Assembly (NCBI RefSeq): GCF_022899245.1
Contig: NZ_JALJAZ010000001.1
Span: 2,081,001-2,145,000 of the forward strand
Source: Falsirhodobacter halotolerans
GTDB taxonomy: Bacteria; Pseudomonadota; Alphaproteobacteria; Rhodobacterales; Rhodobacteraceae
Length of the DNA stretch: 64,000 nucleotides
Reading direction: 5' to 3'
Of this stretch, positions 1 through 64,000 are shown piece after piece. The position numbers and the translations under genes are program-made. Positions within the stretch are counted from its first letter, which is position 1, and the number at the start of each line of letters is the position of its first letter. Under the pieces are notes generated by a model, which saw only the letters and a program-made list of their open reading frames with translations, was not told the DNA's origin and did not search any database.

Positions 1-33
1 GACGCCCTCCGCGCGCAAGTGGAACTTTCCCGC

Positions 34-62
34 TTGACGCCCCCCAAGGGGATATATATGTC
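34..62 (+). promoter_or_regulatory. Candidate sigma-70 promoter for tRNA-Tyr
   Basis: TTGACG at 34-39 is followed after 17 bases by TATGTC at 57-62, within an alternating AT stretch. The tRNA begins 11 bases after the -10 element, a normal start distance for a stable RNA gene. Inferred from consensus match only. Confidence 0.5.
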
Positions 63-73
63 CCGCCCTCAGT

Positions 74-157
74 GGGCGACGTGCTGCAAGGTGCGGCAGC
101 GGACTGTAACTCCGCCGAGGCGACTCATGCCTGGTTCGATTCCAGGGTCGCCCACCA
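74..157 (+). tRNA. tRNA-Tyr (anticodon GTA), class II
   Basis: A seven-base acceptor stem pairs GGGCGAC (74-80) with GTCGCCC (147-153), followed by discriminator A and an encoded CCA. The anticodon stem gcgga/tccgc encloses the loop ctGTAac. The T stem cctgg/ccagg encloses ttcgatt. The variable region can form a three-pair arm (gag/ctc), as expected for tyrosine tRNA. The D arm is short and fits only with a G-T pair, which is the weakest part of the fold. Confidence 0.85.
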
Positions 158-184
158 TCTTCCTGAAAACCCATGGTTTCCGAA

Positions 185-204
185 GGGCCTGCCGCAGCAG
201 GCCC
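185..204 (-). terminator. Terminator-like hairpin after the BASS transporter
   Basis: GGGCCTGC (185-192) and GCAGGCCC (197-204) form a perfect eight-pair stem with the loop cgca. It lies between the tRNA and the convergent transporter gene. Neither side has a long T run, so termination strength is uncertain. Confidence 0.45.
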
Positions 205-210
205 CCCGTG

Positions 211-1152
211 TCATGCCCGCGGATCGTCCTCAGTCTGCCGCGCCATGTAGTTGGCGAACAGCGCCCCCGAAATATTGTGCCACACGCTGAAGATGGCGCT
301 CGGCACCGCCGCCAGGGGCGAGAAGAAGGCCGTGGCCAGCGCCGCCCCCAGCCCCGAATTCTGCATCCCCACCTCGATCGCGATGGCCTTGCGTTTGGCC
401 AGGCTGAGGCCGAAGGCCCGCGCGGCAAAAAAGCCGACCATGTATCCCAGCCCGTTATGCAGCACGACCACGGCAAAGATCGTCAGGCCCGACTGGACGA
501 TCGCCCCCTTGGACGCCCCCACCACCGCCGCGACGATCAGCACGATGCCCGTCACGCTGACCAAAGGCAGCGCCGGAATCGCCGCCCGCACGAAGGAGGG
601 CAGCAGCTTCTGCGCCAGAAAGCCCAAGGCCAGCGGCAGCAGGACGACCTTGACGATCGACAGGAACATCGCGCCCGCGTTCACGGGAAGATACTCGCTG
701 GCCAGCATCAGGACGAGGAACGGCGTCACAAGGGGCGCCAGCAGCGTCGTGACGCTGGTGCAGGCCACCGACAGCGCGACGTCCCCTTTGGACAAATAGG
801 TCATGACGTTGCTGGACGTGCCGCCGGGGCAACACCCGACCAGGATGACCCCCGCCGCCACTTCGGGCGGCATCGGGATCAGCCTGGTCAGCAGCACCGC
901 CAGCAGCGGCATGATCAGGAACTGCGACAGCACGCCCACACCCACATCGAACGGACGCCGCGCCACCTCGCGGAAATCATCGGCCGAGATGGTCAGCCCC
1001 ATCCCGAACATGATGATCCCCAAAAGCGTGACGATCCATGGCGTCAGCTGGCGGAACGTGTCGGGCAGAAGAAAGCCCAGAACCGCGAACAGAACCACCC
1101 AGAACGCAAATGTCTTACCCACGAACGCCGATATCTTGGCAATTGACGACAT
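211..1152 (-). CDS. Bile acid:sodium symporter (BASS) family transporter
   Basis: A 313-residue polytopic inner-membrane protein with about nine to ten hydrophobic segments. It belongs to the SBF/BASS fold, which couples Na+ entry to uptake of organic anions such as bile acids, pantoate or keto acids. The family-typical motif [11 protein letters not shown] lies around residue 110 and [13 protein letters not shown] around residue 260. Both correspond to the crossed-helix Na+/substrate region. The start at 1152 is preferred over the ATG at 1164, because a GGGGGGAG ribosome-binding site lies directly before it. The gene stands alone, convergent with tRNA-Tyr, so nothing nearby indicates the substrate. 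Confidence 0.88.
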
Positions 1153-1281
1153 ATCTCCCCCCATATGCGCAACACTATTACGCGGCCATAGCGGGGCGGG
1201 GGAATGAGATCAAGGCGTGATCACGGACAAGGGCACGTCACCCGCCCGCCACAGCACCCCGCCCCGGGGCATCTGCGCTGT

Positions 1282-1309
1282 TTGTGCGGCCCCCGCAACA
1301 CCCTATAAG
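1282..1309 (+). promoter_or_regulatory. Candidate promoter for the glycosyltransferase-like gene
   Basis: TTGTGC (1282-1287), a 16-base spacer and TATAAG (1304-1309) lie about 32 bases before the ATG at 1342. The gene has a GGAGG ribosome-binding site. Match by eye only. Confidence 0.35.
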
Positions 1310-1341
1310 GGATACAGAATCACCCGACCCGGAGGCGTGAC

Positions 1342-2325
1342 ATGGCGCGTCAGAAGTTCAACATCCTCGCCATCGGTCAGGCCGGACGGCTGGAGCATGA
1401 GGCGATCATCCTCGCCACCTCGCTCCGTCTGGCCGACCCGAGCTTTCCCGGAACGCTGTTCATCGCCGAACCCCAGCCCGGCCCCCTGTGGCCCGAAGAC
1501 CCGCGGATGAGCCGCCAGACCCGCGCATGTCTTGAGGATCTGGGGGCCGAGATCCTGCCCTTCGACAATCAGGTCTTCGGCGCCGCCTATCCCAACGGCA
1601 ACAAGATCGAGGCCCTGTCCGCTCTGCCCGACAAGCCTTTCCTGTTTCTGGACACCGACACGATCGTCACCGGCAGCTTTTCCAAGGTGAAATTCGACTT
1701 CAAACGCCCCTCCGCCTCGATGAAGCGGGAAAACACCTGGCCGGTGGAGGAACTGTATGGCCCGACCGTGGGCCAGACGTGGCAGGCGCTTTACGACCAT
1801 TTCGGCATCCCCTTCCCCCCCACCGAAGATCCCGACGAGCCGCCCGATTACTGGCAACGCTATCTCTATTTCAACGCGGGCTGGTTCTTTCACAAAAGCC
1901 CCAAGGCGTTCGGCGCGAAGTTTCTGGAAATCGCCACGACCCTGTGGCGCGACCGCCCGGACCCCGTGGCCTTGCAGACGTTGGAACCGTGGCTGGATCA
2001 GGTGGCCCTGCCGCTGGTGATCGCGTCCTTGGGCGGGGGACGTCCGGGGCCGGAACTGGCGGGACTGGACGGCGATGTCACCTGCCACTGGCGCGTCCTG
2101 CCGCTGATGTTCGCGCGCGAAAGCGACGCGGCGGTGGACATGATGAAACGCGTCGCCGCCCAGAAGGACATTCGCCCGCGCCTGCAGAAATACGGCGCGG
2201 CGCGCAAGATGCTGTACGAAGGGGCGGGCGACAAGGTGCGCGCCATGTTCGACCGCGACGACCTGCCCCGCAAGGAGCAGGCCATCCGCAACCGCATCAA
2301 GCGCGAAGGGTTGTGGGCGCGGTAA
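1342..2325 (+). CDS. Glycosyltransferase-like hypothetical protein
   Basis: A 327-residue soluble protein with no signal peptide or membrane segment. FLFLDTDTIV, near residue 105, resembles the DxD metal/nucleotide-sugar signature of GT-A glycosyltransferases, with NGNKIEAL just before it and YFNAGWFF near residue 175. This layout recalls GT8-like enzymes. The C-terminal third is rich in Arg and Lys and may bind acidic surfaces. GGAGG lies eight bases before the ATG. It converges on the SIMPL gene with nine bases between stops. The donor and acceptor cannot be told from the sequence, and the enzymatic role is inferred from the motif alone. Confidence 0.6.
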   Translation: MARQKFNILAIGQAGRLEHEAIILATSLRLADPSFPGTLFIAEPQPGPLWPEDPRMSRQTRACLEDLGAEILPFDNQVFGAAYPNGNKIEALSALPDKPFLFLDTDTIVTGSFSKVKFDFKRPSASMKRENTWPVEELYGPTVGQTWQALYDHFGIPFPPTEDPDEPPDYWQRYLYFNAGWFFHKSPKAFGAKFLEIATTLWRDRPDPVALQTLEPWLDQVALPLVIASLGGGRPGPELAGLDGDVTCHWRVLPLMFARESDAAVDMMKRVAAQKDIRPRLQKYGAARKMLYEGAGDKVRAMFDRDDLPRKEQAIRNRIKREGLWAR

Positions 2326-2334
2326 CCGCCGCGA

Positions 2335-3039
2335 TCAGTTGCCGGGGCCGCCTTCCCGCTTCATCTCGTCGATCTCGAACACGATGGTCACCTGCGCATC
2401 GCGGGTGATCTCGCCCGCCGAAACGGGGGTCGAGGCCGCCTCCGCCGCCATGCGATACATCGGCATCGGCACCGACACGTTGCCCCCTTCGCTGATCCGC
2501 TCGATATTGCCCAGACGGACGCCGGCCGCCTCGGTCATCAGCTGCGCCCGCTCCACCGCGTCGGCCACGGCGCGCTTGCGGGCTTCGTCCATCGCGGGTT
2601 TCGGGTCGGCCAGATCGAAGGCGATCCCGTTCAGCGTGTTGGCCCCGTCGGCCACGGCGGCATCCAGCACACCGCCCAGACCGTCCAGCTGGCGCACCTT
2701 GACGGTGACCATGTTCTCGGCGGTGTAGCCGTCGATCCGGCGGGCCTGGTTTTCACCCTCGGCCCAGTTGGGGTTGAGTTGCAGGCCGGTGGTCTGCACA
2801 TCCGCCTCGGCAATTCCGGCACCGGTCAGACGCTCCATCACGCGGGTCAGTTCGGCGGCATTCGCCTCCATCGCCGCCTGGGCGGTGTCGCCTTGGGAGG
2901 TGACGCCCAGGGTGACCGTCGCCATGTCGGGCGCGATGGACACCTGTCCCTGCCCCGTCACCTCGATCTTGCCATCGGCCAGGGCGGCCATCGGCAATGT
3001 CAGGGCCGTTCCCAATACGCAGGCTTTCAACAGTTTCAT
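2335..3039 (-). CDS. SIMPL-domain (DUF541) periplasmic protein
   Basis: A 234-residue protein with a clear Sec signal peptide that probably ends after LPMAALA near residue 21. The mature part carries the SIMPL/DUF541 pattern: GKIEVTGQGQVSIAPDMATV at the start, Ala-rich helices, TTGLQLNPNW, and DEARKRAVADAVERAQLM toward the end. Family members are secreted or outer-membrane-associated proteins of uncertain function, some linked to oxidative stress. AGGAGG lies just before the ATG, and TATATA about 40 bases upstream may be a -10 element. It is divergent from the large proline-rich gene. Confidence 0.85.
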   Translation of the reverse strand: MKLLKACVLGTALTLPMAALADGKIEVTGQGQVSIAPDMATVTLGVTSQGDTAQAAMEANAAELTRVMERLTGAGIAEADVQTTGLQLNPNWAEGENQARRIDGYTAENMVTVKVRQLDGLGGVLDAAVADGANTLNGIAFDLADPKPAMDEARKRAVADAVERAQLMTEAAGVRLGNIERISEGGNVSVPMPMYRMAAEAASTPVSAGEITRDAQVTIVFEIDEMKREGGPGN

Positions 3040-3190
3040 GGATCCTCCTTGGCATTCCAGACGCAGACTCGCGATATATAGCGTAAATTTGCCAGCGGTC
3101 GGGGTTCTCCTTCCTTTCGGCGGAAAGCTGCTTTAGAGTTTTGGCAAAACGGGGGCTAACCCCGATCCCCAGAGCAGTGTGTCCCCTCCG

Positions 3191-5632
<2,442 letters not shown>

Positions 5633-5633
5633 G

Positions 5634-5665
5634 AAAAGGCCGCCTCCTTTCGGAGACGGCCTTTT
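5634..5665. terminator. Bidirectional rho-independent terminator
   Basis: AAAAGGCCG-C-CTCC pairs with GGAG-A-CGGCCTTTT with one mismatch and a tttc loop. A-run and T-run flanks serve both strands. It separates the rightward proline-rich gene from the leftward carD. Confidence 0.85.
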
Positions 5666-5683
5666 ACGTCACACCGATCTTGA

Positions 5684-6193
5684 TCAGGCCGCGCGGTTCG
5701 TCAGAACCTCGCCCACCTGCCGCTGCGCGCCCGCTTCGTCCGTGCCGGACACCGCCGCGACCTCACGGGTCAACCGCTCCAGCGCCGATTCATACAGCTG
5801 ACGTTCGGAATAGGACTGCTCGCGCTGATCGTCCGAACGGTGCAGGTCGCGCACCACCTCGGCGATCGACATCAGATCGCCCGAGTTGATCTTCTGTTCG
5901 TATTCCTGCGCGCGGCGCGACCACATGGCGCGCTTGACCCGCGCCTTGCCCTTCAGCGTATCCAGCGCCTTGGCCACCACATCGGGGGCCGAGAGCGACC
6001 GCATCCCGATCTCGGTGGCCTTGTGGGTGGGCACGCGCAGGGTCATCTTGTCCTTCTCGAACGACACGACGAAGAGTTCGAGCTTCAGCCCCGCGATCTC
6101 CTGCTCCTCGATCGAGATGATCTTGCCCACGCCATGCGCGGGATAGACGACGAAATCATCGGGACGGAATTCGGGCTTCTTGGCTTTGGTCAT
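5684..6193 (-). CDS. carD: CarD/CdnL family transcription regulator
   Basis: A 169-residue protein that binds RNA polymerase beta and stabilises open complexes, notably at rRNA promoters. The N-terminal RNAP-interaction domain starts FRPDDFVVYPAHGVGKI and continues through EKDKMTLRVPTHKA. The C-terminal helical DNA-binding part includes RAMWSRRAQEYEQKINSGDL. Length fits the family. The start MTKAKKPEF at 6193 is supported by AGGAAA six bases upstream; an in-frame upstream extension lacks such support. It is the last gene of the leftward S4/fdxA/carD group but has its own strong promoter candidate. Confidence 0.93.
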   Translation of the reverse strand: MTKAKKPEFRPDDFVVYPAHGVGKIISIEEQEIAGLKLELFVVSFEKDKMTLRVPTHKATEIGMRSLSAPDVVAKALDTLKGKARVKRAMWSRRAQEYEQKINSGDLMSIAEVVRDLHRSDDQREQSYSERQLYESALERLTREVAAVSGTDEAGAQRQVGEVLTNRAA

Positions 6194-6334
6194 GCGTTTC
6201 CTCGACACTCGCCCGCCAACGACATCCCCTCCCGACAGCAAGGCTTCGGGGGGAGAGATGGAATGTCGATGGAAAACGGGCCTTTTTCACCATGAGGCGT
6301 CTGAAAGGCGCCCCGGACATCAGATCTTGCCCAA

Positions 6335-6363
6335 GGTATACCACAGAATTCGGGCGATTCCAA
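6335..6363 (-). promoter_or_regulatory. Candidate sigma-70 promoter for carD
   Basis: On the minus strand TTGGAA (6363-6358) and TATACC (6340-6335) are separated by exactly 17 bases. Predicted transcription starts near 6328, giving a leader of about 135 bases before the carD ATG. This is one of the best sigma-70 matches in the window. Confidence 0.6.
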
Positions 6364-6381
6364 CATCCCCGCCGCGGAGGG

Positions 6382-6720
6382 TCAGTTGCCCTCGCCCGGT
6401 GCGGGATCGAAGTATTTCTCCAGCTTGCCCGCCTCGCCGTCCCGCGCCTCGTGATCGGGCAGCGCGTCGCGCTTTTGGGTGATGACGGGCCACTGCTCGG
6501 CATACTTGCGGTTGAACTCCACCCATTTCTCCATGTCCGGCTCGGTGTCGGGGCGGATCGCATCGGCGGGGCATTCGGGTTCGCACACGCCGCAATCGAT
6601 GCATTCGTCGGGATGGATGACCAGCGTGTTCACACCCTCATAGAAGCAGTCGACCGGACACACCTCGACACAATCGGTGTATTTGCAGGCGATGCAGTTG
6701 TCGGTGACGACATAGGTCAT
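6382..6720 (-). CDS. fdxA: FdxA-type 7Fe ferredoxin
   Basis: A 112-residue cytoplasmic electron carrier. [14 protein letters not shown] supplies ligands for one cluster, and [12 protein letters not shown] supplies the second. This is the mixed [3Fe-4S]/[4Fe-4S] arrangement of FdxA ferredoxins. The C-terminal 50 residues form the extra helix region usual in this group ([16 protein letters not shown]). The start MTYVVTDNC at 6720 matches the family, whereas the in-frame upstream extension does not. It sits between the S4 protein and carD on the same strand. Confidence 0.95.
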
Positions 6721-6833
6721 GGCAAGGCTCCGGCGGGATGATCGCCGCGACATTTATGCCGGTCGGGGCCAAAGGGCAAGGCGGGCCGGGCGGGAAAGAC
6801 GACCTTACAGGCCAGAGCCCCGGGGGCGGAACA

Positions 6834-7133
6834 TCAATCCGACAACGCGTCGGGCGGTGGAACGGCGTTCAGGTCCAGATACAGGCCCTGGGCCTCGGAT
6901 GCCGGGCCGCGCCGTTCGGCCAGACCCATCACCCGCACCACCCGAATCCGGTTGCCCTGAGGGAAGGTCAGCGTGTCCCCCTGCCCCACATGGGCCGAGG
7001 GTTTGGACGCCTTTTGCCCGTTGATGCGGACATGCCGCGCCGTGATCACGGCAAGGGCCAGGCTGCGCGTCTTGAAGAACCGCGCCTGGACCAGCCATTT
7101 GTCCAGGCGCGTGGTCGGACGGTCGCCGATCAA
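6834..7133 (-). CDS. S4-domain RNA-binding protein (HslR/Hsp15-like)
   Basis: A 99-residue protein. The S4 RNA-binding motif runs RLDKWLVQARFFKTRSLA to RHVRINGQKASKPS, near residues 8-40. The family includes Hsp15, which rescues stalled 50S-nascent chain complexes. The likely start is a TTG at 7133-7131 overlapping the helicase stop codon (TTGA), which gives the domain its usual short N-terminus. No ATG or GTG lies in a suitable place, and a longer in-frame extension would read through the helicase's charged tail. The weak purine tract AAAAAGGG precedes it. Translation is probably coupled to the helicase. The start is inferred. Confidence 0.82.
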   Translation of the reverse strand: MIGDRPTTRLDKWLVQARFFKTRSLALAVITARHVRINGQKASKPSAHVGQGDTLTFPQGNRIRVVRVMGLAERRGPASEAQGLYLDLNAVPPPDALSD

Positions 7134-9865
7134 CCCTTTTTCAGCGCGGCCAGAACCGCGAAGGGGTTGTCGGGATCGATCTTGGCGGGCCGCTCGGGGC
7201 GCGCTTCGAACTGACGGGGCTTGTCCTTGCGGTCCCCCCGGTCCGGTCGGTTGCCCTTGGGCTTGCCGCCGTCCTTGCGCGGGGCGCGGTCGCCGTCCTT
7301 CTTCGGCGGGCGATTGCCCTGCGGGCGTTCGGGCCGCGGGGCGGGATCGCGACGGCGGGGCGCCCATGTGAAGATATAGAACGCCTCCATCTCGGGGGCG
7401 GCCTCCTCCTCGGGGGCGGCACCGGCGGTCTCCTCCTCCGGGATCGGGTTTGCGGGGGCCTCGGGATCGGTCGCGACCGGCGGGGTCGTGCGGGTCTTGG
7501 CACGTTCGCCCTTTTCGGCCTTGTAGCCGAGACCGCCCATCAGGTCGGCGAACTGGTCCAGCGTCATGCCGGTGATCGACAGCATGTCCGGCGTCGCCTC
7601 GAACCCGGCGCGGCTGTCATGGTTGCGCAGAAGATCGGCCAGACGTTCCAGCATGTCGATGCGGATCGCCCGCGCCCCGGCGGGGTGATAGCCGGCCAGC
7701 ATGTAATGCTCGCGCGGGACGCCCTCGACATTGGGGATCGTGACCAGACCGGGGGGCGGGCTTTCGGGAAACTCGTTCAGACCCTTGGACAGCGACCACA
7801 GCACCAGACGCAGGCGCGTCGGCGCGGGTTTCAGCATCAGGGGCAGGAACACCGTGAACTGCCCGAACCGCACGCCATGCTTGCGCAGGGCAGAGCGCGC
7901 CTCCTGGTCCAGCGCCTTCACCTCGGCGGCGATGCCGTCGCGGGGCAGGACGCCCAAACCTTCGACCAGGCGGAAGGCGAACCCGCGGGCAAGGCCCGTC
8001 AGCGTCTCGTCCCGGCCCATGTTCGTCAGCGGTTCGAACAGGGCCGCCACGCGGCGGTCGATGAAGTGCTGCAGGCGACGCTTGACCTTCTCGGTCACGT
8101 CATGGCCCGCTTCCTCGTCCACGAAGGCCTCCACCTGCGGCTTCAAGGGGTCGCTGCCCGCGACCAGCTTGCCCACCGCCTGATCGCCCCACATCAGGCC
8201 ACCCTGTTCGGTGAAGTCCATCTCGGTATCCGGCGCGTTATAGAAACGATCCGCCCGCAGGTGGAACTCCGGCCGCAGCGCCTGATAGGCGGCCTGCGCC
8301 AGCGTCTTCGCCTCGTCCGGGGAGCTGGACGCATCCTGACGGAAACGGAACCCCTCAAGTCGGCCGACGAATTCGCCTTCGACCGTCACTTCGCCTTTGT
8401 CGTTCACCTCGGCCACGAGGGTCTCCTTCTGTTTCAACCGGCGCATCAGCACGGATGTGCGCCGATCGACAAATCGTTGGGTCAACTGCGCATGCAGCGC
8501 ATCCGACAGCCGATCTTCTACCGCGCGAGTCTCCTCCCGCCAATGGGATTCGTTCTCCACCCAGCCCTTGCGCTGCGCGACATAGGTCCAGGTGCGAATA
8601 TAAGCCAACCTGCGCGAGAGGGTGTCAATATCCCCCTGCACCCGATCGATGCGACCGATTACCCCGGCCAGCCAGTCCTGCGGCACACGCCCCCCCTGCA
8701 GAAAGCCGAAGATCTTCGACAGCAGGCTGGTATGTTCGCCGCCCGATTTGCCCCGGAAATCGGGCACGCAGCACACATCCCACAACAGGCGCACCGCCTG
8801 CGGGCTGCGGACGCGGTCGGCGATCTCCGGCATGGCGACCAGCGCCTTCAGCGCGTGCAGATCGTCCGCCTCGCGCGTGCGGGTCAGCCACGGGTTCTGG
8901 GTGGAGGCCTCAAGGCTGGCGATCAGCCGGTCCACGGTGCCGAACTCCAGCGCCTCGTTGCGCCATTGCAGCTTGCGGATGGGGGCGAAGCGGCTGTCCT
9001 CGATGGCGGCCACCACCTCCGGCTCCAGCGGTCCCGCCTCGCCCGTGACGCCGAAGGTGCCGGGTTCGGTGTGCCGCCCCGCGCGCCCCGCGATCTGCGC
9101 AAGTTCGTGCGGGAACAGGGGGCGCATCCGGCGGCCGTCGAACTTTTCCGTGGCCGAAAACGCCACATGCTTCACGTCGAGGTTGAGCCCCATGCCGATG
9201 GCGTCCGTCGCCACCAGATAATCCACGTCCCCGTTCTGATAAAGATCGACCTGCGCGTTGCGCGTGCGGGGCGACAGTGCGCCCATCACCACCGCGCACC
9301 CGCCCTTGGTGCGGCGGATCAGTTCGGCGATGGCATAGACGTTGTCCACCGAAAACCCGACGATGGCGCTGCGCGGCGGCATCCGGCTGATCTTCTTCGA
9401 CCCGGTATAGGTCAGGGTGGAAAACCGGTCCCGCCGCAGAAACTCCACCCCCGGCACCAGACCGGCGATCGCCCCGCGCATCACCTCCGACCCCAGGAAC
9501 AGCGTCTCGTGCAGGCCGCGGGCGCGCAGCAGGCGGTCGGTGAAGACATGGCCGCGTTCGGGATCGCCGCACACCTGAATTTCGTCGATGGCGACGAAAT
9601 CGGCGCCGATGTCCATCGGCATCGCCTCCACCGTGCAGACCCAATACTGGGTCCGTTCGGGAACGATGCGCTCCTCCCCCGTCACCAGCGCCACGACCGA
9701 GGGGCCACGTTGCGCGACGATGCGGTCATAGACCTCGCGCGCCAGAAGGCGCAGCGGCAGGCCGATGACACCGGTGCGGTGGCCCAGCATCCGCTGGATG
9801 GCGTAATGGGTCTTGCCGGTGTTGGTCGGCCCAAGGACCGCCGTGACCCGCCCGTTCTGACGCAT
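7130..9865 (-). CDS. SUV3-like DEAD/H-box RNA helicase
   Basis: A 911-residue superfamily 2 helicase. Walker A GPTNTGKT is at about residues 12-19 and the Walker B variant DEIQ at about 93. Motif V-like ATDAIGMGLN and motif VI QIAGRAGR follow. This set is typical of the SUV3 family, whose mitochondrial members unwind RNA for the degradosome; alphaproteobacterial homologues are their bacterial relatives. The last 130 residues are low-complexity: an acidic Glu/Ala patch, then Arg/Lys/Gly/Asp/Pro-rich sequence (such as RGDRKDKPRQ), which probably contacts RNA. The TPR gene ends five bases upstream and an S4 RNA-binding protein overlaps downstream, consistent with RNA metabolism. Confidence 0.88.
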   Translation of the reverse strand: MRQNGRVTAVLGPTNTGKTHYAIQRMLGHRTGVIGLPLRLLAREVYDRIVAQRGPSVVALVTGEERIVPERTQYWVCTVEAMPMDIGADFVAIDEIQVCGDPERGHVFTDRLLRARGLHETLFLGSEVMRGAIAGLVPGVEFLRRDRFSTLTYTGSKKISRMPPRSAIVGFSVDNVYAIAELIRRTKGGCAVVMGALSPRTRNAQVDLYQNGDVDYLVATDAIGMGLNLDVKHVAFSATEKFDGRRMRPLFPHELAQIAGRAGRHTEPGTFGVTGEAGPLEPEVVAAIEDSRFAPIRKLQWRNEALEFGTVDRLIASLEASTQNPWLTRTREADDLHALKALVAMPEIADRVRSPQAVRLLWDVCCVPDFRGKSGGEHTSLLSKIFGFLQGGRVPQDWLAGVIGRIDRVQGDIDTLSRRLAYIRTWTYVAQRKGWVENESHWREETRAVEDRLSDALHAQLTQRFVDRRTSVLMRRLKQKETLVAEVNDKGEVTVEGEFVGRLEGFRFRQDASSSPDEAKTLAQAAYQALRPEFHLRADRFYNAPDTEMDFTEQGGLMWGDQAVGKLVAGSDPLKPQVEAFVDEEAGHDVTEKVKRRLQHFIDRRVAALFEPLTNMGRDETLTGLARGFAFRLVEGLGVLPRDGIAAEVKALDQEARSALRKHGVRFGQFTVFLPLMLKPAPTRLRLVLWSLSKGLNEFPESPPPGLVTIPNVEGVPREHYMLAGYHPAGARAIRIDMLERLADLLRNHDSRAGFEATPDMLSITGMTLDQFADLMGGLGYKAEKGERAKTRTTPPVATDPEAPANPIPEEETAGAAPEEEAAPEMEAFYIFTWAPRRRDPAPRPERPQGNRPPKKDGDRAPRKDGGKPKGNRPDRGDRKDKPRQFEARPERPAKIDPDNPFAVLAALKKG

Positions 9866-9870
9866 CTGTC

Positions 9871-10413
9871 TTAAATCTCCGGACCGTCGGTGGTGGCGCG
9901 CAGCCGGTCGATACCGGCCTGCGCCTCGGTCGCATTGGGGTGGATGGTCAGGATCAACTCATAGGCGTCGATGGCCTGTTCGGGGCGGTTCATGTCTTCC
10001 ATCATCACGGCCAGTCCCAGAATGGCCCCGAAATGGCGGGGGTCGAGGATCAGCGCCCGCCGCAGGTCGGCCAGCGCGGGGCCGGTCTGGCCCAGTTGCG
10101 CCAGCGCAAGGGCCTTCATGCTCCACCCTTCGGCAAAGTCGGGCGCGTGATCGGTCAGCGCGGTCAGGTGCGGCAACGCCCCGCCCGGATCGCCCAGATC
10201 CAGCGCCGCGCGCCCGCGTTCCAACAGCAGATCCATCGCGGCCGAGCCGGAGCGGGACCATTCAGCCTCCACCTCGGCCTGAAGGCGCGGGGCGTCTTCG
10301 GGGGGGGCCGTGCGCAGCGCGTCGTAAAGATCGTCCAGCGGCGCGGCCCCCACGGGGGCGGCGGCCAGACATACCGCCAGCGAAAGGTGGAAAATCGGAT
10401 TGCGCGCGTTCAT
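9871..10413 (-). CDS. Exported tetratricopeptide-repeat protein
   Basis: A 180-residue protein with a signal peptide (HLSLAVCLAAAPVGAAP, cleavage near residue 24). Two to three TPR units follow, for example LLLERGRAALDLGDPGGALP, AEGWSMKALALAQLGQTGPA and ILGLAVMMEDMNRPEQAIDA. Such repeats mediate protein contacts, here probably in the periplasm. It ends five bases before the helicase start, so the two are probably cotranscribed. It is divergent from the SCP2-like gene with only 51 bases between starts. Its partner is unknown. Confidence 0.82.
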   Translation of the reverse strand: MNARNPIFHLSLAVCLAAAPVGAAPLDDLYDALRTAPPEDAPRLQAEVEAEWSRSGSAAMDLLLERGRAALDLGDPGGALPHLTALTDHAPDFAEGWSMKALALAQLGQTGPALADLRRALILDPRHFGAILGLAVMMEDMNRPEQAIDAYELILTIHPNATEAQAGIDRLRATTDGPEI

Positions 10414-10464
10414 ATTCCCAAGGTAACGCCGAATGTGGAAATTACCAGACGGGGGAATGCGCGC

Positions 10465-10749
10465 ATGGCACGGGTGATCGACAAGGCGGTGGACCGTCTG
10501 GGCGCACGGCTGGCCTCGTTCGACGGCACGGCGAAATTCGTGGTGCTGGGCGAAGGGACGATCCTGGCCGACGCCACCGGCGTGCGGGAGGGCGAGGGCC
10601 CGGCGGAGGTCACCCTGACCGCCAGCGCCGACGATTTCCGCGCGCTTCTGGAAGGGCGGCTGAAGCCCGCCACCGCCTTCATGACCGGACGGCTGAAGGT
10701 GGACGGCCCGATGCCCGCCGCCATGCGTCTGGGGCAGGCGCTGAGTTGA
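10465..10749 (+). CDS. SCP2 sterol-binding-domain-like small protein
   Basis: A 94-residue protein that fits the SCP2 lipid-binding fold. A strand FDGTAKFVVLGEGTILAD is followed by VTLTASADDFRALLEGRLKP, and the close is AFMTGRLKVDGPMPAAMRLG. The last two elements form the signature of small bacterial SCP2-like proteins that bind hydrophobic ligands. GGGGGAA lies 9-10 bases before the ATG. The stop overlaps the TTG start of the lysophospholipase-like gene. Pairing with a lipase suggests a fatty-acid or lipid carrier role, which is inference. Confidence 0.8.
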   Translation: MARVIDKAVDRLGARLASFDGTAKFVVLGEGTILADATGVREGEGPAEVTLTASADDFRALLEGRLKPATAFMTGRLKVDGPMPAAMRLGQALS

Positions 10750-11600
10750 TCGCGCTGCGCACCGAGGACGGGGTCAACATCCGCGCCCAAAGGTGGGAGG
10801 GCGGGCCGGACACCGTCCTCATCCTGCAGGGCCGCAGCGAATATATCGAAAAATACCACTCCGTCATCGACCATCTTCAGGCGCGCGGGTTTTCCGTGGT
10901 CACCTTCGACTGGCGGGGGCAAGGTGGGTCGGACCGGGCGCTGGCCGATCCGATGATCGGGCATGTGCAGGATTTCGACCAGTATCAGCGCGACCTGCGC
11001 GCCGCATTGACCCTGGTGACCGGGCGCGTGTTCGTCATCGCGCATTCCATGGGCGGGTGCATCGCGCTGCGCTGGCTGGTCAATGGCGCGCGCCCCGCCG
11101 CCGTGGCCTTCAGCGCACCGATGTGGGGGCTGCCGATGGCAGGCTTCGTCCGCCCCTTTGCGCCCTTGATGGCGGGCAGCGGGCGGTTGGTCGTGCGGGG
11201 GCATGTGCCGATCCCCGGCTTGGGGGCGCATCCCTATGTGCTGGATGCGCCTTTTGCGGGCAACATCCTCACCTCCGACGCGACGGTGTTCGAGCGTCTG
11301 CGCGAGGAGGCGCGGACCATGCCCGACCGGATGGTGGGCGGCCCCAGTCTGGGCTGGCTGAGCGCGGCCCTGCGCGAGATGCGGGCGCTGGCGCGGATGA
11401 AATCCCCCGCCATCCCCGCGCTGGCGATGGTGGGCAGCCACGAACGGGTGGTCCACGTAACGTCGATCCGCGCGCGCATGGCCCGCTGGCCCGGCGCGGG
11501 CTTCACCCTGCTGGACGGGGCGGAGCATGAGGTGATGATGGAACGCGAACCCCTGCGGTCGGCCTTCCTGACCGCCGCCGAGGATTTGTTCAGACGGTGA
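10746..11600 (+). CDS. Alpha/beta hydrolase, lysophospholipase (PldB-like)
   Basis: A 284-residue serine hydrolase. QGRSEYIEKYHSVIDHL near residue 30 is typical of PldB/monoglyceride lipase-like enzymes. The nucleophile elbow HSMGG is at about residue 100. The catalytic His lies in GAEHEVMME near the C-terminus, and the Asp/Glu is probably in the stretch before it. The start is a TTG at 10746 that overlaps the stop of the SCP2-like gene as TTGA, which suggests translational coupling. No good ATG lies nearby. The 3' end overlaps the convergent Anbu gene by 11 bases. The substrate is probably a lysophospholipid or monoacylglycerol. Confidence 0.85.
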   Translation: MIALRTEDGVNIRAQRWEGGPDTVLILQGRSEYIEKYHSVIDHLQARGFSVVTFDWRGQGGSDRALADPMIGHVQDFDQYQRDLRAALTLVTGRVFVIAHSMGGCIALRWLVNGARPAAVAFSAPMWGLPMAGFVRPFAPLMAGSGRLVVRGHVPIPGLGAHPYVLDAPFAGNILTSDATVFERLREEARTMPDRMVGGPSLGWLSAALREMRALARMKSPAIPALAMVGSHERVVHVTSIRARMARWPGAGFTLLDGAEHEVMMEREPLRSAFLTAAEDLFRR

Positions 11601-12315
11601 TCCGCACGAACGCGTCGCGCAGCGCGATGGACCACGCCTCCGACATCTCGCGGAAGACGGGGTCGCCCGCCTCGATCCGCTTGTGTTCGGCCACGCGGCA
11701 CTCGTCCTTCTTGATCAGCGCCATATCCAGCGGCATCCCCACCGACAGGTTCGACCGCAACGTCGAATCCATCGACAAAAGGACCGCCTTCCTCGCATCG
11801 GCCAGCGAGGTCTGGCGCCGCACCACACGGTCAAGGATCGGCTTGCCGTATTTGTGCTCGCCGATCTGGAGATAGGGGGTATCCTCGGTCGCCTCGATGA
11901 AATTCCCCTCGGGATAGATGAGGAACATCCGCATGTCCCCGCCCGCACGTTGCCCCGCGACGATCATGCTGGCCGACGCGCTCTGGTCCATCGCCGCGAA
12001 CTTCTCGTCCACATCGGCCCGCACTTCGGCCAGCATGTTGCCGATGATCTCGGCCACTTTCAGCATGGTCGGCGCCTGCATGATGGAGGTGGTGGCATCC
12101 GCGTCGGGATCGCTGATCTGTTCGCGCAGACGGGCCAGCGTCGTCTGCGTGATCGAAAGCGATCCTGCGGTCATCACCGCAATCACCCGTTCGCCCGGTT
12201 CCTCGAACACGAACATCTTGCGGTAGATGGCAATGTTGTCCAACCCCGCATTGGTTCGGGTGTCGGACAAAAGCACCATGCCCTCATTCAGAAGAAGGCC
12301 CACGCAATAGGTCAT
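11590..12315 (-). CDS. Anbu-type proteasome-like peptidase
   Basis: A 241-residue Ntn-hydrolase of the ancestral beta-subunit (Anbu/BPH) group related to HslV and the 20S proteasome. The start is placed at the ATG of MTYCVGLLLNEG rather than the adjacent in-frame GTG, because Met removal then exposes Thr as the N-terminal nucleophile. GMVLLSDTRTNAGLDNI follows, with the usual SD-R signature. GDMRMFLIYPEGNFIEA and HKYGKPILDRVV match the family core. It is the last gene of an ATP-grasp/alpha-E/transglutaminase/Anbu run, the association reported for this family and suggested to be a peptide-modifying and degrading system. Activity remains unproven. Confidence 0.9.
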   Translation of the reverse strand: MTYCVGLLLNEGMVLLSDTRTNAGLDNIAIYRKMFVFEEPGERVIAVMTAGSLSITQTTLARLREQISDPDADATTSIMQAPTMLKVAEIIGNMLAEVRADVDEKFAAMDQSASASMIVAGQRAGGDMRMFLIYPEGNFIEATEDTPYLQIGEHKYGKPILDRVVRRQTSLADARKAVLLSMDSTLRSNLSVGMPLDMALIKKDECRVAEHKRIEAGDPVFREMSEAWSIALRDAFVRITV

Positions 12316-12345
12316 CACAGCTCCGCAGTCGTCAGGTCCGCGACA

Positions 12346-13143
12346 TTATTGCTGTGCCTGCCGGACCGCAACCGTCACATCCAGCGTTTCCTGACCACCT
12401 CCGCGTGATGAGCCGCGGATCGGGGCCGCGTCCTGCGCGTCAAGCCCCGAGGCCAGGCGGATGTAATTCGCGTTCGGGCAACAGGCGTTGGCCGCATCGA
12501 ACCCGACCCAGCCCAGACCGCCCACATACAGCTCGGCCCAGGCATGGGCGGCATCCTGCACATTCTCGGCCAGAAGATAGCCCGAGACATAGCGGGCGGG
12601 AATGCCCACATGGCGCGCGACGGCGATCACCGCATGGGCGTGGTCCTGACAGACCCCCTTCCCCCGCGCCAGCGCCTGCGCCGCCGTGGTGCCCGCATCC
12701 GTCGCCCCCGGCGTCCAGACGATCGCCCGGGCCACCCGCTCGGCCAGCGCATGGGCCGCCTGCAGTTCCGGCATCCCCTCCACCGCGTCGCCCATGGCAC
12801 GCAATTCGCGGTCGGGGCGGGTGAAGGGCGTTTCGCGCAGATAACATTCGGGCCGCACCGTCTCGCGCAGCCCGCGCAGGACGCCGGCGCGATCCTCGGT
12901 CCGCACCCGGCCGGACACGCGGATCTCCACCTCCGACACCGGGCCGCTGACCGACCAGCTTTCGTTCAGATCGCCCGCCCCGTCGCGGAAACTGCCGCCG
13001 CGCAGCCCATCGGTGACCGTCACGTCCCAGTCCAGCACCGTCTGCCCGTCATGGTCCGACGGGCGCAGGCGGTGGCTTTGCACCAGCCCCCGCATCGGCA
13101 TGTCATAGACATAGCGGGTGACATGTTCGACCGTCAGGATCAT
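12346..13143 (-). CDS. Transglutaminase-like cysteine protease
   Basis: A 265-residue protein. The N-terminal bacterial transglutaminase-like domain begins MILTVEHVTRYVYDMP with RLRPSDHDGQ after it. The catalytic core follows: Cys in GKGVCQDHAHAVIAVAR (near residue 165), His in AAHAWAELYVGGLGW, and Asp in VGFDAANACCPN. The triad is therefore complete. The start overlaps the alpha-E stop as ATGA. These enzymes probably act as peptidases or amide-bond-modifying enzymes. The conserved operon with ATP-grasp and Anbu supports a shared peptide-processing pathway. Confidence 0.92.
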   Translation of the reverse strand: MILTVEHVTRYVYDMPMRGLVQSHRLRPSDHDGQTVLDWDVTVTDGLRGGSFRDGAGDLNESWSVSGPVSEVEIRVSGRVRTEDRAGVLRGLRETVRPECYLRETPFTRPDRELRAMGDAVEGMPELQAAHALAERVARAIVWTPGATDAGTTAAQALARGKGVCQDHAHAVIAVARHVGIPARYVSGYLLAENVQDAAHAWAELYVGGLGWVGFDAANACCPNANYIRLASGLDAQDAAPIRGSSRGGGQETLDVTVAVRQAQQ

Positions 13144-14090
13144 CGGGCATCCCCCGTCAGATAGGTGGCCGCGACCGACGCGCTGAGCCGGCCGGCGTCG
13201 TTGATGAAGCGGGTGACGAATTCGTGCATCCCTTCGTCGAAGATCGCGTCGGGGTCGGTGGCGGACAGGTCGGCCAGCATCCGGCGCGCGCAATCCTGCG
13301 CCTCCGTCTCGCGGCCATAGGCCTTGGCGATGCGGTCCAGCGCCATGTTCACCGCCTCCATGCTGGTGGTCAGCGCGCGGGGGTTCTGCGGGTTCAGGAT
13401 CAGGAAATCCGCGATCTTCCGGGCCGTCAGATCGCCCGCATAACTCCAGTTGAACGCCCGGTGCAGCGACAGCGCGCGCAACAGCGTCATCCACTGGTAA
13501 TTGTCGAGGCCGGAGCCCACGAACTCCACCCGCGGCAGCAGGACGTAATACTTCACGTCGATCAGCCGCGCCGTCGCATCCGCCCGCTCCAGCGCATAGC
13601 CGAGGTTCAGGAAATCCCACCCGTCGTTGCGCAAAAGCGTCGCCATGATCGCGCCGCGCACGGTGGCGGTCTTCTGCGTGACCCATTCCGTCATCTCGGT
13701 CAGGTCAAGTTCCGACCGGGGCCGCCGTTCGATCTGCTTGAGTTCCTGAAACGCGGTGTTCAGCGCGTCCCAGACCTGCGTCGTCAGGGCGGTGCGGACG
13801 ATCCGCGCATTCTCCCGCGCCTGTTTCAGGCAGGAGGCGACCGAGGACGGGTTCCCCGGATCGAAGAACAGATAGCTTTCGATGTTCCGCGCCACGGGAT
13901 CGTCGTATTTCTGGGCAAACCCGTCCGCGCTGCCCGAGGCGCGCAGAAGGCTGTCCCATTCGTTGCGATACCCATGAACGGAGGGGATGAGCGAGATGCG
14001 ATCCCCCACCTCCAGCAGGCGGGCGGTGTTTTCGGCCCGTTCCATATAGCGGGCGATCCAGAAGAGGTTGTCGGCGGTCCGGCTCAGCAT
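13140..14090 (-). CDS. Alpha-E domain protein
   Basis: A 316-residue, mostly helical protein starting MLSRTADNLFWIARYMERAE, the hallmark opening of the alpha-E family. The body contains ARNIESYLFFDPGNPSSV and GYALERADATARLIDVKYY. Alpha-E proteins almost always accompany a circularly permuted ATP-grasp and a transglutaminase, and may serve as a scaffold or substrate carrier; no reaction is established. It follows the ATP-grasp gene by four bases and overlaps the transglutaminase start, so the genes are one transcription unit. Confidence 0.92.
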   Translation of the reverse strand: MLSRTADNLFWIARYMERAENTARLLEVGDRISLIPSVHGYRNEWDSLLRASGSADGFAQKYDDPVARNIESYLFFDPGNPSSVASCLKQARENARIVRTALTTQVWDALNTAFQELKQIERRPRSELDLTEMTEWVTQKTATVRGAIMATLLRNDGWDFLNLGYALERADATARLIDVKYYVLLPRVEFVGSGLDNYQWMTLLRALSLHRAFNWSYAGDLTARKIADFLILNPQNPRALTTSMEAVNMALDRIAKAYGRETEAQDCARRMLADLSATDPDAIFDEGMHEFVTRFINDAGRLSASVAATYLTGDAR

Positions 14091-14094
14091 GTCA

Positions 14095-15507
14095 TCACTC
14101 CGCCAGAACCCAAGTGTCCTTGACCCCGCCGCCCTGCGACGAGTTCACGACAAGCGACCCTTCGGTCAGTGCCACGCGCGTCAACCCGCCGGGGACCAGT
14201 TCCACCCGCTCCCCCACAAGGCAATAGGGGCGCAGGTCCACATGGCGCGGCGCCACCCCTTCGTTGACGAAGGTAGGCGTGGTGGACAGCGCCAGCGTCG
14301 GCTGGGCGATGTAATTCTCGGGGTTGTCCGCCACCCGCGCGCGAAAGGCTGCGATCTGGTCGCCGGTCGATTTCGGCCCCACCAGCATGCCATAGCCGCC
14401 CGAGCCATGCACCTCCTTCACGACCAGATCGGCCATGTTGTCGAGGACATAGAGAAGCTCGTCCCGCTTGGCGCATTGCCATGTGGGCACGTTCTTCAGG
14501 ATCGGCTCCTCCCCCAGATAGAACCGCACCATCTCCGGCACATAGGTATAGACGGCCTTGTCATCCGCCACGCCCGCGCCGGGGCAGGAACAGATGTTCA
14601 CCCCGCCCGAGCGATAGACGTCCATCAGCCCCGGGATCCCCAACATGCTGTCGGGGCGGAAGCACAGCGGGTCGATAAAGGCGTCGTCGATCCGGCGATA
14701 GATCACGTCCACGCGCTTGGGCCCTTCGGTCGTGCGCATGAAGACGTATTCACCCTCAACGAACAGATCCTGCCCTTCCACCAGTTCCACGCCCATCATG
14801 TCGGCCAGAAAGCTGTGCTCGTAATAAGCGGAGTTGAAATGGCCGGGGGTCAGGATGACGATCGTCGGCTCCCCCTCGCATTTCTGCGGCGCGACCGAGG
14901 CGAGGGTGCGACGCAGAAGCGCCGGATAATTGTCCACCGGCTCGATCCGGTTTTCGCGGAACAGGTCTGGGAACATCCGCATCATGATCTCGCGGTTTTC
15001 CAGCATGTAGCTGACACCCGACGGCGTGCGGCAGTTGTCTTCCAAGACAAAGAATTCGTCCGGGCCGGTGCGGACCAGATCGATGCCGACGATGTGGGAA
15101 TAGACGCCCTTGGGCGGCAGAAACCCCACCACCGCCTTTTCGAACGCGGCGTTGCGATATACCAGATGCGCGGGAATGCGGCCCGCGCGCACGATTTCGC
15201 CGCGCCCATAGACATCGACCAGAAAGGCGTTCAGCGCGCGGGCGCGCTGCTTGATCCCGCGTTCCAGCCGCGCCCATTCGGCGGCGGCAAAGACGCGGGG
15301 GAACATGTCGAAGGGGATCAGCCGATCGGGATCGCCGCCTTCGCCATAGACCGCAAAGGTGATGCCGATGCGGCGGAACAGCGCCTCGGCCTCGGCCTGT
15401 TTCATGTGCCGCAATTCGGACGGCATGGCGCGGGTCCAGCCATCCAGACCGACATAAGGCGCGCGCACCTGACCCCGGTCGAACATCTCGTTGAAATAGG
15501 CCGTCAC
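14095..15507 (-). CDS. Circularly permuted ATP-grasp protein
   Basis: A 470-residue protein of the circularly permuted ATP-grasp group (DUF404/407/403-like). Diagnostic segments are HIVGIDLVRTGPDEFFVLED near residue 145, NCRTPSGVSYMLENR, VDVIYRRIDDAFIDPL near 270, and VVKEVHGSGGYGMLVGP near 380, which likely holds nucleotide-binding loops. Such enzymes are predicted to form peptide-type bonds with ATP, though substrates are unknown. It is the first gene of the leftward four-gene Anbu operon, with about 96 bases between it and the divergent exonuclease gene. Confidence 0.93.
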   Translation of the reverse strand: MTAYFNEMFDRGQVRAPYVGLDGWTRAMPSELRHMKQAEAEALFRRIGITFAVYGEGGDPDRLIPFDMFPRVFAAAEWARLERGIKQRARALNAFLVDVYGRGEIVRAGRIPAHLVYRNAAFEKAVVGFLPPKGVYSHIVGIDLVRTGPDEFFVLEDNCRTPSGVSYMLENREIMMRMFPDLFRENRIEPVDNYPALLRRTLASVAPQKCEGEPTIVILTPGHFNSAYYEHSFLADMMGVELVEGQDLFVEGEYVFMRTTEGPKRVDVIYRRIDDAFIDPLCFRPDSMLGIPGLMDVYRSGGVNICSCPGAGVADDKAVYTYVPEMVRFYLGEEPILKNVPTWQCAKRDELLYVLDNMADLVVKEVHGSGGYGMLVGPKSTGDQIAAFRARVADNPENYIAQPTLALSTTPTFVNEGVAPRHVDLRPYCLVGERVELVPGGLTRVALTEGSLVVNSSQGGGVKDTWVLAE

Positions 15508-15603
15508 TGTCCGCGAACCCCTGCTGGTATCACCAATATCTGGCTTGGTGTTCCCCGAAGTCTAACAGTGGATTGCGCCTTGGCACGGATTATTTCACCA
15601 CGC

Positions 15604-16629
15604 ATGGCGCAAGAACCGGTCCTGACCTTCACCGACCGCGGCATCTATTGTCCCGCGGGTGATTTTTTCATCGATCCGTGGCGTCCGGTGGACCGCGCGC
15701 TTATCACGCACGGCCATTCGGACCATGCGCGGGGCGGGCACAACCGCTATCTCGCGACGGATGTGGCGATGCCGGTGATGCGCCACCGTCTGGGCGCGAT
15801 CCGGGGGGACACGGTGACCTTCGGCGAGGTGCGCCGCATCGGCGATGCCGAGGTCTCGTTCCATCCGGCGGGGCACCTTCCCGGCTCGGCACAGATCCGG
15901 GTTGAGGTGGGGGGCGAGGTCTGGGTCGTGTCGGGCGATTACAAAACCGAACCCGACGGGCTGTGCGAGACGTTCACCCCCGTGCGCTGCCACGCCTTCA
16001 TCAGCGAATGCACCTTTGGCCTTCCGGTGTTCAACTGGCGGCCGCAGGCGGAGATCATGGCCGACGTGAACCGCTGGTGGGCGGCGAACGCGGCCCAAGG
16101 GCGGACCTCGATCATCGGGGCCTATTCGCTGGGCAAGGCGCAGCGCATCCTTGCGAATGTGGATGCGAATATCGGCCCGATCCTGACCCATGGCGCGGTG
16201 GAGGCGACCAACCGCGTGCTGCGGGATCAGGGGCTGGCCTTGCCTGACACCGTCTGGGCGGGGCCGGAGGTGACGGGGGCCACCCATCCCGGCGCGCTGG
16301 TCGTGGCGCCCCCATCCGCGCTGAACACCCCTTGGGCGGGGCGGTTCAAGGGCGCGGCGCAGGCCTTCGCCTCGGGCTGGATGGCGCTGCGCGGGGTGCG
16401 GCGGCGGCGGGGCCTCAGCCAGGGGTTCGTGCTGTCCGACCATGCCGACTGGACCGGCCTGAACGAGGCGATCCGCGCCACGGGGGCCGAACGCGTCTTC
16501 GTCACCCACGGCTATGTCCAGCCAATGCGCCGCTGGCTGGAGGAACAAGGCTACGACGCAGGCATTGTCGAGACGCAATACGAGGGGGACGAGACCGAGA
16601 CCGAGGACGATGTGGAGCTTCTGGAATGA
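15604..16629 (+). CDS. Ligase-associated MBL-fold DNA exonuclease
   Basis: A 341-residue metallo-beta-lactamase/beta-CASP-like nuclease. The metal-binding motif ALITHGHSDHARGGHN is near residues 32-45. The His in HPAGHLPGSAQIR and SGDYKTEPDG follow, and a late SDHADWTGL and VFVTHGY complete the core. Homologues form a bacterial DNA repair cassette with an ATP-dependent ligase and often an Lhr-type helicase. The ligase here overlaps the 3' end as ATGA. The start is set at MAQEPVLTF, because the in-frame upstream region is antisense to the divergent ATP-grasp gene. The acidic tail (DETETEDDVELLE) is unusual but short. Confidence 0.92.
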   Translation: MAQEPVLTFTDRGIYCPAGDFFIDPWRPVDRALITHGHSDHARGGHNRYLATDVAMPVMRHRLGAIRGDTVTFGEVRRIGDAEVSFHPAGHLPGSAQIRVEVGGEVWVVSGDYKTEPDGLCETFTPVRCHAFISECTFGLPVFNWRPQAEIMADVNRWWAANAAQGRTSIIGAYSLGKAQRILANVDANIGPILTHGAVEATNRVLRDQGLALPDTVWAGPEVTGATHPGALVVAPPSALNTPWAGRFKGAAQAFASGWMALRGVRRRRGLSQGFVLSDHADWTGLNEAIRATGAERVFVTHGYVQPMRRWLEEQGYDAGIVETQYEGDETETEDDVELLE

Positions 16630-18215
16630 TCCGCTTCTTCGCCCTGTTCGACGCGCTGGACCGCACGACCAAGACCACCGCCAAGGTCGCGGCCCTGGCC
16701 GATTATTTCCGCGAGGCGCCCGAGGCCGACCGCGTCTGGACCATCGCCCTTCTGTCCGGTCGCCGTCCAAAACGCGCGGTCAATTCCACCGAACTTCGCC
16801 AATGGGCCGCCGATGCGGCGGGCATTCCCCTGTGGCTGTTCGAGGAAGCCTATCCCATCGTCGGCGATCTGTCGGAGACGATCAGCCTTGTCCTGCCCCC
16901 CGCCACGCGGCGGTCGGATCGCCCGCTGGCCGACTGGATCGAGGACCTGATCGCCATCACCGGCGCACCGGCCGATCAGCGCCGCGCCGCGATCCTCGAT
17001 GCGTGGGACCGGCTGGAGACGGGGGAGCGGTTCCTGTTCAACAAGCTGATCACCGGCGGGTTTCGCATGGGGGTCAGCCAGGGGCTGATGACCCGCGCGC
17101 TGGCGCAGGCGACGGGACTTGCCGAGACCGAGCTTGCCCACCGGCTGATGGGCGACTGGACTCCCGCCACGACCGACTGGGCGCGCCTGATCGAATGCGC
17201 CGATCCGACGGCCGAAGGGGCGCGCCCCTATCCCTTTGCCCTTGCCACCGCGCTGGACGATCCGGAGACGCTGGGCGATCCGGCGGACTGGCAGGCGGAA
17301 TGGAAATGGGACGGCATCCGCGGCCAGATGATCCGGCGCGGCGACACCTTCGCCCTGTGGTCGCGGGGGGAGGATCTGATCACCGACCGCTTCCCCGATT
17401 TCGCCCCCCTGGCCGATTTCCTGCCCGACGGCACCGTGATCGACGGCGAGGTTCTGGCCTGGGACAAGACCCGCCCCTTCCCCTTCGCCCGCCTGCAACG
17501 CCGCATCGGGCGGCTGAACGTGTCGAAAAAGCTGATGGAGGAGGCCCCGGCCCATCTTCTGGCCTATGACCTCTTGGAACAGGGCGGGGTGGATCTGCGT
17601 CCCCTGCCTTTGTCCGACCGCCGCGCGCGGCTGGAGGCGCTGCTGGCCGCCCTGCCGAAGGGTCTGCCCATCGGCCCCTCGCCCACCGTGCCCTTCGACG
17701 ACTGGGCGCATCTGGCGGGCATCCGCGCCACCGCGCGGGACAAGGTGTCGGAGGGGCTGATGGTGAAACGCCTGTCCTCCCCCTATCATGTGGGCCGCAA
17801 GCGCGGGGATTGGTGGAAGTGGAAGCTCGACCCGTTCACCGTCGATTGCGTCATGCTCTATGCCCAGTCGGGCAGCGGACGGCGGGCGAACCTGTTCACC
17901 GACTTCACCTTCGCCGTGCGCGACGGAGAGGCGCTGGTGCCCTTCACCAAAGCCTATTCCGGCCTGACGGATGCCGAGTTCAACGAGATCACCCGCTGGG
18001 TCCGCCGCAACACGCTGGAAAAATTCGGCCCCGTCCGCCGCGTTCCGCCCGAACAAGTGTTCGAGATCGCGTTCGAAGGGATCCAGGCCTCCCCCCGCCA
18101 CAAATCGGGCATCGCCCTGCGGTTCCCGCGCATGTTGCGCTGGCGGCAGGACAAGCCGGTGGCCGAGATCGACACGCTGGACAGCCTGAAGGACCTGCTG
18201 GCCCAGCATTCCTGA
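16626..18215 (+). CDS. ATP-dependent DNA ligase
   Basis: A 529-residue enzyme that seals nicks using ATP. The N-terminal 190 residues form the helical DNA-binding domain. The adenylation motif I WKWDGIRGQ places the catalytic Lys near residue 227. Later motifs include VIDGEVLAWD, EGLMVKRLSSPYHVGRK and WWKWKLD. The OB domain ends with EIAFEGIQASPRHKSG and GIALRFPRMLRWRQDK. Length fits the LigB-type enzymes paired with the upstream exonuclease. ATGA overlap with that gene indicates coupled expression. The cassette's usual helicase partner is not adjacent. Confidence 0.95.
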   Translation: MIRFFALFDALDRTTKTTAKVAALADYFREAPEADRVWTIALLSGRRPKRAVNSTELRQWAADAAGIPLWLFEEAYPIVGDLSETISLVLPPATRRSDRPLADWIEDLIAITGAPADQRRAAILDAWDRLETGERFLFNKLITGGFRMGVSQGLMTRALAQATGLAETELAHRLMGDWTPATTDWARLIECADPTAEGARPYPFALATALDDPETLGDPADWQAEWKWDGIRGQMIRRGDTFALWSRGEDLITDRFPDFAPLADFLPDGTVIDGEVLAWDKTRPFPFARLQRRIGRLNVSKKLMEEAPAHLLAYDLLEQGGVDLRPLPLSDRRARLEALLAALPKGLPIGPSPTVPFDDWAHLAGIRATARDKVSEGLMVKRLSSPYHVGRKRGDWWKWKLDPFTVDCVMLYAQSGSGRRANLFTDFTFAVRDGEALVPFTKAYSGLTDAEFNEITRWVRRNTLEKFGPVRRVPPEQVFEIAFEGIQASPRHKSGIALRFPRMLRWRQDKPVAEIDTLDSLKDLLAQHS

Positions 18216-18289
18216 CACCCCTGCCCGGCTGCCCCTTGTGGCCTCGCCCCCCGTCGCCCTACATGATGGGCAAAAGCAAAGGATACGAC

Positions 18290-20110
18290 ATGACATTGCC
18301 CCTGCCCCGCCCCGTTTTCGATGCCAACACACGCGGCGGGGGCATGGGGCAGTTGCCGGAATGGAACCTGACCGACCTCTATCCCGCCCCCGACGCGGCA
18401 GAGGTGCGCGAGGATCTGGACCGGCTTCAGGCCGAATGCGTGGCCTTTGCCGACCGCTATCGCGGCAAGCTGGCGGATCTGGACGCGGCGGGCCTTCTGA
18501 CCTGCGTCCGGGCCTATGAGGAGATCGACATCACCGCCGGTCGTCTCATGTCCTATGCCGGTCTGCGCTATTACCAGAACACCATGGACAGCGAACGCGC
18601 GAAGTTCATGGCCGACATTCAGGACCGGATCACCAACGACACCAGCGCGCTCGTGTTCTTCAGTCTGGAATTCAACCGTCTGGACGACGCGCATCTGGAC
18701 GGGCTGCTGGCGGCGAATGCCGACCTTGCCCGCTATCGTCCGGTGTTCGAACGGATGCGCGCCATGCGCCCGCATCAGCTGTCGGACGAGATGGAGACGT
18801 TCCTGCACGACCAGTCCACCGTGGGCGCCGCCGCGTGGAACCGTCTGTTTGATGAAACCACCGCCGGCATGATGTTCACCGTCGATGGGGAGGAGCTGAA
18901 CCTCGAATCCACCCTCAACCTTCTGACCGACACCGATCGCGCCAAGCGCGAGGCCGCCGCGCGGGCGCTGGCTTCGGTGTTCGACAAGAACGTCAAGCTG
19001 TTCGCCCGCATCCACAACACGCTGGCGAAGGAAAAGGAAATCGAGGACCGCTGGCGCAAGATGCCGACGCCCCAGACCGGCCGCCACCTGTCCAACCATG
19101 TGGAGCCGGAGGTGGTGGAGGCGCTGCGCGATGCTGTCGTCGCCGCCTATCCGCGCCTGTCGCACCGCTATTACCGGCTGAAGGCGAAATGGCTGGGGTT
19201 GGAGACGCTTCAGGTCTGGGACCGCAACGCGCCGCTGCCGACCGAGACCCCGCGCACGATCCCGTGGGACGAGGCGCGAGCGACCGTGAGCGAGGCCTAT
19301 GCCGCCTTCGATCCGCGCATGGCCGAACTGGCGCGGCCCTTCTTCACCGATGGCTGGATCGATGCGGGCGTGAAGGCCGGAAAGGCCCCCGGTGCCTTTG
19401 CCCATCCCACCGTCTCCACGGTGCACCCCTATGTGATGCTCAACTACCTTGGCAAACCCCGCGACGTGATGACGCTGGCGCATGAATTGGGCCACGGCGT
19501 TCACCAGCGTCTGGCGGCGGATCAGGGGGAACTTCTGTCCTCCACCCCGCTGACGTTGGCGGAAACCGCAAGCGTGTTCGGCGAGATGCTGACCTTCCGC
19601 AAGCTGCTGGATGCCGCCAAGACCAAGGCCGAGCGCAAGACCCTGCTGGCGGGCAAGGTGGAGGACATGATCAACACGGTCGTCCGCCAGATCGCCTTCT
19701 ATGATTTCGAATGCAAGCTGCACGCCGCGCGGGCGGAAGGCGAATTGACGCCCGACGACATCAACGCCCTGTGGATGTCCGTGCAGGCGGAATCCCTGGG
19801 CGACGCGTTCGAGTTCATGGAGGGGTATGAGACCTTCTGGTCCTATGTCCCCCATTTCGTGCATTCGCCCTTCTACGTCTATGCCTATGCCTTCGGCGAC
19901 GGGTTGGTGAACGCGCTCTATGCCGTCTATGCCGAGGGCGAGCCGGGCTTTCAGGACAAATATTTCGAGATGCTGAAGGCGGGTGGGTCGAAGCACCACA
20001 AGGAGTTGCTGGCCCCCTTCGGCCTCGATCTGTCCGACCCCGCCTTCTGGGACAAGGGTCTGTCGATGATCACCGGAATGATCGACGAACTGGAAGCGAT
20101 GGAAGAATGA
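18290..20110 (+). CDS. pepF: M3-family oligoendopeptidase F
   Basis: A 606-residue cytoplasmic zinc peptidase that cleaves short peptides. The zinc site LAHELGHGVHQ is near residue 398-402, with the third ligand Glu in TLAETASVFGEM about 25 residues later. SPFYVYAYAFGDGLVNALY near the C-terminus is typical for PepF. The start at 18290 is supported by AAAGGA about seven bases upstream; an in-frame ATG at 18263 lacks one. The gene ends two bases before a strong terminator shared with rpoH. It does not appear to be in an operon. Confidence 0.95.
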   Translation: MTLPLPRPVFDANTRGGGMGQLPEWNLTDLYPAPDAAEVREDLDRLQAECVAFADRYRGKLADLDAAGLLTCVRAYEEIDITAGRLMSYAGLRYYQNTMDSERAKFMADIQDRITNDTSALVFFSLEFNRLDDAHLDGLLAANADLARYRPVFERMRAMRPHQLSDEMETFLHDQSTVGAAAWNRLFDETTAGMMFTVDGEELNLESTLNLLTDTDRAKREAAARALASVFDKNVKLFARIHNTLAKEKEIEDRWRKMPTPQTGRHLSNHVEPEVVEALRDAVVAAYPRLSHRYYRLKAKWLGLETLQVWDRNAPLPTETPRTIPWDEARATVSEAYAAFDPRMAELARPFFTDGWIDAGVKAGKAPGAFAHPTVSTVHPYVMLNYLGKPRDVMTLAHELGHGVHQRLAADQGELLSSTPLTLAETASVFGEMLTFRKLLDAAKTKAERKTLLAGKVEDMINTVVRQIAFYDFECKLHAARAEGELTPDDINALWMSVQAESLGDAFEFMEGYETFWSYVPHFVHSPFYVYAYAFGDGLVNALYAVYAEGEPGFQDKYFEMLKAGGSKHHKELLAPFGLDLSDPAFWDKGLSMITGMIDELEAMEE

Positions 20111-20111
20111 C

Positions 20112-20136
20112 AAAAGGGGCCGCAAGGCCCCTTTTT
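20112..20136. terminator. Bidirectional terminator between pepF and rpoH
   Basis: AAAAGGGGCC and GGCCCCTTTT form a perfect ten-pair stem with a gcaa tetraloop and a T run on both strands. It serves the convergent pepF and rpoH genes. Confidence 0.92.
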
Positions 20137-20153
20137 CACGCCGATCGGCGGTG

Positions 20154-21047
20154 TCAGGCGGGGATCGCCATCCCCTTGCCGCGCGCCAGATCGCGCATCT
20201 TGTTCTGCAGCTTTTCGAACGCCCGCACCTCGATCTGGCGGATACGCTCACGGCTGACGCCATAGACGTCGGACAGGTCTTCCAGCGTCACCGGATCGTC
20301 CGACAGACGGCGCTGGACCAGAATGTCCTTTTCACGGTCGTTCAGCACGTCCATCGCTTCCGTCAGCAGTTCGCGGCGGGTTTCCAGCTCGTCCCGCTCG
20401 GCATAATCGGCGGCCTGATCGCTGTCCTCGTCCTCCAGCCAGTCCTGCCACTGCGCGCCACCGTCTTCCGACCCCACCGTCGCGTTCAGCGAGGCGTCCG
20501 ACCCGGCCAGACGGCGGTTCATGCTGATGACCTCGGCCTCGGTCACGTTCAGGTCGGTGGCGATGCGGGCGACGTTCTCGGGGCGCAGGTCGCCCTCCTC
20601 CAGCGCGCCGACCTTGGCCTTGGCCTTGCGCAGATTGAAGAACAGCTTCTTCTGGGCGCTGGTGGTGCCCAGTTTCACAAGACTCCACGACCGCAGGATG
20701 TATTCCTGGATCGAGGCGCGGATCCACCACATGGCATAGGTCGCCAGACGGAAACCCTTTTCGGGATCGAAGCGTTTGACCGCCTGCATCAGGCCCACAT
20801 TCGCCTCCGAGATCACCTCCGCCTGCGGCAGACCGTAGCCGCGATAGCCCATGGCGATCTTGGCGGCCAACCGCAGGTGGCTGGTGACCAGCCGGTGCGC
20901 CGCGCCCGAATCCTCGTGGTCGACCCACCGCTTGGCCAGCATGTATTCCTCTTCCGGCTCCAGCAGGGGAAACTTGCGGATTTCCTGCATATAGCGGTTC
21001 AGGCCCTGTTCGGGGCTCGGGGCCGGAAGGTTGGTATAGCTTGCCAT
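20154..21047 (-). CDS. rpoH: Heat-shock sigma factor RpoH (sigma-32)
   Basis: A 297-residue sigma factor. Region 2 contains FDPEKGFRLATYAMWWIRAS. The RpoH box QKKLFFNLRK at about residues 131-140 separates it from other group 3 sigmas. Region 4 has LEDLSDVYGVSRERIRQIEV. It directs heat-shock and protein quality control genes. GGAGGT precedes the ATG. Its leader of about 165 bases carries a sigma-32-like promoter and a hairpin, listed separately. Rhodobacteraceae often have two RpoH paralogues; this one resembles the main heat-shock type, but that assignment is by eye. Confidence 0.96.
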   Translation of the reverse strand: MASYTNLPAPSPEQGLNRYMQEIRKFPLLEPEEEYMLAKRWVDHEDSGAAHRLVTSHLRLAAKIAMGYRGYGLPQAEVISEANVGLMQAVKRFDPEKGFRLATYAMWWIRASIQEYILRSWSLVKLGTTSAQKKLFFNLRKAKAKVGALEEGDLRPENVARIATDLNVTEAEVISMNRRLAGSDASLNATVGSEDGGAQWQDWLEDEDSDQAADYAERDELETRRELLTEAMDVLNDREKDILVQRRLSDDPVTLEDLSDVYGVSRERIRQIEVRAFEKLQNKMRDLARGKGMAIPA

Positions 21048-21106
21048 GGTCGGACCTCCATCACGCCGCCGGATGCGGCTGTTCTCTTATAACGCTCGAT
21101 GCAGCC

Positions 21107-21129
21107 AAAACCGTCGAAAATGCGGTTTT
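21107..21129 (-). other. Hairpin in the rpoH leader
   Basis: AAAACCG (21107-21113) and CGGTTTT (21123-21129) form a perfect seven-pair stem with a nine-base loop. It lies about 60 bases before the rpoH start, downstream of the heat-shock-like promoter. It could be a structured 5' leader element or a weak terminator. No role can be assigned from sequence alone. Confidence 0.5.
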
Positions 21130-21157
21130 GTTGCGCGCCCTCACGCGAACGTGGCCG

Positions 21158-21186
21158 ATATGGGGTGGATATTTCAGATTTGTAAG
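21158..21186 (-). promoter_or_regulatory. Sigma-32-like promoter ahead of rpoH
   Basis: On the minus strand CTTACAA (21186-21180), a 14-base spacer and CCCCATAT (21165-21158) match the sigma-32 pattern CTTGAAA-N13-15-CCCCATNT well, especially the -10 part. Predicted transcription starts near 21151, giving a leader of about 100 bases. This suggests positive autoregulation of rpoH. Confidence 0.5.
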
Positions 21187-21212
21187 GTGACGGCCGGGAT
21201 TGTTTCGGCCCG

Positions 21213-22253
21213 TCAGCCCTGTTCCGCCCCCGCACGCAACGTCTCCAGCAGCGCCGCCATGTCCGCAGGCGGGGCGGATTCGAAGGCCAGGTCCTCTCCC
21301 GTCACCGGGTGCACGAAGCCCAGCGTCGCCGCGTGCAGCGCCTGACGGGGGAAGGTGGCCGCCGCCTCGGCGGCCGCGGCACCCAGCGCCTTGGCGGCCA
21401 CCTTGCGCTTGCCGCCATAGGTCTGGTCGCCCAGCAACCCGTGCCCGGCATAGGCCATGTGCACGCGGATCTGGTGCGTGCGTCCCGTCTCCAACCAGCA
21501 TTCCACCAACGCGGCCACGCCGAAATCCTCGATCACGCGGGCGCGGGTCACGGCGTGGCGCCCGCCGTGGAAGGTCACCGCCTGACGCTGGCGGTCGGTC
21601 CGGTGGCGGTCCAGATGGGTGGCGATGCGGACGATGCGCCCCGGCTCGAAGCTGATGCCCTGCAGCCCGCGCAGGCGCGGATCGGCCGCGTCCGGCACCC
21701 CGTGGATCAGCGCAAGATACCGGCGTGTGACGGTATGCGCCTCGAACTGGGCGGCCAGGCCATGATGCGCGCGGTCGGATTTCGCGACGACCAGCAGGCC
21801 CGACGTGTCCTTGTCGATGCGGTGCACGATGCCCGGACGGCGTTCGCCACCGATGCCCGACAGCGTGGCGCCGCAATGGGCCAGCAGCGCGTTCACCAAC
21901 GTGCCCGAAGGCGATCCGGGGGCCGGATGCACGACCATGCCCACGGGCTTGTCCACCACGATCAGATCGTCATCCTCGTGCACCACCGTCAGCGGGATCG
22001 CCTCGGCCACCGTGTCCACGGCCTCGGGCGGGGCAAGGGTCAGGACATAGACCTCCCCCTCGGCCACGGGGGCCTTGGCGCTGGTCACGGGGATGCCGTC
22101 GCGCATCACGTCGCCTGCGGCGATCATCCGCGCCAGACGCGACCGCGACAGGGCCGCTTCCTCTGGCACCTCGCGCTGAAGGGCCTTATCAAGACGGTCG
22201 GGCGGATCCTCACCGATCGTGACCCGAAGTTGACCCGCAGGAAGGATGCCCAT
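21213..22253 (-). CDS. rluD: RluD-type 23S rRNA pseudouridine synthase
   Basis: A 346-residue RluA-family enzyme. An N-terminal S4 domain (DRLDKALQREVPEEAALSRS) is followed by the catalytic motif PGIVHRIDKDTSGLLVVAK; the Asp is the nucleophile. RTHQIRVHMAYAGHGLLGD is the second family motif. The ATG at 22253 overlaps the ATG of the divergent DUF6476 gene within one CATG. The weak GGAG about ten bases upstream lies inside that gene. It is located upstream of rpoH on the same strand with 165 bases between. RluD-type enzymes modify helix 69 of 23S rRNA; assignment to RluD rather than RluC is moderate. Confidence 0.88.
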   Translation of the reverse strand: MGILPAGQLRVTIGEDPPDRLDKALQREVPEEAALSRSRLARMIAAGDVMRDGIPVTSAKAPVAEGEVYVLTLAPPEAVDTVAEAIPLTVVHEDDDLIVVDKPVGMVVHPAPGSPSGTLVNALLAHCGATLSGIGGERRPGIVHRIDKDTSGLLVVAKSDRAHHGLAAQFEAHTVTRRYLALIHGVPDAADPRLRGLQGISFEPGRIVRIATHLDRHRTDRQRQAVTFHGGRHAVTRARVIEDFGVAALVECWLETGRTHQIRVHMAYAGHGLLGDQTYGGKRKVAAKALGAAAAEAAATFPRQALHAATLGFVHPVTGEDLAFESAPPADMAALLETLRAGAEQG

Positions 22254-22545
22254 GACTGATGCTCCGCAAGGACTGCCGCCCGGTCTGGGCTTTTTGAAGG
22301 CGTTGGTGACCATCCTGACGATGGTGCTGATCGGTGGGCTGATAACCGTGATCTGGCTGCTTGTCACGCAGGTGCCGAAGATGGCCGCCGCCCCCGCCCT
22401 GCCCGCCGCCATCCGCCTGCCCGACGGCGTGGTGCCGCAGGCCGTGACGCTGGGGCGCGGTTGGACGGCGGTGGTGACCGAGGACAACCGCATCCTCATC
22501 TTCGGAACCGATGGCGCGCTGCGGCAAGAGGTCGAGGTGCAATGA
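22252..22545 (+). CDS. DUF6476-like small membrane protein
   Basis: A 97-residue protein with one N-terminal transmembrane helix (FLKALVTILTMVLIGGLITV, residues about 14-38). A small domain follows, with IRLPDGVVPQAVTLGRGWTA and DNRILIFGTDGALRQEV. It resembles a conserved Rhodobacterales family (DUF6476) of unknown function. The start MTDAPQGL is supported by AGGAAGGA six bases upstream. It overlaps waaA as ATGA, so the two are probably coupled, which hints at a cell-envelope role. Confidence 0.72.
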   Translation: MTDAPQGLPPGLGFLKALVTILTMVLIGGLITVIWLLVTQVPKMAAAPALPAAIRLPDGVVPQAVTLGRGWTAVVTEDNRILIFGTDGALRQEVEVQ

Positions 22546-23690
22546 TCCTTTACCGTGCGCTGATGCTGCTGGCCTGGCCGGTGCTGGCATGGCGCGCGGC
22601 GCGGCGCGGGCATCTCGCCGCCCGCATGGGGCGCGAGGTCTGGCCCCGAGGCGCGGTCTGGGTGCACGGGGCGTCGAACGGAGAGGTGACCTCGGCCCGC
22701 GCGCTGATTGCCGCGCTGACGGGGCCGGTGGTCGTGACCTGCAACAACCCCACCGCGCGGGCGATGGTCGCGGGCTGGGCCTTGCCGCATGTGACGGCGA
22801 CGCTGGCCCCGTTCGATCTGCCTTGGGTGGTGGCGCGGGTGATGCGTCAGGCCCCCAGCGCGCTGGTGGTGGTGGAAAATGAACTGTGGCCCGAACGCAT
22901 CCTGACGGCCGCGCGCACGGTGCCGGTTCTGGTCGTGGGCGCGCGCATGTCGGCCCGGTCGGCCCGCCGTTGGGCCAGGGTGCCGTTGATCCGGCGGATG
23001 CTGGCCGCGCTGACCTTTGTCAGCGCGCAGGATCAGGCCAGTGCGGACCGTCTGGTGGATCTGGGCCTGCCGCCCGCGCGGCTGGGGCCGGTGGCGGTGC
23101 TGAAGGCCGCCGTCCCGCCCGACCCGCGCCCCCTGCCCGACGCGCCCGCGCCGCGCGACCGGACCCTGCTCGCCGCCTCCACCCATGAGGGGGAGGAGGC
23201 GCTGATCCTCGACGCCTTCGCGGCGCAGTCGCAGTTCGGGTGGCTGATCCTTGCCCCCCGTCATCCGGCGCGTGGGGCGGAGGTGGCGGCCCTGGCCGCC
23301 GCGCGCGGGCTGGTCGTGACCCGCCGGTCGGTCGGCGATCCGCCCGGTGGGCAGGTCCATGTCGCCGATACGCTGGGAGAGATGGGGCTGTGGTATCGCA
23401 TGGCCGCCGCCACCCTGATCGGCGGCACCTTCGCCCCCGTGGGCGGGCACACGCCCTATGAACCCGCCGCCTTCGGGTCGGCCATCCTGCACGGGCCGGA
23501 GGTTGCGAATTTCGCACAGGTCTTCGCCGATCTGGACGCGGGCGGCGGCGCGGTGGCGGTGACCCCCGACACGCTGGCCCCCCTTCTGGATCTTCTGGAC
23601 CCCGCCGCCACGGCGGAAACGGCCCGCGCCCTTCTGCCCGACACCGGCGCGGCTGACCGGGTCATTCGGATCGTGGCGGGGACGGTCTAG
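22542..23690 (+). CDS. waaA: 3-deoxy-D-manno-octulosonic acid (Kdo) transferase
   Basis: A 382-residue GT-B glycosyltransferase that adds Kdo to lipid A at the inner membrane. An N-terminal membrane anchor (MILYRALMLLAWPVLAW) precedes WVHGASNGEVTSARALI, with the catalytic-base Glu. VVVENELWPERI near residue 110, ILAPRHPARGAEV, and IGGTFAPVGGHTPYEPAAFG with HGPEVANF are family motifs. The protein is somewhat shorter than the usual 400-430 residues. It overlaps the DUF6476 gene at the start and the convergent mnhG by 29 bases at the end. Confidence 0.93.
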   Translation: MILYRALMLLAWPVLAWRAARRGHLAARMGREVWPRGAVWVHGASNGEVTSARALIAALTGPVVVTCNNPTARAMVAGWALPHVTATLAPFDLPWVVARVMRQAPSALVVVENELWPERILTAARTVPVLVVGARMSARSARRWARVPLIRRMLAALTFVSAQDQASADRLVDLGLPPARLGPVAVLKAAVPPDPRPLPDAPAPRDRTLLAASTHEGEEALILDAFAAQSQFGWLILAPRHPARGAEVAALAAARGLVVTRRSVGDPPGGQVHVADTLGEMGLWYRMAAATLIGGTFAPVGGHTPYEPAAFGSAILHGPEVANFAQVFADLDAGGGAVAVTPDTLAPLLDLLDPAATAETARALLPDTGAADRVIRIVAGTV

Positions 23691-23973
23691 GGGCGCGGCC
23701 CGCCCGCCACATTGCCGCCCGCCCCAGAAGATGCGCCCCGATCGGCGCGGTCATCAAGAGGAACAGGATCGCAAAGCCCGCACGGCTGGCCGCGCTGACG
23801 CCGCCGATATCGACCGCCGCCGCCAGAAGCGCCAGCGCGCTGGCAAAGCTGCCCACCTTGGAACTGGCATGCATCCGGGTCAGCGCGTCGGGAAACCGCA
23901 GCACGCCCAACCCCGCCGCCAGCGCAAAGCCGCCCGCCAGAAGAGCGAGGAGTCCGGTCAGAACCTCAGTCAT
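23662..23973 (-). CDS. mnhG: Mrp antiporter subunit G
   Basis: A 103-residue membrane protein with three transmembrane helices, matching the MnhG/MrpG/PhaG subunit. The conserved core LGVLRFPDALTRMHASSKVG is at about residues 23-42. The start MTEVLTGLL overlaps mnhF by eight bases. Its 3' end overlaps the convergent waaA by 29 bases. It is the last subunit of the seven-gene Mrp-type Na+/H+ (or K+/H+) antiporter complex. Confidence 0.92.
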   Translation of the reverse strand: MTEVLTGLLALLAGGFALAAGLGVLRFPDALTRMHASSKVGSFASALALLAAAVDIGGVSAASRAGFAILFLLMTAPIGAHLLGRAAMWRAGRAPRPSPPRSE

Positions 23974-24262
23974 CGCAATCCCCCCGACGCACCTGCCGTT
24001 CGGCGTAACGGGCCAGCGCCACAACCGATAGAAAGCTGACAAGCGCCAACGCCACCGCGATGTCCAGAAACGCCTCGGCCCCCGTGCGGATGGCATAAAG
24101 ACCGCAGACGGTGATGACGGCGGCGGTCACCATGTCCAGCGCCACCACGCGGTCCACCATGCGCGGCCCCCGGGCCAGCCGCAGGCAGGCCAGACAGATC
24201 GTCACGCCCACGCAGACAAGGCCGATGGTCACGCAAATTGCCTGAAAGGTTTCTGGGGTCAT
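23966..24262 (-). CDS. mnhF: Mrp antiporter subunit F
   Basis: A 98-residue protein with three predicted helices. The family core LARGPRMVDRVVALDMVTAA is followed by FLDIAVALALVSFLSVVALA. This fits the MnhF/MrpF subunit in length and motif. It overlaps mnhE by four bases and mnhG by eight, so the complex is translated from one message. The C-terminus is charged (ERQVRRGDCDD). Confidence 0.93.
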   Translation of the reverse strand: MTPETFQAICVTIGLVCVGVTICLACLRLARGPRMVDRVVALDMVTAAVITVCGLYAIRTGAEAFLDIAVALALVSFLSVVALARYAERQVRRGDCDD

Positions 24263-24744
24263 GCGCGGAATACCTTTCCGATACGATGTTCCATTCCCGA
24301 CTTCAGCTCGTGGATCAGTGCCGCCTCGTCCGTGGCATAGATCGAATGGATGAGAAGGAAGCTGCGATCCTCGGCCACGTCCAGCGTCAGGGTGCCGGGG
24401 GTCAGGGTGATCAGGTTGGCCAGCAGGAAGATCTCGGCATCCGAATGGGCGTCGAGCGGCATTCGGACGATGGCCGGATGCAGGTTGGGCCGCAGGGCGA
24501 AACAGTCGCGGGCCACCATCACGCAGGATTTCACCAGTTCCTTTATGAAAAACCCCGCCAGCAGCAGGGATTGGGGAACGGCGCGGAAATAGTTCCCCTC
24601 CCCCACCCCGCGCAGCAGGTCGCGGGCGCACCACAGCCCCACGAAGCCCACGGCATACCCCATCAGCAGGTTCGGCAGCGAAAACCCGTTCCACAGCGCG
24701 GCCCAGCCGATGGCCATCAACAGGTTCAGCGTGAAAAGCTTCAT
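24259..24744 (-). CDS. mnhE: Mrp antiporter subunit E
   Basis: A 161-residue membrane protein with two to three N-terminal helices (FTLNLLMAIGWAALWNGFSL, LLMGYAVGFVGLW). A cytoplasmic domain follows with IFLLANLITLTPGTLTLDV, the diagnostic MnhE/MrpE motif, and LLIHSIYATDE. It overlaps mnhD (24741-24744) and mnhF by four bases each. MrpE is needed for full assembly or activity of the complex. Confidence 0.94.
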   Translation of the reverse strand: MKLFTLNLLMAIGWAALWNGFSLPNLLMGYAVGFVGLWCARDLLRGVGEGNYFRAVPQSLLLAGFFIKELVKSCVMVARDCFALRPNLHPAIVRMPLDAHSDAEIFLLANLITLTPGTLTLDVAEDRSFLLIHSIYATDEAALIHELKSGMEHRIGKVFRA

Positions 24745-26258
24745 GGTGCCACCTCGTTCATGCCGGCCTCCGGCAGCACGGTTCTGACGTAATCCGTCGG
24801 GTCCAGAAGTTGCGCGGCCCCGGTGGTCGCGAAGTCGAGGAAGGGCGCGGGGAACACCCCGATCACCACCGTCATGGCGGCCAGCGCCGCGATGGGGCCG
24901 ATCATCTGCACCCGCGCGCCGCTCGGCAGATCGCTCAGCCGGGGTTGCCGCCCGTCGGGATGGGGTTTCCAGAACGCCTCGGCCCAGATCTTGGTCATGG
25001 AAAAGATGGTGAACAGCCCGACCAGCAGCGCCACCCCCGCCACCAGCCACGCCCCGATGTCGAGCGAGGCGCGCACGATCACGAATTTCGCCCAGAAGCC
25101 CGACAGGGGCGGAAACCCGGCCAGCGAGAATGCGGGGATCAGGAACAGAACCCCCAGAAGCGGCGCCGTGCGATAAAGGCCGCCGATGGCATAGAGATCG
25201 GACGATCCCGTCAGACGGCGCGACACGCCCGCGATCAGGAACAGGTTGGTTTTCACGATGATGTGGTGCAGCAGATAGAACACCGCCCCCATCAGCGCCA
25301 GCGGCGTCATCAGCGCCAGACCCAGCACCATGTATCCGATCTGACTGACGATGTGGAACGACAGGATCTTGCGGAAGTCGCTTTGCGCCGCCGCCCCCAG
25401 AACCCCGGTCAGCATGGTCAGAAGCGCCACCCACAAAAGGATCTGGTGGGTGTAGCCCACATCGTCGGTGAAGATCAGCGTGAACATGCGGATCAGGGCA
25501 TAGACGCCCACCTTGGTCAGCAGGCCCGCGAACACCGCCGACACCGCGTAATGCGGCGTGTGATAGGCGGCGGGCAGCCAGAAGAACAAAGGAAACACCG
25601 CCGCCTTCAGGCCGAAGGCCACCATCAGCATCATCGCGATCATCGTCATCAACCCGCGATCGGGGGCCGCCGCCACCGCCCCCCGCAGGTCGGCAAGGTT
25701 CAACGTGCCGGTCGCGCCGTAAAGCAGCCCGGCCCCGCCCAGAAACAGCACGGTGGAGACGAGGTTCAGCGTGACGTATTTCACCGCCCCGTCGATCGCC
25801 GTCCGTTTGCCGCCGATGACCAGAAGCCCGAAGGAGGAGATGAGCAGAACCTCGAACCAGACGTAGAGGTTGAAGAGATCGCCCGTCAGGAAGGCCCCCG
25901 TCACGCCGCCCAGAAGGCATTGGAACAAGGTGTGATACCCGTGGCGCGCGGAGGTGGGGCCGATTTCCGCCAGCGCCCAGACCGCGACGGCCAACCCGAC
26001 GATGGCGGTGATCAGCACCATCGCCACCGCCAGATGGTCGGCCACCAATGTGATGCCGAAGGGCGCGTCCCAACCGCCGATCTGGCCCGCCACGACCCCC
26101 GCCTCGATCACCCGGACCGTCAGCACCCCTGCGGCCAGCAACGCCGCCACCGACCCCGCGACGGAAACCCAGGCGCCAAGCCGCGACGCGCGCGTCAAGA
26201 AGGCGATCGCCGCCGCGGCGAACGGGATCAGGATGGGGAAAACAAGAACCCAGCTCAT
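24741..26258 (-). CDS. mnhD: Mrp antiporter subunit D
   Basis: A 505-residue proton-translocating membrane protein homologous to complex I ND2/ND4/ND5. Around 13-14 helices are visible. Key features are FNLYVWFEVLLISSFGLLV with the conserved Glu (near residue 130), a Lys in FGLKAAVFPLFFWLPAAYHT, and SHIVSQIGYM-like HIVSQIGYMVLGLAL. These belong to the antiporter-type proton channel. It overlaps mnhC and mnhE by four bases each. Confidence 0.95.
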   Translation of the reverse strand: MSWVLVFPILIPFAAAAIAFLTRASRLGAWVSVAGSVAALLAAGVLTVRVIEAGVVAGQIGGWDAPFGITLVADHLAVAMVLITAIVGLAVAVWALAEIGPTSARHGYHTLFQCLLGGVTGAFLTGDLFNLYVWFEVLLISSFGLLVIGGKRTAIDGAVKYVTLNLVSTVLFLGGAGLLYGATGTLNLADLRGAVAAAPDRGLMTMIAMMLMVAFGLKAAVFPLFFWLPAAYHTPHYAVSAVFAGLLTKVGVYALIRMFTLIFTDDVGYTHQILLWVALLTMLTGVLGAAAQSDFRKILSFHIVSQIGYMVLGLALMTPLALMGAVFYLLHHIIVKTNLFLIAGVSRRLTGSSDLYAIGGLYRTAPLLGVLFLIPAFSLAGFPPLSGFWAKFVIVRASLDIGAWLVAGVALLVGLFTIFSMTKIWAEAFWKPHPDGRQPRLSDLPSGARVQMIGPIAALAAMTVVIGVFPAPFLDFATTGAAQLLDPTDYVRTVLPEAGMNEVAP

Positions 26259-26629
26259 GTCATGTCCCCGCCGCGCGGGCTTGGCGGTTCGGCCAGACGC
26301 ATGCGATCCACCTCCAGATGGCCGAAGGTGCGATAGGCGCGCAGCGTCAGCGCCAGCGCAAAGGCAAAAAGGCCGAACCCGATGACGATCGCCGTCAGCA
26401 GGAGCGCCTGCGGCAGCGCATTCGCCATCTGGTCGGGCGGAAGCGCCCCGGACCCGCCCAGAAGCGGCGGCGCGCCGGGCGTCAGCCGCCCCCCCGCCAG
26501 AATGGCCACATTGATCCCGTTGGACAGCAGCAAGAGCCCGAACAGGAACCGCAACAGGTTGCCCGACAGCATCAGCCAGATTGCGACGGCCACGAGAAAT
26601 CCGGCCAGAACGGCCACAAGCGCTTCCAT
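26255..26629 (-). CDS. mnhC: Mrp antiporter subunit C
   Basis: A 124-residue membrane protein homologous to NuoK. Three helices are seen, with LLRFLFGLLLLSNGINVAIL (residues about 26-45) and DQMANALPQALLLTAIVIGF (about 67-86), the hallmark MnhC segment. It shares one base with the mnhB stop (TGATG) and four with mnhD. The C-terminal tail is short and charged. Confidence 0.94.
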   Translation of the reverse strand: MEALVAVLAGFLVAVAIWLMLSGNLLRFLFGLLLLSNGINVAILAGGRLTPGAPPLLGGSGALPPDQMANALPQALLLTAIVIGFGLFAFALALTLRAYRTFGHLEVDRMRLAEPPSPRGGDMT

Positions 26630-27030
26630 CAGCCCGCCTCCTCCAGCGCGAAGACAAGGGTCAGGATCGCCCCGAACACCGCCATATACACACCAATGTC
26701 GAAAAACAGCACGTTCGACAGGGCGACATCGCCCAAGGTGAACCACAGCCCGGTGAACGGCCCCGCGCCCGCAAAGGCCGATACCAGCCCCGACACCAGC
26801 GCAAGGATCATCCCCCACATGCCAAGCGTGCGCGGATCGACCCGCAGCGCCGCCCGCGCGGCCGACACCCCGGCGGAAAAGCCATACAGCACCAGCCCCG
26901 CCGCCCCAATGAGGCCGCCGATGAACCCGCCCCCCGGGCTGTTGTGCCCACGCAGCAGGACATACACGGAAAACAACAGAAACAGCGCCGTCAGGAACCG
27001 CGTGCCGACCGTCAGGATAAGTGAGTTCAC
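26629..27030 (-). CDS. mnhB: Mrp antiporter subunit B
   Basis: A 133-residue membrane protein with four helices. The motif [20 protein letters not shown], near residues 23-42, is diagnostic for MnhB/Mrp[21 protein letters not shown] closes the protein. It is a separate gene here, not fused to subunit A as in some rhizobial pha operons. It overlaps mnhA by four bases. Confidence 0.95.
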
Positions 27031-29270
27031 GTCTTGCTCCGCCGTATGCGTTTCAGAACGGTAAAGGCGCCGAAGGACGCCAGAAGCACCACGATCACCT
27101 CACCGAAGGTGTCCAGGGCGCGGAAGTCCACGAGGATCACGTTCACCACGTTCAGGCCGTGGGCCAGAACATAGGAATTCTCCTCGAAATAGGTGGTGAT
27201 GCTGCGGTCCATGGGCGTCGCCGAAATGGCGATGACGGTGATCGTGACCGACGCGCCGATGGCCCCCGCGACGATCGCGTGCACCACCTGACGCCCCCGC
27301 CCGCGCCGTTCCACGATGGCGGGCAGGCGCAAGGCGGCGATGGCGAACATGACGGCGGCCAGCGTCTCCACCATCAGCTGGGTCGTGGCGACATCGGGCG
27401 CGCCGAAATATATGAAGATCACCGCGACCCCGATGCCCATCGTGCCCAGACCGGCAATGGCCGCGATGCGCGACGCCGTGGTCAGCGACAGCGCCGCCCC
27501 CGCCGCCGTCACCCCGACCGTCAGCCACAAAAAGGCCGACGGGGCCGAGGACACGGCCAGCATGGGCGGCATCCGAACCAGCGTCGCGACGAACACCGCC
27601 GCGATGACGACGAACGTCACCAGCATATAGCGGGTCAGCCGCCCCGTCTGGATCACGCCCGTCTGCCACGCGGCAAAGGCGCGGAACCCGTCCAGCCCCC
27701 GGTCCCATGCGGCATCGGCCACTGGCAGGCGGGCGAACACCGCATCCAGTCCCGCGATGACCCGCGCCCGCAGGATATAGATCGCGACACCCAGCGCGAA
27801 CGTCGCCAGACTGAGCGCGAGGGGCAGGTTCACCCCCGCCCACAGATGAAGGCCCGCCGCGCGATCCTGCGCCAGACTGCCGGTGACGGCGGTGCCGACC
27901 AGCGGGGCCAGAAGCGGTTCGGCCCACAGGCCCACCAGCGGGCCGAGGCAGGCCAGAACCACCGGCCCGGCCAGCATCTGCCACGGCGCCTCATGCGCCG
28001 GATGGGGCGTGGGGCGTGGCGCGCCGAAAAACGGGCGCAGGGCGATGATGCCCGCAACCGCGAACATCAGCGCATTGGCCGTCAGCGCGGCCACGATCAC
28101 CAGCGGGGCCACGGTCATGGTGGTGGCCCCGGCATAGATCAACTCCTTGCCGATCCATCCGACCATGGGCGGCAGACCCGCCATGGAGGCGCAGGCCAGA
28201 ACGGCCGCCACCACCGTGACCGGCATGGCATGGCGCAGGCCGCCCAGACGCGCCACCTCGCGCGTGCCGGTGCCGTGGTCGATCGCGCCCACCACCATGA
28301 ACAGCGTCGCCTTGTAAAGCGAATGGACGATCAGGAACATCATCGCCGCCGTCAGGGCATAGGGCCCGCTGTCGGCCAGGCACATCGTGATCGTGCCCAG
28401 CGCCATCAACGTGGTATAGGCCAGCGCCTGCTTCATGTCCGTCTGGCGCAGCGCCAGAACCGAGGCGAGAACCGCCGTCGTGGCCCCCGCCACGGTCAGC
28501 GTCATCGTCCACGGCACCGTGCCGCCCAGGACGGGGTGCAGACGCGCCAGAAGATAGACGCCCGCCTTCACCATGGTGGCCGAATGCAGATAGGCCGACA
28601 CCGGCGTCGGCGCGGCCATGGCATTGGGCAGCCAGACGTGGAACGGCACCTGCGCCGATTTGGTGAACGCCCCCAGCAGGATCAGCACCAGGATCCCGCC
28701 GTAAAGGCCGTGATCCTGCAATCCGGGCCCGGACAGGATCACCGCCAGATCGTATCCGCCCGCCGCCGTGCCGATCAGGATGAACCCCGCCAGCAGCGCC
28801 AGCCCGCCCCCCGCCGTGATCAGCATCGCCTGCAGCGCATTGCGCCGGGCGCGCGGAGTGTCGTGATCGAATCCGATCAGCAGATAGGATGTGACGCTGG
28901 TCAGTTCCCAAAACAGGAACAGGGTGATCAGATCGCGCGCCGTCACCAGACCCAGCATCGCCACCATGAAGGCGAAAAGATACAGTACGAACCGCCCGAA
29001 GCGCGGGTGATCGCCCATGTATCCCGTGGCGTAAAGGAAGATGAACGCCCCGATCCCACTGATCAGGAGGGCAAAGATCAGCGCCAACCCGTCGATCATG
29101 AACGCCAGCGAGATGCCCATCGACGGTGCCCAGCCGATCTCGGCCATGATGGTATCGCCCGCCAGCACGGTGGGCAGCATCGACGCGAACAGCATCGCCG
29201 CACCGGCCGCCACCAGGGCCGCAAGGTATCCGAAAATCCGATGGGCGCCGGGCGCGGCGGTGTGGGTCAT
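27027..29270 (-). CDS. mnhA: Mrp antiporter subunit A
   Basis: A 747-residue polytopic protein of about 20 helices homologous to NuoL. Proton-channel features include [20 protein letters not shown] (Glu), [17 protein letters not shown] (Lys) and [20 protein letters not shown]. The C-terminal 150 residues form the MbhD/MbhE-like extension ([39 protein letters not shown]), typical of MrpA. It is the first gene of the leftward operon, divergent from a LysR gene across 114 bases. The complex exchanges Na+ or K+ for protons in pH and salt homeostasis. Confidence 0.95.
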
Positions 29271-29337
29271 CAAGCGGTCCGTCGGTGAAAAAGCGTTCGA
29301 GGGTGTTAAATGATATGGTGGGCATGGTAGGCAAATT

Positions 29338-29355
29338 GATATTCGAACGGATATC
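29338..29355. promoter_or_regulatory. Inverted repeat between mnhA and the lysR gene
   Basis: GATAT (29338-29342) and ATATC (29351-29355) form an inverted repeat with an eight-base spacer in the divergent intergenic region. Position and AT-rich dyad fit a LysR-type operator. TATAAG at 29369-29374 may be the -10 element of the rightward gene. Inferred. Confidence 0.4.
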
Positions 29356-29384
29356 CATAGCCTGCGCCTATAAGGACGTGTCCC

Positions 29385-30293
29385 ATGCCCACGCTGCAAC
29401 AGTTGCGCTATCTTTCCGCCGTCGCCTCCACGCTGAATTTCAGCCGGGCGGCGGAACTGTGCAACGTGACCCAACCCACGCTGAGCCTTCAGATCCGCGA
29501 GTTGGAGGACCGTCTGGGCACCTGTCTGGTCGAACGGTCGCGCGCACGGGTCATGCTGACGCCGGTGGGGGCCGAGATCGCCCGCCGCGCCCGCCGCATC
29601 GCGGATGAGATCGACGACATCCGCACCATCGCCCGCGCCGACGATCCCCATGCGATGCAGGGCGTGCTGCGCATGGGGGTCGTGCACACGGTGGGCGCCT
29701 ATGTCCTGTCCATCGCCATGCCCGCCCTGCGCCGCGCCTATGCCGAGACGCGCATCCAGGTGCGCGAGGATCGGCCCGCCGCCCTGCGCGACCATCTGGC
29801 CATGGGGGAATACGACATGCTGCTTCTGCCCGAGATTCCTCCCGATGCGGGGTTCGAGACAGCGCTGCTGATGCAGGAGGCGCTGCATGTCGTCATTCCG
29901 CGCGACCACCGGCTGGCGGGGCGGCCCACGCTCGACATCGCCGATCTGGCGGGCGAGACGGTTCTGACCATGGATTGCGGCAAGACCCTGACGGACGAGA
30001 TCGCGCAGGTCTGCCGCCGGGCGGGCGCGGTGCAGGCCACCGAATATGCGGGCACGACGCTGGACACCCTGCGTCAGATGGTGGCGGCGGGCATGGGCAT
30101 CTCGCTTCTGCCCGCGCTCTATGTCCGGTCGGAGGTGATGCGTGAGGAGCTGGTCGTCGCCGTCCCGCTGGCCAGGACGCCCCTGTCGCGGTCGATCTGC
30201 ATGGCCTGGCGCACATCCTCGCCCCGGGCGGAGACATATCGCAACGTCGCGGGCCTGATCCGCGACTGCCTGGGGCCGTGGGCCCACGCCTGA
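29385..30293 (+). CDS. OxyR-like LysR family regulator
   Basis: A 302-residue LysR-type regulator. The winged helix-turn-helix (LNFSRAAELCNVTQPTLSLQ) is followed by a substrate-binding-like domain. The overall pattern resembles OxyR. However, the peroxidatic Cys position aligned to C199 of E. coli OxyR appears to be Thr (GKTLTDE). Cys 198 lies three residues earlier in the alignment, and Cys 210 matches the resolving C208. Peroxide sensing by the classic disulfide is therefore doubtful. It is divergent from the Mrp operon and upstream of kdp, so it may respond to ionic or redox stress; the target is unknown. AAGGA precedes the ATG. Confidence 0.85.
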   Translation: MPTLQQLRYLSAVASTLNFSRAAELCNVTQPTLSLQIRELEDRLGTCLVERSRARVMLTPVGAEIARRARRIADEIDDIRTIARADDPHAMQGVLRMGVVHTVGAYVLSIAMPALRRAYAETRIQVREDRPAALRDHLAMGEYDMLLLPEIPPDAGFETALLMQEALHVVIPRDHRLAGRPTLDIADLAGETVLTMDCGKTLTDEIAQVCRRAGAVQATEYAGTTLDTLRQMVAAGMGISLLPALYVRSEVMREELVVAVPLARTPLSRSICMAWRTSSPRAETYRNVAGLIRDCLGPWAHA

Positions 30294-30302
30294 CGGGCGG
30301 CG

Positions 30303-30354
30303 AATCCTATGGGATTCCTATTTCACGGGCCCCTGCCCCGTCTCGAATTCCTAT
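30303..30354 (+). promoter_or_regulatory. Phased direct repeats upstream of kdp (candidate KdpE site)
   Basis: Three copies of an eight-base element occur: AATCCTAT at 30303-30310, ATTCCTAT at 30314-30321 and ATTCCTAT at 30347-30354. Their starts are 11 and 33 bases apart, one and three helical turns, so all face the same side of the DNA. OmpR-family regulators such as KdpE bind direct repeats in this way. They lie about 70-120 bases before kdpF. The assignment to KdpE is inference. Confidence 0.55.
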
Positions 30355-30424
30355 GCGGTTCGGCCCCATCTTACCGGCATGACGCGCGCCACGATCCCGT
30401 GGCCGCAGGGAAAAGGGAACGGGT

Positions 30425-30514
30425 ATGACGTTGGACTATGTCTTGGGCGGCGCGGTCGCGGTTCTGGTGGCGGGCTATCTGGTCGCGGCCCTTCTTTACC
30501 CCGAGCGGTTCTGA
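30425..30514 (+). CDS. kdpF: KdpF small subunit of the K+-transporting ATPase
   Basis: A 29-residue peptide with a single transmembrane helix, [20 protein letters not shown] then AALLYPERF. The ending [13 protein letters not shown] matches the E. coli KdpF pattern (GYLVYALINAEAF from memory). KdpF stabilises the KdpABC complex. A purine-rich AAAAGGGAACGGG precedes the ATG. Kdp genes usually run FABC; here kdpF is directly followed by kdpB after 28 bases. Confidence 0.88.
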
Positions 30515-30542
30515 CCCCCCTTTTTCGATACCGGAGCTTCTG

Positions 30543-32606
30543 ATGAGCCAGTCGAAACCTGCGGGCGTGCTGGACGCCCGCATCCTTGGGCCCGCCTGTC
30601 GCGGCGCCTTTGTCAAACTCGATCCCCGCATCCTGTCGAAGAACCCCGTCATGTTCGTCGTGGCGGTGGTGTCGGCGCTGTGCACGGTCCTGTTCCTGCG
30701 CGATCTGGTGACGGGGGCGCCCGGCCTGGGCTTCTCGCTCCAGATCGTGCTGTGGCTGTGGTTCACGCTTCTGTTCGCCAATTTCGCGGAATCGGTGGCC
30801 GAAGGGCGGGGCAAGGCGCAAGCCGCCAGCCTGCGCCAGACGCGGTCGGACACCAGCGCCAAACGGCTCGATGCCGCCGACAGCCGCCAGTGGCACGAAG
30901 TGGCGGGCGAGAGCCTGAAGGTCGGCGACATCGTCCTGGTCGAGGCGGGCGACATCATCCCTTCGGACGGGGAGGTGATCGAAGGCGTGGCCTCGGTGAA
31001 CGAGGCGGCGATCACAGGCGAATCCGCCCCCGTCATCCGGGAAAGCGGGGGGGACCGGTCGGCGGTGACGGGGGGCACGCAGGTGCTGTCGGACTGGATC
31101 AAGGTCCGCATCTCGGCCGCCGCCGGATCGACCTTCATCGACCGCATGATCTCGCTTGTCGAAGGGGCGGAACGGCAGAAGACCCCGAACGAGATCGCGC
31201 TGAACGTGCTTCTGGCGGGTCTGACGCTGATCTTCGTTCTGGCCACGGTGACGATTCCGGCCTTCGCCGCCTATGCCGGCGGGGCGGTGCCGGTGATCGT
31301 TCTGGTCGCCCTGTTCGTCACGCTGATCCCCACCACCATCGGGGCGCTGGTATCGGCCATCGGCATCGCGGGGATGGACCGGCTGGTGCGGTTCAACGTG
31401 CTGGCCATGTCGGGCCGCGCGGTGGAGGCGGCGGGCGATGTCGACACCCTGCTCTTGGACAAGACCGGCACGATCACCCTGGGCAACCGGCAGGCGACCG
31501 AGTTTCGTCCGGTGCCGGGGGTGACCGATCGCGATCTGGCGGATGCGGCGCAACTGGCCTCGCTGGCCGACGAGACGCCGGAGGGCCGTTCCATCGTCGT
31601 GCTGGCGAAGGAGAATTACGGCATCCGCGCGCGCGACATGCAGGGGCTGGGCGCGACCTTCGTCCCCTTCACCGCGCAAAGCCGGATGTCGGGTGTGGAT
31701 TTCGACGGCACCTCCATCCGCAAGGGATCGGTCGATGCGGTGCTGCGCCATGTCCAGGCCGCTGACAGCGCGGATGGGAACGTGGCGACCAAGGCGCGGG
31801 AGATCCGCGCCATCGCCGACGAGGTCGCCAAGGCCGGCGGCACGCCGCTGGTCGTGGTGCGCAACGGCCAGCTTCTGGGGGTCATCTATCTCAAGGACAT
31901 CGTCAAGGGCGGGATCCGCGAACGGTTCGCGGAATTGCGCCAGATGGGCATCCGCACGGTGATGATCACCGGCGACAACCCGATGACCGCCGCCGCCATC
32001 GCCGCCGAAGCGGGGGTGGACGATTTCCTGGCCGAGGCCACGCCCGAACACAAGCTGGACCTGATCCGCGCCGAACAGGCCAAGGGCAAGCTGGTCGCCA
32101 TGTGCGGCGACGGCACCAACGACGCCCCCGCGCTGGCGCAGGCCGATGTGGGCGTGGCGATGAACACCGGCACCGTCGCCGCGCGCGAGGCGGGCAACAT
32201 GGTCGATCTGGACAGCGATCCGACCAAGCTGATCGAGATCGTGGGCATCGGCAAACAGCTTCTGATGACGCGCGGCGCGCTGACCACCTTCTCCATCTCC
32301 AACGACGTGGCCAAGTATTTCGCCATCGTCCCGGCCATGTTCACCGGCCTTTATCCGTCGTTGCAGGCGCTGAACGTCATGGGGCTTGCCACGCCGCAAA
32401 GCGCGATCCTGTCGGCCATCATCTTCAACGCGCTGATCATCGTCGTCCTGATCCCGTTGGCGCTGAAGGGCGTCGCCTACAAGGCGATCGGGGCGAACGC
32501 GCTGCTGCGTCGCAATCTTCTCATCTATGGCCTGGGCGGTCTGGTGGTTCCCTTCGTCGGCATCAAGCTGATCGATGTGACCGTCACCGCGCTGGGTCTG
32601 GCATAA
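30543..32606 (+). CDS. kdpB: K+-transporting ATPase subunit B
   Basis: A 687-residue P-type ATPase subunit that hydrolyses ATP to drive K+ uptake. The phosphorylation motif [11 protein letters not shown] has Asp near residue 306. The TGES actuator motif lies in [31 protein letters not shown] is the hinge region, and [20 protein letters not shown] precedes it. N- and C-terminal helices match KdpB. It precedes kdpA in this operon, the reverse of the common order. Confidence 0.97.
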
Positions 32607-32619
32607 CAAGGGTCCGCAT

Positions 32620-32700
32620 ATGAGCTTCATCTATGTCATCCTCGGTCTGGCGGTGTTCGGCGCGCTTGTGGCGCTGACGCATGGCCTTGACCGGTCGTGA
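32620..32700 (+). CDS. Small membrane peptide between kdpB and kdpA
   Basis: A 26-residue ORF, MSFIYVILGLAVFGALVALT then HGLDRS, forming one transmembrane helix with a short polar tail. AAGGG lies eight bases before the ATG. Its stop is 14 bases before the kdpA ATG, and the gap after kdpB is 13 bases, so it fills the gap exactly. Small helical ORFs occur directly upstream of kdpA in other bacteria. It could be a second KdpF-like subunit. Not proven to be translated. Confidence 0.6.
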   Translation: MSFIYVILGLAVFGALVALTHGLDRS

Positions 32701-32714
32701 TGCGGGGGGATCCG

Positions 32715-34391
32715 ATGGATATCCAGACACTTCTTTTCGCATTCGTCCTGCTGGGGGCCACGGCGGCCCTGTCCTGGCCCCTGGGCCGGATGATGGCCGG
32801 GGCGATGGACCCCGCCGCCTCCGGCCGCATGACGCGGCTGTTCCAGGGGATCGGCGGGCGCATGGCCCGGTCCGATCAGGACTGGAAACGCTATGTTCTG
32901 GCGATGCTGGCGTTCAACGTCGTGATGTTCGGGACCGTCTTCGCGGTGCAGGCGCTGCAACCATGGTTGCCCCTGAACCCCGACGGGATGGGCCCGGTGC
33001 GCCCCGACCTGATGTTCCACACCGCCGCCTCGTTCACGACGAACACCAACCTTCAGCATTATTCGGGGGAAAGCACCTACAGCCATCTCACCCAGATCGT
33101 CGGGTTGATGTGGCTGCAATTCGTGTCGGCGGCCACGGGGATCGCGGCGCTGGCGGCGCTGGCGCGGGGGCTTGCGGGGCGCGCGATGGGCAACTTCTTT
33201 GTCGATGTGCAACGGGCGACGTTCCTTGTGCTGCTGCCGCTGGCGCTGGTCACCGCCGTTCTTCTGGTGCTGACGGGTGTGCCGATGACGTTTCAGGGCG
33301 CGGCCGTGGTCACCACGCTGGAAGGGGTGCAGCAGACCATCGCGCGCGGCCCCGTCGCGGCCTTCGTCGCGATCAAGCAGCTGGGGACCAATGGCGGCGG
33401 GTTCTTCGGCCCCAATTCCACCCACCCGTTCGAGAACCCGACCTTCTGGTCGAACCTGATCCAGATGGCCGCGATCCTGCTGATCCCCATGGCCTGCGTG
33501 TGGATGTTCGCGCGGCTGATCGGACGGATGCGGCACGGGGCCGTCATCTTCGCGGTGATGGCCGCCTTCCTGCTCGTGAAGGCCGCGGGCGCGCTGTATT
33601 TCGAAAGCGCGCCGACGGCGGCCTTCGCCGATCTGGCGATCGCGCAGGATGTCGGCAACCTTGAGGGGAAGGAGCTTCGTCTCGGGGCGGCCACCGGACC
33701 GCTTTGGGCGGTGATCACCACGGCCACGTCGAACGGATCGGTGGGGGCGATGCATGACAGCCTGAATCCCCTGACGGGCCTGATGCCGATGATCGGCATG
33801 TGGCTGGGCGAGACGTTCGGCGGCGTTGGCGTCGGCATGATCAACATGTTCCTCTATATCATCCTTGGGGTGTTCGTGGCGGGCATGATGATCGGACGGA
33901 CGCCGGAATATCTGGGCTGGCGGGTGGAGGCGAAGGAGGTGAAGCTGGCGCTCTTCGCGCTTCTGGCCCATGGCGCCTTCATCCTGGGCGGCACGGCGAT
34001 CTTCGCCGCCACACCCTGGGGGATGGACGCGCTGAACAACGCGGGCCCCCACGGGTTCAGCGAGATCCTCTACGAATTCTCCTCCGCCGCTGCCAATAAC
34101 GGGTCAGGGTTCGAGGGTCTGGGCGACAACACCGTGCCGTGGAACGTGGCGACCGGCCTGGTGATGCTTCTGGGGCGGTTCATCCCGATCATCCTGCCTT
34201 TGGCCATCGTGGGATCGCTGGCCGCCAAACGCCGCGCGCAGGAATCCCCCGGCACGCTGAGCGTGGAGGGCGGCGTGTTCGCCGCGATGCTGGGCGTGAC
34301 GGTCATCGTCGTCGGCGCGCTCACCTTCTTTCCGGCGGCGACCCTTGGCCCGATCGCCGACCATCTGACCGCCATCGACACGTATCGGTAA
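32715..34391 (+). CDS. kdpA: K+-transporting ATPase subunit A
   Basis: A 558-residue K+ channel-like subunit with four selectivity-filter repeats. Recognisable elements are AASFTTNTNLQHYSGESTYS (first filter region, near residue 110), GTNGGGFFGPNSTHPFENPT (near 235), TATSNGSVGAMHDSLNPLTG (near 340) and SSAAANNGSGFEGLGDNT (near 465). The start MDIQTLLF at 32715 is supported by GGGGGGA four bases upstream. It provides the K+ path for the KdpB pump. Confidence 0.96.
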   Translation: MDIQTLLFAFVLLGATAALSWPLGRMMAGAMDPAASGRMTRLFQGIGGRMARSDQDWKRYVLAMLAFNVVMFGTVFAVQALQPWLPLNPDGMGPVRPDLMFHTAASFTTNTNLQHYSGESTYSHLTQIVGLMWLQFVSAATGIAALAALARGLAGRAMGNFFVDVQRATFLVLLPLALVTAVLLVLTGVPMTFQGAAVVTTLEGVQQTIARGPVAAFVAIKQLGTNGGGFFGPNSTHPFENPTFWSNLIQMAAILLIPMACVWMFARLIGRMRHGAVIFAVMAAFLLVKAAGALYFESAPTAAFADLAIAQDVGNLEGKELRLGAATGPLWAVITTATSNGSVGAMHDSLNPLTGLMPMIGMWLGETFGGVGVGMINMFLYIILGVFVAGMMIGRTPEYLGWRVEAKEVKLALFALLAHGAFILGGTAIFAATPWGMDALNNAGPHGFSEILYEFSSAAANNGSGFEGLGDNTVPWNVATGLVMLLGRFIPIILPLAIVGSLAAKRRAQESPGTLSVEGGVFAAMLGVTVIVVGALTFFPAATLGPIADHLTAIDTYR

Positions 34392-34401
34392 GGAGCGTTC
34401 C

Positions 34402-34956
34402 ATGTTGCTCAATCTTCTTTCCTCGTTGCGGATCGCGACCCTGACGCTGGCGATCTGCGCGGGCGGCTACACCACGCTGGTCTGGGCCTTTGCCCAAGGG
34501 GCCCGGCCCTTCACCGCCAACGGCTCGATCCTGCGCGATGCGGCGGGGGCGGCCGTGGGGTCGCGCCAGATCGCGCAAGGGTTCACGCAGGCGGGGTATT
34601 TCTGGCCCCGCCCCTCGGCCGCGGATTACGACGGCATGGCGGCGGCGGGGTCGAACCTGTCCCCCGCCGGGGCGGACGTCCGGGCGCGGGCCGAGGAGAC
34701 GGTCGCGCGTTACGGCGCGACATCCCAAGCCCCCCTGCCCGCCGATCTGGCCACCGCCTCGGGCGGCGGGCTGGATCCGCACATCTCCGAAGCGGCGGCG
34801 CTGTATCAGGTGCCCCGCGTGGCGGGGGCGCGGGGGCGGGATGCGGCGGCCGTGCAGGCGCTTGTGCGCAGCCTGGCCCAGGCACCGGGCGGGCCGCTGA
34901 CCGCGGGACGGATCGTCAATGTGCTGGACCTGAACCGCGCCATCGACAACATGTAG
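34402..34956 (+). CDS. kdpC: K+-transporting ATPase subunit C
   Basis: A 184-residue protein with an N-terminal membrane helix (LRIATLTLAICAGGYTTLVW). A periplasmic domain follows, with GSRQIAQGFTQAGYFWPRPS, AAGSNLSP, and GGLDPHISEAAALYQVPRVA, all KdpC signatures. It starts ten bases after kdpA. KdpC is thought to aid nucleotide and K+ affinity of the complex. A hairpin lies between it and kdpD. Confidence 0.95.
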   Translation: MLLNLLSSLRIATLTLAICAGGYTTLVWAFAQGARPFTANGSILRDAAGAAVGSRQIAQGFTQAGYFWPRPSAADYDGMAAAGSNLSPAGADVRARAEETVARYGATSQAPLPADLATASGGGLDPHISEAAALYQVPRVAGARGRDAAAVQALVRSLAQAPGGPLTAGRIVNVLDLNRAIDNM

Positions 34957-34963
34957 GATCGAA

Positions 34964-34986
34964 GGCGGGCCGCCCGTCGGCCCGCC
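34964..34986 (+). other. Hairpin between kdpC and kdpD
   Basis: GGCGGGCC (34964-34971) and GGCCCGCC (34979-34986) form a perfect eight-pair GC stem with a seven-base loop. There is no T run, so it is more likely an mRNA stabilising or processing element than a full terminator. It may lower kdpDE expression relative to kdpABC. Confidence 0.5.
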
Positions 34987-35009
34987 CGCGCCGAAAGGAA
35001 CCCTTGCAC

Positions 35010-37715
35010 ATGCCGGAGCCCGGCCTTGACACGGACCACCGCCCGTCCCCCGACGCCCTGCTGGAACGCGCGCGGCAGGAAACGCGCGGGCGGTTCAAGA
35101 TTTTCCTTGGCGCCGCCCCCGGCGTCGGCAAGACCTATGAGATGCTGCAATCGGGCCGCAACCGGCGGCGCGAGGGGGTGGATGTCGTCGTCGGCGTCGT
35201 CGAAACGCATGGGCGGGCTGACACCGCCGCCATGGCGCACGGGTTCGAAACGGTGGACCGGCGGATCATCGACTATCGCGGGCAGCGGCTGGACGAAATG
35301 GATCTGGACGCGATCCTGACCCGCCGCCCCGCGCTGGTGCTGGTGGATGAACTGGCCCACACCAACGCCCCCGGATCGCGCCACCCCAAACGCTATCTGG
35401 ACGTGCTGGAACTGTTGGAAAACGGGATCGACGTCTATTCCACGCTGAACATCCAGCATGTCGAAAGCCTGAACGACGTGGTGGCCAAGATCACCCGCAT
35501 CCGCGTGCGCGAAACCGTGCCCGACAGCGTGATCGACCGCGCCGACGATATCGAGATCATCGACCTGACCCCGGACGATCTGATCAAGCGCCTGCATGAA
35601 GGCAAGGTCTATCTGCCGAAAACCGCCAGCCGCGCGATCCGCAACTACTTCGCGCCGGGCAACCTGACGGCCTTGCGCGAACTGGCGCTGCGGCGCACGG
35701 CACAGCGGGTGGATCAGCAGCTGCTTCACCACATGCAGGCCAACGCCATTCGCGGAAGCTGGCCGTCGGGGGACCGGTTCCTGGTCTGCGTCAACGAAAG
35801 CGCCCGTGCGCCGGAACTCGTCCGCTATGCCAAACGGCAGGCCGACCGGATGCGCGGCCCGTGGACCGTGGTGAACGTGGACCTGCCGCAGGCGGCCCGG
35901 TTCGGGGATTCGCAAAAGGACCGATTGGCCGCCACCATGCGCCTGGCCGAACAGTTGGGCGCACAGACCCTGACCCTGCCGGGGCAGGACGTGGTGCATG
36001 AAATCCTGACCTATGCCCAGTCGCACAACATCAATCACATCATCATCGGACGGGTGGAAAAGCCGCGCTGGCGCGAATGGATGGAGCCTCCGGTCTCATC
36101 CGAGCTTCTGCGCAAGGCGGGCGACATCAGCGTCCACGTCATCTCGGGGCGCGGGACGGCGGCGGGGCCACGCATCCCCCGCGCGGCGGCGGATCGCGCC
36201 CCGTTCAGCCTGCGCCCCTATGCCTTGGCCACCTTCTATGTCGCCGCGGCGCTGGGGTTGGGATATCTTCTGTCGCAGACGCTGGACGTGCAGAACATCG
36301 CCATCGTCTTTCTGATGGCGGTCCTGACCTCGGCCGTCACGGCGGGGCGGTGGCCCGCGCTCTATGCCTCCGGTCTGGCGGCGCTGGTGTTCAATTTCTT
36401 CTACCTCGACCCCCGGCACACGTTCACGATCCGGGATCCCGAAAGCGTCGTCGCGCTGTTCTTCTTTTTCGGGGCGGCGCTGCTGACGTCGAACCTGACG
36501 GCGCGGGTGCACAGTCAGGCCGCCGCCGCACGGGCACGGGCGCGCATGACCGAGAACCTGTTCCTGTTTTCCAAACGCCTGACCGTGGCGGGCACCCTTG
36601 ATGACGTGCTGTGGGTGTCGGTGAATCAGATCGCCTCCATGCTGCATCTGAACACGGTGATCCTGTTGCCCGAAGGCAGCACGGTGACCGTGCGGGCGGG
36701 ATTTCCGCCCGATGACACGCTGGTCGATGCCGACATCGCCGCCGCCCAATGGGCGTGGGAGCACAACCGTCCGGCCGGACGCGGGGCAGAGACGCTGCCG
36801 GGGGCCAAGCGCCTCTATCTTCCGCTGCGCACGGGGCGGATGACCGTGGGTGTGATGGGTCTGGACAGCGACCGGCCCGGCCCCCTCCTGACGCCGGAAC
36901 AGCAGCGCCTCTACAACGCGCTGGCCGATCTGGCGGCCTTAGCAATTGAACGCATCCAGCTGGTGGACGATCTGGACCGCGCCCGTCTGGCGGCCGAGGC
37001 GGACCGTCTGCGTTCGGCCCTGCTGACATCGGTCTCGCACGATCTGCGCACCCCCTTGGCGGGCATCAAGGGGGCCGCTGGCACGCTGCGCGACTATCGC
37101 CATGCCATGAGCGAGGACGACCGTCACGACCTTCTGCAAACGATCGAGCAGGAGACCGACCGCCTCAGCCGCTTCATCGGCAACCTTCTGGACATGACCC
37201 GCATCGAAACCGGCCTGACCGAACCCAACAGCACGCTCATCGATCTGGACGAGGTCATCGGCGCCACCATGACCCGCGCCGCCGCGATCCTGTCCGGCCA
37301 CCGGGTGCAGGTGTCCGTTCCCGCCGACCTGCCGCCCCTGCGGATCGACCCCATGCTGACGGAACAGGTGATGTTCAACCTTCTGGACAACGCCGCCAAA
37401 TACGCCCCGCCCGCGACGTTGATCCATGTGGGCGCGTGGCGCGACGGCGGGTCGGTGGTCGTTCAGGTCCGCGATGAAGGGCCGGGCATCCCACCGCAGG
37501 ACACCGAGCGGATTTTCGACATGTTCACCCGCGTCGGCAAACAGGATTACGTTCAGGCGGGAACGGGGCTGGGGCTGGCCATCTGCCGCGGGTTCGTGGA
37601 GGCGATGGGCGGCACCATCACCGCCGCCAACCGCCGGGATCGCACGGGTGCGACCTTCACCCTGCGGCTCCCTGTCCCCCCGGCACCCCATATACCGCCA
37701 CCGGAGGCACCATGA
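35010..37715 (+). CDS. kdpD: KdpD sensor histidine kinase
   Basis: A 901-residue membrane sensor for K+ limitation. The N-terminal KdpD domain has Walker A GAAPGVGKTYEML and Walker B LVLVDELAHTNAPGS, followed by a Usp-like domain. Four closely spaced helices (DUF4118, near residues 405-500) precede a GAF-like segment. The HisKA box SVSHDLRTPLAGIKGAA has His near residue 676. The ATPase domain has NLLDNAAKYAPP and GTGLGLAICRG. The ATG at 35010 follows AAAGGA by ten bases, and a TTG at 35004 is an alternative. It overlaps kdpE by four bases. Confidence 0.96.
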   Translation: MPEPGLDTDHRPSPDALLERARQETRGRFKIFLGAAPGVGKTYEMLQSGRNRRREGVDVVVGVVETHGRADTAAMAHGFETVDRRIIDYRGQRLDEMDLDAILTRRPALVLVDELAHTNAPGSRHPKRYLDVLELLENGIDVYSTLNIQHVESLNDVVAKITRIRVRETVPDSVIDRADDIEIIDLTPDDLIKRLHEGKVYLPKTASRAIRNYFAPGNLTALRELALRRTAQRVDQQLLHHMQANAIRGSWPSGDRFLVCVNESARAPELVRYAKRQADRMRGPWTVVNVDLPQAARFGDSQKDRLAATMRLAEQLGAQTLTLPGQDVVHEILTYAQSHNINHIIIGRVEKPRWREWMEPPVSSELLRKAGDISVHVISGRGTAAGPRIPRAAADRAPFSLRPYALATFYVAAALGLGYLLSQTLDVQNIAIVFLMAVLTSAVTAGRWPALYASGLAALVFNFFYLDPRHTFTIRDPESVVALFFFFGAALLTSNLTARVHSQAAAARARARMTENLFLFSKRLTVAGTLDDVLWVSVNQIASMLHLNTVILLPEGSTVTVRAGFPPDDTLVDADIAAAQWAWEHNRPAGRGAETLPGAKRLYLPLRTGRMTVGVMGLDSDRPGPLLTPEQQRLYNALADLAALAIERIQLVDDLDRARLAAEADRLRSALLTSVSHDLRTPLAGIKGAAGTLRDYRHAMSEDDRHDLLQTIEQETDRLSRFIGNLLDMTRIETGLTEPNSTLIDLDEVIGATMTRAAAILSGHRVQVSVPADLPPLRIDPMLTEQVMFNLLDNAAKYAPPATLIHVGAWRDGGSVVVQVRDEGPGIPPQDTERIFDMFTRVGKQDYVQAGTGLGLAICRGFVEAMGGTITAANRRDRTGATFTLRLPVPPAPHIPPPEAP

Positions 37716-38404
37716 CCGCGCACGGCGCACGCGTCCTGATCGTGGACGATGAACAGCCCATCCGCAAATTGCTGCGGGTGGGCCTGACGGCGGAAGGGTT
37801 CCGCATCCTCGAGGCGCGCAACGCGCGCGAGGCGGAGGATCAGATGGGCGCGGAAATGCCCGATCTGGTTCTTTTGGATCTGGGCCTGCCCGACCGGGCG
37901 GGCTTTGACGTGTTGCAGGGGTGGCGCGCGGCCGGGATCGCGGTGCCCGTCGTCATCCTGTCCAGCCGCACGGATGAAGGCGGGATCGTCCGCGCGCTGG
38001 AGGCGGGGGCGGATGATTACGTGGGCAAACCCTTCGGCATGAAGGAACTGGCCGCGCGCGTCCGCGTCGCCCTGCGCCACAAGCTGATGCGGCATGGCGA
38101 GACGCCGGTCTTCCGCGCGGGCGGGCTGACCGTCGATCTCGTGCGCCGCCTTGTGCAGGTGGATGGCGAGGATGTGCGCCTGTCGCCCAAGGAATACGAC
38201 ATCCTGCGCATCCTGGTCCAGCACGCGGGCAAGGTCATCACCCACCAACATCTTCTGCGCGAAGTCTGGGGCGAGACGACGGATCCGCAATACCTGCGCG
38301 TCTATGTCCGCCAATTGCGTCAGCGGCTGCACGACAGCCCCAACATGCCCCGCTTCATCCTGACGGAAAACGGCGTCGGGTATCGCCTGCGCAGCCCGGA
38401 CTGA
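37712..38404 (+). CDS. kdpE: KdpE response regulator
   Basis: A 230-residue OmpR/PhoB-type regulator. The receiver domain has VLIVDDEQPIRKLLRVGL and the phospho-acceptor Asp in LVLLDLGLPD. VVILSSRTDEGGIV and YVGKPFGMKELAARVR complete it. The winged-helix domain includes VRLSPKEYDILRILVQHAGK and QYLRVYVRQLRQRL. ATGA overlap couples it to kdpD. It probably acts on the phased repeats before kdpF. Confidence 0.96.
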   Translation: MTAHGARVLIVDDEQPIRKLLRVGLTAEGFRILEARNAREAEDQMGAEMPDLVLLDLGLPDRAGFDVLQGWRAAGIAVPVVILSSRTDEGGIVRALEAGADDYVGKPFGMKELAARVRVALRHKLMRHGETPVFRAGGLTVDLVRRLVQVDGEDVRLSPKEYDILRILVQHAGKVITHQHLLREVWGETTDPQYLRVYVRQLRQRLHDSPNMPRFILTENGVGYRLRSPD

Positions 38405-38512
38405 CGATCAGAGGCGGCATGGCCCCCCATCCTCGGGCGGATGCGGCATGGGGCGAGGCGCACGTAACCGCTGGCCTTGATGCGGTATGCACGAAAAAAC
38501 TAAGGGAATGGG

Positions 38513-38602
38513 TGGCGGAGACGAAGGGATTCGAACCCTCGAGACCCTTCCGGGCCTGCACCCTTAGCAGGGGTGTGCCTTCGACCACTCGGCCACGTCT
38601 CC
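38513..38602 (-). tRNA. tRNA-Ser (anticodon GCT)
   Basis: Acceptor GGAGACG/CGTCTCC pairs fully, with discriminator G and an encoded CCA. The anticodon loop ctGCTaa sits on a five-pair caccc/gggtg stem. A long variable arm (about 20 bases) marks a class II tRNA. It decodes AGC/AGU. A T run follows the 3' end on the minus strand. Confidence 0.96.
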
Positions 38603-38674
38603 GCCGATCCGTATAGGGAGAGCGTCGTGCAGAGACAAGCCCAATCTGTTCCGTCGCCCCCGGATTTCGGTGTC

Positions 38675-38750
<76 letters not shown>

Positions 38751-38794
38751 ATGCCGATATCTGTGCCGCAGCGACCATGATCTGTCAAATGAAA

Positions 38795-38817
38795 CGGGGG
38801 GCCGAGATGGCCCCCCG
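38795..38817 (-). terminator. Terminator after gcvP
   Basis: CGGGGGGCC and GGCCCCCCG form a perfect nine-pair stem with a gagat loop. On the minus strand it is followed by TTTCATTT. It begins six bases beyond the gcvP stop and separates the gcv operon from the tRNA genes. Confidence 0.8.
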
Positions 38818-38822
38818 ACACG

Positions 38823-41660
38823 TCATTCCGCCGCGTCCTGATAGCTTTCCATCGGCGGACAGATGCAAATCAGATTCCGGTCGCCATAGGCGTTGTCCAC
38901 CCGGCCCACGGGCGGCCAATACTTGTCCTGCCGGAAGCTGCCCGCCGGGAAGCATCCCTGTTCGCGCGGATAGGGGCGGGTCCAGTCGGCGACCAGATCC
39001 TCCACCGTGTGCGGCGCGAAATGCAACGGCGACTGGTCGGCCGCGATCTCGCCCTGCTCCACCGCGCGGATTTCTTCGCGGATGGACAAAAGCGCCGCCA
39101 CGAAGCGGTCGATCTCGGCCTTCGTCTCGGACTCGGTCGGTTCCACCATCAGCGTGCCCGGCACGGGAAAGCTCATGGTCGGCGGGTGGAAGCCGTTGTC
39201 GATCAACCGCTTGGCGATGTCGTCCACCGTCACGCCCGCCTCGGCAAAGGGGCGGGTGTCGAGGATGCATTCATGCGCCACGCGGCCCCGGTTGCCCATG
39301 AACAGCACCTTATACGCCCCGCGCAAGGACGCCGCGATATAGTTGGCGTTCAGGATCGCCACGCGCGTCGCCTGCGCCAGCCCCTCGCCCCCCATCATCA
39401 GGCAATAGGCCCAGGAGATCAGCAGGATAGACGCCGAACCATAGGGCGCGGCCGAGACCGGCCCCTCCTCGCCGCCCGTTTCAGGGTGGCCCGGCAGGAA
39501 GGGCGCCAGATGCGCCTTCACCCCGATCGGCCCCATGCCCGGACCGCCGCCGCCATGCGGAATGGCGAAGGTCTTGTGCAGGTTCAGGTGGCTGACATCG
39601 CCGCCGATGGCACCGGGCTGCACCAGCCCCACCATCGCGTTCATGTTGGCCCCGTCGATATAGACCTGACCGCCATACTGGTGCGTGATCTCGCACACCT
39701 CGCGCACCCCCTCCTCGAACACGCCGTGGGTGGAGGGATAGGTGATCATGCAGGCGGCCAACTTGTCGCCTGCAGATTGGGCCTTCGCGCGGAAATCCTC
39801 GATGTCGATGTCGCCATTGGGCGCGGTCTTCACCACCACGACCTTCATGCCGACCATCTGCGCGGTGGCGGGGTTGGTGCCATGCGCCGACATCGGGATC
39901 AGGCAGATGTCGCGATTGTCCCCGCGCGAGCGGTGATAGGCCTGAATGGTCAACAGCCCCGCATATTCCCCCTGCGCACCCGAGTTCGGCTGCATGGAAA
40001 ACGCGTCATAGCCGGTGATCTCGCACAGCTTCTCCGCCAGATCGCCGATCGCCTCGGCATAGCCTTCGGCCTGATTGGCGGGCGCGAAGGGGTGGAGCGA
40101 GCCGAATTCGGGCCAGGTGATCGGCATCATCTCGGCCGCGGCGTTCAGCTTCATCGTGCAGGACCCCAGCGGGATCATCGCGCGGTCCAGCGCCAGATCG
40201 CGGTCGGCCAGACGGCGCATGTAGCGCATCATCTCCGATTCGGCGCGGTTCATGTGGAACACCGGATGGGTCATGTAATCCGACTGGCGGATCATCGCGT
40301 CCGGCACGCCCAGCGCGATGGTCTTTTCCGCCGCGTCCGTGATGCCGAAGGCGTCCAGCACGCGGGCGATCACGCCGTCATCCGTCGTCTCATCCAAGGA
40401 GATGCCGACGCGGTCGCGCCCCACCTTGCGCAGGTTGATGCCGCGGTGCCGCGCGGCGGCCATGATACCTTGCTGGCCCACGCCCACCCGCACGGTGATC
40501 GTGTCGAAGAACGCGTCGGGCTGAACATCCGCGCCCGCCGCTTTCAGGGCGTTTGCCAGACGGACGGTGTTGAAATGCACCCGTTCGGCAATCGCGCGCA
40601 GGCCCTTCGGCCCGTGGAACACGCCATAGAAGCTGGCCATGACCGCCAGAAGCGCCTGCGCGGTGCAGACGTTCGACGTGGCCTTTTCGCGACGGATGTG
40701 CTGTTCGCGGGTTTGCAGCGCAAGGCGATAGGCCTTGTTGCCGCGCGCGTCGATCGACACGCCGACGATCCGCCCCGGCATGGTGCGCTTCAACTCGTCC
40801 CGGCAGGACATGAAGGCCGCGTGCGGCCCGCCATAGCCCATGGGCACCCCGAAGCGCTGGCTGGACCCGACCGCGATGTCGGCCCCCATCGCCCCCGGTT
40901 CCTTCAGGATGCACAGCGCCAGAAGATCGGTCGCCACCACGGCGATGGCCTTCGCCCCATGCAGCGCCTCGATCTCGGCCGTAAAATCGCGCACCTCGCC
41001 CAGCGTGCCGGGATACTGGAAAATCGCGCCGAACACCGCGCCCGCGTCCAGATCGCTGGCCGCGCCCACGATCACCTCGACCCCCAGCGGCTTCGCGCGG
41101 GTCTGGATGACGGCGATGGTCTGGGGGTGGCAGTTCTCATCCACGAAGAACCCGCGCGCCTTGGATTTCGACGCACGTTCGGCCATGGCCATCGCTTCCG
41201 CTGCCGCCGTCGCCTCGTCCAGCAATGACGCGTTGGCCACCGGCAAACCCGTCAGGTCCGACACCATGGTCTGGTAGTTCAGAAGCGCCTCAAGCCGCCC
41301 TTGGGCGATTTCGGGCTGATAGGGGGTATAGGCCGTGTACCATGCCGGGTTTTCCAGAATGTTGCGCTGGATCGCGGGCGGCGTCACCGTGCCGTAATAC
41401 CCCTGCCCGATCAGCTGCGTCATGACGCGGTTCTTCGCGCCCACCTGACGCATCCGCTCCAGCAGCTCATGCTCGGCCAACGGGGCCCAGTCCAGCGGGC
41501 GTTTCTGGCGGATGGAGGCGGGGATCGTCTCCTCGATCAGCTGCTCCAGCGACGGCGTGCCCAGCACGGCCAGCATCTCCTCCATCTCGGACGGCGAGGG
41601 CCCGATATGGCGGCGGTTGGCGAAATCATAGGGGTCATAAGCGACGGGGGTATAGGCCAT
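38823..41660 (-). CDS. gcvP: Glycine dehydrogenase (decarboxylating), P protein
   Basis: A 945-residue PLP enzyme that decarboxylates glycine and passes the aminomethyl group to GcvH lipoate. It opens [20 protein letters not shown]. The PLP-binding Lys lies in [20 protein letters not shown] near residue 697. [19 protein letters not shown] and [16 protein letters not shown] are further family segments. It is the full-length fused form. It is the last gene of gcvT-gcvH-gcvP, controlled by the tandem glycine riboswitch, and ends in a strong terminator. Confidence 0.98.
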
Positions 41661-41705
41661 GAAGGCTCCTGCCGTGAAAAGATGGGGGCGCAGCGGCCCC
41701 CGGGG

Positions 41706-42065
41706 TCAGCCGATCAGATCGGCGTATTCGTCTTCGTCCATGAACTGGTCCAGAACCGACAGATCCTCGACCCGCAGCTTGAAGAACCAGGCGCGGCCCG
41801 TCGGATCCTCGTTCACCAGACCAGGGTTGGAGGCCAGCTCGTCATTCACCTCGACGATCTCGCCATCCACGGGGGCGAGGATGTCGGACGCCGCCTTGAC
41901 GCTTTCGATCACCACGACCTCGTCGCCCGAGGCAACCTGCGTTTCCAGTTCGGGCAGTTCGACGAACACCACGTCGCCCAGTTGGGTGGCCGCGTGTTCG
42001 GTGATGCCGACGACGACATAATCACCCTCGACGCGCAGCCATTCGTGCTCTTCGGTGTATTTCAT
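41706..42065 (-). CDS. gcvH: Glycine cleavage system H protein
   Basis: A 119-residue lipoyl carrier protein. It starts MKYTEEHEWLRVEGDYVVVG, and the lipoylated Lys is in VVVIESVKAASDILAPVDGE near residue 60. NDELASNPGLVNEDPTGRAW is the usual C-terminal segment. It shuttles the aminomethyl group among the P, T and L proteins. It lies 11 bases after gcvT and 45 bases before gcvP. Confidence 0.97.
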   Translation of the reverse strand: MKYTEEHEWLRVEGDYVVVGITEHAATQLGDVVFVELPELETQVASGDEVVVIESVKAASDILAPVDGEIVEVNDELASNPGLVNEDPTGRAWFFKLRVEDLSVLDQFMDEDEYADLIG

Positions 42066-42076
42066 GGGGAAGCTCC

Positions 42077-43171
42077 TCAGCGTTTATAGGAAGCGGGGAC
42101 GAAAGGCATGGCGGCGACGCTCACGGGCAGGCGTTTGCCCCGCACCTCGCCGAACAATCTGGTGCCGATGGCGGTATGGCCGGCCGCGACATAGCCCATG
42201 GCCACGGGCGCGCCCACGGTCGGCCCGAAGCCGCCGGAGGTGACGGTGCCCACCGGCGTTCCGTCTTCGGCGAACAGGGCCACGCCCTCGCGCATCGGGG
42301 CGCGGCCTTCGGGCAGCAGGCCCACGCGGACACGCGCCGGCCCGTCGGCCAGTTCGGCAAGGATGCGGGTGTCGCCGGCAAATCCGCCGGTGCGGCGCGA
42401 CTTCTGGATGGCCCAGGTCAACCCCGCCTCCACCGGCGAGGTCGTCTCGTCGATGTCATGGCCGTAAAGGCAAAGCCCCGCCTCCAGCCGCAGGCTGTCG
42501 CGCGCGCCCAGACCGATGGGCGCGACCTCCTCCATCGCCAGAAGCGCGCGGGCCAGCCCGTTCGCCCCGCCGAAGGGCACGGAAATCTCGAACCCGTCCT
42601 CGCCGGTATAACCCGAACGGGAAATCCACAGCGGGCCATAGATCGTATCGGCGGTGATCACGTCCATGAACCGCATCGCCATGACCGCGGGCACCAGCCG
42701 CGCCAGCGCATCCTCGGCCAGCGGCCCCTGCAGCGCCAGAAGGGCGCGGTCGGTCACGGGATGCACCTGATCGCCCAGATGCGCGGTCAGATGGGCGATG
42801 TCGGCCTCCTTGCAGCCCGCATTCACGACGACATGGAGATGATCGCCCCGGTTGGCGAACATCAGATCGTCGCGGATTCCGCCCTGTTCATTGGTCAGAA
42901 GGCCGTAACGCTGCCGCCCCTCGGCCAGCGCCGCAACAGAGACCGGCATCAGCGCTTCGAACTCGGCGGCCAGGGCCGCCATGTCGGTGCGGGGACGCAG
43001 CAGAACCTGTCCCATATGGCTGACATCGAACAGGCCCGCCGCCTTGCGGGTGTGCAGATGTTCGGCCATCACGCCTTCATACTGGACGGGCATCTCCCAT
43101 CCGGCGAAGGGCACCATGCGGCCCCCAAGTTCAACATGAAGATCGTGCAGCGGCAGGCGTTGCAGGTCCAT
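42077..43171 (-). CDS. gcvT: Glycine cleavage system T protein (aminomethyltransferase)
   Basis: A 364-residue tetrahydrofolate-dependent enzyme that releases ammonia and forms 5,10-methylene-THF. Family marks are GGRMVPFAGWEMPVQYEGVM, FDVSHMGQVLLRP, SRSGYTGEDGFEISVPFG and ETTSPVEAGLTWAIQKSRR. It is the first gene of the gcv operon. The riboswitch ends about 66 bases upstream of its ATG, so glycine should control the whole operon. Confidence 0.97.
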   Translation of the reverse strand: MDLQRLPLHDLHVELGGRMVPFAGWEMPVQYEGVMAEHLHTRKAAGLFDVSHMGQVLLRPRTDMAALAAEFEALMPVSVAALAEGRQRYGLLTNEQGGIRDDLMFANRGDHLHVVVNAGCKEADIAHLTAHLGDQVHPVTDRALLALQGPLAEDALARLVPAVMAMRFMDVITADTIYGPLWISRSGYTGEDGFEISVPFGGANGLARALLAMEEVAPIGLGARDSLRLEAGLCLYGHDIDETTSPVEAGLTWAIQKSRRTGGFAGDTRILAELADGPARVRVGLLPEGRAPMREGVALFAEDGTPVGTVTSGGFGPTVGAPVAMGYVAAGHTAIGTRLFGEVRGKRLPVSVAAMPFVPASYKR

Positions 43172-43237
43172 GGGCTTCCCCGTCTTGCGGCCGGAATCCC
43201 GGCACCGTCAGGCAGGCCAATCCCCGCCCCGCGATGC

Positions 43238-43390
43238 CCCCTCTGTCCTTGGTGCCTGAGATCGTTATCCCGTCGGCGGACCGCATCCGCGGCCTCTCTC
43301 CAGAGTTTACATCAGGCCGGTCCTTCTGCCTGAGAGTTTACCGGGGCGGTTGCTCCTTCGGCCCCGCGCGGACGCGGTGTCTCCCAAACC
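43238..43390 (-). promoter_or_regulatory. Tandem glycine riboswitch (gcvT leader)
   Basis: Two glycine aptamers occur in series on the minus strand. The first contains GGGAGAC, CCGAAGGAGCAA and AAACTCTCAGGCAGAAGGAC. A short linker leads to the second: ACTCTGGAGAGAGGCC, then CGACGGGATAACGATCTCAG with GCACCAAGGACAGAG. These are the conserved cores of the glycine riboswitch. Such elements usually switch glycine cleavage on when glycine is abundant. Confidence 0.93.
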
Positions 43391-43437
43391 TGATGATGAT
43401 GCCTTAGCGCGCCCGGCCCCCGTCTGGCAAGCCCCCC

Positions 43438-44289
43438 TCAGGCAGCGTCGGCAACTTCCGCCACGCCCAGGCGGCGGCACACGTCCCGGCTCAGCGTCGG
43501 GCGGTTCAGGGTATAGAAATGCAGATCCTCCACCCCCTCGGCCACCAGCGTCCGGCACAGATCGGTGCACAACTCGACCGACAGCGCCTCGTGATCCGCC
43601 GCGTCGGTCGCGGCAAAGCGCGCATCCAGCCAGTCGGGCACGGCCTGCCCGCAGCGGGCGGCGAATTTCTTCACGCCGTTCCAATTCTCGATCGGCAGGA
43701 TGCCGGGGATGATCGGGGCGGCGATTCCCGCCGCCGCACAGGCGTCGCGAAAGCGCAGGAACGTCTCCGGCTCGAAGAAGAACTGGCTGATGGCGCTGGT
43801 GGCCCCGGCCTGCACCTTGCGCGCCAGAAAGGCCACGTCGGCGGCGGTGTCGGCGCTTTCGGGATGGGGTTCGGGGTAACAGCCGACGCGGATCGTGAAC
43901 CTCCCCTCGGCGGCCAGCGCCTCCACCAGCTCCACCGAACTGGCGAAGCCCTCCGCATGGGGCGTGAACCGATCCGCCCCTTTCGGCGCGTCGCCCCGCA
44001 AGGCCACGATCTGCGTCACCCCCGCATCGGCATAGGCATGGGCGATCTCCAGCGTTTCGGCCTTCGTCGCGTCCACGCAGGTCAGGTGCGCGGCCACGGT
44101 CAGGCCGAACTGCTTGCCGATGGTCGTCACCGCCTCATGCGTCAGCTTGCGCGTCGTGCCGCCCGCGCCATAGGTGACCGAACAGAATTCCGGCCGCAAC
44201 GGCGCCAGCAACCGCACCGTGTCCCACAGCCGGAACGAGGCGTCGAGCGATTGCGGCGGAAAGAACTCGAACGAGATGCGGGGGGCCAT
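43438..44289 (-). CDS. metF: 5,10-methylenetetrahydrofolate reductase
   Basis: A 283-residue FAD-dependent TIM-barrel enzyme that makes 5-methyl-THF for methionine synthesis. It opens RISFEFFPPQSLDASFRLWD, with the catalytic Glu in FEFFPP. FCSVTYGAGGTTRK, HLTCVDATKAE, IVALRGDAPKG and ISQFFFEPETFLRFRD are typical. The start MAPRISFEF at 44289 fits the family better than the in-frame ATG upstream. It is divergent from a MetR-like gene across about 100 bases holding a dyad. Confidence 0.96.
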   Translation of the reverse strand: MAPRISFEFFPPQSLDASFRLWDTVRLLAPLRPEFCSVTYGAGGTTRKLTHEAVTTIGKQFGLTVAAHLTCVDATKAETLEIAHAYADAGVTQIVALRGDAPKGADRFTPHAEGFASSVELVEALAAEGRFTIRVGCYPEPHPESADTAADVAFLARKVQAGATSAISQFFFEPETFLRFRDACAAAGIAAPIIPGILPIENWNGVKKFAARCGQAVPDWLDARFAATDAADHEALSVELCTDLCRTLVAEGVEDLHFYTLNRPTLSRDVCRRLGVAEVADAA

Positions 44290-44349
44290 GCGATGTCTCC
44301 TCTGACACCCTCCTTGTCGCATCTTCGCTTGCCCAAAACAAATTCATCC

Positions 44350-44364
44350 TGTTCAAGACGAACA
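44350..44364. promoter_or_regulatory. LysR-type operator candidate between metF and metR-like gene
   Basis: TGTTC (44350-44354) and GAACA (44360-44364) form a perfect inverted repeat with a five-base centre. This fits the T-N11-A LysR box rule. It lies 29 bases before the regulator's ATG and about 60 before metF, suiting autoregulation and metF control. It is not the enterobacterial MetR consensus TGAA-N5-TTCA. Confidence 0.5.
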
Positions 44365-44392
44365 TGAGGCCGACCGCAAGATAAGGCGCGAC

Positions 44393-45364
44393 ATGCATCT
44401 GGAACTTCGCCACCTGCGCACGATCCGTGCCATCCACCGCGCCGGTGGCCTGGCCCGCGCGGCCGAGATGCTGAACATCACCCAATCGGCGCTGTCCCAT
44501 CAGGTCAAGGGACTGGAAGAGCAGGCGGGGATCGACCTGTTCGTGCGGCCCGCCCGCCCCCTGCGCCTGTCCGCCGCCGGTCTGCGCCTGTTGCGGCTGG
44601 CCGAACGCGTCCTGCCCGAGGTGGAGGCGCTGGACGACGAATTCCGCGCCCTGCGGTCGGGCAAGACCGGGCGGCTGCACATCGCCATGGAATGCCACGC
44701 CTGTTTCGAATGGCTGCTGCCCGCGCTTGAGGATTTTCGCCACGCCTGGCCCGATGTGGATGTGGACATCCGCGCAGGGCTGGCCTTCGACGCGCTGCCC
44801 GCCTTGCTGCGGGAAGAGATCGACGTGGTCATCACCTCCGATCCCGTGCCCATGGAGGGGGTGACCTTTCACCCGCTGTTCGACTATCGCCCCACCTTCA
44901 TCGCCTCAGCGCTGAACCCGCTTGCGGCCAAGGACCTGATCGAGGCGGAGGATTTCCGCGACCAGACCCTCATCACCTATCCCGTCACGCGGGAAAAGCT
45001 GGACATCTTCACCGAGATGCTGACCCCCGCCCGGGTGGAGCCGCGCGCCGTGCGGCCCATCGAACTGACCGCGGTGATCCTGATGCTGGTCGCCGCCGAC
45101 CGTGGGGTTGCGGTCATTCCCGACTGGGTGCTGCGGCAAGTCTGGCACCACCCCGACTATGCCCTGCGTCCGCTGGCGCCGGGCACGATCACCCGCACCA
45201 GCTATGCCGCGCTGCGCGAGGCGGACGGGGACAAACCCTATCTGCGCGCGTTCCGCGATCTGTCGGTGCAGCATTCCATCGGCCTGCGCGACTGGCCGGG
45301 TGCGCTGATTGGTCGCAATTCCTCTGGCCTTGCGGAAACGGCGGCGATATCACCCAAGGGTTGA
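44393..45364 (+). CDS. metR: MetR-like LysR family regulator
   Basis: A 323-residue LysR regulator. The helix-turn-helix is GLARAAEMLNITQSALSHQV, and GLEEQAGIDLFVRPARPLRL completes the winged domain. GRLHIAMECHACFEWLLPAL is characteristic of MetR, whose co-inducer is homocysteine. The C-terminal region has ADRGVAVIPDWVL. Divergence from metF supports control of methionine synthesis. The C-terminus is slightly longer than in enterobacterial MetR. The Fsr-type MFS gene starts 12 bases after its stop. Confidence 0.87.
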   Translation: MHLELRHLRTIRAIHRAGGLARAAEMLNITQSALSHQVKGLEEQAGIDLFVRPARPLRLSAAGLRLLRLAERVLPEVEALDDEFRALRSGKTGRLHIAMECHACFEWLLPALEDFRHAWPDVDVDIRAGLAFDALPALLREEIDVVITSDPVPMEGVTFHPLFDYRPTFIASALNPLAAKDLIEAEDFRDQTLITYPVTREKLDIFTEMLTPARVEPRAVRPIELTAVILMLVAADRGVAVIPDWVLRQVWHHPDYALRPLAPGTITRTSYAALREADGDKPYLRAFRDLSVQHSIGLRDWPGALIGRNSSGLAETAAISPKG

Positions 45365-45376
45365 GGGGGACACCGC

Positions 45377-46579
45377 ATGGCCATGACCGACACCGCGAAA
45401 CCGGCGACACAGGCGCTGCGCACGACCTATCCGATCATTCTGGCGGTCAGCCTGTGCCATTTCATCAACGATGTGATGCAGTCGGTTCTGGCCGCGATCT
45501 ATCCGATCCTGAAATCCGATTTCCAGCTGGATTACTGGCAGATCGGAATGCTGACGCTGGTGTTCCAGTGCACGGCCTCCCTTCTGCAACCCGTGGTGGG
45601 CATCATGACCGACCGCCGCCCCGCGCCGATGTCGCTGCCGGTGGGCATGATCTCCAGCTTCATCGGCGTGGCGGTGGTGGCGACGGCGCCCAGCTTTGCG
45701 ACCCTGCTGCTGGGGGCCGCGCTGATCGGCATCGGCAGTTCGATCTTCCACCCCGAGGCCAGCCGCGTCGCCCGCATGGCCGCAGGCGGGCGGTTCGGGG
45801 CGGCGCAGTCGATCTTTCAGGTGGGCGGCAATGCCGGACAGGCCACCGGGCCGCTTCTGGCGGCCTTCATCGTCGTGCCCTTCGGGCGGCCGGCGGTCGC
45901 GTGGTTCTGCGTTCTGGCGGCGCTGGGCGTGCTCGTCCTGTTCCGCGTGGGCCAGTGGTATCAGAACCACGTCCGCAGCAAGGCGGGGGCCGTCGTGGCC
46001 AAGACCTTCCCCCTTGGCCGCAACCGCACCATCGTCGTGCTGGCCGCGCTGATCATCCTGACCTTTTCCAAGAACGCCTATATGGCGGGGCTGACCAGCT
46101 ACCACACCTTCTATCAGATCGAGACGTTCGGCGTGTCCACCCAGACCTCGCAGATCATGCTGTTCGTATTCCTGGCGGCCACGGCGCTGGGCACCCTGTT
46201 CGGCGGCCCGATCGGGGACCGGTTCGGCACGAACGCGGTCATCTGGTTCTCGGTGCTGGGGGTGCTGCCCTTCACGCTGGCCCTGCCCTATGCGGGGTTC
46301 TGGGGGTGCGCCGTGCTGACGGTGTGCATCGGGCTGATCCTCGCCTCCTCCTTTCCCGCGATTCTGGTGACGGCGCAAGAGATCATGCCGGGCCGTGTGG
46401 GGGCCGTGGCGGGCATCTTCTTCGGCCTTGCCTTCGGGATGGGCGGGATCGCGGCGGCGGGGATCGGCCTTGCGGCGGACACCTATGGCATCCGCGCGGT
46501 CTATCTGGTGCTGTCTTGGTTGCCCGCGCTCGGCGTGCTTGCGATCTTCCTGCCGCGTCGGGCCGAACTCTCCGCCTGA
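45377..46579 (+). CDS. fsr: Fsr-type MFS exporter (fosmidomycin resistance family)
   Basis: A 400-residue major facilitator with twelve predicted helices. AVSLCHFINDVMQSVLAAIY and IGIGSSIFHPEASRVARMAA are diagnostic for the Fsr family, which exports fosmidomycin and possibly other compounds. QSIFQVGGNAGQATGPLLAA follows. GAGGGGG lies just before the ATG. It sits 12 bases after the metR-like gene, so some readthrough from it is possible. The natural substrate is unknown. Confidence 0.9.
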   Translation: MAMTDTAKPATQALRTTYPIILAVSLCHFINDVMQSVLAAIYPILKSDFQLDYWQIGMLTLVFQCTASLLQPVVGIMTDRRPAPMSLPVGMISSFIGVAVVATAPSFATLLLGAALIGIGSSIFHPEASRVARMAAGGRFGAAQSIFQVGGNAGQATGPLLAAFIVVPFGRPAVAWFCVLAALGVLVLFRVGQWYQNHVRSKAGAVVAKTFPLGRNRTIVVLAALIILTFSKNAYMAGLTSYHTFYQIETFGVSTQTSQIMLFVFLAATALGTLFGGPIGDRFGTNAVIWFSVLGVLPFTLALPYAGFWGCAVLTVCIGLILASSFPAILVTAQEIMPGRVGAVAGIFFGLAFGMGGIAAAGIGLAADTYGIRAVYLVLSWLPALGVLAIFLPRRAELSA

Positions 46580-46642
46580 TCGGTCTTTCCTTCGCGCCGC
46601 CTTGCGCGTATACCCCCGCCCTTGAAAAGCAGGAGTCCCGGG

Positions 46643-47431
46643 ATGCAAGGCAGCGCGAACCTCAACGTCATGATCAAGGCCGCCCGCAAGGCGGGCCGTT
46701 CGCTGGTCAAGGACTTCCGCGAGGTCGAAAATCTTCAGGTGTCTTCCAAGGGGCCGGGCGACTTCGTGTCCAAGGCCGACCGCGAGGCCGAGCGCATCAT
46801 CAAGGAAGAGCTGATGACCGCCCGCCCCACCTATGGCTGGCTGGGCGAGGAGACGGGCGAGACCGCCGGTCAGGACCCCACCCGCCGCTGGATCGTCGAT
46901 CCGCTGGACGGGACGACGAACTTCCTGCACGGCCTGCCGCACTGGGCCGTGTCCATCGCACTGGAGCATAAGGGCGAGATCGTCGCGGGCGTCGTGTTCG
47001 ACGCCGCCAAGGACGAGATGTTCTGGGCCGAAAAGGGTGCGGGCGCCTGGATGAACGACCAGCGCCTGCGGGTTTCGGGCCGCCGCCAGATGATCGAGGC
47101 GATCTTCGCCACCGGCGTGCCCTTCGGCGGCACGGGCACCCTGCCCGCCACGCTGCAGGATCTGGCCCGCCTGATGCCCGTCTGCGCCGGGGTGCGTCGC
47201 TGGGGGGCCGCCGCCCTTGATCTGGCTTACGTCGCCGCCGGTCGCTATGACGGATACTGGGAACGCGGGATCAACGCCTGGGATCTGGCCGCGGGCCTCA
47301 TTCTGGTGCGCGAGGCCGGTGGCCTCGTGTCGGGCATCCGCGAAGGGCAGGACCCGGTGGAAACGGGGTCGGTCATCGTCGGCAACGAGGCGCTGTTCGA
47401 GCCCTTCCGCAAGATCATCCGCGGCGCCTGA
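46643..47431 (+). CDS. suhB: Inositol monophosphatase family phosphatase
   Basis: A 262-residue Mg2+-dependent phosphatase. WLGEETGE provides the first metal ligand (Glu near residue 71). IVDPLDGTTNFLHGLPHWAV (residues about 86-105) is the central motif, and YWERGINAWDLAAGLILVRE completes the site. The start MQGSANLNVMI follows AGGAG by seven bases. SuhB-type proteins hydrolyse inositol phosphates and can also affect rRNA transcription; which role applies here is unclear. Confidence 0.93.
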   Translation: MQGSANLNVMIKAARKAGRSLVKDFREVENLQVSSKGPGDFVSKADREAERIIKEELMTARPTYGWLGEETGETAGQDPTRRWIVDPLDGTTNFLHGLPHWAVSIALEHKGEIVAGVVFDAAKDEMFWAEKGAGAWMNDQRLRVSGRRQMIEAIFATGVPFGGTGTLPATLQDLARLMPVCAGVRRWGAAALDLAYVAAGRYDGYWERGINAWDLAAGLILVREAGGLVSGIREGQDPVETGSVIVGNEALFEPFRKIIRGA

Positions 47432-47482
47432 TCACGCCATTACCATTTGCGCCGTGCCTTCGGGCGCGGTAGCCCTCGGGGC

Positions 47483-48115
47483 ATGAAACGCCCCGCTTGC
47501 TGCCTCTCGCTTCTTCTGTCGCTGACCGCCGGCCCCGCGCTGGCGCATCCGCATGTGTTCATCGACGCCACGCCCGGCTTCACGGTCCAGGACGGTCAGG
47601 TCACGGGCCTGAGGATCGTCTGGCTCTATGACGCGTTCTCCACCCTGGTGATGTATGACCAGTTGTGGCTGGACGAGGATGGCGACGGCAAGCTGGACGC
47701 CACGGACATGGAAAAGATCGCCGTGGGCGAGACGACGTGGGAGCCGGGATATGAGGGCGACACCTATCTGTGGCACGATGGCCAGAAGGTGCCGATGGGC
47801 CAGCCGCAGAATGGCACCGCGCGGATGGAGGGGGATCGGGCCGAGGTGACGTTCGACCTGCCGCTGGCCACCCCCCTTCCGGCCACGGGCACGTTCAGCC
47901 TGAAGCTCTATGATCCGCTCTATTACTACAGCTATGCCATCACGGCGGTTCTGCCCGATCCTGAAACCTGCACATCGGCCCTGATCCCGTTCGAGCCGAC
48001 GGCGGCGGACCGCGAGGTGCAAGCCGCCCTGTCGGCCTTGTCGATCGAACAGATGCCCGATGATCCCAACATCGGCGCACGCTTTGCCGACGAGGTCGTT
48101 CTGACATGCGACTGA
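47483..48115 (+). CDS. DUF1007 family periplasmic protein
   Basis: A 210-residue exported protein with a signal peptide (LSLLLSLTAGPALA, cleavage before HPHVF). The mature N-terminus HPHVFIDA is the diagnostic DUF1007 opening and may bind a metal. YDAFSTLVMYDQLWLDEDGD and LYDPLYYYSYA are further family segments. It overlaps the NicO-type transporter by ten bases. This pairing suggests delivery or sensing of a divalent metal such as nickel, cobalt or zinc, which is inference. Confidence 0.88.
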   Translation: MKRPACCLSLLLSLTAGPALAHPHVFIDATPGFTVQDGQVTGLRIVWLYDAFSTLVMYDQLWLDEDGDGKLDATDMEKIAVGETTWEPGYEGDTYLWHDGQKVPMGQPQNGTARMEGDRAEVTFDLPLATPLPATGTFSLKLYDPLYYYSYAITAVLPDPETCTSALIPFEPTAADREVQAALSALSIEQMPDDPNIGARFADEVVLTCD

Positions 48116-48960
48116 CGGCCACGCTCGCCCTGATCCTGCTGGCGGTTCTGGCCGTGTGGTGGCTGCCCGCGCACTGGCCCGCCATCCTGGGCTGGGCCAA
48201 CGCGCTTCAGTTCGACGTGCAGACGGCGATGGCCGGGGTGATCCGCGAGATCCGCGGCGGCAGTGCCGCGGCCTTCTGGACGCTGGTCGCGCTGTCGGGG
48301 GCCTATGGCTTCATCCACGCGTTGGGGCCGGGGCATGGCAAGGTGCTTCTGGGCGGGGCTGCGATGGGCACGCGGGTGCAGGCGCGGCGCATCTTCGCCA
48401 TCGGCGTGGCGGCCAGCATGGCGCAGGCGCTGGCGGCGATCCTGCTGGTGGGGGTGGTGATCGGGGCCTTCGCCCTCACGTCACGCGATGCGTCGGCCTT
48501 TGCCGAAGGGCCCTTGGCCACCGCCAGCCGGATCGTCATCGGCCTGATCGGGGCCCTGCTGATCTGGCGCGGGGTGCGGGCATGGCGCGCGCGTCCGCAC
48601 ATCCACACCCATGCCTGCGGCTGCGGCCACGCCCACGGCCCCACCAAGGCCGAGGTGGACGCCCTCACCTCCCCCCGCGACATCGCCGTGCTGATCGCCA
48701 GCGTGGCGGCGCGGCCCTGCACGGGGGCGATCTTTCTTCTGGCGATCGCATGGCGGTTCGGCATTCCCTGGGCGGGGGTCGCGGGCGTGCTGGCGATGGG
48801 CGTCGGCACGGCGCTGTTCAACGCCATCGCCATTGGCGGCGGGTTGACTGCGCGCCGCTTGGCGGCGGCCAGCGGGGACGGGCATCCCCATCTTTGGGCC
48901 GGGGTGCAGATCGCCACGGGGGCGATGATCCTTGCCCTGACCGCCCTGACCCGCCTTTAG
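48106..48960 (+). CDS. NicO/RcnA-type nickel-cobalt transporter
   Basis: A 284-residue membrane protein with six to seven helices. GAYGFIHALGPGHGKVLLGG contains the conserved His-rich signature. A cytoplasmic His/Cys loop HIHTHACGCGHAHG (near residues 166-179) would bind metal. AARPCTGAIFLLAIAWRFGI is the second family motif. Members move Ni2+ or Co2+ across the inner membrane, often as efflux pumps. The start overlaps the DUF1007 stop by ten bases, suggesting a two-gene unit. Confidence 0.9.
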   Translation: MRLTATLALILLAVLAVWWLPAHWPAILGWANALQFDVQTAMAGVIREIRGGSAAAFWTLVALSGAYGFIHALGPGHGKVLLGGAAMGTRVQARRIFAIGVAASMAQALAAILLVGVVIGAFALTSRDASAFAEGPLATASRIVIGLIGALLIWRGVRAWRARPHIHTHACGCGHAHGPTKAEVDALTSPRDIAVLIASVAARPCTGAIFLLAIAWRFGIPWAGVAGVLAMGVGTALFNAIAIGGGLTARRLAAASGDGHPHLWAGVQIATGAMILALTALTRL

Positions 48961-49003
48961 ATCGCGAAAAAGTTAGCCGTCGGCGGGAACCCGCCCTATC
49001 TGA

Positions 49004-49028
49004 TGCCCCAGAAAACGAAAAAGGGGCA
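49004..49028 (+). promoter_or_regulatory. Hairpin covering the ribosome-binding site of the PQQ dehydrogenase
   Basis: TGCCCC (49004-49009) pairs with GGGGCA (49023-49028). The 3' arm includes AAGGGG, the ribosome-binding site seven bases before the ATG. Formation would hide the site and could lower translation. The loop is A-rich. Regulatory role is inferred. Confidence 0.4.
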
Positions 49029-49033
49029 TTCGA

Positions 49034-51388
49034 ATGATCCTGTTCACCACCCTTCTGCTGGGTGCGGTGGGACTGGCGCTCACCATACTCGGCGCTTGGC
49101 TGACGATCCTGGGGGGCAGTGTCGCCTACCTCGTGCTGGGTCTGGCCATCCTTCTGGTCGCGGGACTGGTGTTCCGCCGCCGCGCGACGGCGCTTCACCT
49201 TTACGCGGTCGTGCTGCTGGGCTGGCTGGTCTGGTCCGTCAGTCAGGCGGGGTTCGACTGGTGGCGTCTGGCCCCTTATGGCGGGGTGCCGGTCCTTCTG
49301 GGCATCTGGCTCTGGCTGCCCTTCGTGCGCAACCGCCTGCTGACGCCCGAGGCGCGGGTGGGGCGGCCCACGAACCCCCCCGGCCTGCCCATCGCGCTGG
49401 CGGTGCTGGCGGCCGTGGCCGTCGCCGTCTGGTCGATGTTCCAAGATCCCACGGACCGGTCGGGCGCCCTGCCCGACGCGCGCGTGGCCGATGCCGCCAC
49501 CGGCAACGACATGCCCGCCAGCGATTGGCACCAGTATGGCCGCACGAATTACGGCCAGCGCTGGTCGCCGCAGGATCAGATCACCCCCGAAAACGTGTCC
49601 GACCTGACCGAGGCGTGGCGCTATCAGACGGGCGATGTGAAACGCCCCGACGACGTGACCGAAACGACCTATCAGGTGACCCCGCTGAAGGTGGGCGACA
49701 ATCTTTATGTCTGCACGCCCCACAACCTTGCCATCGCGCTGAACGCGCAGACGGGCGAGGAGGTCTGGCGGTTCGACGCCAATTCCGGCATGAACCCCGA
49801 CCGCCAGCACCAGACCTGCCGCGGCGTCACCTATTGGAACACCGGCGCGCCTGCGCCGGATGCGCCCGGCGGCGACACCCCCGCCTGCATCGCCCGCGTC
49901 TATCTGCCGACGGCCGATGCGCGGCTGATCGCGCTAGACGCCGACACGGGGCAGGTCTGCACCTCCTTCGCCGACAATGGCACCCTGCATCTGGAAGCGG
50001 GGATGCCCTACAATCCGGCCGGTTACTACTACTCCACCTCGCCCCCCGTGGCGGTGGACGGCAAGCTGATCATCGGCGGCGCGGTCAACGACAACTTCTC
50101 CATCTTCTCGCAATCGGGGGTGATCCGCGCCTTCGACATCGACACGGGAGAGCTGTTGTGGAACTGGGATGCGGGCAATCCCGACGACACGACACCGATC
50201 GACATCGCCCAAGGCCAGACCTACACCCCCAATTCGCCCAACAGCTGGTCCATCTTCTCGGTCGATGAGCAGCGGGGGCTGGTCTACATCCCCCTTGGCA
50301 ACCAAGTGCCCGACCAGTTGGGCATGGGCCGGTCCGAGGCGGTGGAGGAGCACTCCTCCTCCATCGTCGCGCTGGATATCGACACGGGGCAGAAGGCGTG
50401 GGTGTTCCAGACCGTCCATCACGACCTGTGGGACATGGACGTGCCCGCACAGCCGGTTCTGGTGGATCTGACCATCGACGGGGCGTCCGTGCCCGCGCTG
50501 GTGGGCCCCACGAAACAGGGTGACATCTATGTCCTGAACCGCGAGACGGGCGCGCCGATCCTGCCCGTGACCGAGGAACCGGCCCCCGGCGGCGCGATCC
50601 CCGAGGACTTCACCGCCCCCACGCAACCGACCTCCGCCCTGACCTTCAAGCCTGCAGCGCTGCGCGAGGCCGATATGTGGGGCATGTCCATCTTCGACCA
50701 GCTGATGTGCCGGATCGACTTCAATCGCCTGAACTACGAAGGGCGTTATACCCCGCCGTCGCTGAACGGGTCGCTGATCTATCCCGGCAATTTCGGGGTG
50801 TTCAACTGGGGCTCCATCGCGGTGGATCCGGAACGTCAGGTGATGTTCGGGATGCCGACCTATCTGGCCTTCACCTCCAAGCTGATCCCCCGCGCCGACA
50901 TTCCGCCGCGCGGCGCGGATGAGACGGCCAGCGAACAGGGCATCAACCGCAACGAAGGCGCGCCCTATGGGGTGGAGATGGGGCCGTTCCTCGGACCCTT
51001 GGGCATTCCGTGCCAGGCGCCGCCATGGGGCTATGTCGCGGGGGCCGATCTGACCACGGGCGATATCGCCTGGCGGCACAAGAACGGCACGGTGCGCGAC
51101 ATGACCCCCCTGCCCCTGCCGTTCGAACTGGGCGTGCCGGGCATCGGCGGGCCGATCATCACCCGCGGCGGCGTGGCGTTCCTTGCTGCGGCGGTGGACG
51201 ATTACCTGCGCGGCTATGACCTGACCACGGGCGATCTGCTGTGGAAGGCGCGCCTACCGGCGGGCGGGCAATCGACGCCCATGACCTATGACGTGAACGG
51301 CCGGCAATATGTGGTGATCGTCGCGGGGGGCCACGGTTCCATCGGGACGAAGCCTGGCGATTACATCATCGCCTATACCCTGCCATGA
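49034..51388 (+). CDS. gcd: Membrane-bound PQQ-dependent glucose-type dehydrogenase
   Basis: A 784-residue quinoprotein with five N-terminal helices (to about residue 140) and a periplasmic eight-bladed propeller. WHQYGRTNYGQRWSPQDQIT opens the propeller. QHQTCRGVTYW carries the His near the PQQ site. HHDLWDMDVPAQPVL (Asp near residue 466) is the catalytic segment, and TKQGDIYVLNRETG carries the PQQ-contacting Lys. Length and order match glucose/quinate/shikimate dehydrogenases that reduce ubiquinone. No PQQ-synthesis gene is in the window. The exact sugar or acid substrate is not certain. Confidence 0.92.
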   Translation: MILFTTLLLGAVGLALTILGAWLTILGGSVAYLVLGLAILLVAGLVFRRRATALHLYAVVLLGWLVWSVSQAGFDWWRLAPYGGVPVLLGIWLWLPFVRNRLLTPEARVGRPTNPPGLPIALAVLAAVAVAVWSMFQDPTDRSGALPDARVADAATGNDMPASDWHQYGRTNYGQRWSPQDQITPENVSDLTEAWRYQTGDVKRPDDVTETTYQVTPLKVGDNLYVCTPHNLAIALNAQTGEEVWRFDANSGMNPDRQHQTCRGVTYWNTGAPAPDAPGGDTPACIARVYLPTADARLIALDADTGQVCTSFADNGTLHLEAGMPYNPAGYYYSTSPPVAVDGKLIIGGAVNDNFSIFSQSGVIRAFDIDTGELLWNWDAGNPDDTTPIDIAQGQTYTPNSPNSWSIFSVDEQRGLVYIPLGNQVPDQLGMGRSEAVEEHSSSIVALDIDTGQKAWVFQTVHHDLWDMDVPAQPVLVDLTIDGASVPALVGPTKQGDIYVLNRETGAPILPVTEEPAPGGAIPEDFTAPTQPTSALTFKPAALREADMWGMSIFDQLMCRIDFNRLNYEGRYTPPSLNGSLIYPGNFGVFNWGSIAVDPERQVMFGMPTYLAFTSKLIPRADIPPRGADETASEQGINRNEGAPYGVEMGPFLGPLGIPCQAPPWGYVAGADLTTGDIAWRHKNGTVRDMTPLPLPFELGVPGIGGPIITRGGVAFLAAAVDDYLRGYDLTTGDLLWKARLPAGGQSTPMTYDVNGRQYVVIVAGGHGSIGTKPGDYIIAYTLP

Positions 51389-51391
51389 AAA

Positions 51392-51423
51392 AACGGCGCC
51401 CCCGCATCCGCGGGGGCGCCGTT
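51392..51423. terminator. Strong bidirectional terminator
   Basis: AACGGCGCCCCCGC and GCGGGGGCGCCGTT form a perfect 14-pair stem with an atcc loop. It lies between the gcd stop and the leftward small membrane gene, so it can end both transcripts. Confidence 0.88.
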
Positions 51424-51440
51424 CATTCCGATCCGCAGGG

Positions 51441-51620
51441 TCAGCCGAGCCAAGCCAGAACGACCCCCGCAAGCACCGCAACCACCGCCGTCAGGAAGAT
51501 GTAGGGAATGCTCATCCGGTCGGGCGAATTCTGATCGGCCTTCCGATCGCTCATCTGCGACATCATCGGGCGATCTCCCCCCCGGTTGCCGGTCCCGTTA
51601 TTCCCGTTCATGGCGAACAT
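51441..51620 (-). CDS. 59-residue single-pass membrane protein downstream of ecfG
   Basis: A short ORF, MFAMNGNNGTGNRGGDRPMM at its start. The N-terminal 35 residues are polar and Gly/Asn/Asp-rich. A C-terminal helix (IPYIFLTAVVAVLAGVVLAW) ends almost at the last residue (LG). GGGAGGGAAGG, ending two bases before the ATG at 51620, supports translation; MNGNN at 51611 is an alternative start. The gene begins 14 bases after the ecfG stop, so both are probably on one EcfG-driven message. The family is not recognised. It may be a stress-membrane protein. Confidence 0.65.
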   Translation of the reverse strand: MFAMNGNNGTGNRGGDRPMMSQMSDRKADQNSPDRMSIPYIFLTAVVAVLAGVVLAWLG

Positions 51621-51634
51621 GGCCTTCCCTCCCC

Positions 51635-52141
51635 TTACAATGCGTCCACGCCAAGGTCTTCGATGACCATCTGGCGCGCACGGTTCACACGGCTTTTGAC
51701 GGTGCCGACCGCGCAGTCACAGATGCTGGCCGCCACCTCGTAGCTTTCGCCCAGCATCACGACGAGGATCAGCATTTCCCGGTAATGGGCCGGAAGCCGG
51801 TCCACCGCCGCCATCAGTTCCTGCCCGCGCACATACCATTCCTGCGTCGCGTCGATCGTCGGCGTGGCCGAGATGCAATCCTCGCCCGCGGTGGTTTCGC
51901 GCGTGCGGATCTTGACCGAGGTGTAGAAGCTGTTGCGCATGATCGTGAACAGCCACGCGCGCAGGCGGCTTCCCGCTTCGAACTTGTCGATGTTGCCAAG
52001 CGCTTTCACCAGTGTATCCTGCACCAGATCGTCGGCATCGGCGGCATTCTTGCACAGGGCGCGGGCATAGGCCCGCAATGCGGGAACCAGGTCCAGCACA
52101 TCGGGGATGACATTCCCGTCCGCCTGCTGATTCATGCCCAT
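51635..52141 (-). CDS. ecfG: General stress sigma factor EcfG (ECF15)
   Basis: A 168-residue sigma factor lacking region 3. Region 2 is ADADDLVQDTLVKALGNIDK and LRAWLFTIMRNSFYTSVK. Region 4 has the ECF15 hallmark CDCAVGTVKSRVNRARQM. This class directs the general stress response of alphaproteobacteria and is held by NepR until PhyR is phosphorylated. A matching EcfG promoter precedes it, so it likely autoregulates. A divergent NepR-like gene lies next to it; PhyR is not in the window. MGMNQQ at 52141 is chosen, with MNQQ six bases later possible. Confidence 0.92.
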   Translation of the reverse strand: MGMNQQADGNVIPDVLDLVPALRAYARALCKNAADADDLVQDTLVKALGNIDKFEAGSRLRAWLFTIMRNSFYTSVKIRTRETTAGEDCISATPTIDATQEWYVRGQELMAAVDRLPAHYREMLILVVMLGESYEVAASICDCAVGTVKSRVNRARQMVIEDLGVDAL

Positions 52142-52169
52142 GCCCCTGTGATCGGATTTACGACGCCTC

Positions 52170-52194
52170 AACGTGGGGTGGGGTGTTTTGTTCC
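52170..52194 (-). promoter_or_regulatory. EcfG-type promoter of ecfG
   Basis: On the minus strand GGAAC (52194-52190) and CGTT (52173-52170) are separated by exactly 16 bases, the published pattern GGAAC-N16-17-CGTT for EcfG. Predicted transcription starts near 52162, about 20 bases before the ecfG ATG. Confidence 0.75.
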
Positions 52195-52233
52195 GCCCTT
52201 GGGGGGAACGCAGGAAAGGGACGACGGACCGGC

Positions 52234-52407
52234 ATGACACGCGAGGAACAGGCGACCGCCCGCCTGGACGACGATCTGGCCGACATGGCCGCCGACCTGA
52301 TCCGCGCCTTGCGGGACGAATCCGTGCCGCCCGCGATCCTGGACCTTGCGGGCCAGCTGCAACGCGCGCTGGCGGCCCGTGCGTTGGAAGACGCAGGCGA
52401 CCGCTGA
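52234..52407 (+). CDS. nepR: NepR-like anti-sigma factor
   Basis: A 57-residue acidic, helical protein. LIRALRDESVPPAILDLAGQ and LQRALAAR fit the two-helix NepR core (helix, VP turn, helix), which clamps EcfG. The start MTREEQATARLDD at 52234 lies about ten bases after AGGAAAGGGA. It is divergent from ecfG with 92 bases between starts. Its sequence is diverged from the best-known NepR proteins, so identity rests largely on size, pattern and position. Confidence 0.72.
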   Translation: MTREEQATARLDDDLADMAADLIRALRDESVPPAILDLAGQLQRALAARALEDAGDR

Positions 52408-52554
52408 TCCCGTATTGACTTTGTCCACAGCGTTTATCCCCAAGAGATTCGCACGAAGGGGCGTTTTAAGGATTCACAGATTCGCCCTCCATATCTAGTA
52501 TGATTCGGAACGGCCCACCCCCGCAGGGTGCGGCCCGCACGAAAGGCTGATGCG

Positions 52555-53043
52555 ATGTGGTATTCCGAAAGCGACCTTCACCCGATCGACGCGGTGGAGA
52601 GTTTCGCCAAGGGGCAGGCGTGGGACTTCGACCGCCTGACCGACGACCGCATCGCGCTGTCCGTCGCGGGACAGTGGCAGACCTATGCCCTGACGCTGAT
52701 CTGGTCGGCGGGGGACGAGGTGCTGCGCCTGGTCTGCACCTTCAACATGGACCCGCCGGCGGGGCGGCTGCCCGCCGTGCATGACCTTCTGAACCGGGTG
52801 AACGACCGGGTATGGTGCGGGGCCTTCACCTATTGGACGGATCGCAAGCTGATGGCATGGCGGCACGGGTTGCTGTTGTCCGGCGGGCAGACGGTGGGCG
52901 CGGAACAGGTCGAACGCCTGATGCGCGACGCGGTGCGCAGCGCCGAACGCTTCTATCCCGCGTTCCAGCTTGTGGCCTGGGGCGACACCGCCCCCGACCG
53001 CGCCATCCACATCGCCATGGCCGAGGCGTTCGGCCGCGCGTGA
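52555..53043 (+). CDS. YbjN-domain protein
   Basis: A 162-residue cytoplasmic protein resembling the YbjN family, whose fold recalls type III secretion chaperones. Segments include LIWSAGDEVLRLVCTFNMDP, LLNRVNDRVWCGAFTYWTDR and VERLMRDAVRSAERFYPAFQ. AAAGG lies nine bases before the ATG. It precedes proC by 11 bases and is probably cotranscribed. YbjN proteins affect motility and stress traits in E. coli, but no biochemical activity is known. Confidence 0.83.
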   Translation: MWYSESDLHPIDAVESFAKGQAWDFDRLTDDRIALSVAGQWQTYALTLIWSAGDEVLRLVCTFNMDPPAGRLPAVHDLLNRVNDRVWCGAFTYWTDRKLMAWRHGLLLSGGQTVGAEQVERLMRDAVRSAERFYPAFQLVAWGDTAPDRAIHIAMAEAFGRA

Positions 53044-53054
53044 AAGGACACGAC

Positions 53055-53867
53055 ATGACCTTCGACGATCTGGGAAAACGCGGCCTCGTGCTTTTGGGCT
53101 GCGGCAAGATGGGGTCGGCGCTTCTGGCGGGCTGGCTGGAGGGCGGCATGTCGCCGGGGGGCGTGCATGTGATCGACCCGCGCCCCTCCGACTGGGTGCG
53201 GGCGCAGGGCGTGCAGATCAACGCCCCGCTGCCGCCCGATCCCGCGCTGGTCCTGATCGCGGTCAAGCCGCAGATGATGGCCGAGGCGCTGCCCCAGCTT
53301 GCGCCCCTGGGTGGGGGGGCGACGCTGTTTCTGACCGTGGCGGCGGGCACGTCCATCGCCGCCTATGCCCGTCTTTTGGGGGAGGAGACGCCCATCGTCC
53401 GCGCCATGCCCAACACCCCCGCCGCCGTGGGGCGCGGGATCACGGCCCTGACCGGCAACCGCCATGTGACCGAGGCCGACATGCAACTGGCCGAAACGCT
53501 GCTGGCCGCGGTGGGCGACACCGTCCGGCTGGAGGTGGAGCATCAGATGGACGCGGTCACCGCCGTCTCCGGTTCCGGCCCCGCCTATGTCTTTCACATG
53601 ATCGAGGCGCTGGCGGCGGCGGGCGTGGCCGAGGGCCTGCCCGAGGATCTGTCCATGCGGTTGGCGCGCGCGACCGTGTGCGGCGCGGGCGAACTGGCCC
53701 ATCGCAGTGATGAGAGCGCCGAGGTGTTGCGCGTCAACGTGACCTCTCCCGGCGGGACCACGGCCGCCGCACTGGCCGAACTGATGGACGGCACAACCGG
53801 CCTTGCGCCCCTGATGCGCCGCGCGGTGCACGCGGCGGCGGAACGCGGAAAGGAGCTGGGCGCATGA
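53055..53867 (+). CDS. proC: Pyrroline-5-carboxylate reductase
   Basis: A 270-residue NAD(P)H-dependent enzyme that makes proline from pyrroline-5-carboxylate. The Rossmann motif VLLGCGKMGSALLAGWLEGG is at residues about 12-31. IAVKPQMMAEAL, VRAMPNTPAAVGRGITAL and VSGSGPAYVFHMIEALAAAG follow. NVTSPGGTTAAALAELMDG closes the family pattern. AAAGGA precedes the ATG. It overlaps csaA by four bases (ATGA). Confidence 0.96.
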   Translation: MTFDDLGKRGLVLLGCGKMGSALLAGWLEGGMSPGGVHVIDPRPSDWVRAQGVQINAPLPPDPALVLIAVKPQMMAEALPQLAPLGGGATLFLTVAAGTSIAAYARLLGEETPIVRAMPNTPAAVGRGITALTGNRHVTEADMQLAETLLAAVGDTVRLEVEHQMDAVTAVSGSGPAYVFHMIEALAAAGVAEGLPEDLSMRLARATVCGAGELAHRSDESAEVLRVNVTSPGGTTAAALAELMDGTTGLAPLMRRAVHAAAERGKELGA

Positions 53868-54193
53868 TCACCTATGACGATTTCGCAAAGCTGGACATTC
53901 GCGTGGGCACCGTCACCCGCGCCGAACCCTTCCCCGAGGCGAGAAAGCCCGCATTCAAGCTCTGGGTCGATTTCGGCGATCTGGGCGAAAAACGCTCCTC
54001 GGCGCAGATCACCCGCCACTACACGCCCGAAGACCTGATCGGGCGGCAGGTGCTGGCCGTCGTCAATTTCCCCCCGCGCCAGATCGGCAAGGTCCTGTCC
54101 GAAGTTCTGGTGCTGGGCCTGCCCGACGCGGAGGGCGAGGTGGTGCTGATCGCGCCCGACCAGCCCGTGCCAAGGGGCGGTAAACTTTTCTGA
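53864..54193 (+). CDS. csaA: CsaA-type tRNA-binding protein
   Basis: A 109-residue protein consisting of a single EMAP-like tRNA-binding OB domain. FAKLDIRVGTVTRAEPFPEA and FKLWVDFGDLGEKRSSAQIT are diagnostic, with VLAVVNFPPRQIGKVLSEVL after them. CsaA proteins bind tRNA and have chaperone-like effects on secretion. ATGA overlap with proC indicates coupled translation. Confidence 0.93.
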   Translation: MITYDDFAKLDIRVGTVTRAEPFPEARKPAFKLWVDFGDLGEKRSSAQITRHYTPEDLIGRQVLAVVNFPPRQIGKVLSEVLVLGLPDAEGEVVLIAPDQPVPRGGKLF

Positions 54194-54338
54194 CATCCGG
54201 CTGAAACACGCCCAAAATCGCGCCGGTCGGCAAAAGGCCGCGCCCGATCCTGTCACCGCGCTGACACACGCTTGTTCGACGCTGTCCCCTGCCCCACCCT
54301 TGATCGAGGGAGGCCATTTCGCAGGAAAGGACGGCCAG

Positions 54339-55106
54339 TTGACCATCCAATCACCACGGGCGTATCGCGTGGCCCGGCTTGCCGCCGCGCAGCACCGCAC
54401 CCAGGCGACGAACCGTATGCTCGGCATCGTGCTGGCCGCGATCGCGGGCAGCCTGAACGCGGGCGGGCTGCTGCTTTTGTCGCAATACACGTCCCACATG
54501 ACCGGGCACCTGTCGAATTTGGCGGGCGGTCTTGTCGCCGAAAACCTGATCCTGTTGATCGACAGCATCGCCGCCGTTCTGGGGTTCATTCTGGGGGCGG
54601 CCCTGTCCTCGGCCATGATCGCCTGGGGGCAGATTCACCGCAACCGGCTGTGCTATGCCCTTCCCCTGGGCTTGCAGGGGGTGCTGCTGATGGCGCTGGC
54701 GCTGATCGCGGCGCTGCCCAGTCCGATGGAGGCGCGCGTGGGCCTGATCACGGTGTGCTTCGTGATGGGCCTGCAGAACGCCACGATCACCCGCATTTCC
54801 GGCGCCCGCATCCGCACCAGCCACGCCACGGGCCTGATCACCGACATGGGGATCGAAATCGGGCGCGCGCTCTATCGTCGCGTCGCGCCCGCGTCGGGGG
54901 TGGTGTCGGATCAGGGCCGCCTGTGGCTTTACGTCCAGCTTGTCGCGGCCTTCGTGATCGGCGGCGTCGCGGGGGCGGTGGGGCATGGGATGGTCGGCTG
55001 GAACTTCGCCATTCCGCCGGGCATCGCCCTTTTGGGCATGGCGCTCTGGTCGGCCCGCCATGCCGAGGGACGGTCGCGCGCGCCGCTGGCCGATCCTGCG
55101 GCCTGA
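54339..55106 (+). CDS. DUF1275 (YoaK-type) membrane protein
   Basis: A 255-residue protein with six to seven helices. The family core is IAGSLNAGGLLLLSQYTSHM with TGHLSNLAGGL after it. GLQNATITRISGARIRTSHA and TGLITDMGIEIGRALYRR follow. Function of the family is unknown; a transport role has been suggested. The start is placed at a TTG (54339) preceded by AGGAAAGGA seven bases upstream. A TTG at 54300 and an internal ATG at 54417 are alternatives. It follows csaA by 145 bases with no clear promoter seen. Confidence 0.85.
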   Translation: MTIQSPRAYRVARLAAAQHRTQATNRMLGIVLAAIAGSLNAGGLLLLSQYTSHMTGHLSNLAGGLVAENLILLIDSIAAVLGFILGAALSSAMIAWGQIHRNRLCYALPLGLQGVLLMALALIAALPSPMEARVGLITVCFVMGLQNATITRISGARIRTSHATGLITDMGIEIGRALYRRVAPASGVVSDQGRLWLYVQLVAAFVIGGVAGAVGHGMVGWNFAIPPGIALLGMALWSARHAEGRSRAPLADPAA

Positions 55107-55148
55107 CACCGCTTGCGCCCGTCTGCGGGGGATCGTAATTTCGCCCGC

Positions 55149-55571
55149 ATGACCCTACAAGACCGCGCCCGCACCTTCGTCGCCGCCATTCCCCACTGCG
55201 CCGCCCTTGGCATTTCGGTGGAGGAGGTGAGCGCGGCCCGCGCCGTGCTGACCCTGCCCTATGACCCGCGCCTGGTGGGCGACCCTGCGACGGGGGTGAT
55301 CGCCGGCGGGGCGGTGTCGGTGCTGATGGACACCGCCTGCGGGGCCGCCGTCATGGCGCATCCCGAAGCGCAGGGCGCGACCGCCACGATCGACCTGCGC
55401 ATCGACTACTTCCGGGCGGCGACACCGGGCCAGCGGCTGATCGCTGAAGCCGAATGCCACCATGTCACGGCCCATGTCGCCTTCGTGCGCGCGACCACGT
55501 TCGACGCGGACATGACCCGCCCCGTCGCCACCGCGACCGGAACCTTCACGGTGGTGCGCGATGGCGCCTGA
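55149..55571 (+). CDS. PaaI-type hotdog thioesterase (first of two)
   Basis: A 140-residue hotdog-fold acyl-CoA thioesterase. GVIAGGAVSVLMDTACGAAV, with the catalytic Asp on the central helix, and ATIDLRIDYFRAATPGQRLI match the PaaI family. It overlaps the next thioesterase gene by 11 bases. The two are related but divergent, suggesting an old duplication. Together they may hydrolyse aromatic or short-chain acyl-CoAs; the substrate is not known. Confidence 0.9.
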   Translation: MTLQDRARTFVAAIPHCAALGISVEEVSAARAVLTLPYDPRLVGDPATGVIAGGAVSVLMDTACGAAVMAHPEAQGATATIDLRIDYFRAATPGQRLIAEAECHHVTAHVAFVRATTFDADMTRPVATATGTFTVVRDGA

Positions 55572-56022
55572 CCCGATGCAGACCCGCCGCGATGCGGCTT
55601 TGGCCGATCTGATCGAAGGGGTCCCCTATGCCCGCTTCCTCGGCATCCGCTTTGATCGGCGGGGGGACGAGCTGACGGCCATCCTGCCCTTTCGCGACAT
55701 GCTGATCGGCGTGCCGACGCCGCCCGCCCTGCATGGCGGGGCCACGGCGGCCTTTCTGGAAACCGCGGCCCTGATCGAACTGGCTTGGCGCAGCACCTGG
55801 GACCGGATGGAGACGGGCACCCCCCTGCCTCCGCTGCCGCGCCCCATCAACATGACCGTCGATTACCTGCGCCCCGGCCTGCCGCGCGACGCCTTCGCCC
55901 GCGCCCGCGTCAACCGGTTCGGCCGCCGCTATGCCTCGGTCCATGTGGAGGCGTGGCAGGACAACCGCGAGCGTCTGTTCGCCCAGGCCACCGGGCATTT
56001 CCTGATGCCGCAGGGCACCTGA
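55561..56022 (+). CDS. PaaI-type hotdog thioesterase (second of two)
   Basis: A 153-residue hotdog protein. PPALHGGATAAFLETAALIE carries the conserved HGG and a Glu (not Asp) on the central helix. RPINMTVDYLRPGLPRDAFA follows, then a typical C-terminal strand. The start at 55561 overlaps the first thioesterase by 11 bases; an internal ATG at 55576 is possible. Tandem hotdog genes may form heteromers, which is speculation. Confidence 0.88.
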   Translation: MAPDPMQTRRDAALADLIEGVPYARFLGIRFDRRGDELTAILPFRDMLIGVPTPPALHGGATAAFLETAALIELAWRSTWDRMETGTPLPPLPRPINMTVDYLRPGLPRDAFARARVNRFGRRYASVHVEAWQDNRERLFAQATGHFLMPQGT

Positions 56023-56116
56023 CCCCTTCCCTTCGGCCCCGATCCGCCGTATAGGCCCGTCTTCGACCCCGCTCACCCTTGGAGGACGGGGCGATCTAAC
56101 ATTGGAGAATTGACCT

Positions 56117-56734
56117 ATGGCAAAAGAGATCCCGGATCTTCAGGCCGAGGTGCGCGCGGGGACAGGCAAGGGGGCCGCCCGTCAGGCACGTCGTGAGGGC
56201 AAGGTGCCCGGTATCGTGTATGGGGACGGCAAAGAGCCCGTGTCCATCAACATGAACTACCACTACCTTCTGAAACTGCTGAAGCAGGGCCGCTTCCTGT
56301 CCACGCTGTTCAACCTGAAGGTTGAAGGCCAGGACGACGTGCGCGTCATCTGCCGCAGCGTTCAGCGTGACGTGGTGAAGGACCTGCCGACGCATGTCGA
56401 CTTCATGCGCCTGCGCCGCACCAGCCGCATCAACCTGTTCATCCACGTCGATTTCGTGAACCACGACGCGGCCCCCGGGCTGAAGCGTGGCGGCACCCTG
56501 GTCGCCGTGCGCAACGAGGTCGAACTGGAAGTGACCGCGTCCGACATCCCGGACCACATCACGGTGGACCTGACCGGCAAGCAGATCGGCGATGTGATCC
56601 ACATCAACGACGTGGTTCTGCCCAAAGGCGTGAAGCCGACGATCGACCGCAACTTCGTGATCGCGAACATCTCGGCGCCGTCGGGGCTGCGTTCGGAAGA
56701 CAACGCCGAAGAGGAAGCCACCGCCGAGGAGTGA
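56117..56734 (+). CDS. rplY: Ribosomal protein L25/Ctc
   Basis: A 205-residue CTC-type L25 that binds 5S rRNA in the large subunit. The N-terminal L25 domain has [20 protein letters not shown] and [10 protein letters not shown]. The C-terminal beta domain includes [20 protein letters not shown] and [19 protein letters not shown]. An acidic tail ([12 protein letters not shown]) is typical. GGAGAA precedes the ATG. A terminator lies 24 bases beyond its stop, yet pth follows as in many alphaproteobacteria. Confidence 0.96.
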
Positions 56735-56758
56735 TCCTTGCGAGCTTGGGCCTTGATC

Positions 56759-56791
56759 GGGCGCGTGGGAGAGATCCTGCGCGCCCTTTTT
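56759..56791 (+). terminator. Terminator after rplY
   Basis: GGGCGCG (56759-56765) and CGCGCCC (56780-56786) form a seven-pair outer stem enclosing a GA-rich inner part, followed by TTTTT. It lies between rplY and pth, so pth is probably read from readthrough or its own promoter. Confidence 0.75.
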
Positions 56792-56841
56792 CATTGCACG
56801 CGGGCCCTGTGCGTCCGATAGATGGGGGAACGGAGGTCTCC

Positions 56842-57513
56842 ATGAAACTCTTTGTCGGCCTGGGGAATCCCGGCGCGAAATATGCGGGCAACCGCCACAA
56901 TATCGGCTTCATGGCGCTGGACCGGATTGCCGAGGATCACGGCTTCGGCCCATGGCGGCGCGGCTATCAGGGGCAGGTGTCCGAAGGGCGGTTGGGCTCC
57001 GAGAAGATCGCCCTCTTGAAACCCGAGACGTTCATGAACCTGTCCGGCCAATCGGTGGGCGAGGCGATGCGCTTCTGGAAGCTGGCCCCCGCCGATGTGG
57101 TGGTCTGGCATGACGAACTGGACCTTGCCCCCGGTCGCGTGAGGCTGAAGACAGGGGGCGGCCATGCGGGGCATAACGGCCTGCGGTCGATCCATGCCCA
57201 TATCGGCGAGGCGTATGACCGCGTGCGCCTTGGCATCGGCCATCCGGGGCACAAGGACCGCGTGGCGGGCTATGTCCTGTCCGATTTCGCCAAGGCGGAG
57301 GGGGAGATGCTGGACGATCTGCTGCGCGGCCTGTCGGACGGCGCGCCCGCGCTGGCGTCTGGCGAGGGGCCACGATTCCTGAACGCGGTGGCGCAACGGA
57401 CGGCCCCGCCACGCCCCTCCACCGGGACCAAGGCCCCCAAGGCACCTCCCGCCGCGCCGGAGCCGCAGGACAGCCGCTCCCCCCTTCAGAAGCTGATGGA
57501 GCGGTTCCGATGA
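56842..57513 (+). CDS. pth: Peptidyl-tRNA hydrolase
   Basis: A 223-residue enzyme that frees tRNA from dropped-off peptidyl-tRNA. MKLFVGLGNPGAKYAGNRHN has the conserved Asn and catalytic His region. LLKPETFMNLSGQSVGEAMR, VWHDELDLAPGRVRLKTGGG and HAGHNGLRSI complete the site. The C-terminal 35 residues are a Pro/Ala-rich extension (APKAPPAAPEPQDSRS), common in this group. GGAGG lies six bases before the ATG. It overlaps the interrupted DUF2237 gene by four bases. Confidence 0.96.
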   Translation: MKLFVGLGNPGAKYAGNRHNIGFMALDRIAEDHGFGPWRRGYQGQVSEGRLGSEKIALLKPETFMNLSGQSVGEAMRFWKLAPADVVVWHDELDLAPGRVRLKTGGGHAGHNGLRSIHAHIGEAYDRVRLGIGHPGHKDRVAGYVLSDFAKAEGEMLDDLLRGLSDGAPALASGEGPRFLNAVAQRTAPPRPSTGTKAPKAPPAAPEPQDSRSPLQKLMERFR

Positions 57514-57884
57514 TCGAACCGTCCGTGAATGTCCTTGGGGCCGCGCTGTAGCCGTGTTCGACCGACCCTCTGACCGGCTTTTTCCGCAACGGCTGCTGCG
57601 ACACCGGCCCGACCGATCAGGGCCGCCACACCGTCTGCGCCGTGATGACGGCGGAGTTTCTGGCCTTCTCCAAATACCTTGGCAACGACCTGTCCACCCC
57701 GCGCCCGGAATTCGGGTTCGGCGGGCTGAAGCCGGGGGATCGCTGGTGCCTGTGCGCCGCGCGTTTCCTTCAGGCGCATGAGGAAGGCGTCGCCCCGCAG
57801 GTCAACCTGGCCGCCACGCATCAGACCACCCTGTCGCTGGTGCCGATCGAGGTTCTGCGCCAATACGCGGAACCGCCATGCTGA
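57510..57884 (+). pseudogene. DUF2237 family gene interrupted by an in-frame TAG
   Basis: The frame starting at the ATGA overlap with pth reads MIEPSVNVLGAAL, then TAG at codon 14 (57549-57551). It then continues without a stop to 57884 with PCSTDPLTGFFRNGCCDTGP, HTVCAVMTAEFLAFSKYLGN, LKPGDRWCLCAARFLQAHEE and NLAATHQTTLSLVP. This is a full DUF2237 protein of about 124 residues. The family normally has LEPC at the stop position, so a single G-to-T change (GAG to TAG) explains it. The rest is intact and Cys-rich motifs are kept, which suggests a recent mutation, a sequencing error or suppression. Confidence 0.85.
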
Positions 57885-58447
57885 TCCGCGCGCTGGCCCT
57901 GGCGGCGCTGACCGCCCTGCCCGCCTCCGCCCAGATGTGGCAGGAGGATGAGGTGCGCCTCTGGTCGCTCGACACCGCCTTGGGCGAGGCGATGCGCGAG
58001 GTGCTGACCGCCGGCCCGTCCGCCGATCTGGACCGTCTGGCGCAGGCCATGGCGGGCGAAGCGTGGCCAGCCGAGGATATGGACCTGACCGGCGCGTGGT
58101 CCTGCACGGTGATGAAGCTGGGCGGCCTGTTGCCGCTGACCGTCTATGCCCCCTTCGCCTGCCGGATGGACGCCGACGGCACGTTCCGCAAGACAGGCGG
58201 CTCGCAATTGACCACCGGGCACATGGAGGTGATCGACGGTCAGATGGTCTACCTTGGCGTCGGGTATGCCGCGGGGGAGACGCCCCCCGCCTATGCCGAC
58301 CTGCCTGAGATGGTGGACCCGGCGGACCTGCCGCAATTTCTGCCGCAGGTCGCGGTGGTGGAACAGACCGGCCCCGCCACGGCCCGGATGCTGTTCCCCT
58401 ATCCGTTGGTCGAAAGCACCTTCGACGTGATCGCGCTGACGCGTTAG
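57878..58447 (+). CDS. DUF4893-like exported protein
   Basis: A 189-residue protein with a signal peptide ([18 protein letters not shown]). The mature part has [40 protein letters not shown] and DVIALTR at the end. It fits a conserved Rhodobacterales group (DUF4893) of unknown function, probably periplasmic. It overlaps the 3' end of the interrupted DUF2237 gene by seven bases. Its stop shares four bases (TTAG) with the convergent trpB stop. Confidence 0.7.
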
Positions 58448-59676
58448 ATCTTCATGTCGAAGCCGAGGTGCTTCGCCACGGTGAAGATGTCCTTGTCGCC
58501 ACGCCCGCACATGTTCATGACGATGATGTGGTCCTTCGGCAGATCGGGGGCGATCTTCATCACATGGGCCAAGGCGTGGCTCGGCTCCAGCGCGGGGATG
58601 ATGCCTTCCAGCGCGCAGCAAAGCTGGAACGCCTCCAGCGCCTCCTTGTCGGTGATGGCGACATATTCCGCGCGGCCCGTATCGTGCAGCCAGGCATGTT
58701 CCGGCCCGATGCCCGGATAATCCAGACCGGCAGAGATCGAGAAGCCCTCAAGGATCTGGCCGTCATCATCCTGCAGCAGATAGGTGCGGTTGCCGTGCAG
58801 CACGCCCGGACGCCCGCCGGTCAGGCTGGCGCAATGCTCCATCCGGTCGTCCACGCCCTTGCCGCCGGCCTCCACCCCGATGATCCGCACGGAAGGGTCG
58901 TCCAGGAAGGGATAGAACAGCCCCATCGCGTTCGACCCGCCGCCGATGGCCGCAACCAGCGTGTCGGGCAGACGGCCCTCGCCCTCCTGGTCGGCCAGTT
59001 GGGTGCGGACCTCCTTGCCGATGATCGACTGGAAATCGCGCACCATCGCCGGATAGGGGTGCGGCCCCGCCACCGTGCCGATGCAATAGAAGGTGTCGGC
59101 CACATTGGTCACCCAATCGCGCAGCGCGTCGTTCATCGCGTCCTTCAGCGTGCCGCGACCGGAGGTGACCGGCACCACCTCCGCCCCCAGAAGGCGCATG
59201 CGGAACACGTTGGGTGCCTGCCGTTCCACATCATGCGCGCCCATGTAGATCACGCATTTCAACCCGAATTTCGCACAGACCGTGGCCGTCGCCACGCCAT
59301 GCTGCCCCGCGCCGGTTTCCGCGATGATCCGCGTCTTGCCCATGCGGCGGGCCAGAATGATCTGGCCCAGCACGTTGTTGATCTTGTGCGCGCCCGTATG
59401 GTTCAGCTCATCACGCTTGAGGTAGATCTTCGCGCCGCCCAGATGCTCGGTCAGCCGCGCCGCGTGATAGAGCGGGGACGGACGGCCCACGTAATGGGTC
59501 CAGAGATCGTTCATCTCGTCCCAGAACTCGGGGTCCGTCTTGGCGTGGTCATAGCGCGCCTGAAGATCGAGGATCAGCGGCATCAGCGTTTCCGACACGA
59601 ACCGCCCGCCGAAAATGCCGAAGCGGCCCTGATCGTCGGGGGCGTTCATGAAGCTGTTGATGCCGTCCTCGGCCAT
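58444..59676 (-). CDS. trpB: Tryptophan synthase beta subunit
   Basis: A 410-residue PLP enzyme that joins indole with serine. [20 protein letters not shown] carries the PLP Lys near residue 98. [36 protein letters not shown] and [10 protein letters not shown] follow. It is 57 bases after trpF on the same strand. The trpA gene, usually next, is not present downstream; trpB ends in overlap with the convergent DUF4893-like gene. Confidence 0.98.
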
Positions 59677-59733
59677 GGCGCGTCTCCTGCTGGGTTGGCC
59701 ATGATGTATAGGGTCGGACCCCTGCCGTAAAGG

Positions 59734-60390
59734 TCAGCGCAGGATCGGAACGGCCGGACCCGTGGCCGCGCGGACGAAAGCGGCGATCCGGCCCGCGTCC
59801 TTGACCCCGCGCGACACCTCCACCCCGGAGGAGACGTCCACCTGCCGCGCATTGGTCAGACGGACGGCCTCGGCCACGTTGTCCGGCGTCAGCCCCCCGG
59901 CCAGCATCCACGGCTTCAACCACCGCCGCTGCGCCACCAGCCGCCAGTCGAAGGCCAGACCGTTGCCGCCCGGCAGATCGCCGGTCGATTTTGCATCGAT
60001 CAGAAGCTGGTCGGCGGCCAGGCTCATCTCCAGCACAGCGGCCAGATCGCCCTCATCCGCCACGCTGATGGCCTTCATCACCGGCAGGCCATAGCGGGCG
60101 CGGACCTCGGCCACCCGCTCGACCGTCTCCTCGCCATGCAGTTGCAGCATGTCGAGGGGGACTGCCTCGGTGATCGCGTCCAGCGTCGCGTCATCGGCAT
60201 CGACCACCAGCGCAACCTTCGCCAGCCCCACGGGCGCGGCCAAGGCCACATCGCGCGCCTGTTCCAGCGTCACATGGCGCGGCGATTTCGGAAAAAACAC
60301 AAGGCCCGCGTAATGCGCCCCGGCCTTCGCCACCGCATCCATGTCGGCGGGCGTTTTCAGCCCGCAGATCTTGACACGAATGTCGGGCAT
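59734..60390 (-). CDS. trpF: Phosphoribosylanthranilate isomerase
   Basis: A 218-residue TIM-barrel enzyme in tryptophan synthesis. [20 protein letters not shown] has the catalytic Cys. [47 protein letters not shown] (with the catalytic Asp) and [12 protein letters not shown] follow, with [20 protein letters not shown] as the phosphate-binding end. It shares one base with the lapA stop (TGATG), so it is coupled to the ihfB-lapA unit. Confidence 0.97.
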
Positions 60391-60737
60391 CAGGCGCCCT
60401 TGCGTTCCAAAAGGGCGATCACGTCGTCCTTGGGCGGATCGCGACGCAGGGCGGCCAGTTCGGCCCGCAGGCGCTGCGCCTCACGCTGGCTTTCGATCGC
60501 GGCGGCGCGGATGCGGTGTTCGCGCAGGAATTCCCATACAAACCCGATCAGCAGACCGATGGCCGCCGCCAGAAGGATCACCAGGAACAGCGGCATGTGC
60601 AGCGTCCAGTCGATCCCGAAAAACGACGAGAACCCCTGCGGCAGCAGGCTGAGCGTCACCATCCCCCGGTTCGCCACCGCCACACCCAGCAGGATCGCCG
60701 CCAGAAGAACCAGAACGGCGATTTTCACGCCCCGCAT
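60390..60737 (-). CDS. lapA: LapA-domain (DUF1049) membrane protein
   Basis: A 115-residue protein with two helices ([20 protein letters not shown] and [20 protein letters not shown]). A C-terminal coiled coil follows ([20 protein letters not shown]). LapA works with LapB in lipopolysaccharide assembly control in E. coli. The start MRGVKIAV at 60737 is four bases after the ihfB stop. An in-frame ATG at 60752 overlaps ihfB and is less likely. Confidence 0.85.
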
Positions 60738-60741
60738 AACC

Positions 60742-61023
60742 TTACCGCCCATTCAACCGGTCCCGTAGCAATTTGCCCGTCTTGAAGAAGGGCACGTGTT
60801 TGTCGTCCACATCCACCGCCTCGCCCGTGCGGGGGTTGCGGCCGGTGCGTGCGTCGCGGGCCTTGGTGGAAAACGCGCCAAAGCCGCGCAGTTCCACCCG
60901 ATCGCCCCTGGCAAGCGCCGCAATGATCTCATCGAAGACGGTATGAACGATCCGCTCCACATGACGCTGCGTCAAATGCGGGTTCTCGTCGGCGATTTTC
61001 TGGATCAGCTCTGATCGGATCAT
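60742..61023 (-). CDS. ihfB: Integration host factor subunit beta
   Basis: A 93-residue DNA-bending protein. [20 protein letters not shown] and [20 protein letters not shown] precede the arm region [20 protein letters not shown] with its Pro tip, then [14 protein letters not shown]. Family length is exact. GGGGGAG lies just before the ATG. It follows rpsA, separated by a terminator, and begins ihfB-lapA-trpF-trpB. Confidence 0.97.
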
Positions 61024-61102
61024 CTCTCCCCCGGATGACTGGCAGGCCACGTTATCCATCGGGATATAGGGCAGAATTGGCGGGAAAACAAATATCAATG
61101 AA

Positions 61103-61131
61103 AAAGGCCCCGCGACATGCGCGGGGCCTTT
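61103..61131 (-). terminator. Terminator after rpsA
   Basis: AAAGGCCCCGCG and CGCGGGGCCTTT form a perfect 12-pair stem with an acatg loop. On the minus strand it is followed by TTTTT. It lies between rpsA and ihfB. Confidence 0.93.
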
Positions 61132-61150
61132 CTTATCCGTGTCCGGACGA

Positions 61151-62830
61151 TCAGTTGCGGTCTTTGAGAGCCGCACCGAGGATGTCGCCCAGGCTTGCGC
61201 CCGAGTCGGACGAGCCATACTGCTCGACGGCCTCTTTCTCTTCGGCGATTTCGCGCGCCTTGATCGACAGACCCAGACGACGGGTCTTGCTGTCGACGTT
61301 GGTCACGCGGGCGTCGACCTTGTCACCGACCTGGAAACGCTCGGGGCGCTGGTCGGCACGGTCGCGGGCCAGGTCCGAACGACGGATGAAGGCTTTCATC
61401 TCGTTGTAGACGACCTCGATCCCGCCATCTTCGATCGCGGTCACTTCGCAGGTCACGACTGAACCGCGCTTCACGCCATCAACCGCATCGGTGAAGGTGT
61501 CTTCGCCCAGTGCCTTGATGGAGAGCGAGATGCGCTCCTTCTCGACGTCCACTTCGGTGACGGCGGCCTGAACCGTGTCGCCCTTGCGGTAGTTCTGGAT
61601 CGCGTCTTCGCCACGCTGGTCCCACGACAGGTCGGACAGGTGGACCATGCCGTCGATGTCGTTGTCGAGGCCGACGAACAGACCGAATTCGGTGATGTTC
61701 TTGACTTCGCCTTCGATGTTCGTGCCGACGGGGTGCGTTTCGGCGAACACTTCCCACGGGTTGCGCTGCGTCTGCTTCAGACCCAACGACACGCGGCGTT
61801 TGGCGCTGTCGATTTCCAGAACCATGACGTCAACCTCTTGCGAGGTGGAGACGATCTTGCCGGGGTGCACGTTCTTCTTGGTCCAGGACATCTCCGAGAC
61901 GTGGACCAGACCTTCGACACCGGCTTCCAGTTCCACGAACGCGCCGTAATCGGTGATGTTCGTGACGCGGCCCTTGTGGACCGAACCCAGCGGATACTGG
62001 ATCTCGACCGAATCCCACGGGTCCGACTGCAGCTGCTTCATGCCAAGGCTGATGCGGTGCGTGTCCTTGTTGATCTTGATGACCTGGACCTTCACGGTCT
62101 CGCCGATCGTCAGGATCTCGGACGGGTGGTTGACGCGGCGCCAGGCCATGTCGGTGACGTGCAGCAGGCCGTCAACGCCGCCCAGATCGACGAACGCACC
62201 GTATTCGGTGATGTTCTTGACCACGCCGTCGACCGTCTGGCCTTCGTGCAGGGCCGAAATGACCTCGGCGCGCTGTTCGGCGCGGCTTTCTTCCAGGATC
62301 GCACGACGCGACACGACGATGTTGCCGCGGCGACGGTCCATCTTCAGGATCTGGAACGGCTGCTTCAGACCCATCAGCGGGCCGGCATCGCGCACGGGGC
62401 GCACATCCACCTGCGATCCGGGAAGGAACGCGACAGCGCCGCCCAGATCGACCGTGAAGCCACCCTTGACGCGGCCGAAGATCGCGCCGTCGACGCGGGC
62501 CTCGGAGGCATAGGCTTTTTCCAGACGGTCCCACGCTTCTTCGCGACGGGCTTTCTCACGGCTGATGACAGCCTCGCCGCGGGCGTTCTCGACGCGGTCC
62601 AGATAGACCTCGACTTCGTCGCCGACGTTGATCTCAGCGGTTTCGCCGGGATTCGAGAATTCTTTCAGATCGACGCGGCCTTCCATCTTGTAGCCGACGT
62701 CGATGATGGCCTGGCCCGCCTCGATGGCGATGACCTTGCCTTTGACAACCGAACCTTCGTCCGGGGTGTCGATCTCGAAGCTCTCCTGCAGAAGGGCTTC
62801 AAATTCTTCCATGGTTGCTTTGGCGCACAT
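61151..62830 (-). CDS. rpsA: 30S ribosomal protein S1
   Basis: A 559-residue RNA-binding protein with six S1 domains that helps mRNA binding to the 30S subunit. It starts [20 protein letters not shown]. Repeated S1 motifs are visible, such as [40 protein letters not shown] and [28 protein letters not shown] lies ten bases before the ATG. It follows cmk in the common alphaproteobacterial order aroA-cmk-rpsA. Length is typical. Confidence 0.98.
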
Positions 62831-62908
62831 GCGTAACAGTTTCCTTTACAAAGCTATACGGGCCTGGCGGTTGGCTCCGCCGGTCTTTCATGACGAAAGG
62901 GTCGTGGC

Positions 62909-64000
<1,092 letters not shown>

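Follow-up and report, generated by a model that had tools for sequence, protein, structure and literature searches.

The DUF2237 gene of Falsirhodobacter halotolerans carries a single in-frame TAG at its 14th codon while the remainder of the gene is intact. It is the only copy in the genome, and the corresponding genes of the sister species are uninterrupted. The stop is probably a very recent natural nonsense substitution in a dispensable gene. The stretch of DNA analysed here (the window, 64,000 nucleotides, to which all positions refer) contains the following features around the stop:

56842..57513, + strand, pth, peptidyl-tRNA hydrolase, the upstream gene (PF01195, E 5.4e-62)
57510..57884, + strand, DUF2237 (PF09996) gene interrupted by one in-frame stop, the sole match in the genome
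57549..57551, + strand, the in-frame TAG (14th codon), at a site that varies across the DUF2237 family
57642..57647, + strand, GTG-ATG, the first common in-frame starts past the TAG (ORF 57642-57884, 80 aa)
57878..58447, + strand, DUF4893 gene, its ATG overlapping the DUF2237 stop as ATGCTGA (PF16233, E 8.7e-33)

Translation of positions 57510-57884 gives MIEPSVNVLGAAL*PCSTDP..., in which codon 14 is the only internal stop, a TAG, and the frame ends in TGA. The frame 3′ of the TAG matches profile positions 10-115 of the 115 in PF09996 (E 3.5e-50, 169.2 bits), and the entire frame with X at the stop does so at E 1.1e-53 (180.5 bits, against a curated cut-off of 25). As in the family at large, for which solved chains are available (3ush, 4ioh and 2lq3), the match is full-length whether the stop is read as X or as Q; unlike in the other members, codon 14 is a stop. 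Translation and the profile match on both renderings thus bear out the first-pass annotation, which had described one in-frame TAG in an otherwise intact frame. It was also right about the coupling to pth: the ATG at 57510 and the TGA that ends pth (57511-57513) share the sequence ATGA. Among the 87 loci examined, this overlap is present in all seven members of the genus, this genome included; a further 16 loci have pth immediately upstream, and not one of them shows it. These counts of adjacency are lower bounds since the loci vary in length. The whole genome (3,075,853 bases in 3 contigs) holds one DUF2237 match and no intact second copy, which bears on the effect of the stop rather than on whether the gene is a pseudogene.

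If the stop is a fresh substitution, it plausibly arose from CAG by a single C to T transition, the ancestral codon itself being reconstructed. Ribosomes initiating at 57510 would then add 13 residues and halt, full-length DUF2237 protein would be scarce or absent, and the gene would in effect be off. The remainder would look intact because too little time has passed for decay. Three points here are our inference: the base is real, the gene is off, and its loss is cheap.

Comparison with relatives sets this genome apart. DUF2237 is intact and free of internal stops in all six sister species (75-79% identity), and TAG at codon 14 occurs in one of 87 sequences, being absent from the six sisters and from 80 other homologues; the stop is not conserved. 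The first-pass annotation had given Glu as the family residue at this codon. That does not hold, because the site is variable: across the 86 homologues (the six sisters plus the 80 further loci) it is occupied by E in 28, Q in 21, A in 19, T in 6, K and I in 3 each, S and R in 2 each, and D and V in 1 each. Codon 14 is evidently tolerant of many residues, which leaves the ancestral codon uncertain. A codon one substitution away from TAG is found in 28 of the 86 (CAG 14, GAG 13, TCG 1). The sisters have CAG in three cases, GAA in two and AAA in one, so that as a guess at the ancestor CAG is at least as good as GAG (three of six sisters against none), and CAG to TAG is the simplest one-step route from a sister codon. 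In the protein tree the gene sits beside four of the six sisters at a fork with support 96/72, which is not starred and is based on few columns; this placement does not settle the ancestral codon.

No decay is visible after the stop. A comparison with the 86 homologues shows no deviation of the gene at any of 39 invariant columns, 58 columns conserved at 95% or more, or 67 conserved at 90%. Zero deviations at the 95% level are also seen in 61 of the 86 others, and are thus common among intact genes. Its unique residues number three, against a median of two among the homologues. The dN to the sisters is 0.16-0.20, inside the among-sister range save for one close pair, and the dS is 0.61-1.25. 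The 54 conserved codons past the TAG comprise 119.3 nonsynonymous sites and make it unlikely that a neutral period exceeded roughly 0.025 substitutions per site, this limit being a 5% bound that assumes no selection and ignores indels. Set against the branch that separates the gene from its nearest sister, it would amount to about one tenth at most. The lack of decay, together with this bound, indicates that DUF2237 was lost very recently or was not lost at all. Recency is read from the missing decay, and a gene kept under selection via readthrough would look identical.

These same observations are compatible with an error in the assembly, in which case the organism has a sense codon and a normal gene. 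Decay is found nowhere else in DUF2237, the gene is retained in all six sisters, and a single base accounts for everything. We regard such an error as possible, although rather unlikely, given the quality of the record. The assembly is near complete, with 3 contigs and a completeness of 100. Two sister genomes were set against the region that runs from window position 50,000 to a point 60 kb beyond the window. It holds 60 and 33 of the 75 and 49 stretches matched overall, and 8 and 4 were flagged. The 12 flags in all matches comprise DUF2237 itself, nine that a start extension, shadow frames or an intact match to the other sister can account for, and two in sampled stretches elsewhere. On close reading, six of the nine turned out to be shadow frames or stops 5′ of the true start; the remaining three were shadow frames or were intact against the other sister. 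Among the nearby genes that could be checked against the two sisters, no conserved gene besides DUF2237 is broken. With the flags of this region so explained, errors are not frequent here and do not cluster around the TAG. Antisense shadow frames swamped both a codon-usage scan of 464 kb of the genome for other in-frame stops, in which the DUF2237 TAG was not listed, and a home-made gene finder; no rate of broken genes was derived from either. Single substitutions are rare in finished assemblies.

The main reading, a recent nonsense substitution, takes the gene to be dispensable. A point against it is that DUF2237 is usually kept, with a match in 344 of 394 sampled genomes of the family. Among the family genomes of good completeness and low contamination, 309 of 347 have a match and 38 do not, which suggests that loss is tolerated. 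In the family sample, among the matches listed, an internal stop occurs in this genome only. DUF2237 has been tied to phototrophy by its distribution, and a knock-out in Synechocystis is reported to grow normally and to show weaker phototaxis, moving less towards light (PMC5932025). A match to the photosynthetic reaction centre family Photo_RC was found in none of the seven genomes of the genus. Loss of DUF2237 thus looks tolerable here, consistent with a fresh null allele.

Three options had been listed at the outset. A fresh nonsense mutation and an assembly error both fit the data, whereas no machinery for the third, readthrough of a dedicated kind, was found. Release factor RF1 is intact (480.6 bits, cut-off 423.25), which rules out a genome-wide reassignment of UAG. 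The suppressor tRNA for which a check had been suggested did not turn up either: no CTA, TTA or TCA anticodon is present among the 44 Rfam tRNA matches of the genome read for their anticodon (30 + 12 + 2 in the window) or among the window tRNAs. The genome Rfam search is incomplete, having missed a tRNA-Tyr that ARAGORN places at window positions 74-157, and the entire genome was therefore also scanned with a pattern for CTA anticodon loops. Of the two hits, one is a tRNA-Arg(TCT) and the other lies where ARAGORN detects no tRNA; a backward control for the pattern gave 10 and 6 hits. Used with each tRNA's own anticodon, the pattern recovers 38 of 41 distinct ARAGORN calls, and one of the three misses resembles a false ARAGORN call. 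A suppressor tRNA is rejected on the Rfam matches, the window tRNAs and the pattern taken together. Pyrrolysine recoding also involves an in-frame UAG in an intact gene. Unlike in that system, no CTA tRNA was found here, the position of the TAG is not conserved, and the two genome matches to PylS (26.6 and 19.1 bits) lie far under the cut-off of 178.15; equally weak matches appear in 13 of 14 control genomes, and pyrrolysine was rejected. Downstream of the TAG, the first 100 bases form no RNA fold out of the ordinary (z -0.15; of 200 shuffles, 81 were equally stable). None of the signals searched for thus points to dedicated readthrough, and ordinary low-level leakage is possible.

Such leakage could leave DUF2237 functional at a low level, with near-cognate tRNAs leaking through the TAG and the stop acting as a brake on expression. 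Several observations are in line with this. First, with ten kinds of residue at codon 14 among the homologues, almost any insertion would serve. Second, the gene is without decay. Third, Belinky et al. (2021, PMC7918605) report that in-frame stops under purifying selection occur widely in bacteria, and propose that such stops lower expression. Fourth, reporters in E. coli leak in some contexts, in the order TGA > TAG > TAA; the readthrough is mostly below 1% at 37 °C and rises when the temperature is low or the medium poor (PMC11126739). Set against these are the lack of the TAG in the six sisters and 80 other homologues, the absence of CTA, TTA and TCA anticodons from the tRNAs found, the sub-threshold PylS matches and the ordinary RNA fold, and we consider continued function through leakage unlikely. 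DUF2237 resembles the cases of Belinky et al. (PMC7918605) in having a single in-frame stop followed by an intact frame with its conserved residues, and an example given there is a TAG/CAG site in Paenibacillus. The stops that they describe are common to two or more species, unlike the present one, which is known from one genome. The DUF2237 TAG fits the published description as a single-genome instance. A more specific possibility, and a very improbable one, is that the TAG is a brake which has itself been selected, the leak giving little DUF2237 protein, and more of it in cold or starvation, in a lineage that needs less.

Restart of translation downstream of the TAG, with a functional shorter protein, is the least credible of the explanations, scarcely to be expected on the evidence. 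The in-frame GTG-ATG at 57642 does open a frame of 80 residues. Against this, the product would be without Cys 16, 29, 30 and 43, of which C16, C30 and C43 are invariant, and without the strand at residues 41-45 of the structure model, and no sister begins at that position. The model, made for the DUF2237 protein of a sister, has a mean pLDDT of 84 and is low at residues 23-33. At E up to 0.001 a fold search returned DUF2237 chains only (4 of 39 rows), and so gave no function; the names of the solved DUF2237 chains state none.

As it stands, the locus is either a conserved, dispensable gene at the first step of its loss, or a base in the record that needs correction. Should DUF2237 turn out to be expressed, the locus would offer a clean test of whether in-frame stops act as brakes on expression, given the shortness of the protein and the range of residues that codon 14 can take.

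Two further observations concern the compared loci and the neighbouring gene. The contig JAHVJD010000004.1 is titled Nocardioides marinus (Actinomycetota), and its DUF2237 lies among the Rhodobacterales in the tree, with a 75% match; that assembly is probably contaminated or mislabelled. NCBIfam gave no match for DUF2237 or for DUF4893. A DUF4893 match is present in 8 of the 87 loci: besides the present locus, it occurs in seven from outside the genus, and the six sister loci show none within the short flanks compared. Polar effects of the DUF2237 stop on the expression of DUF4893 are conceivable.
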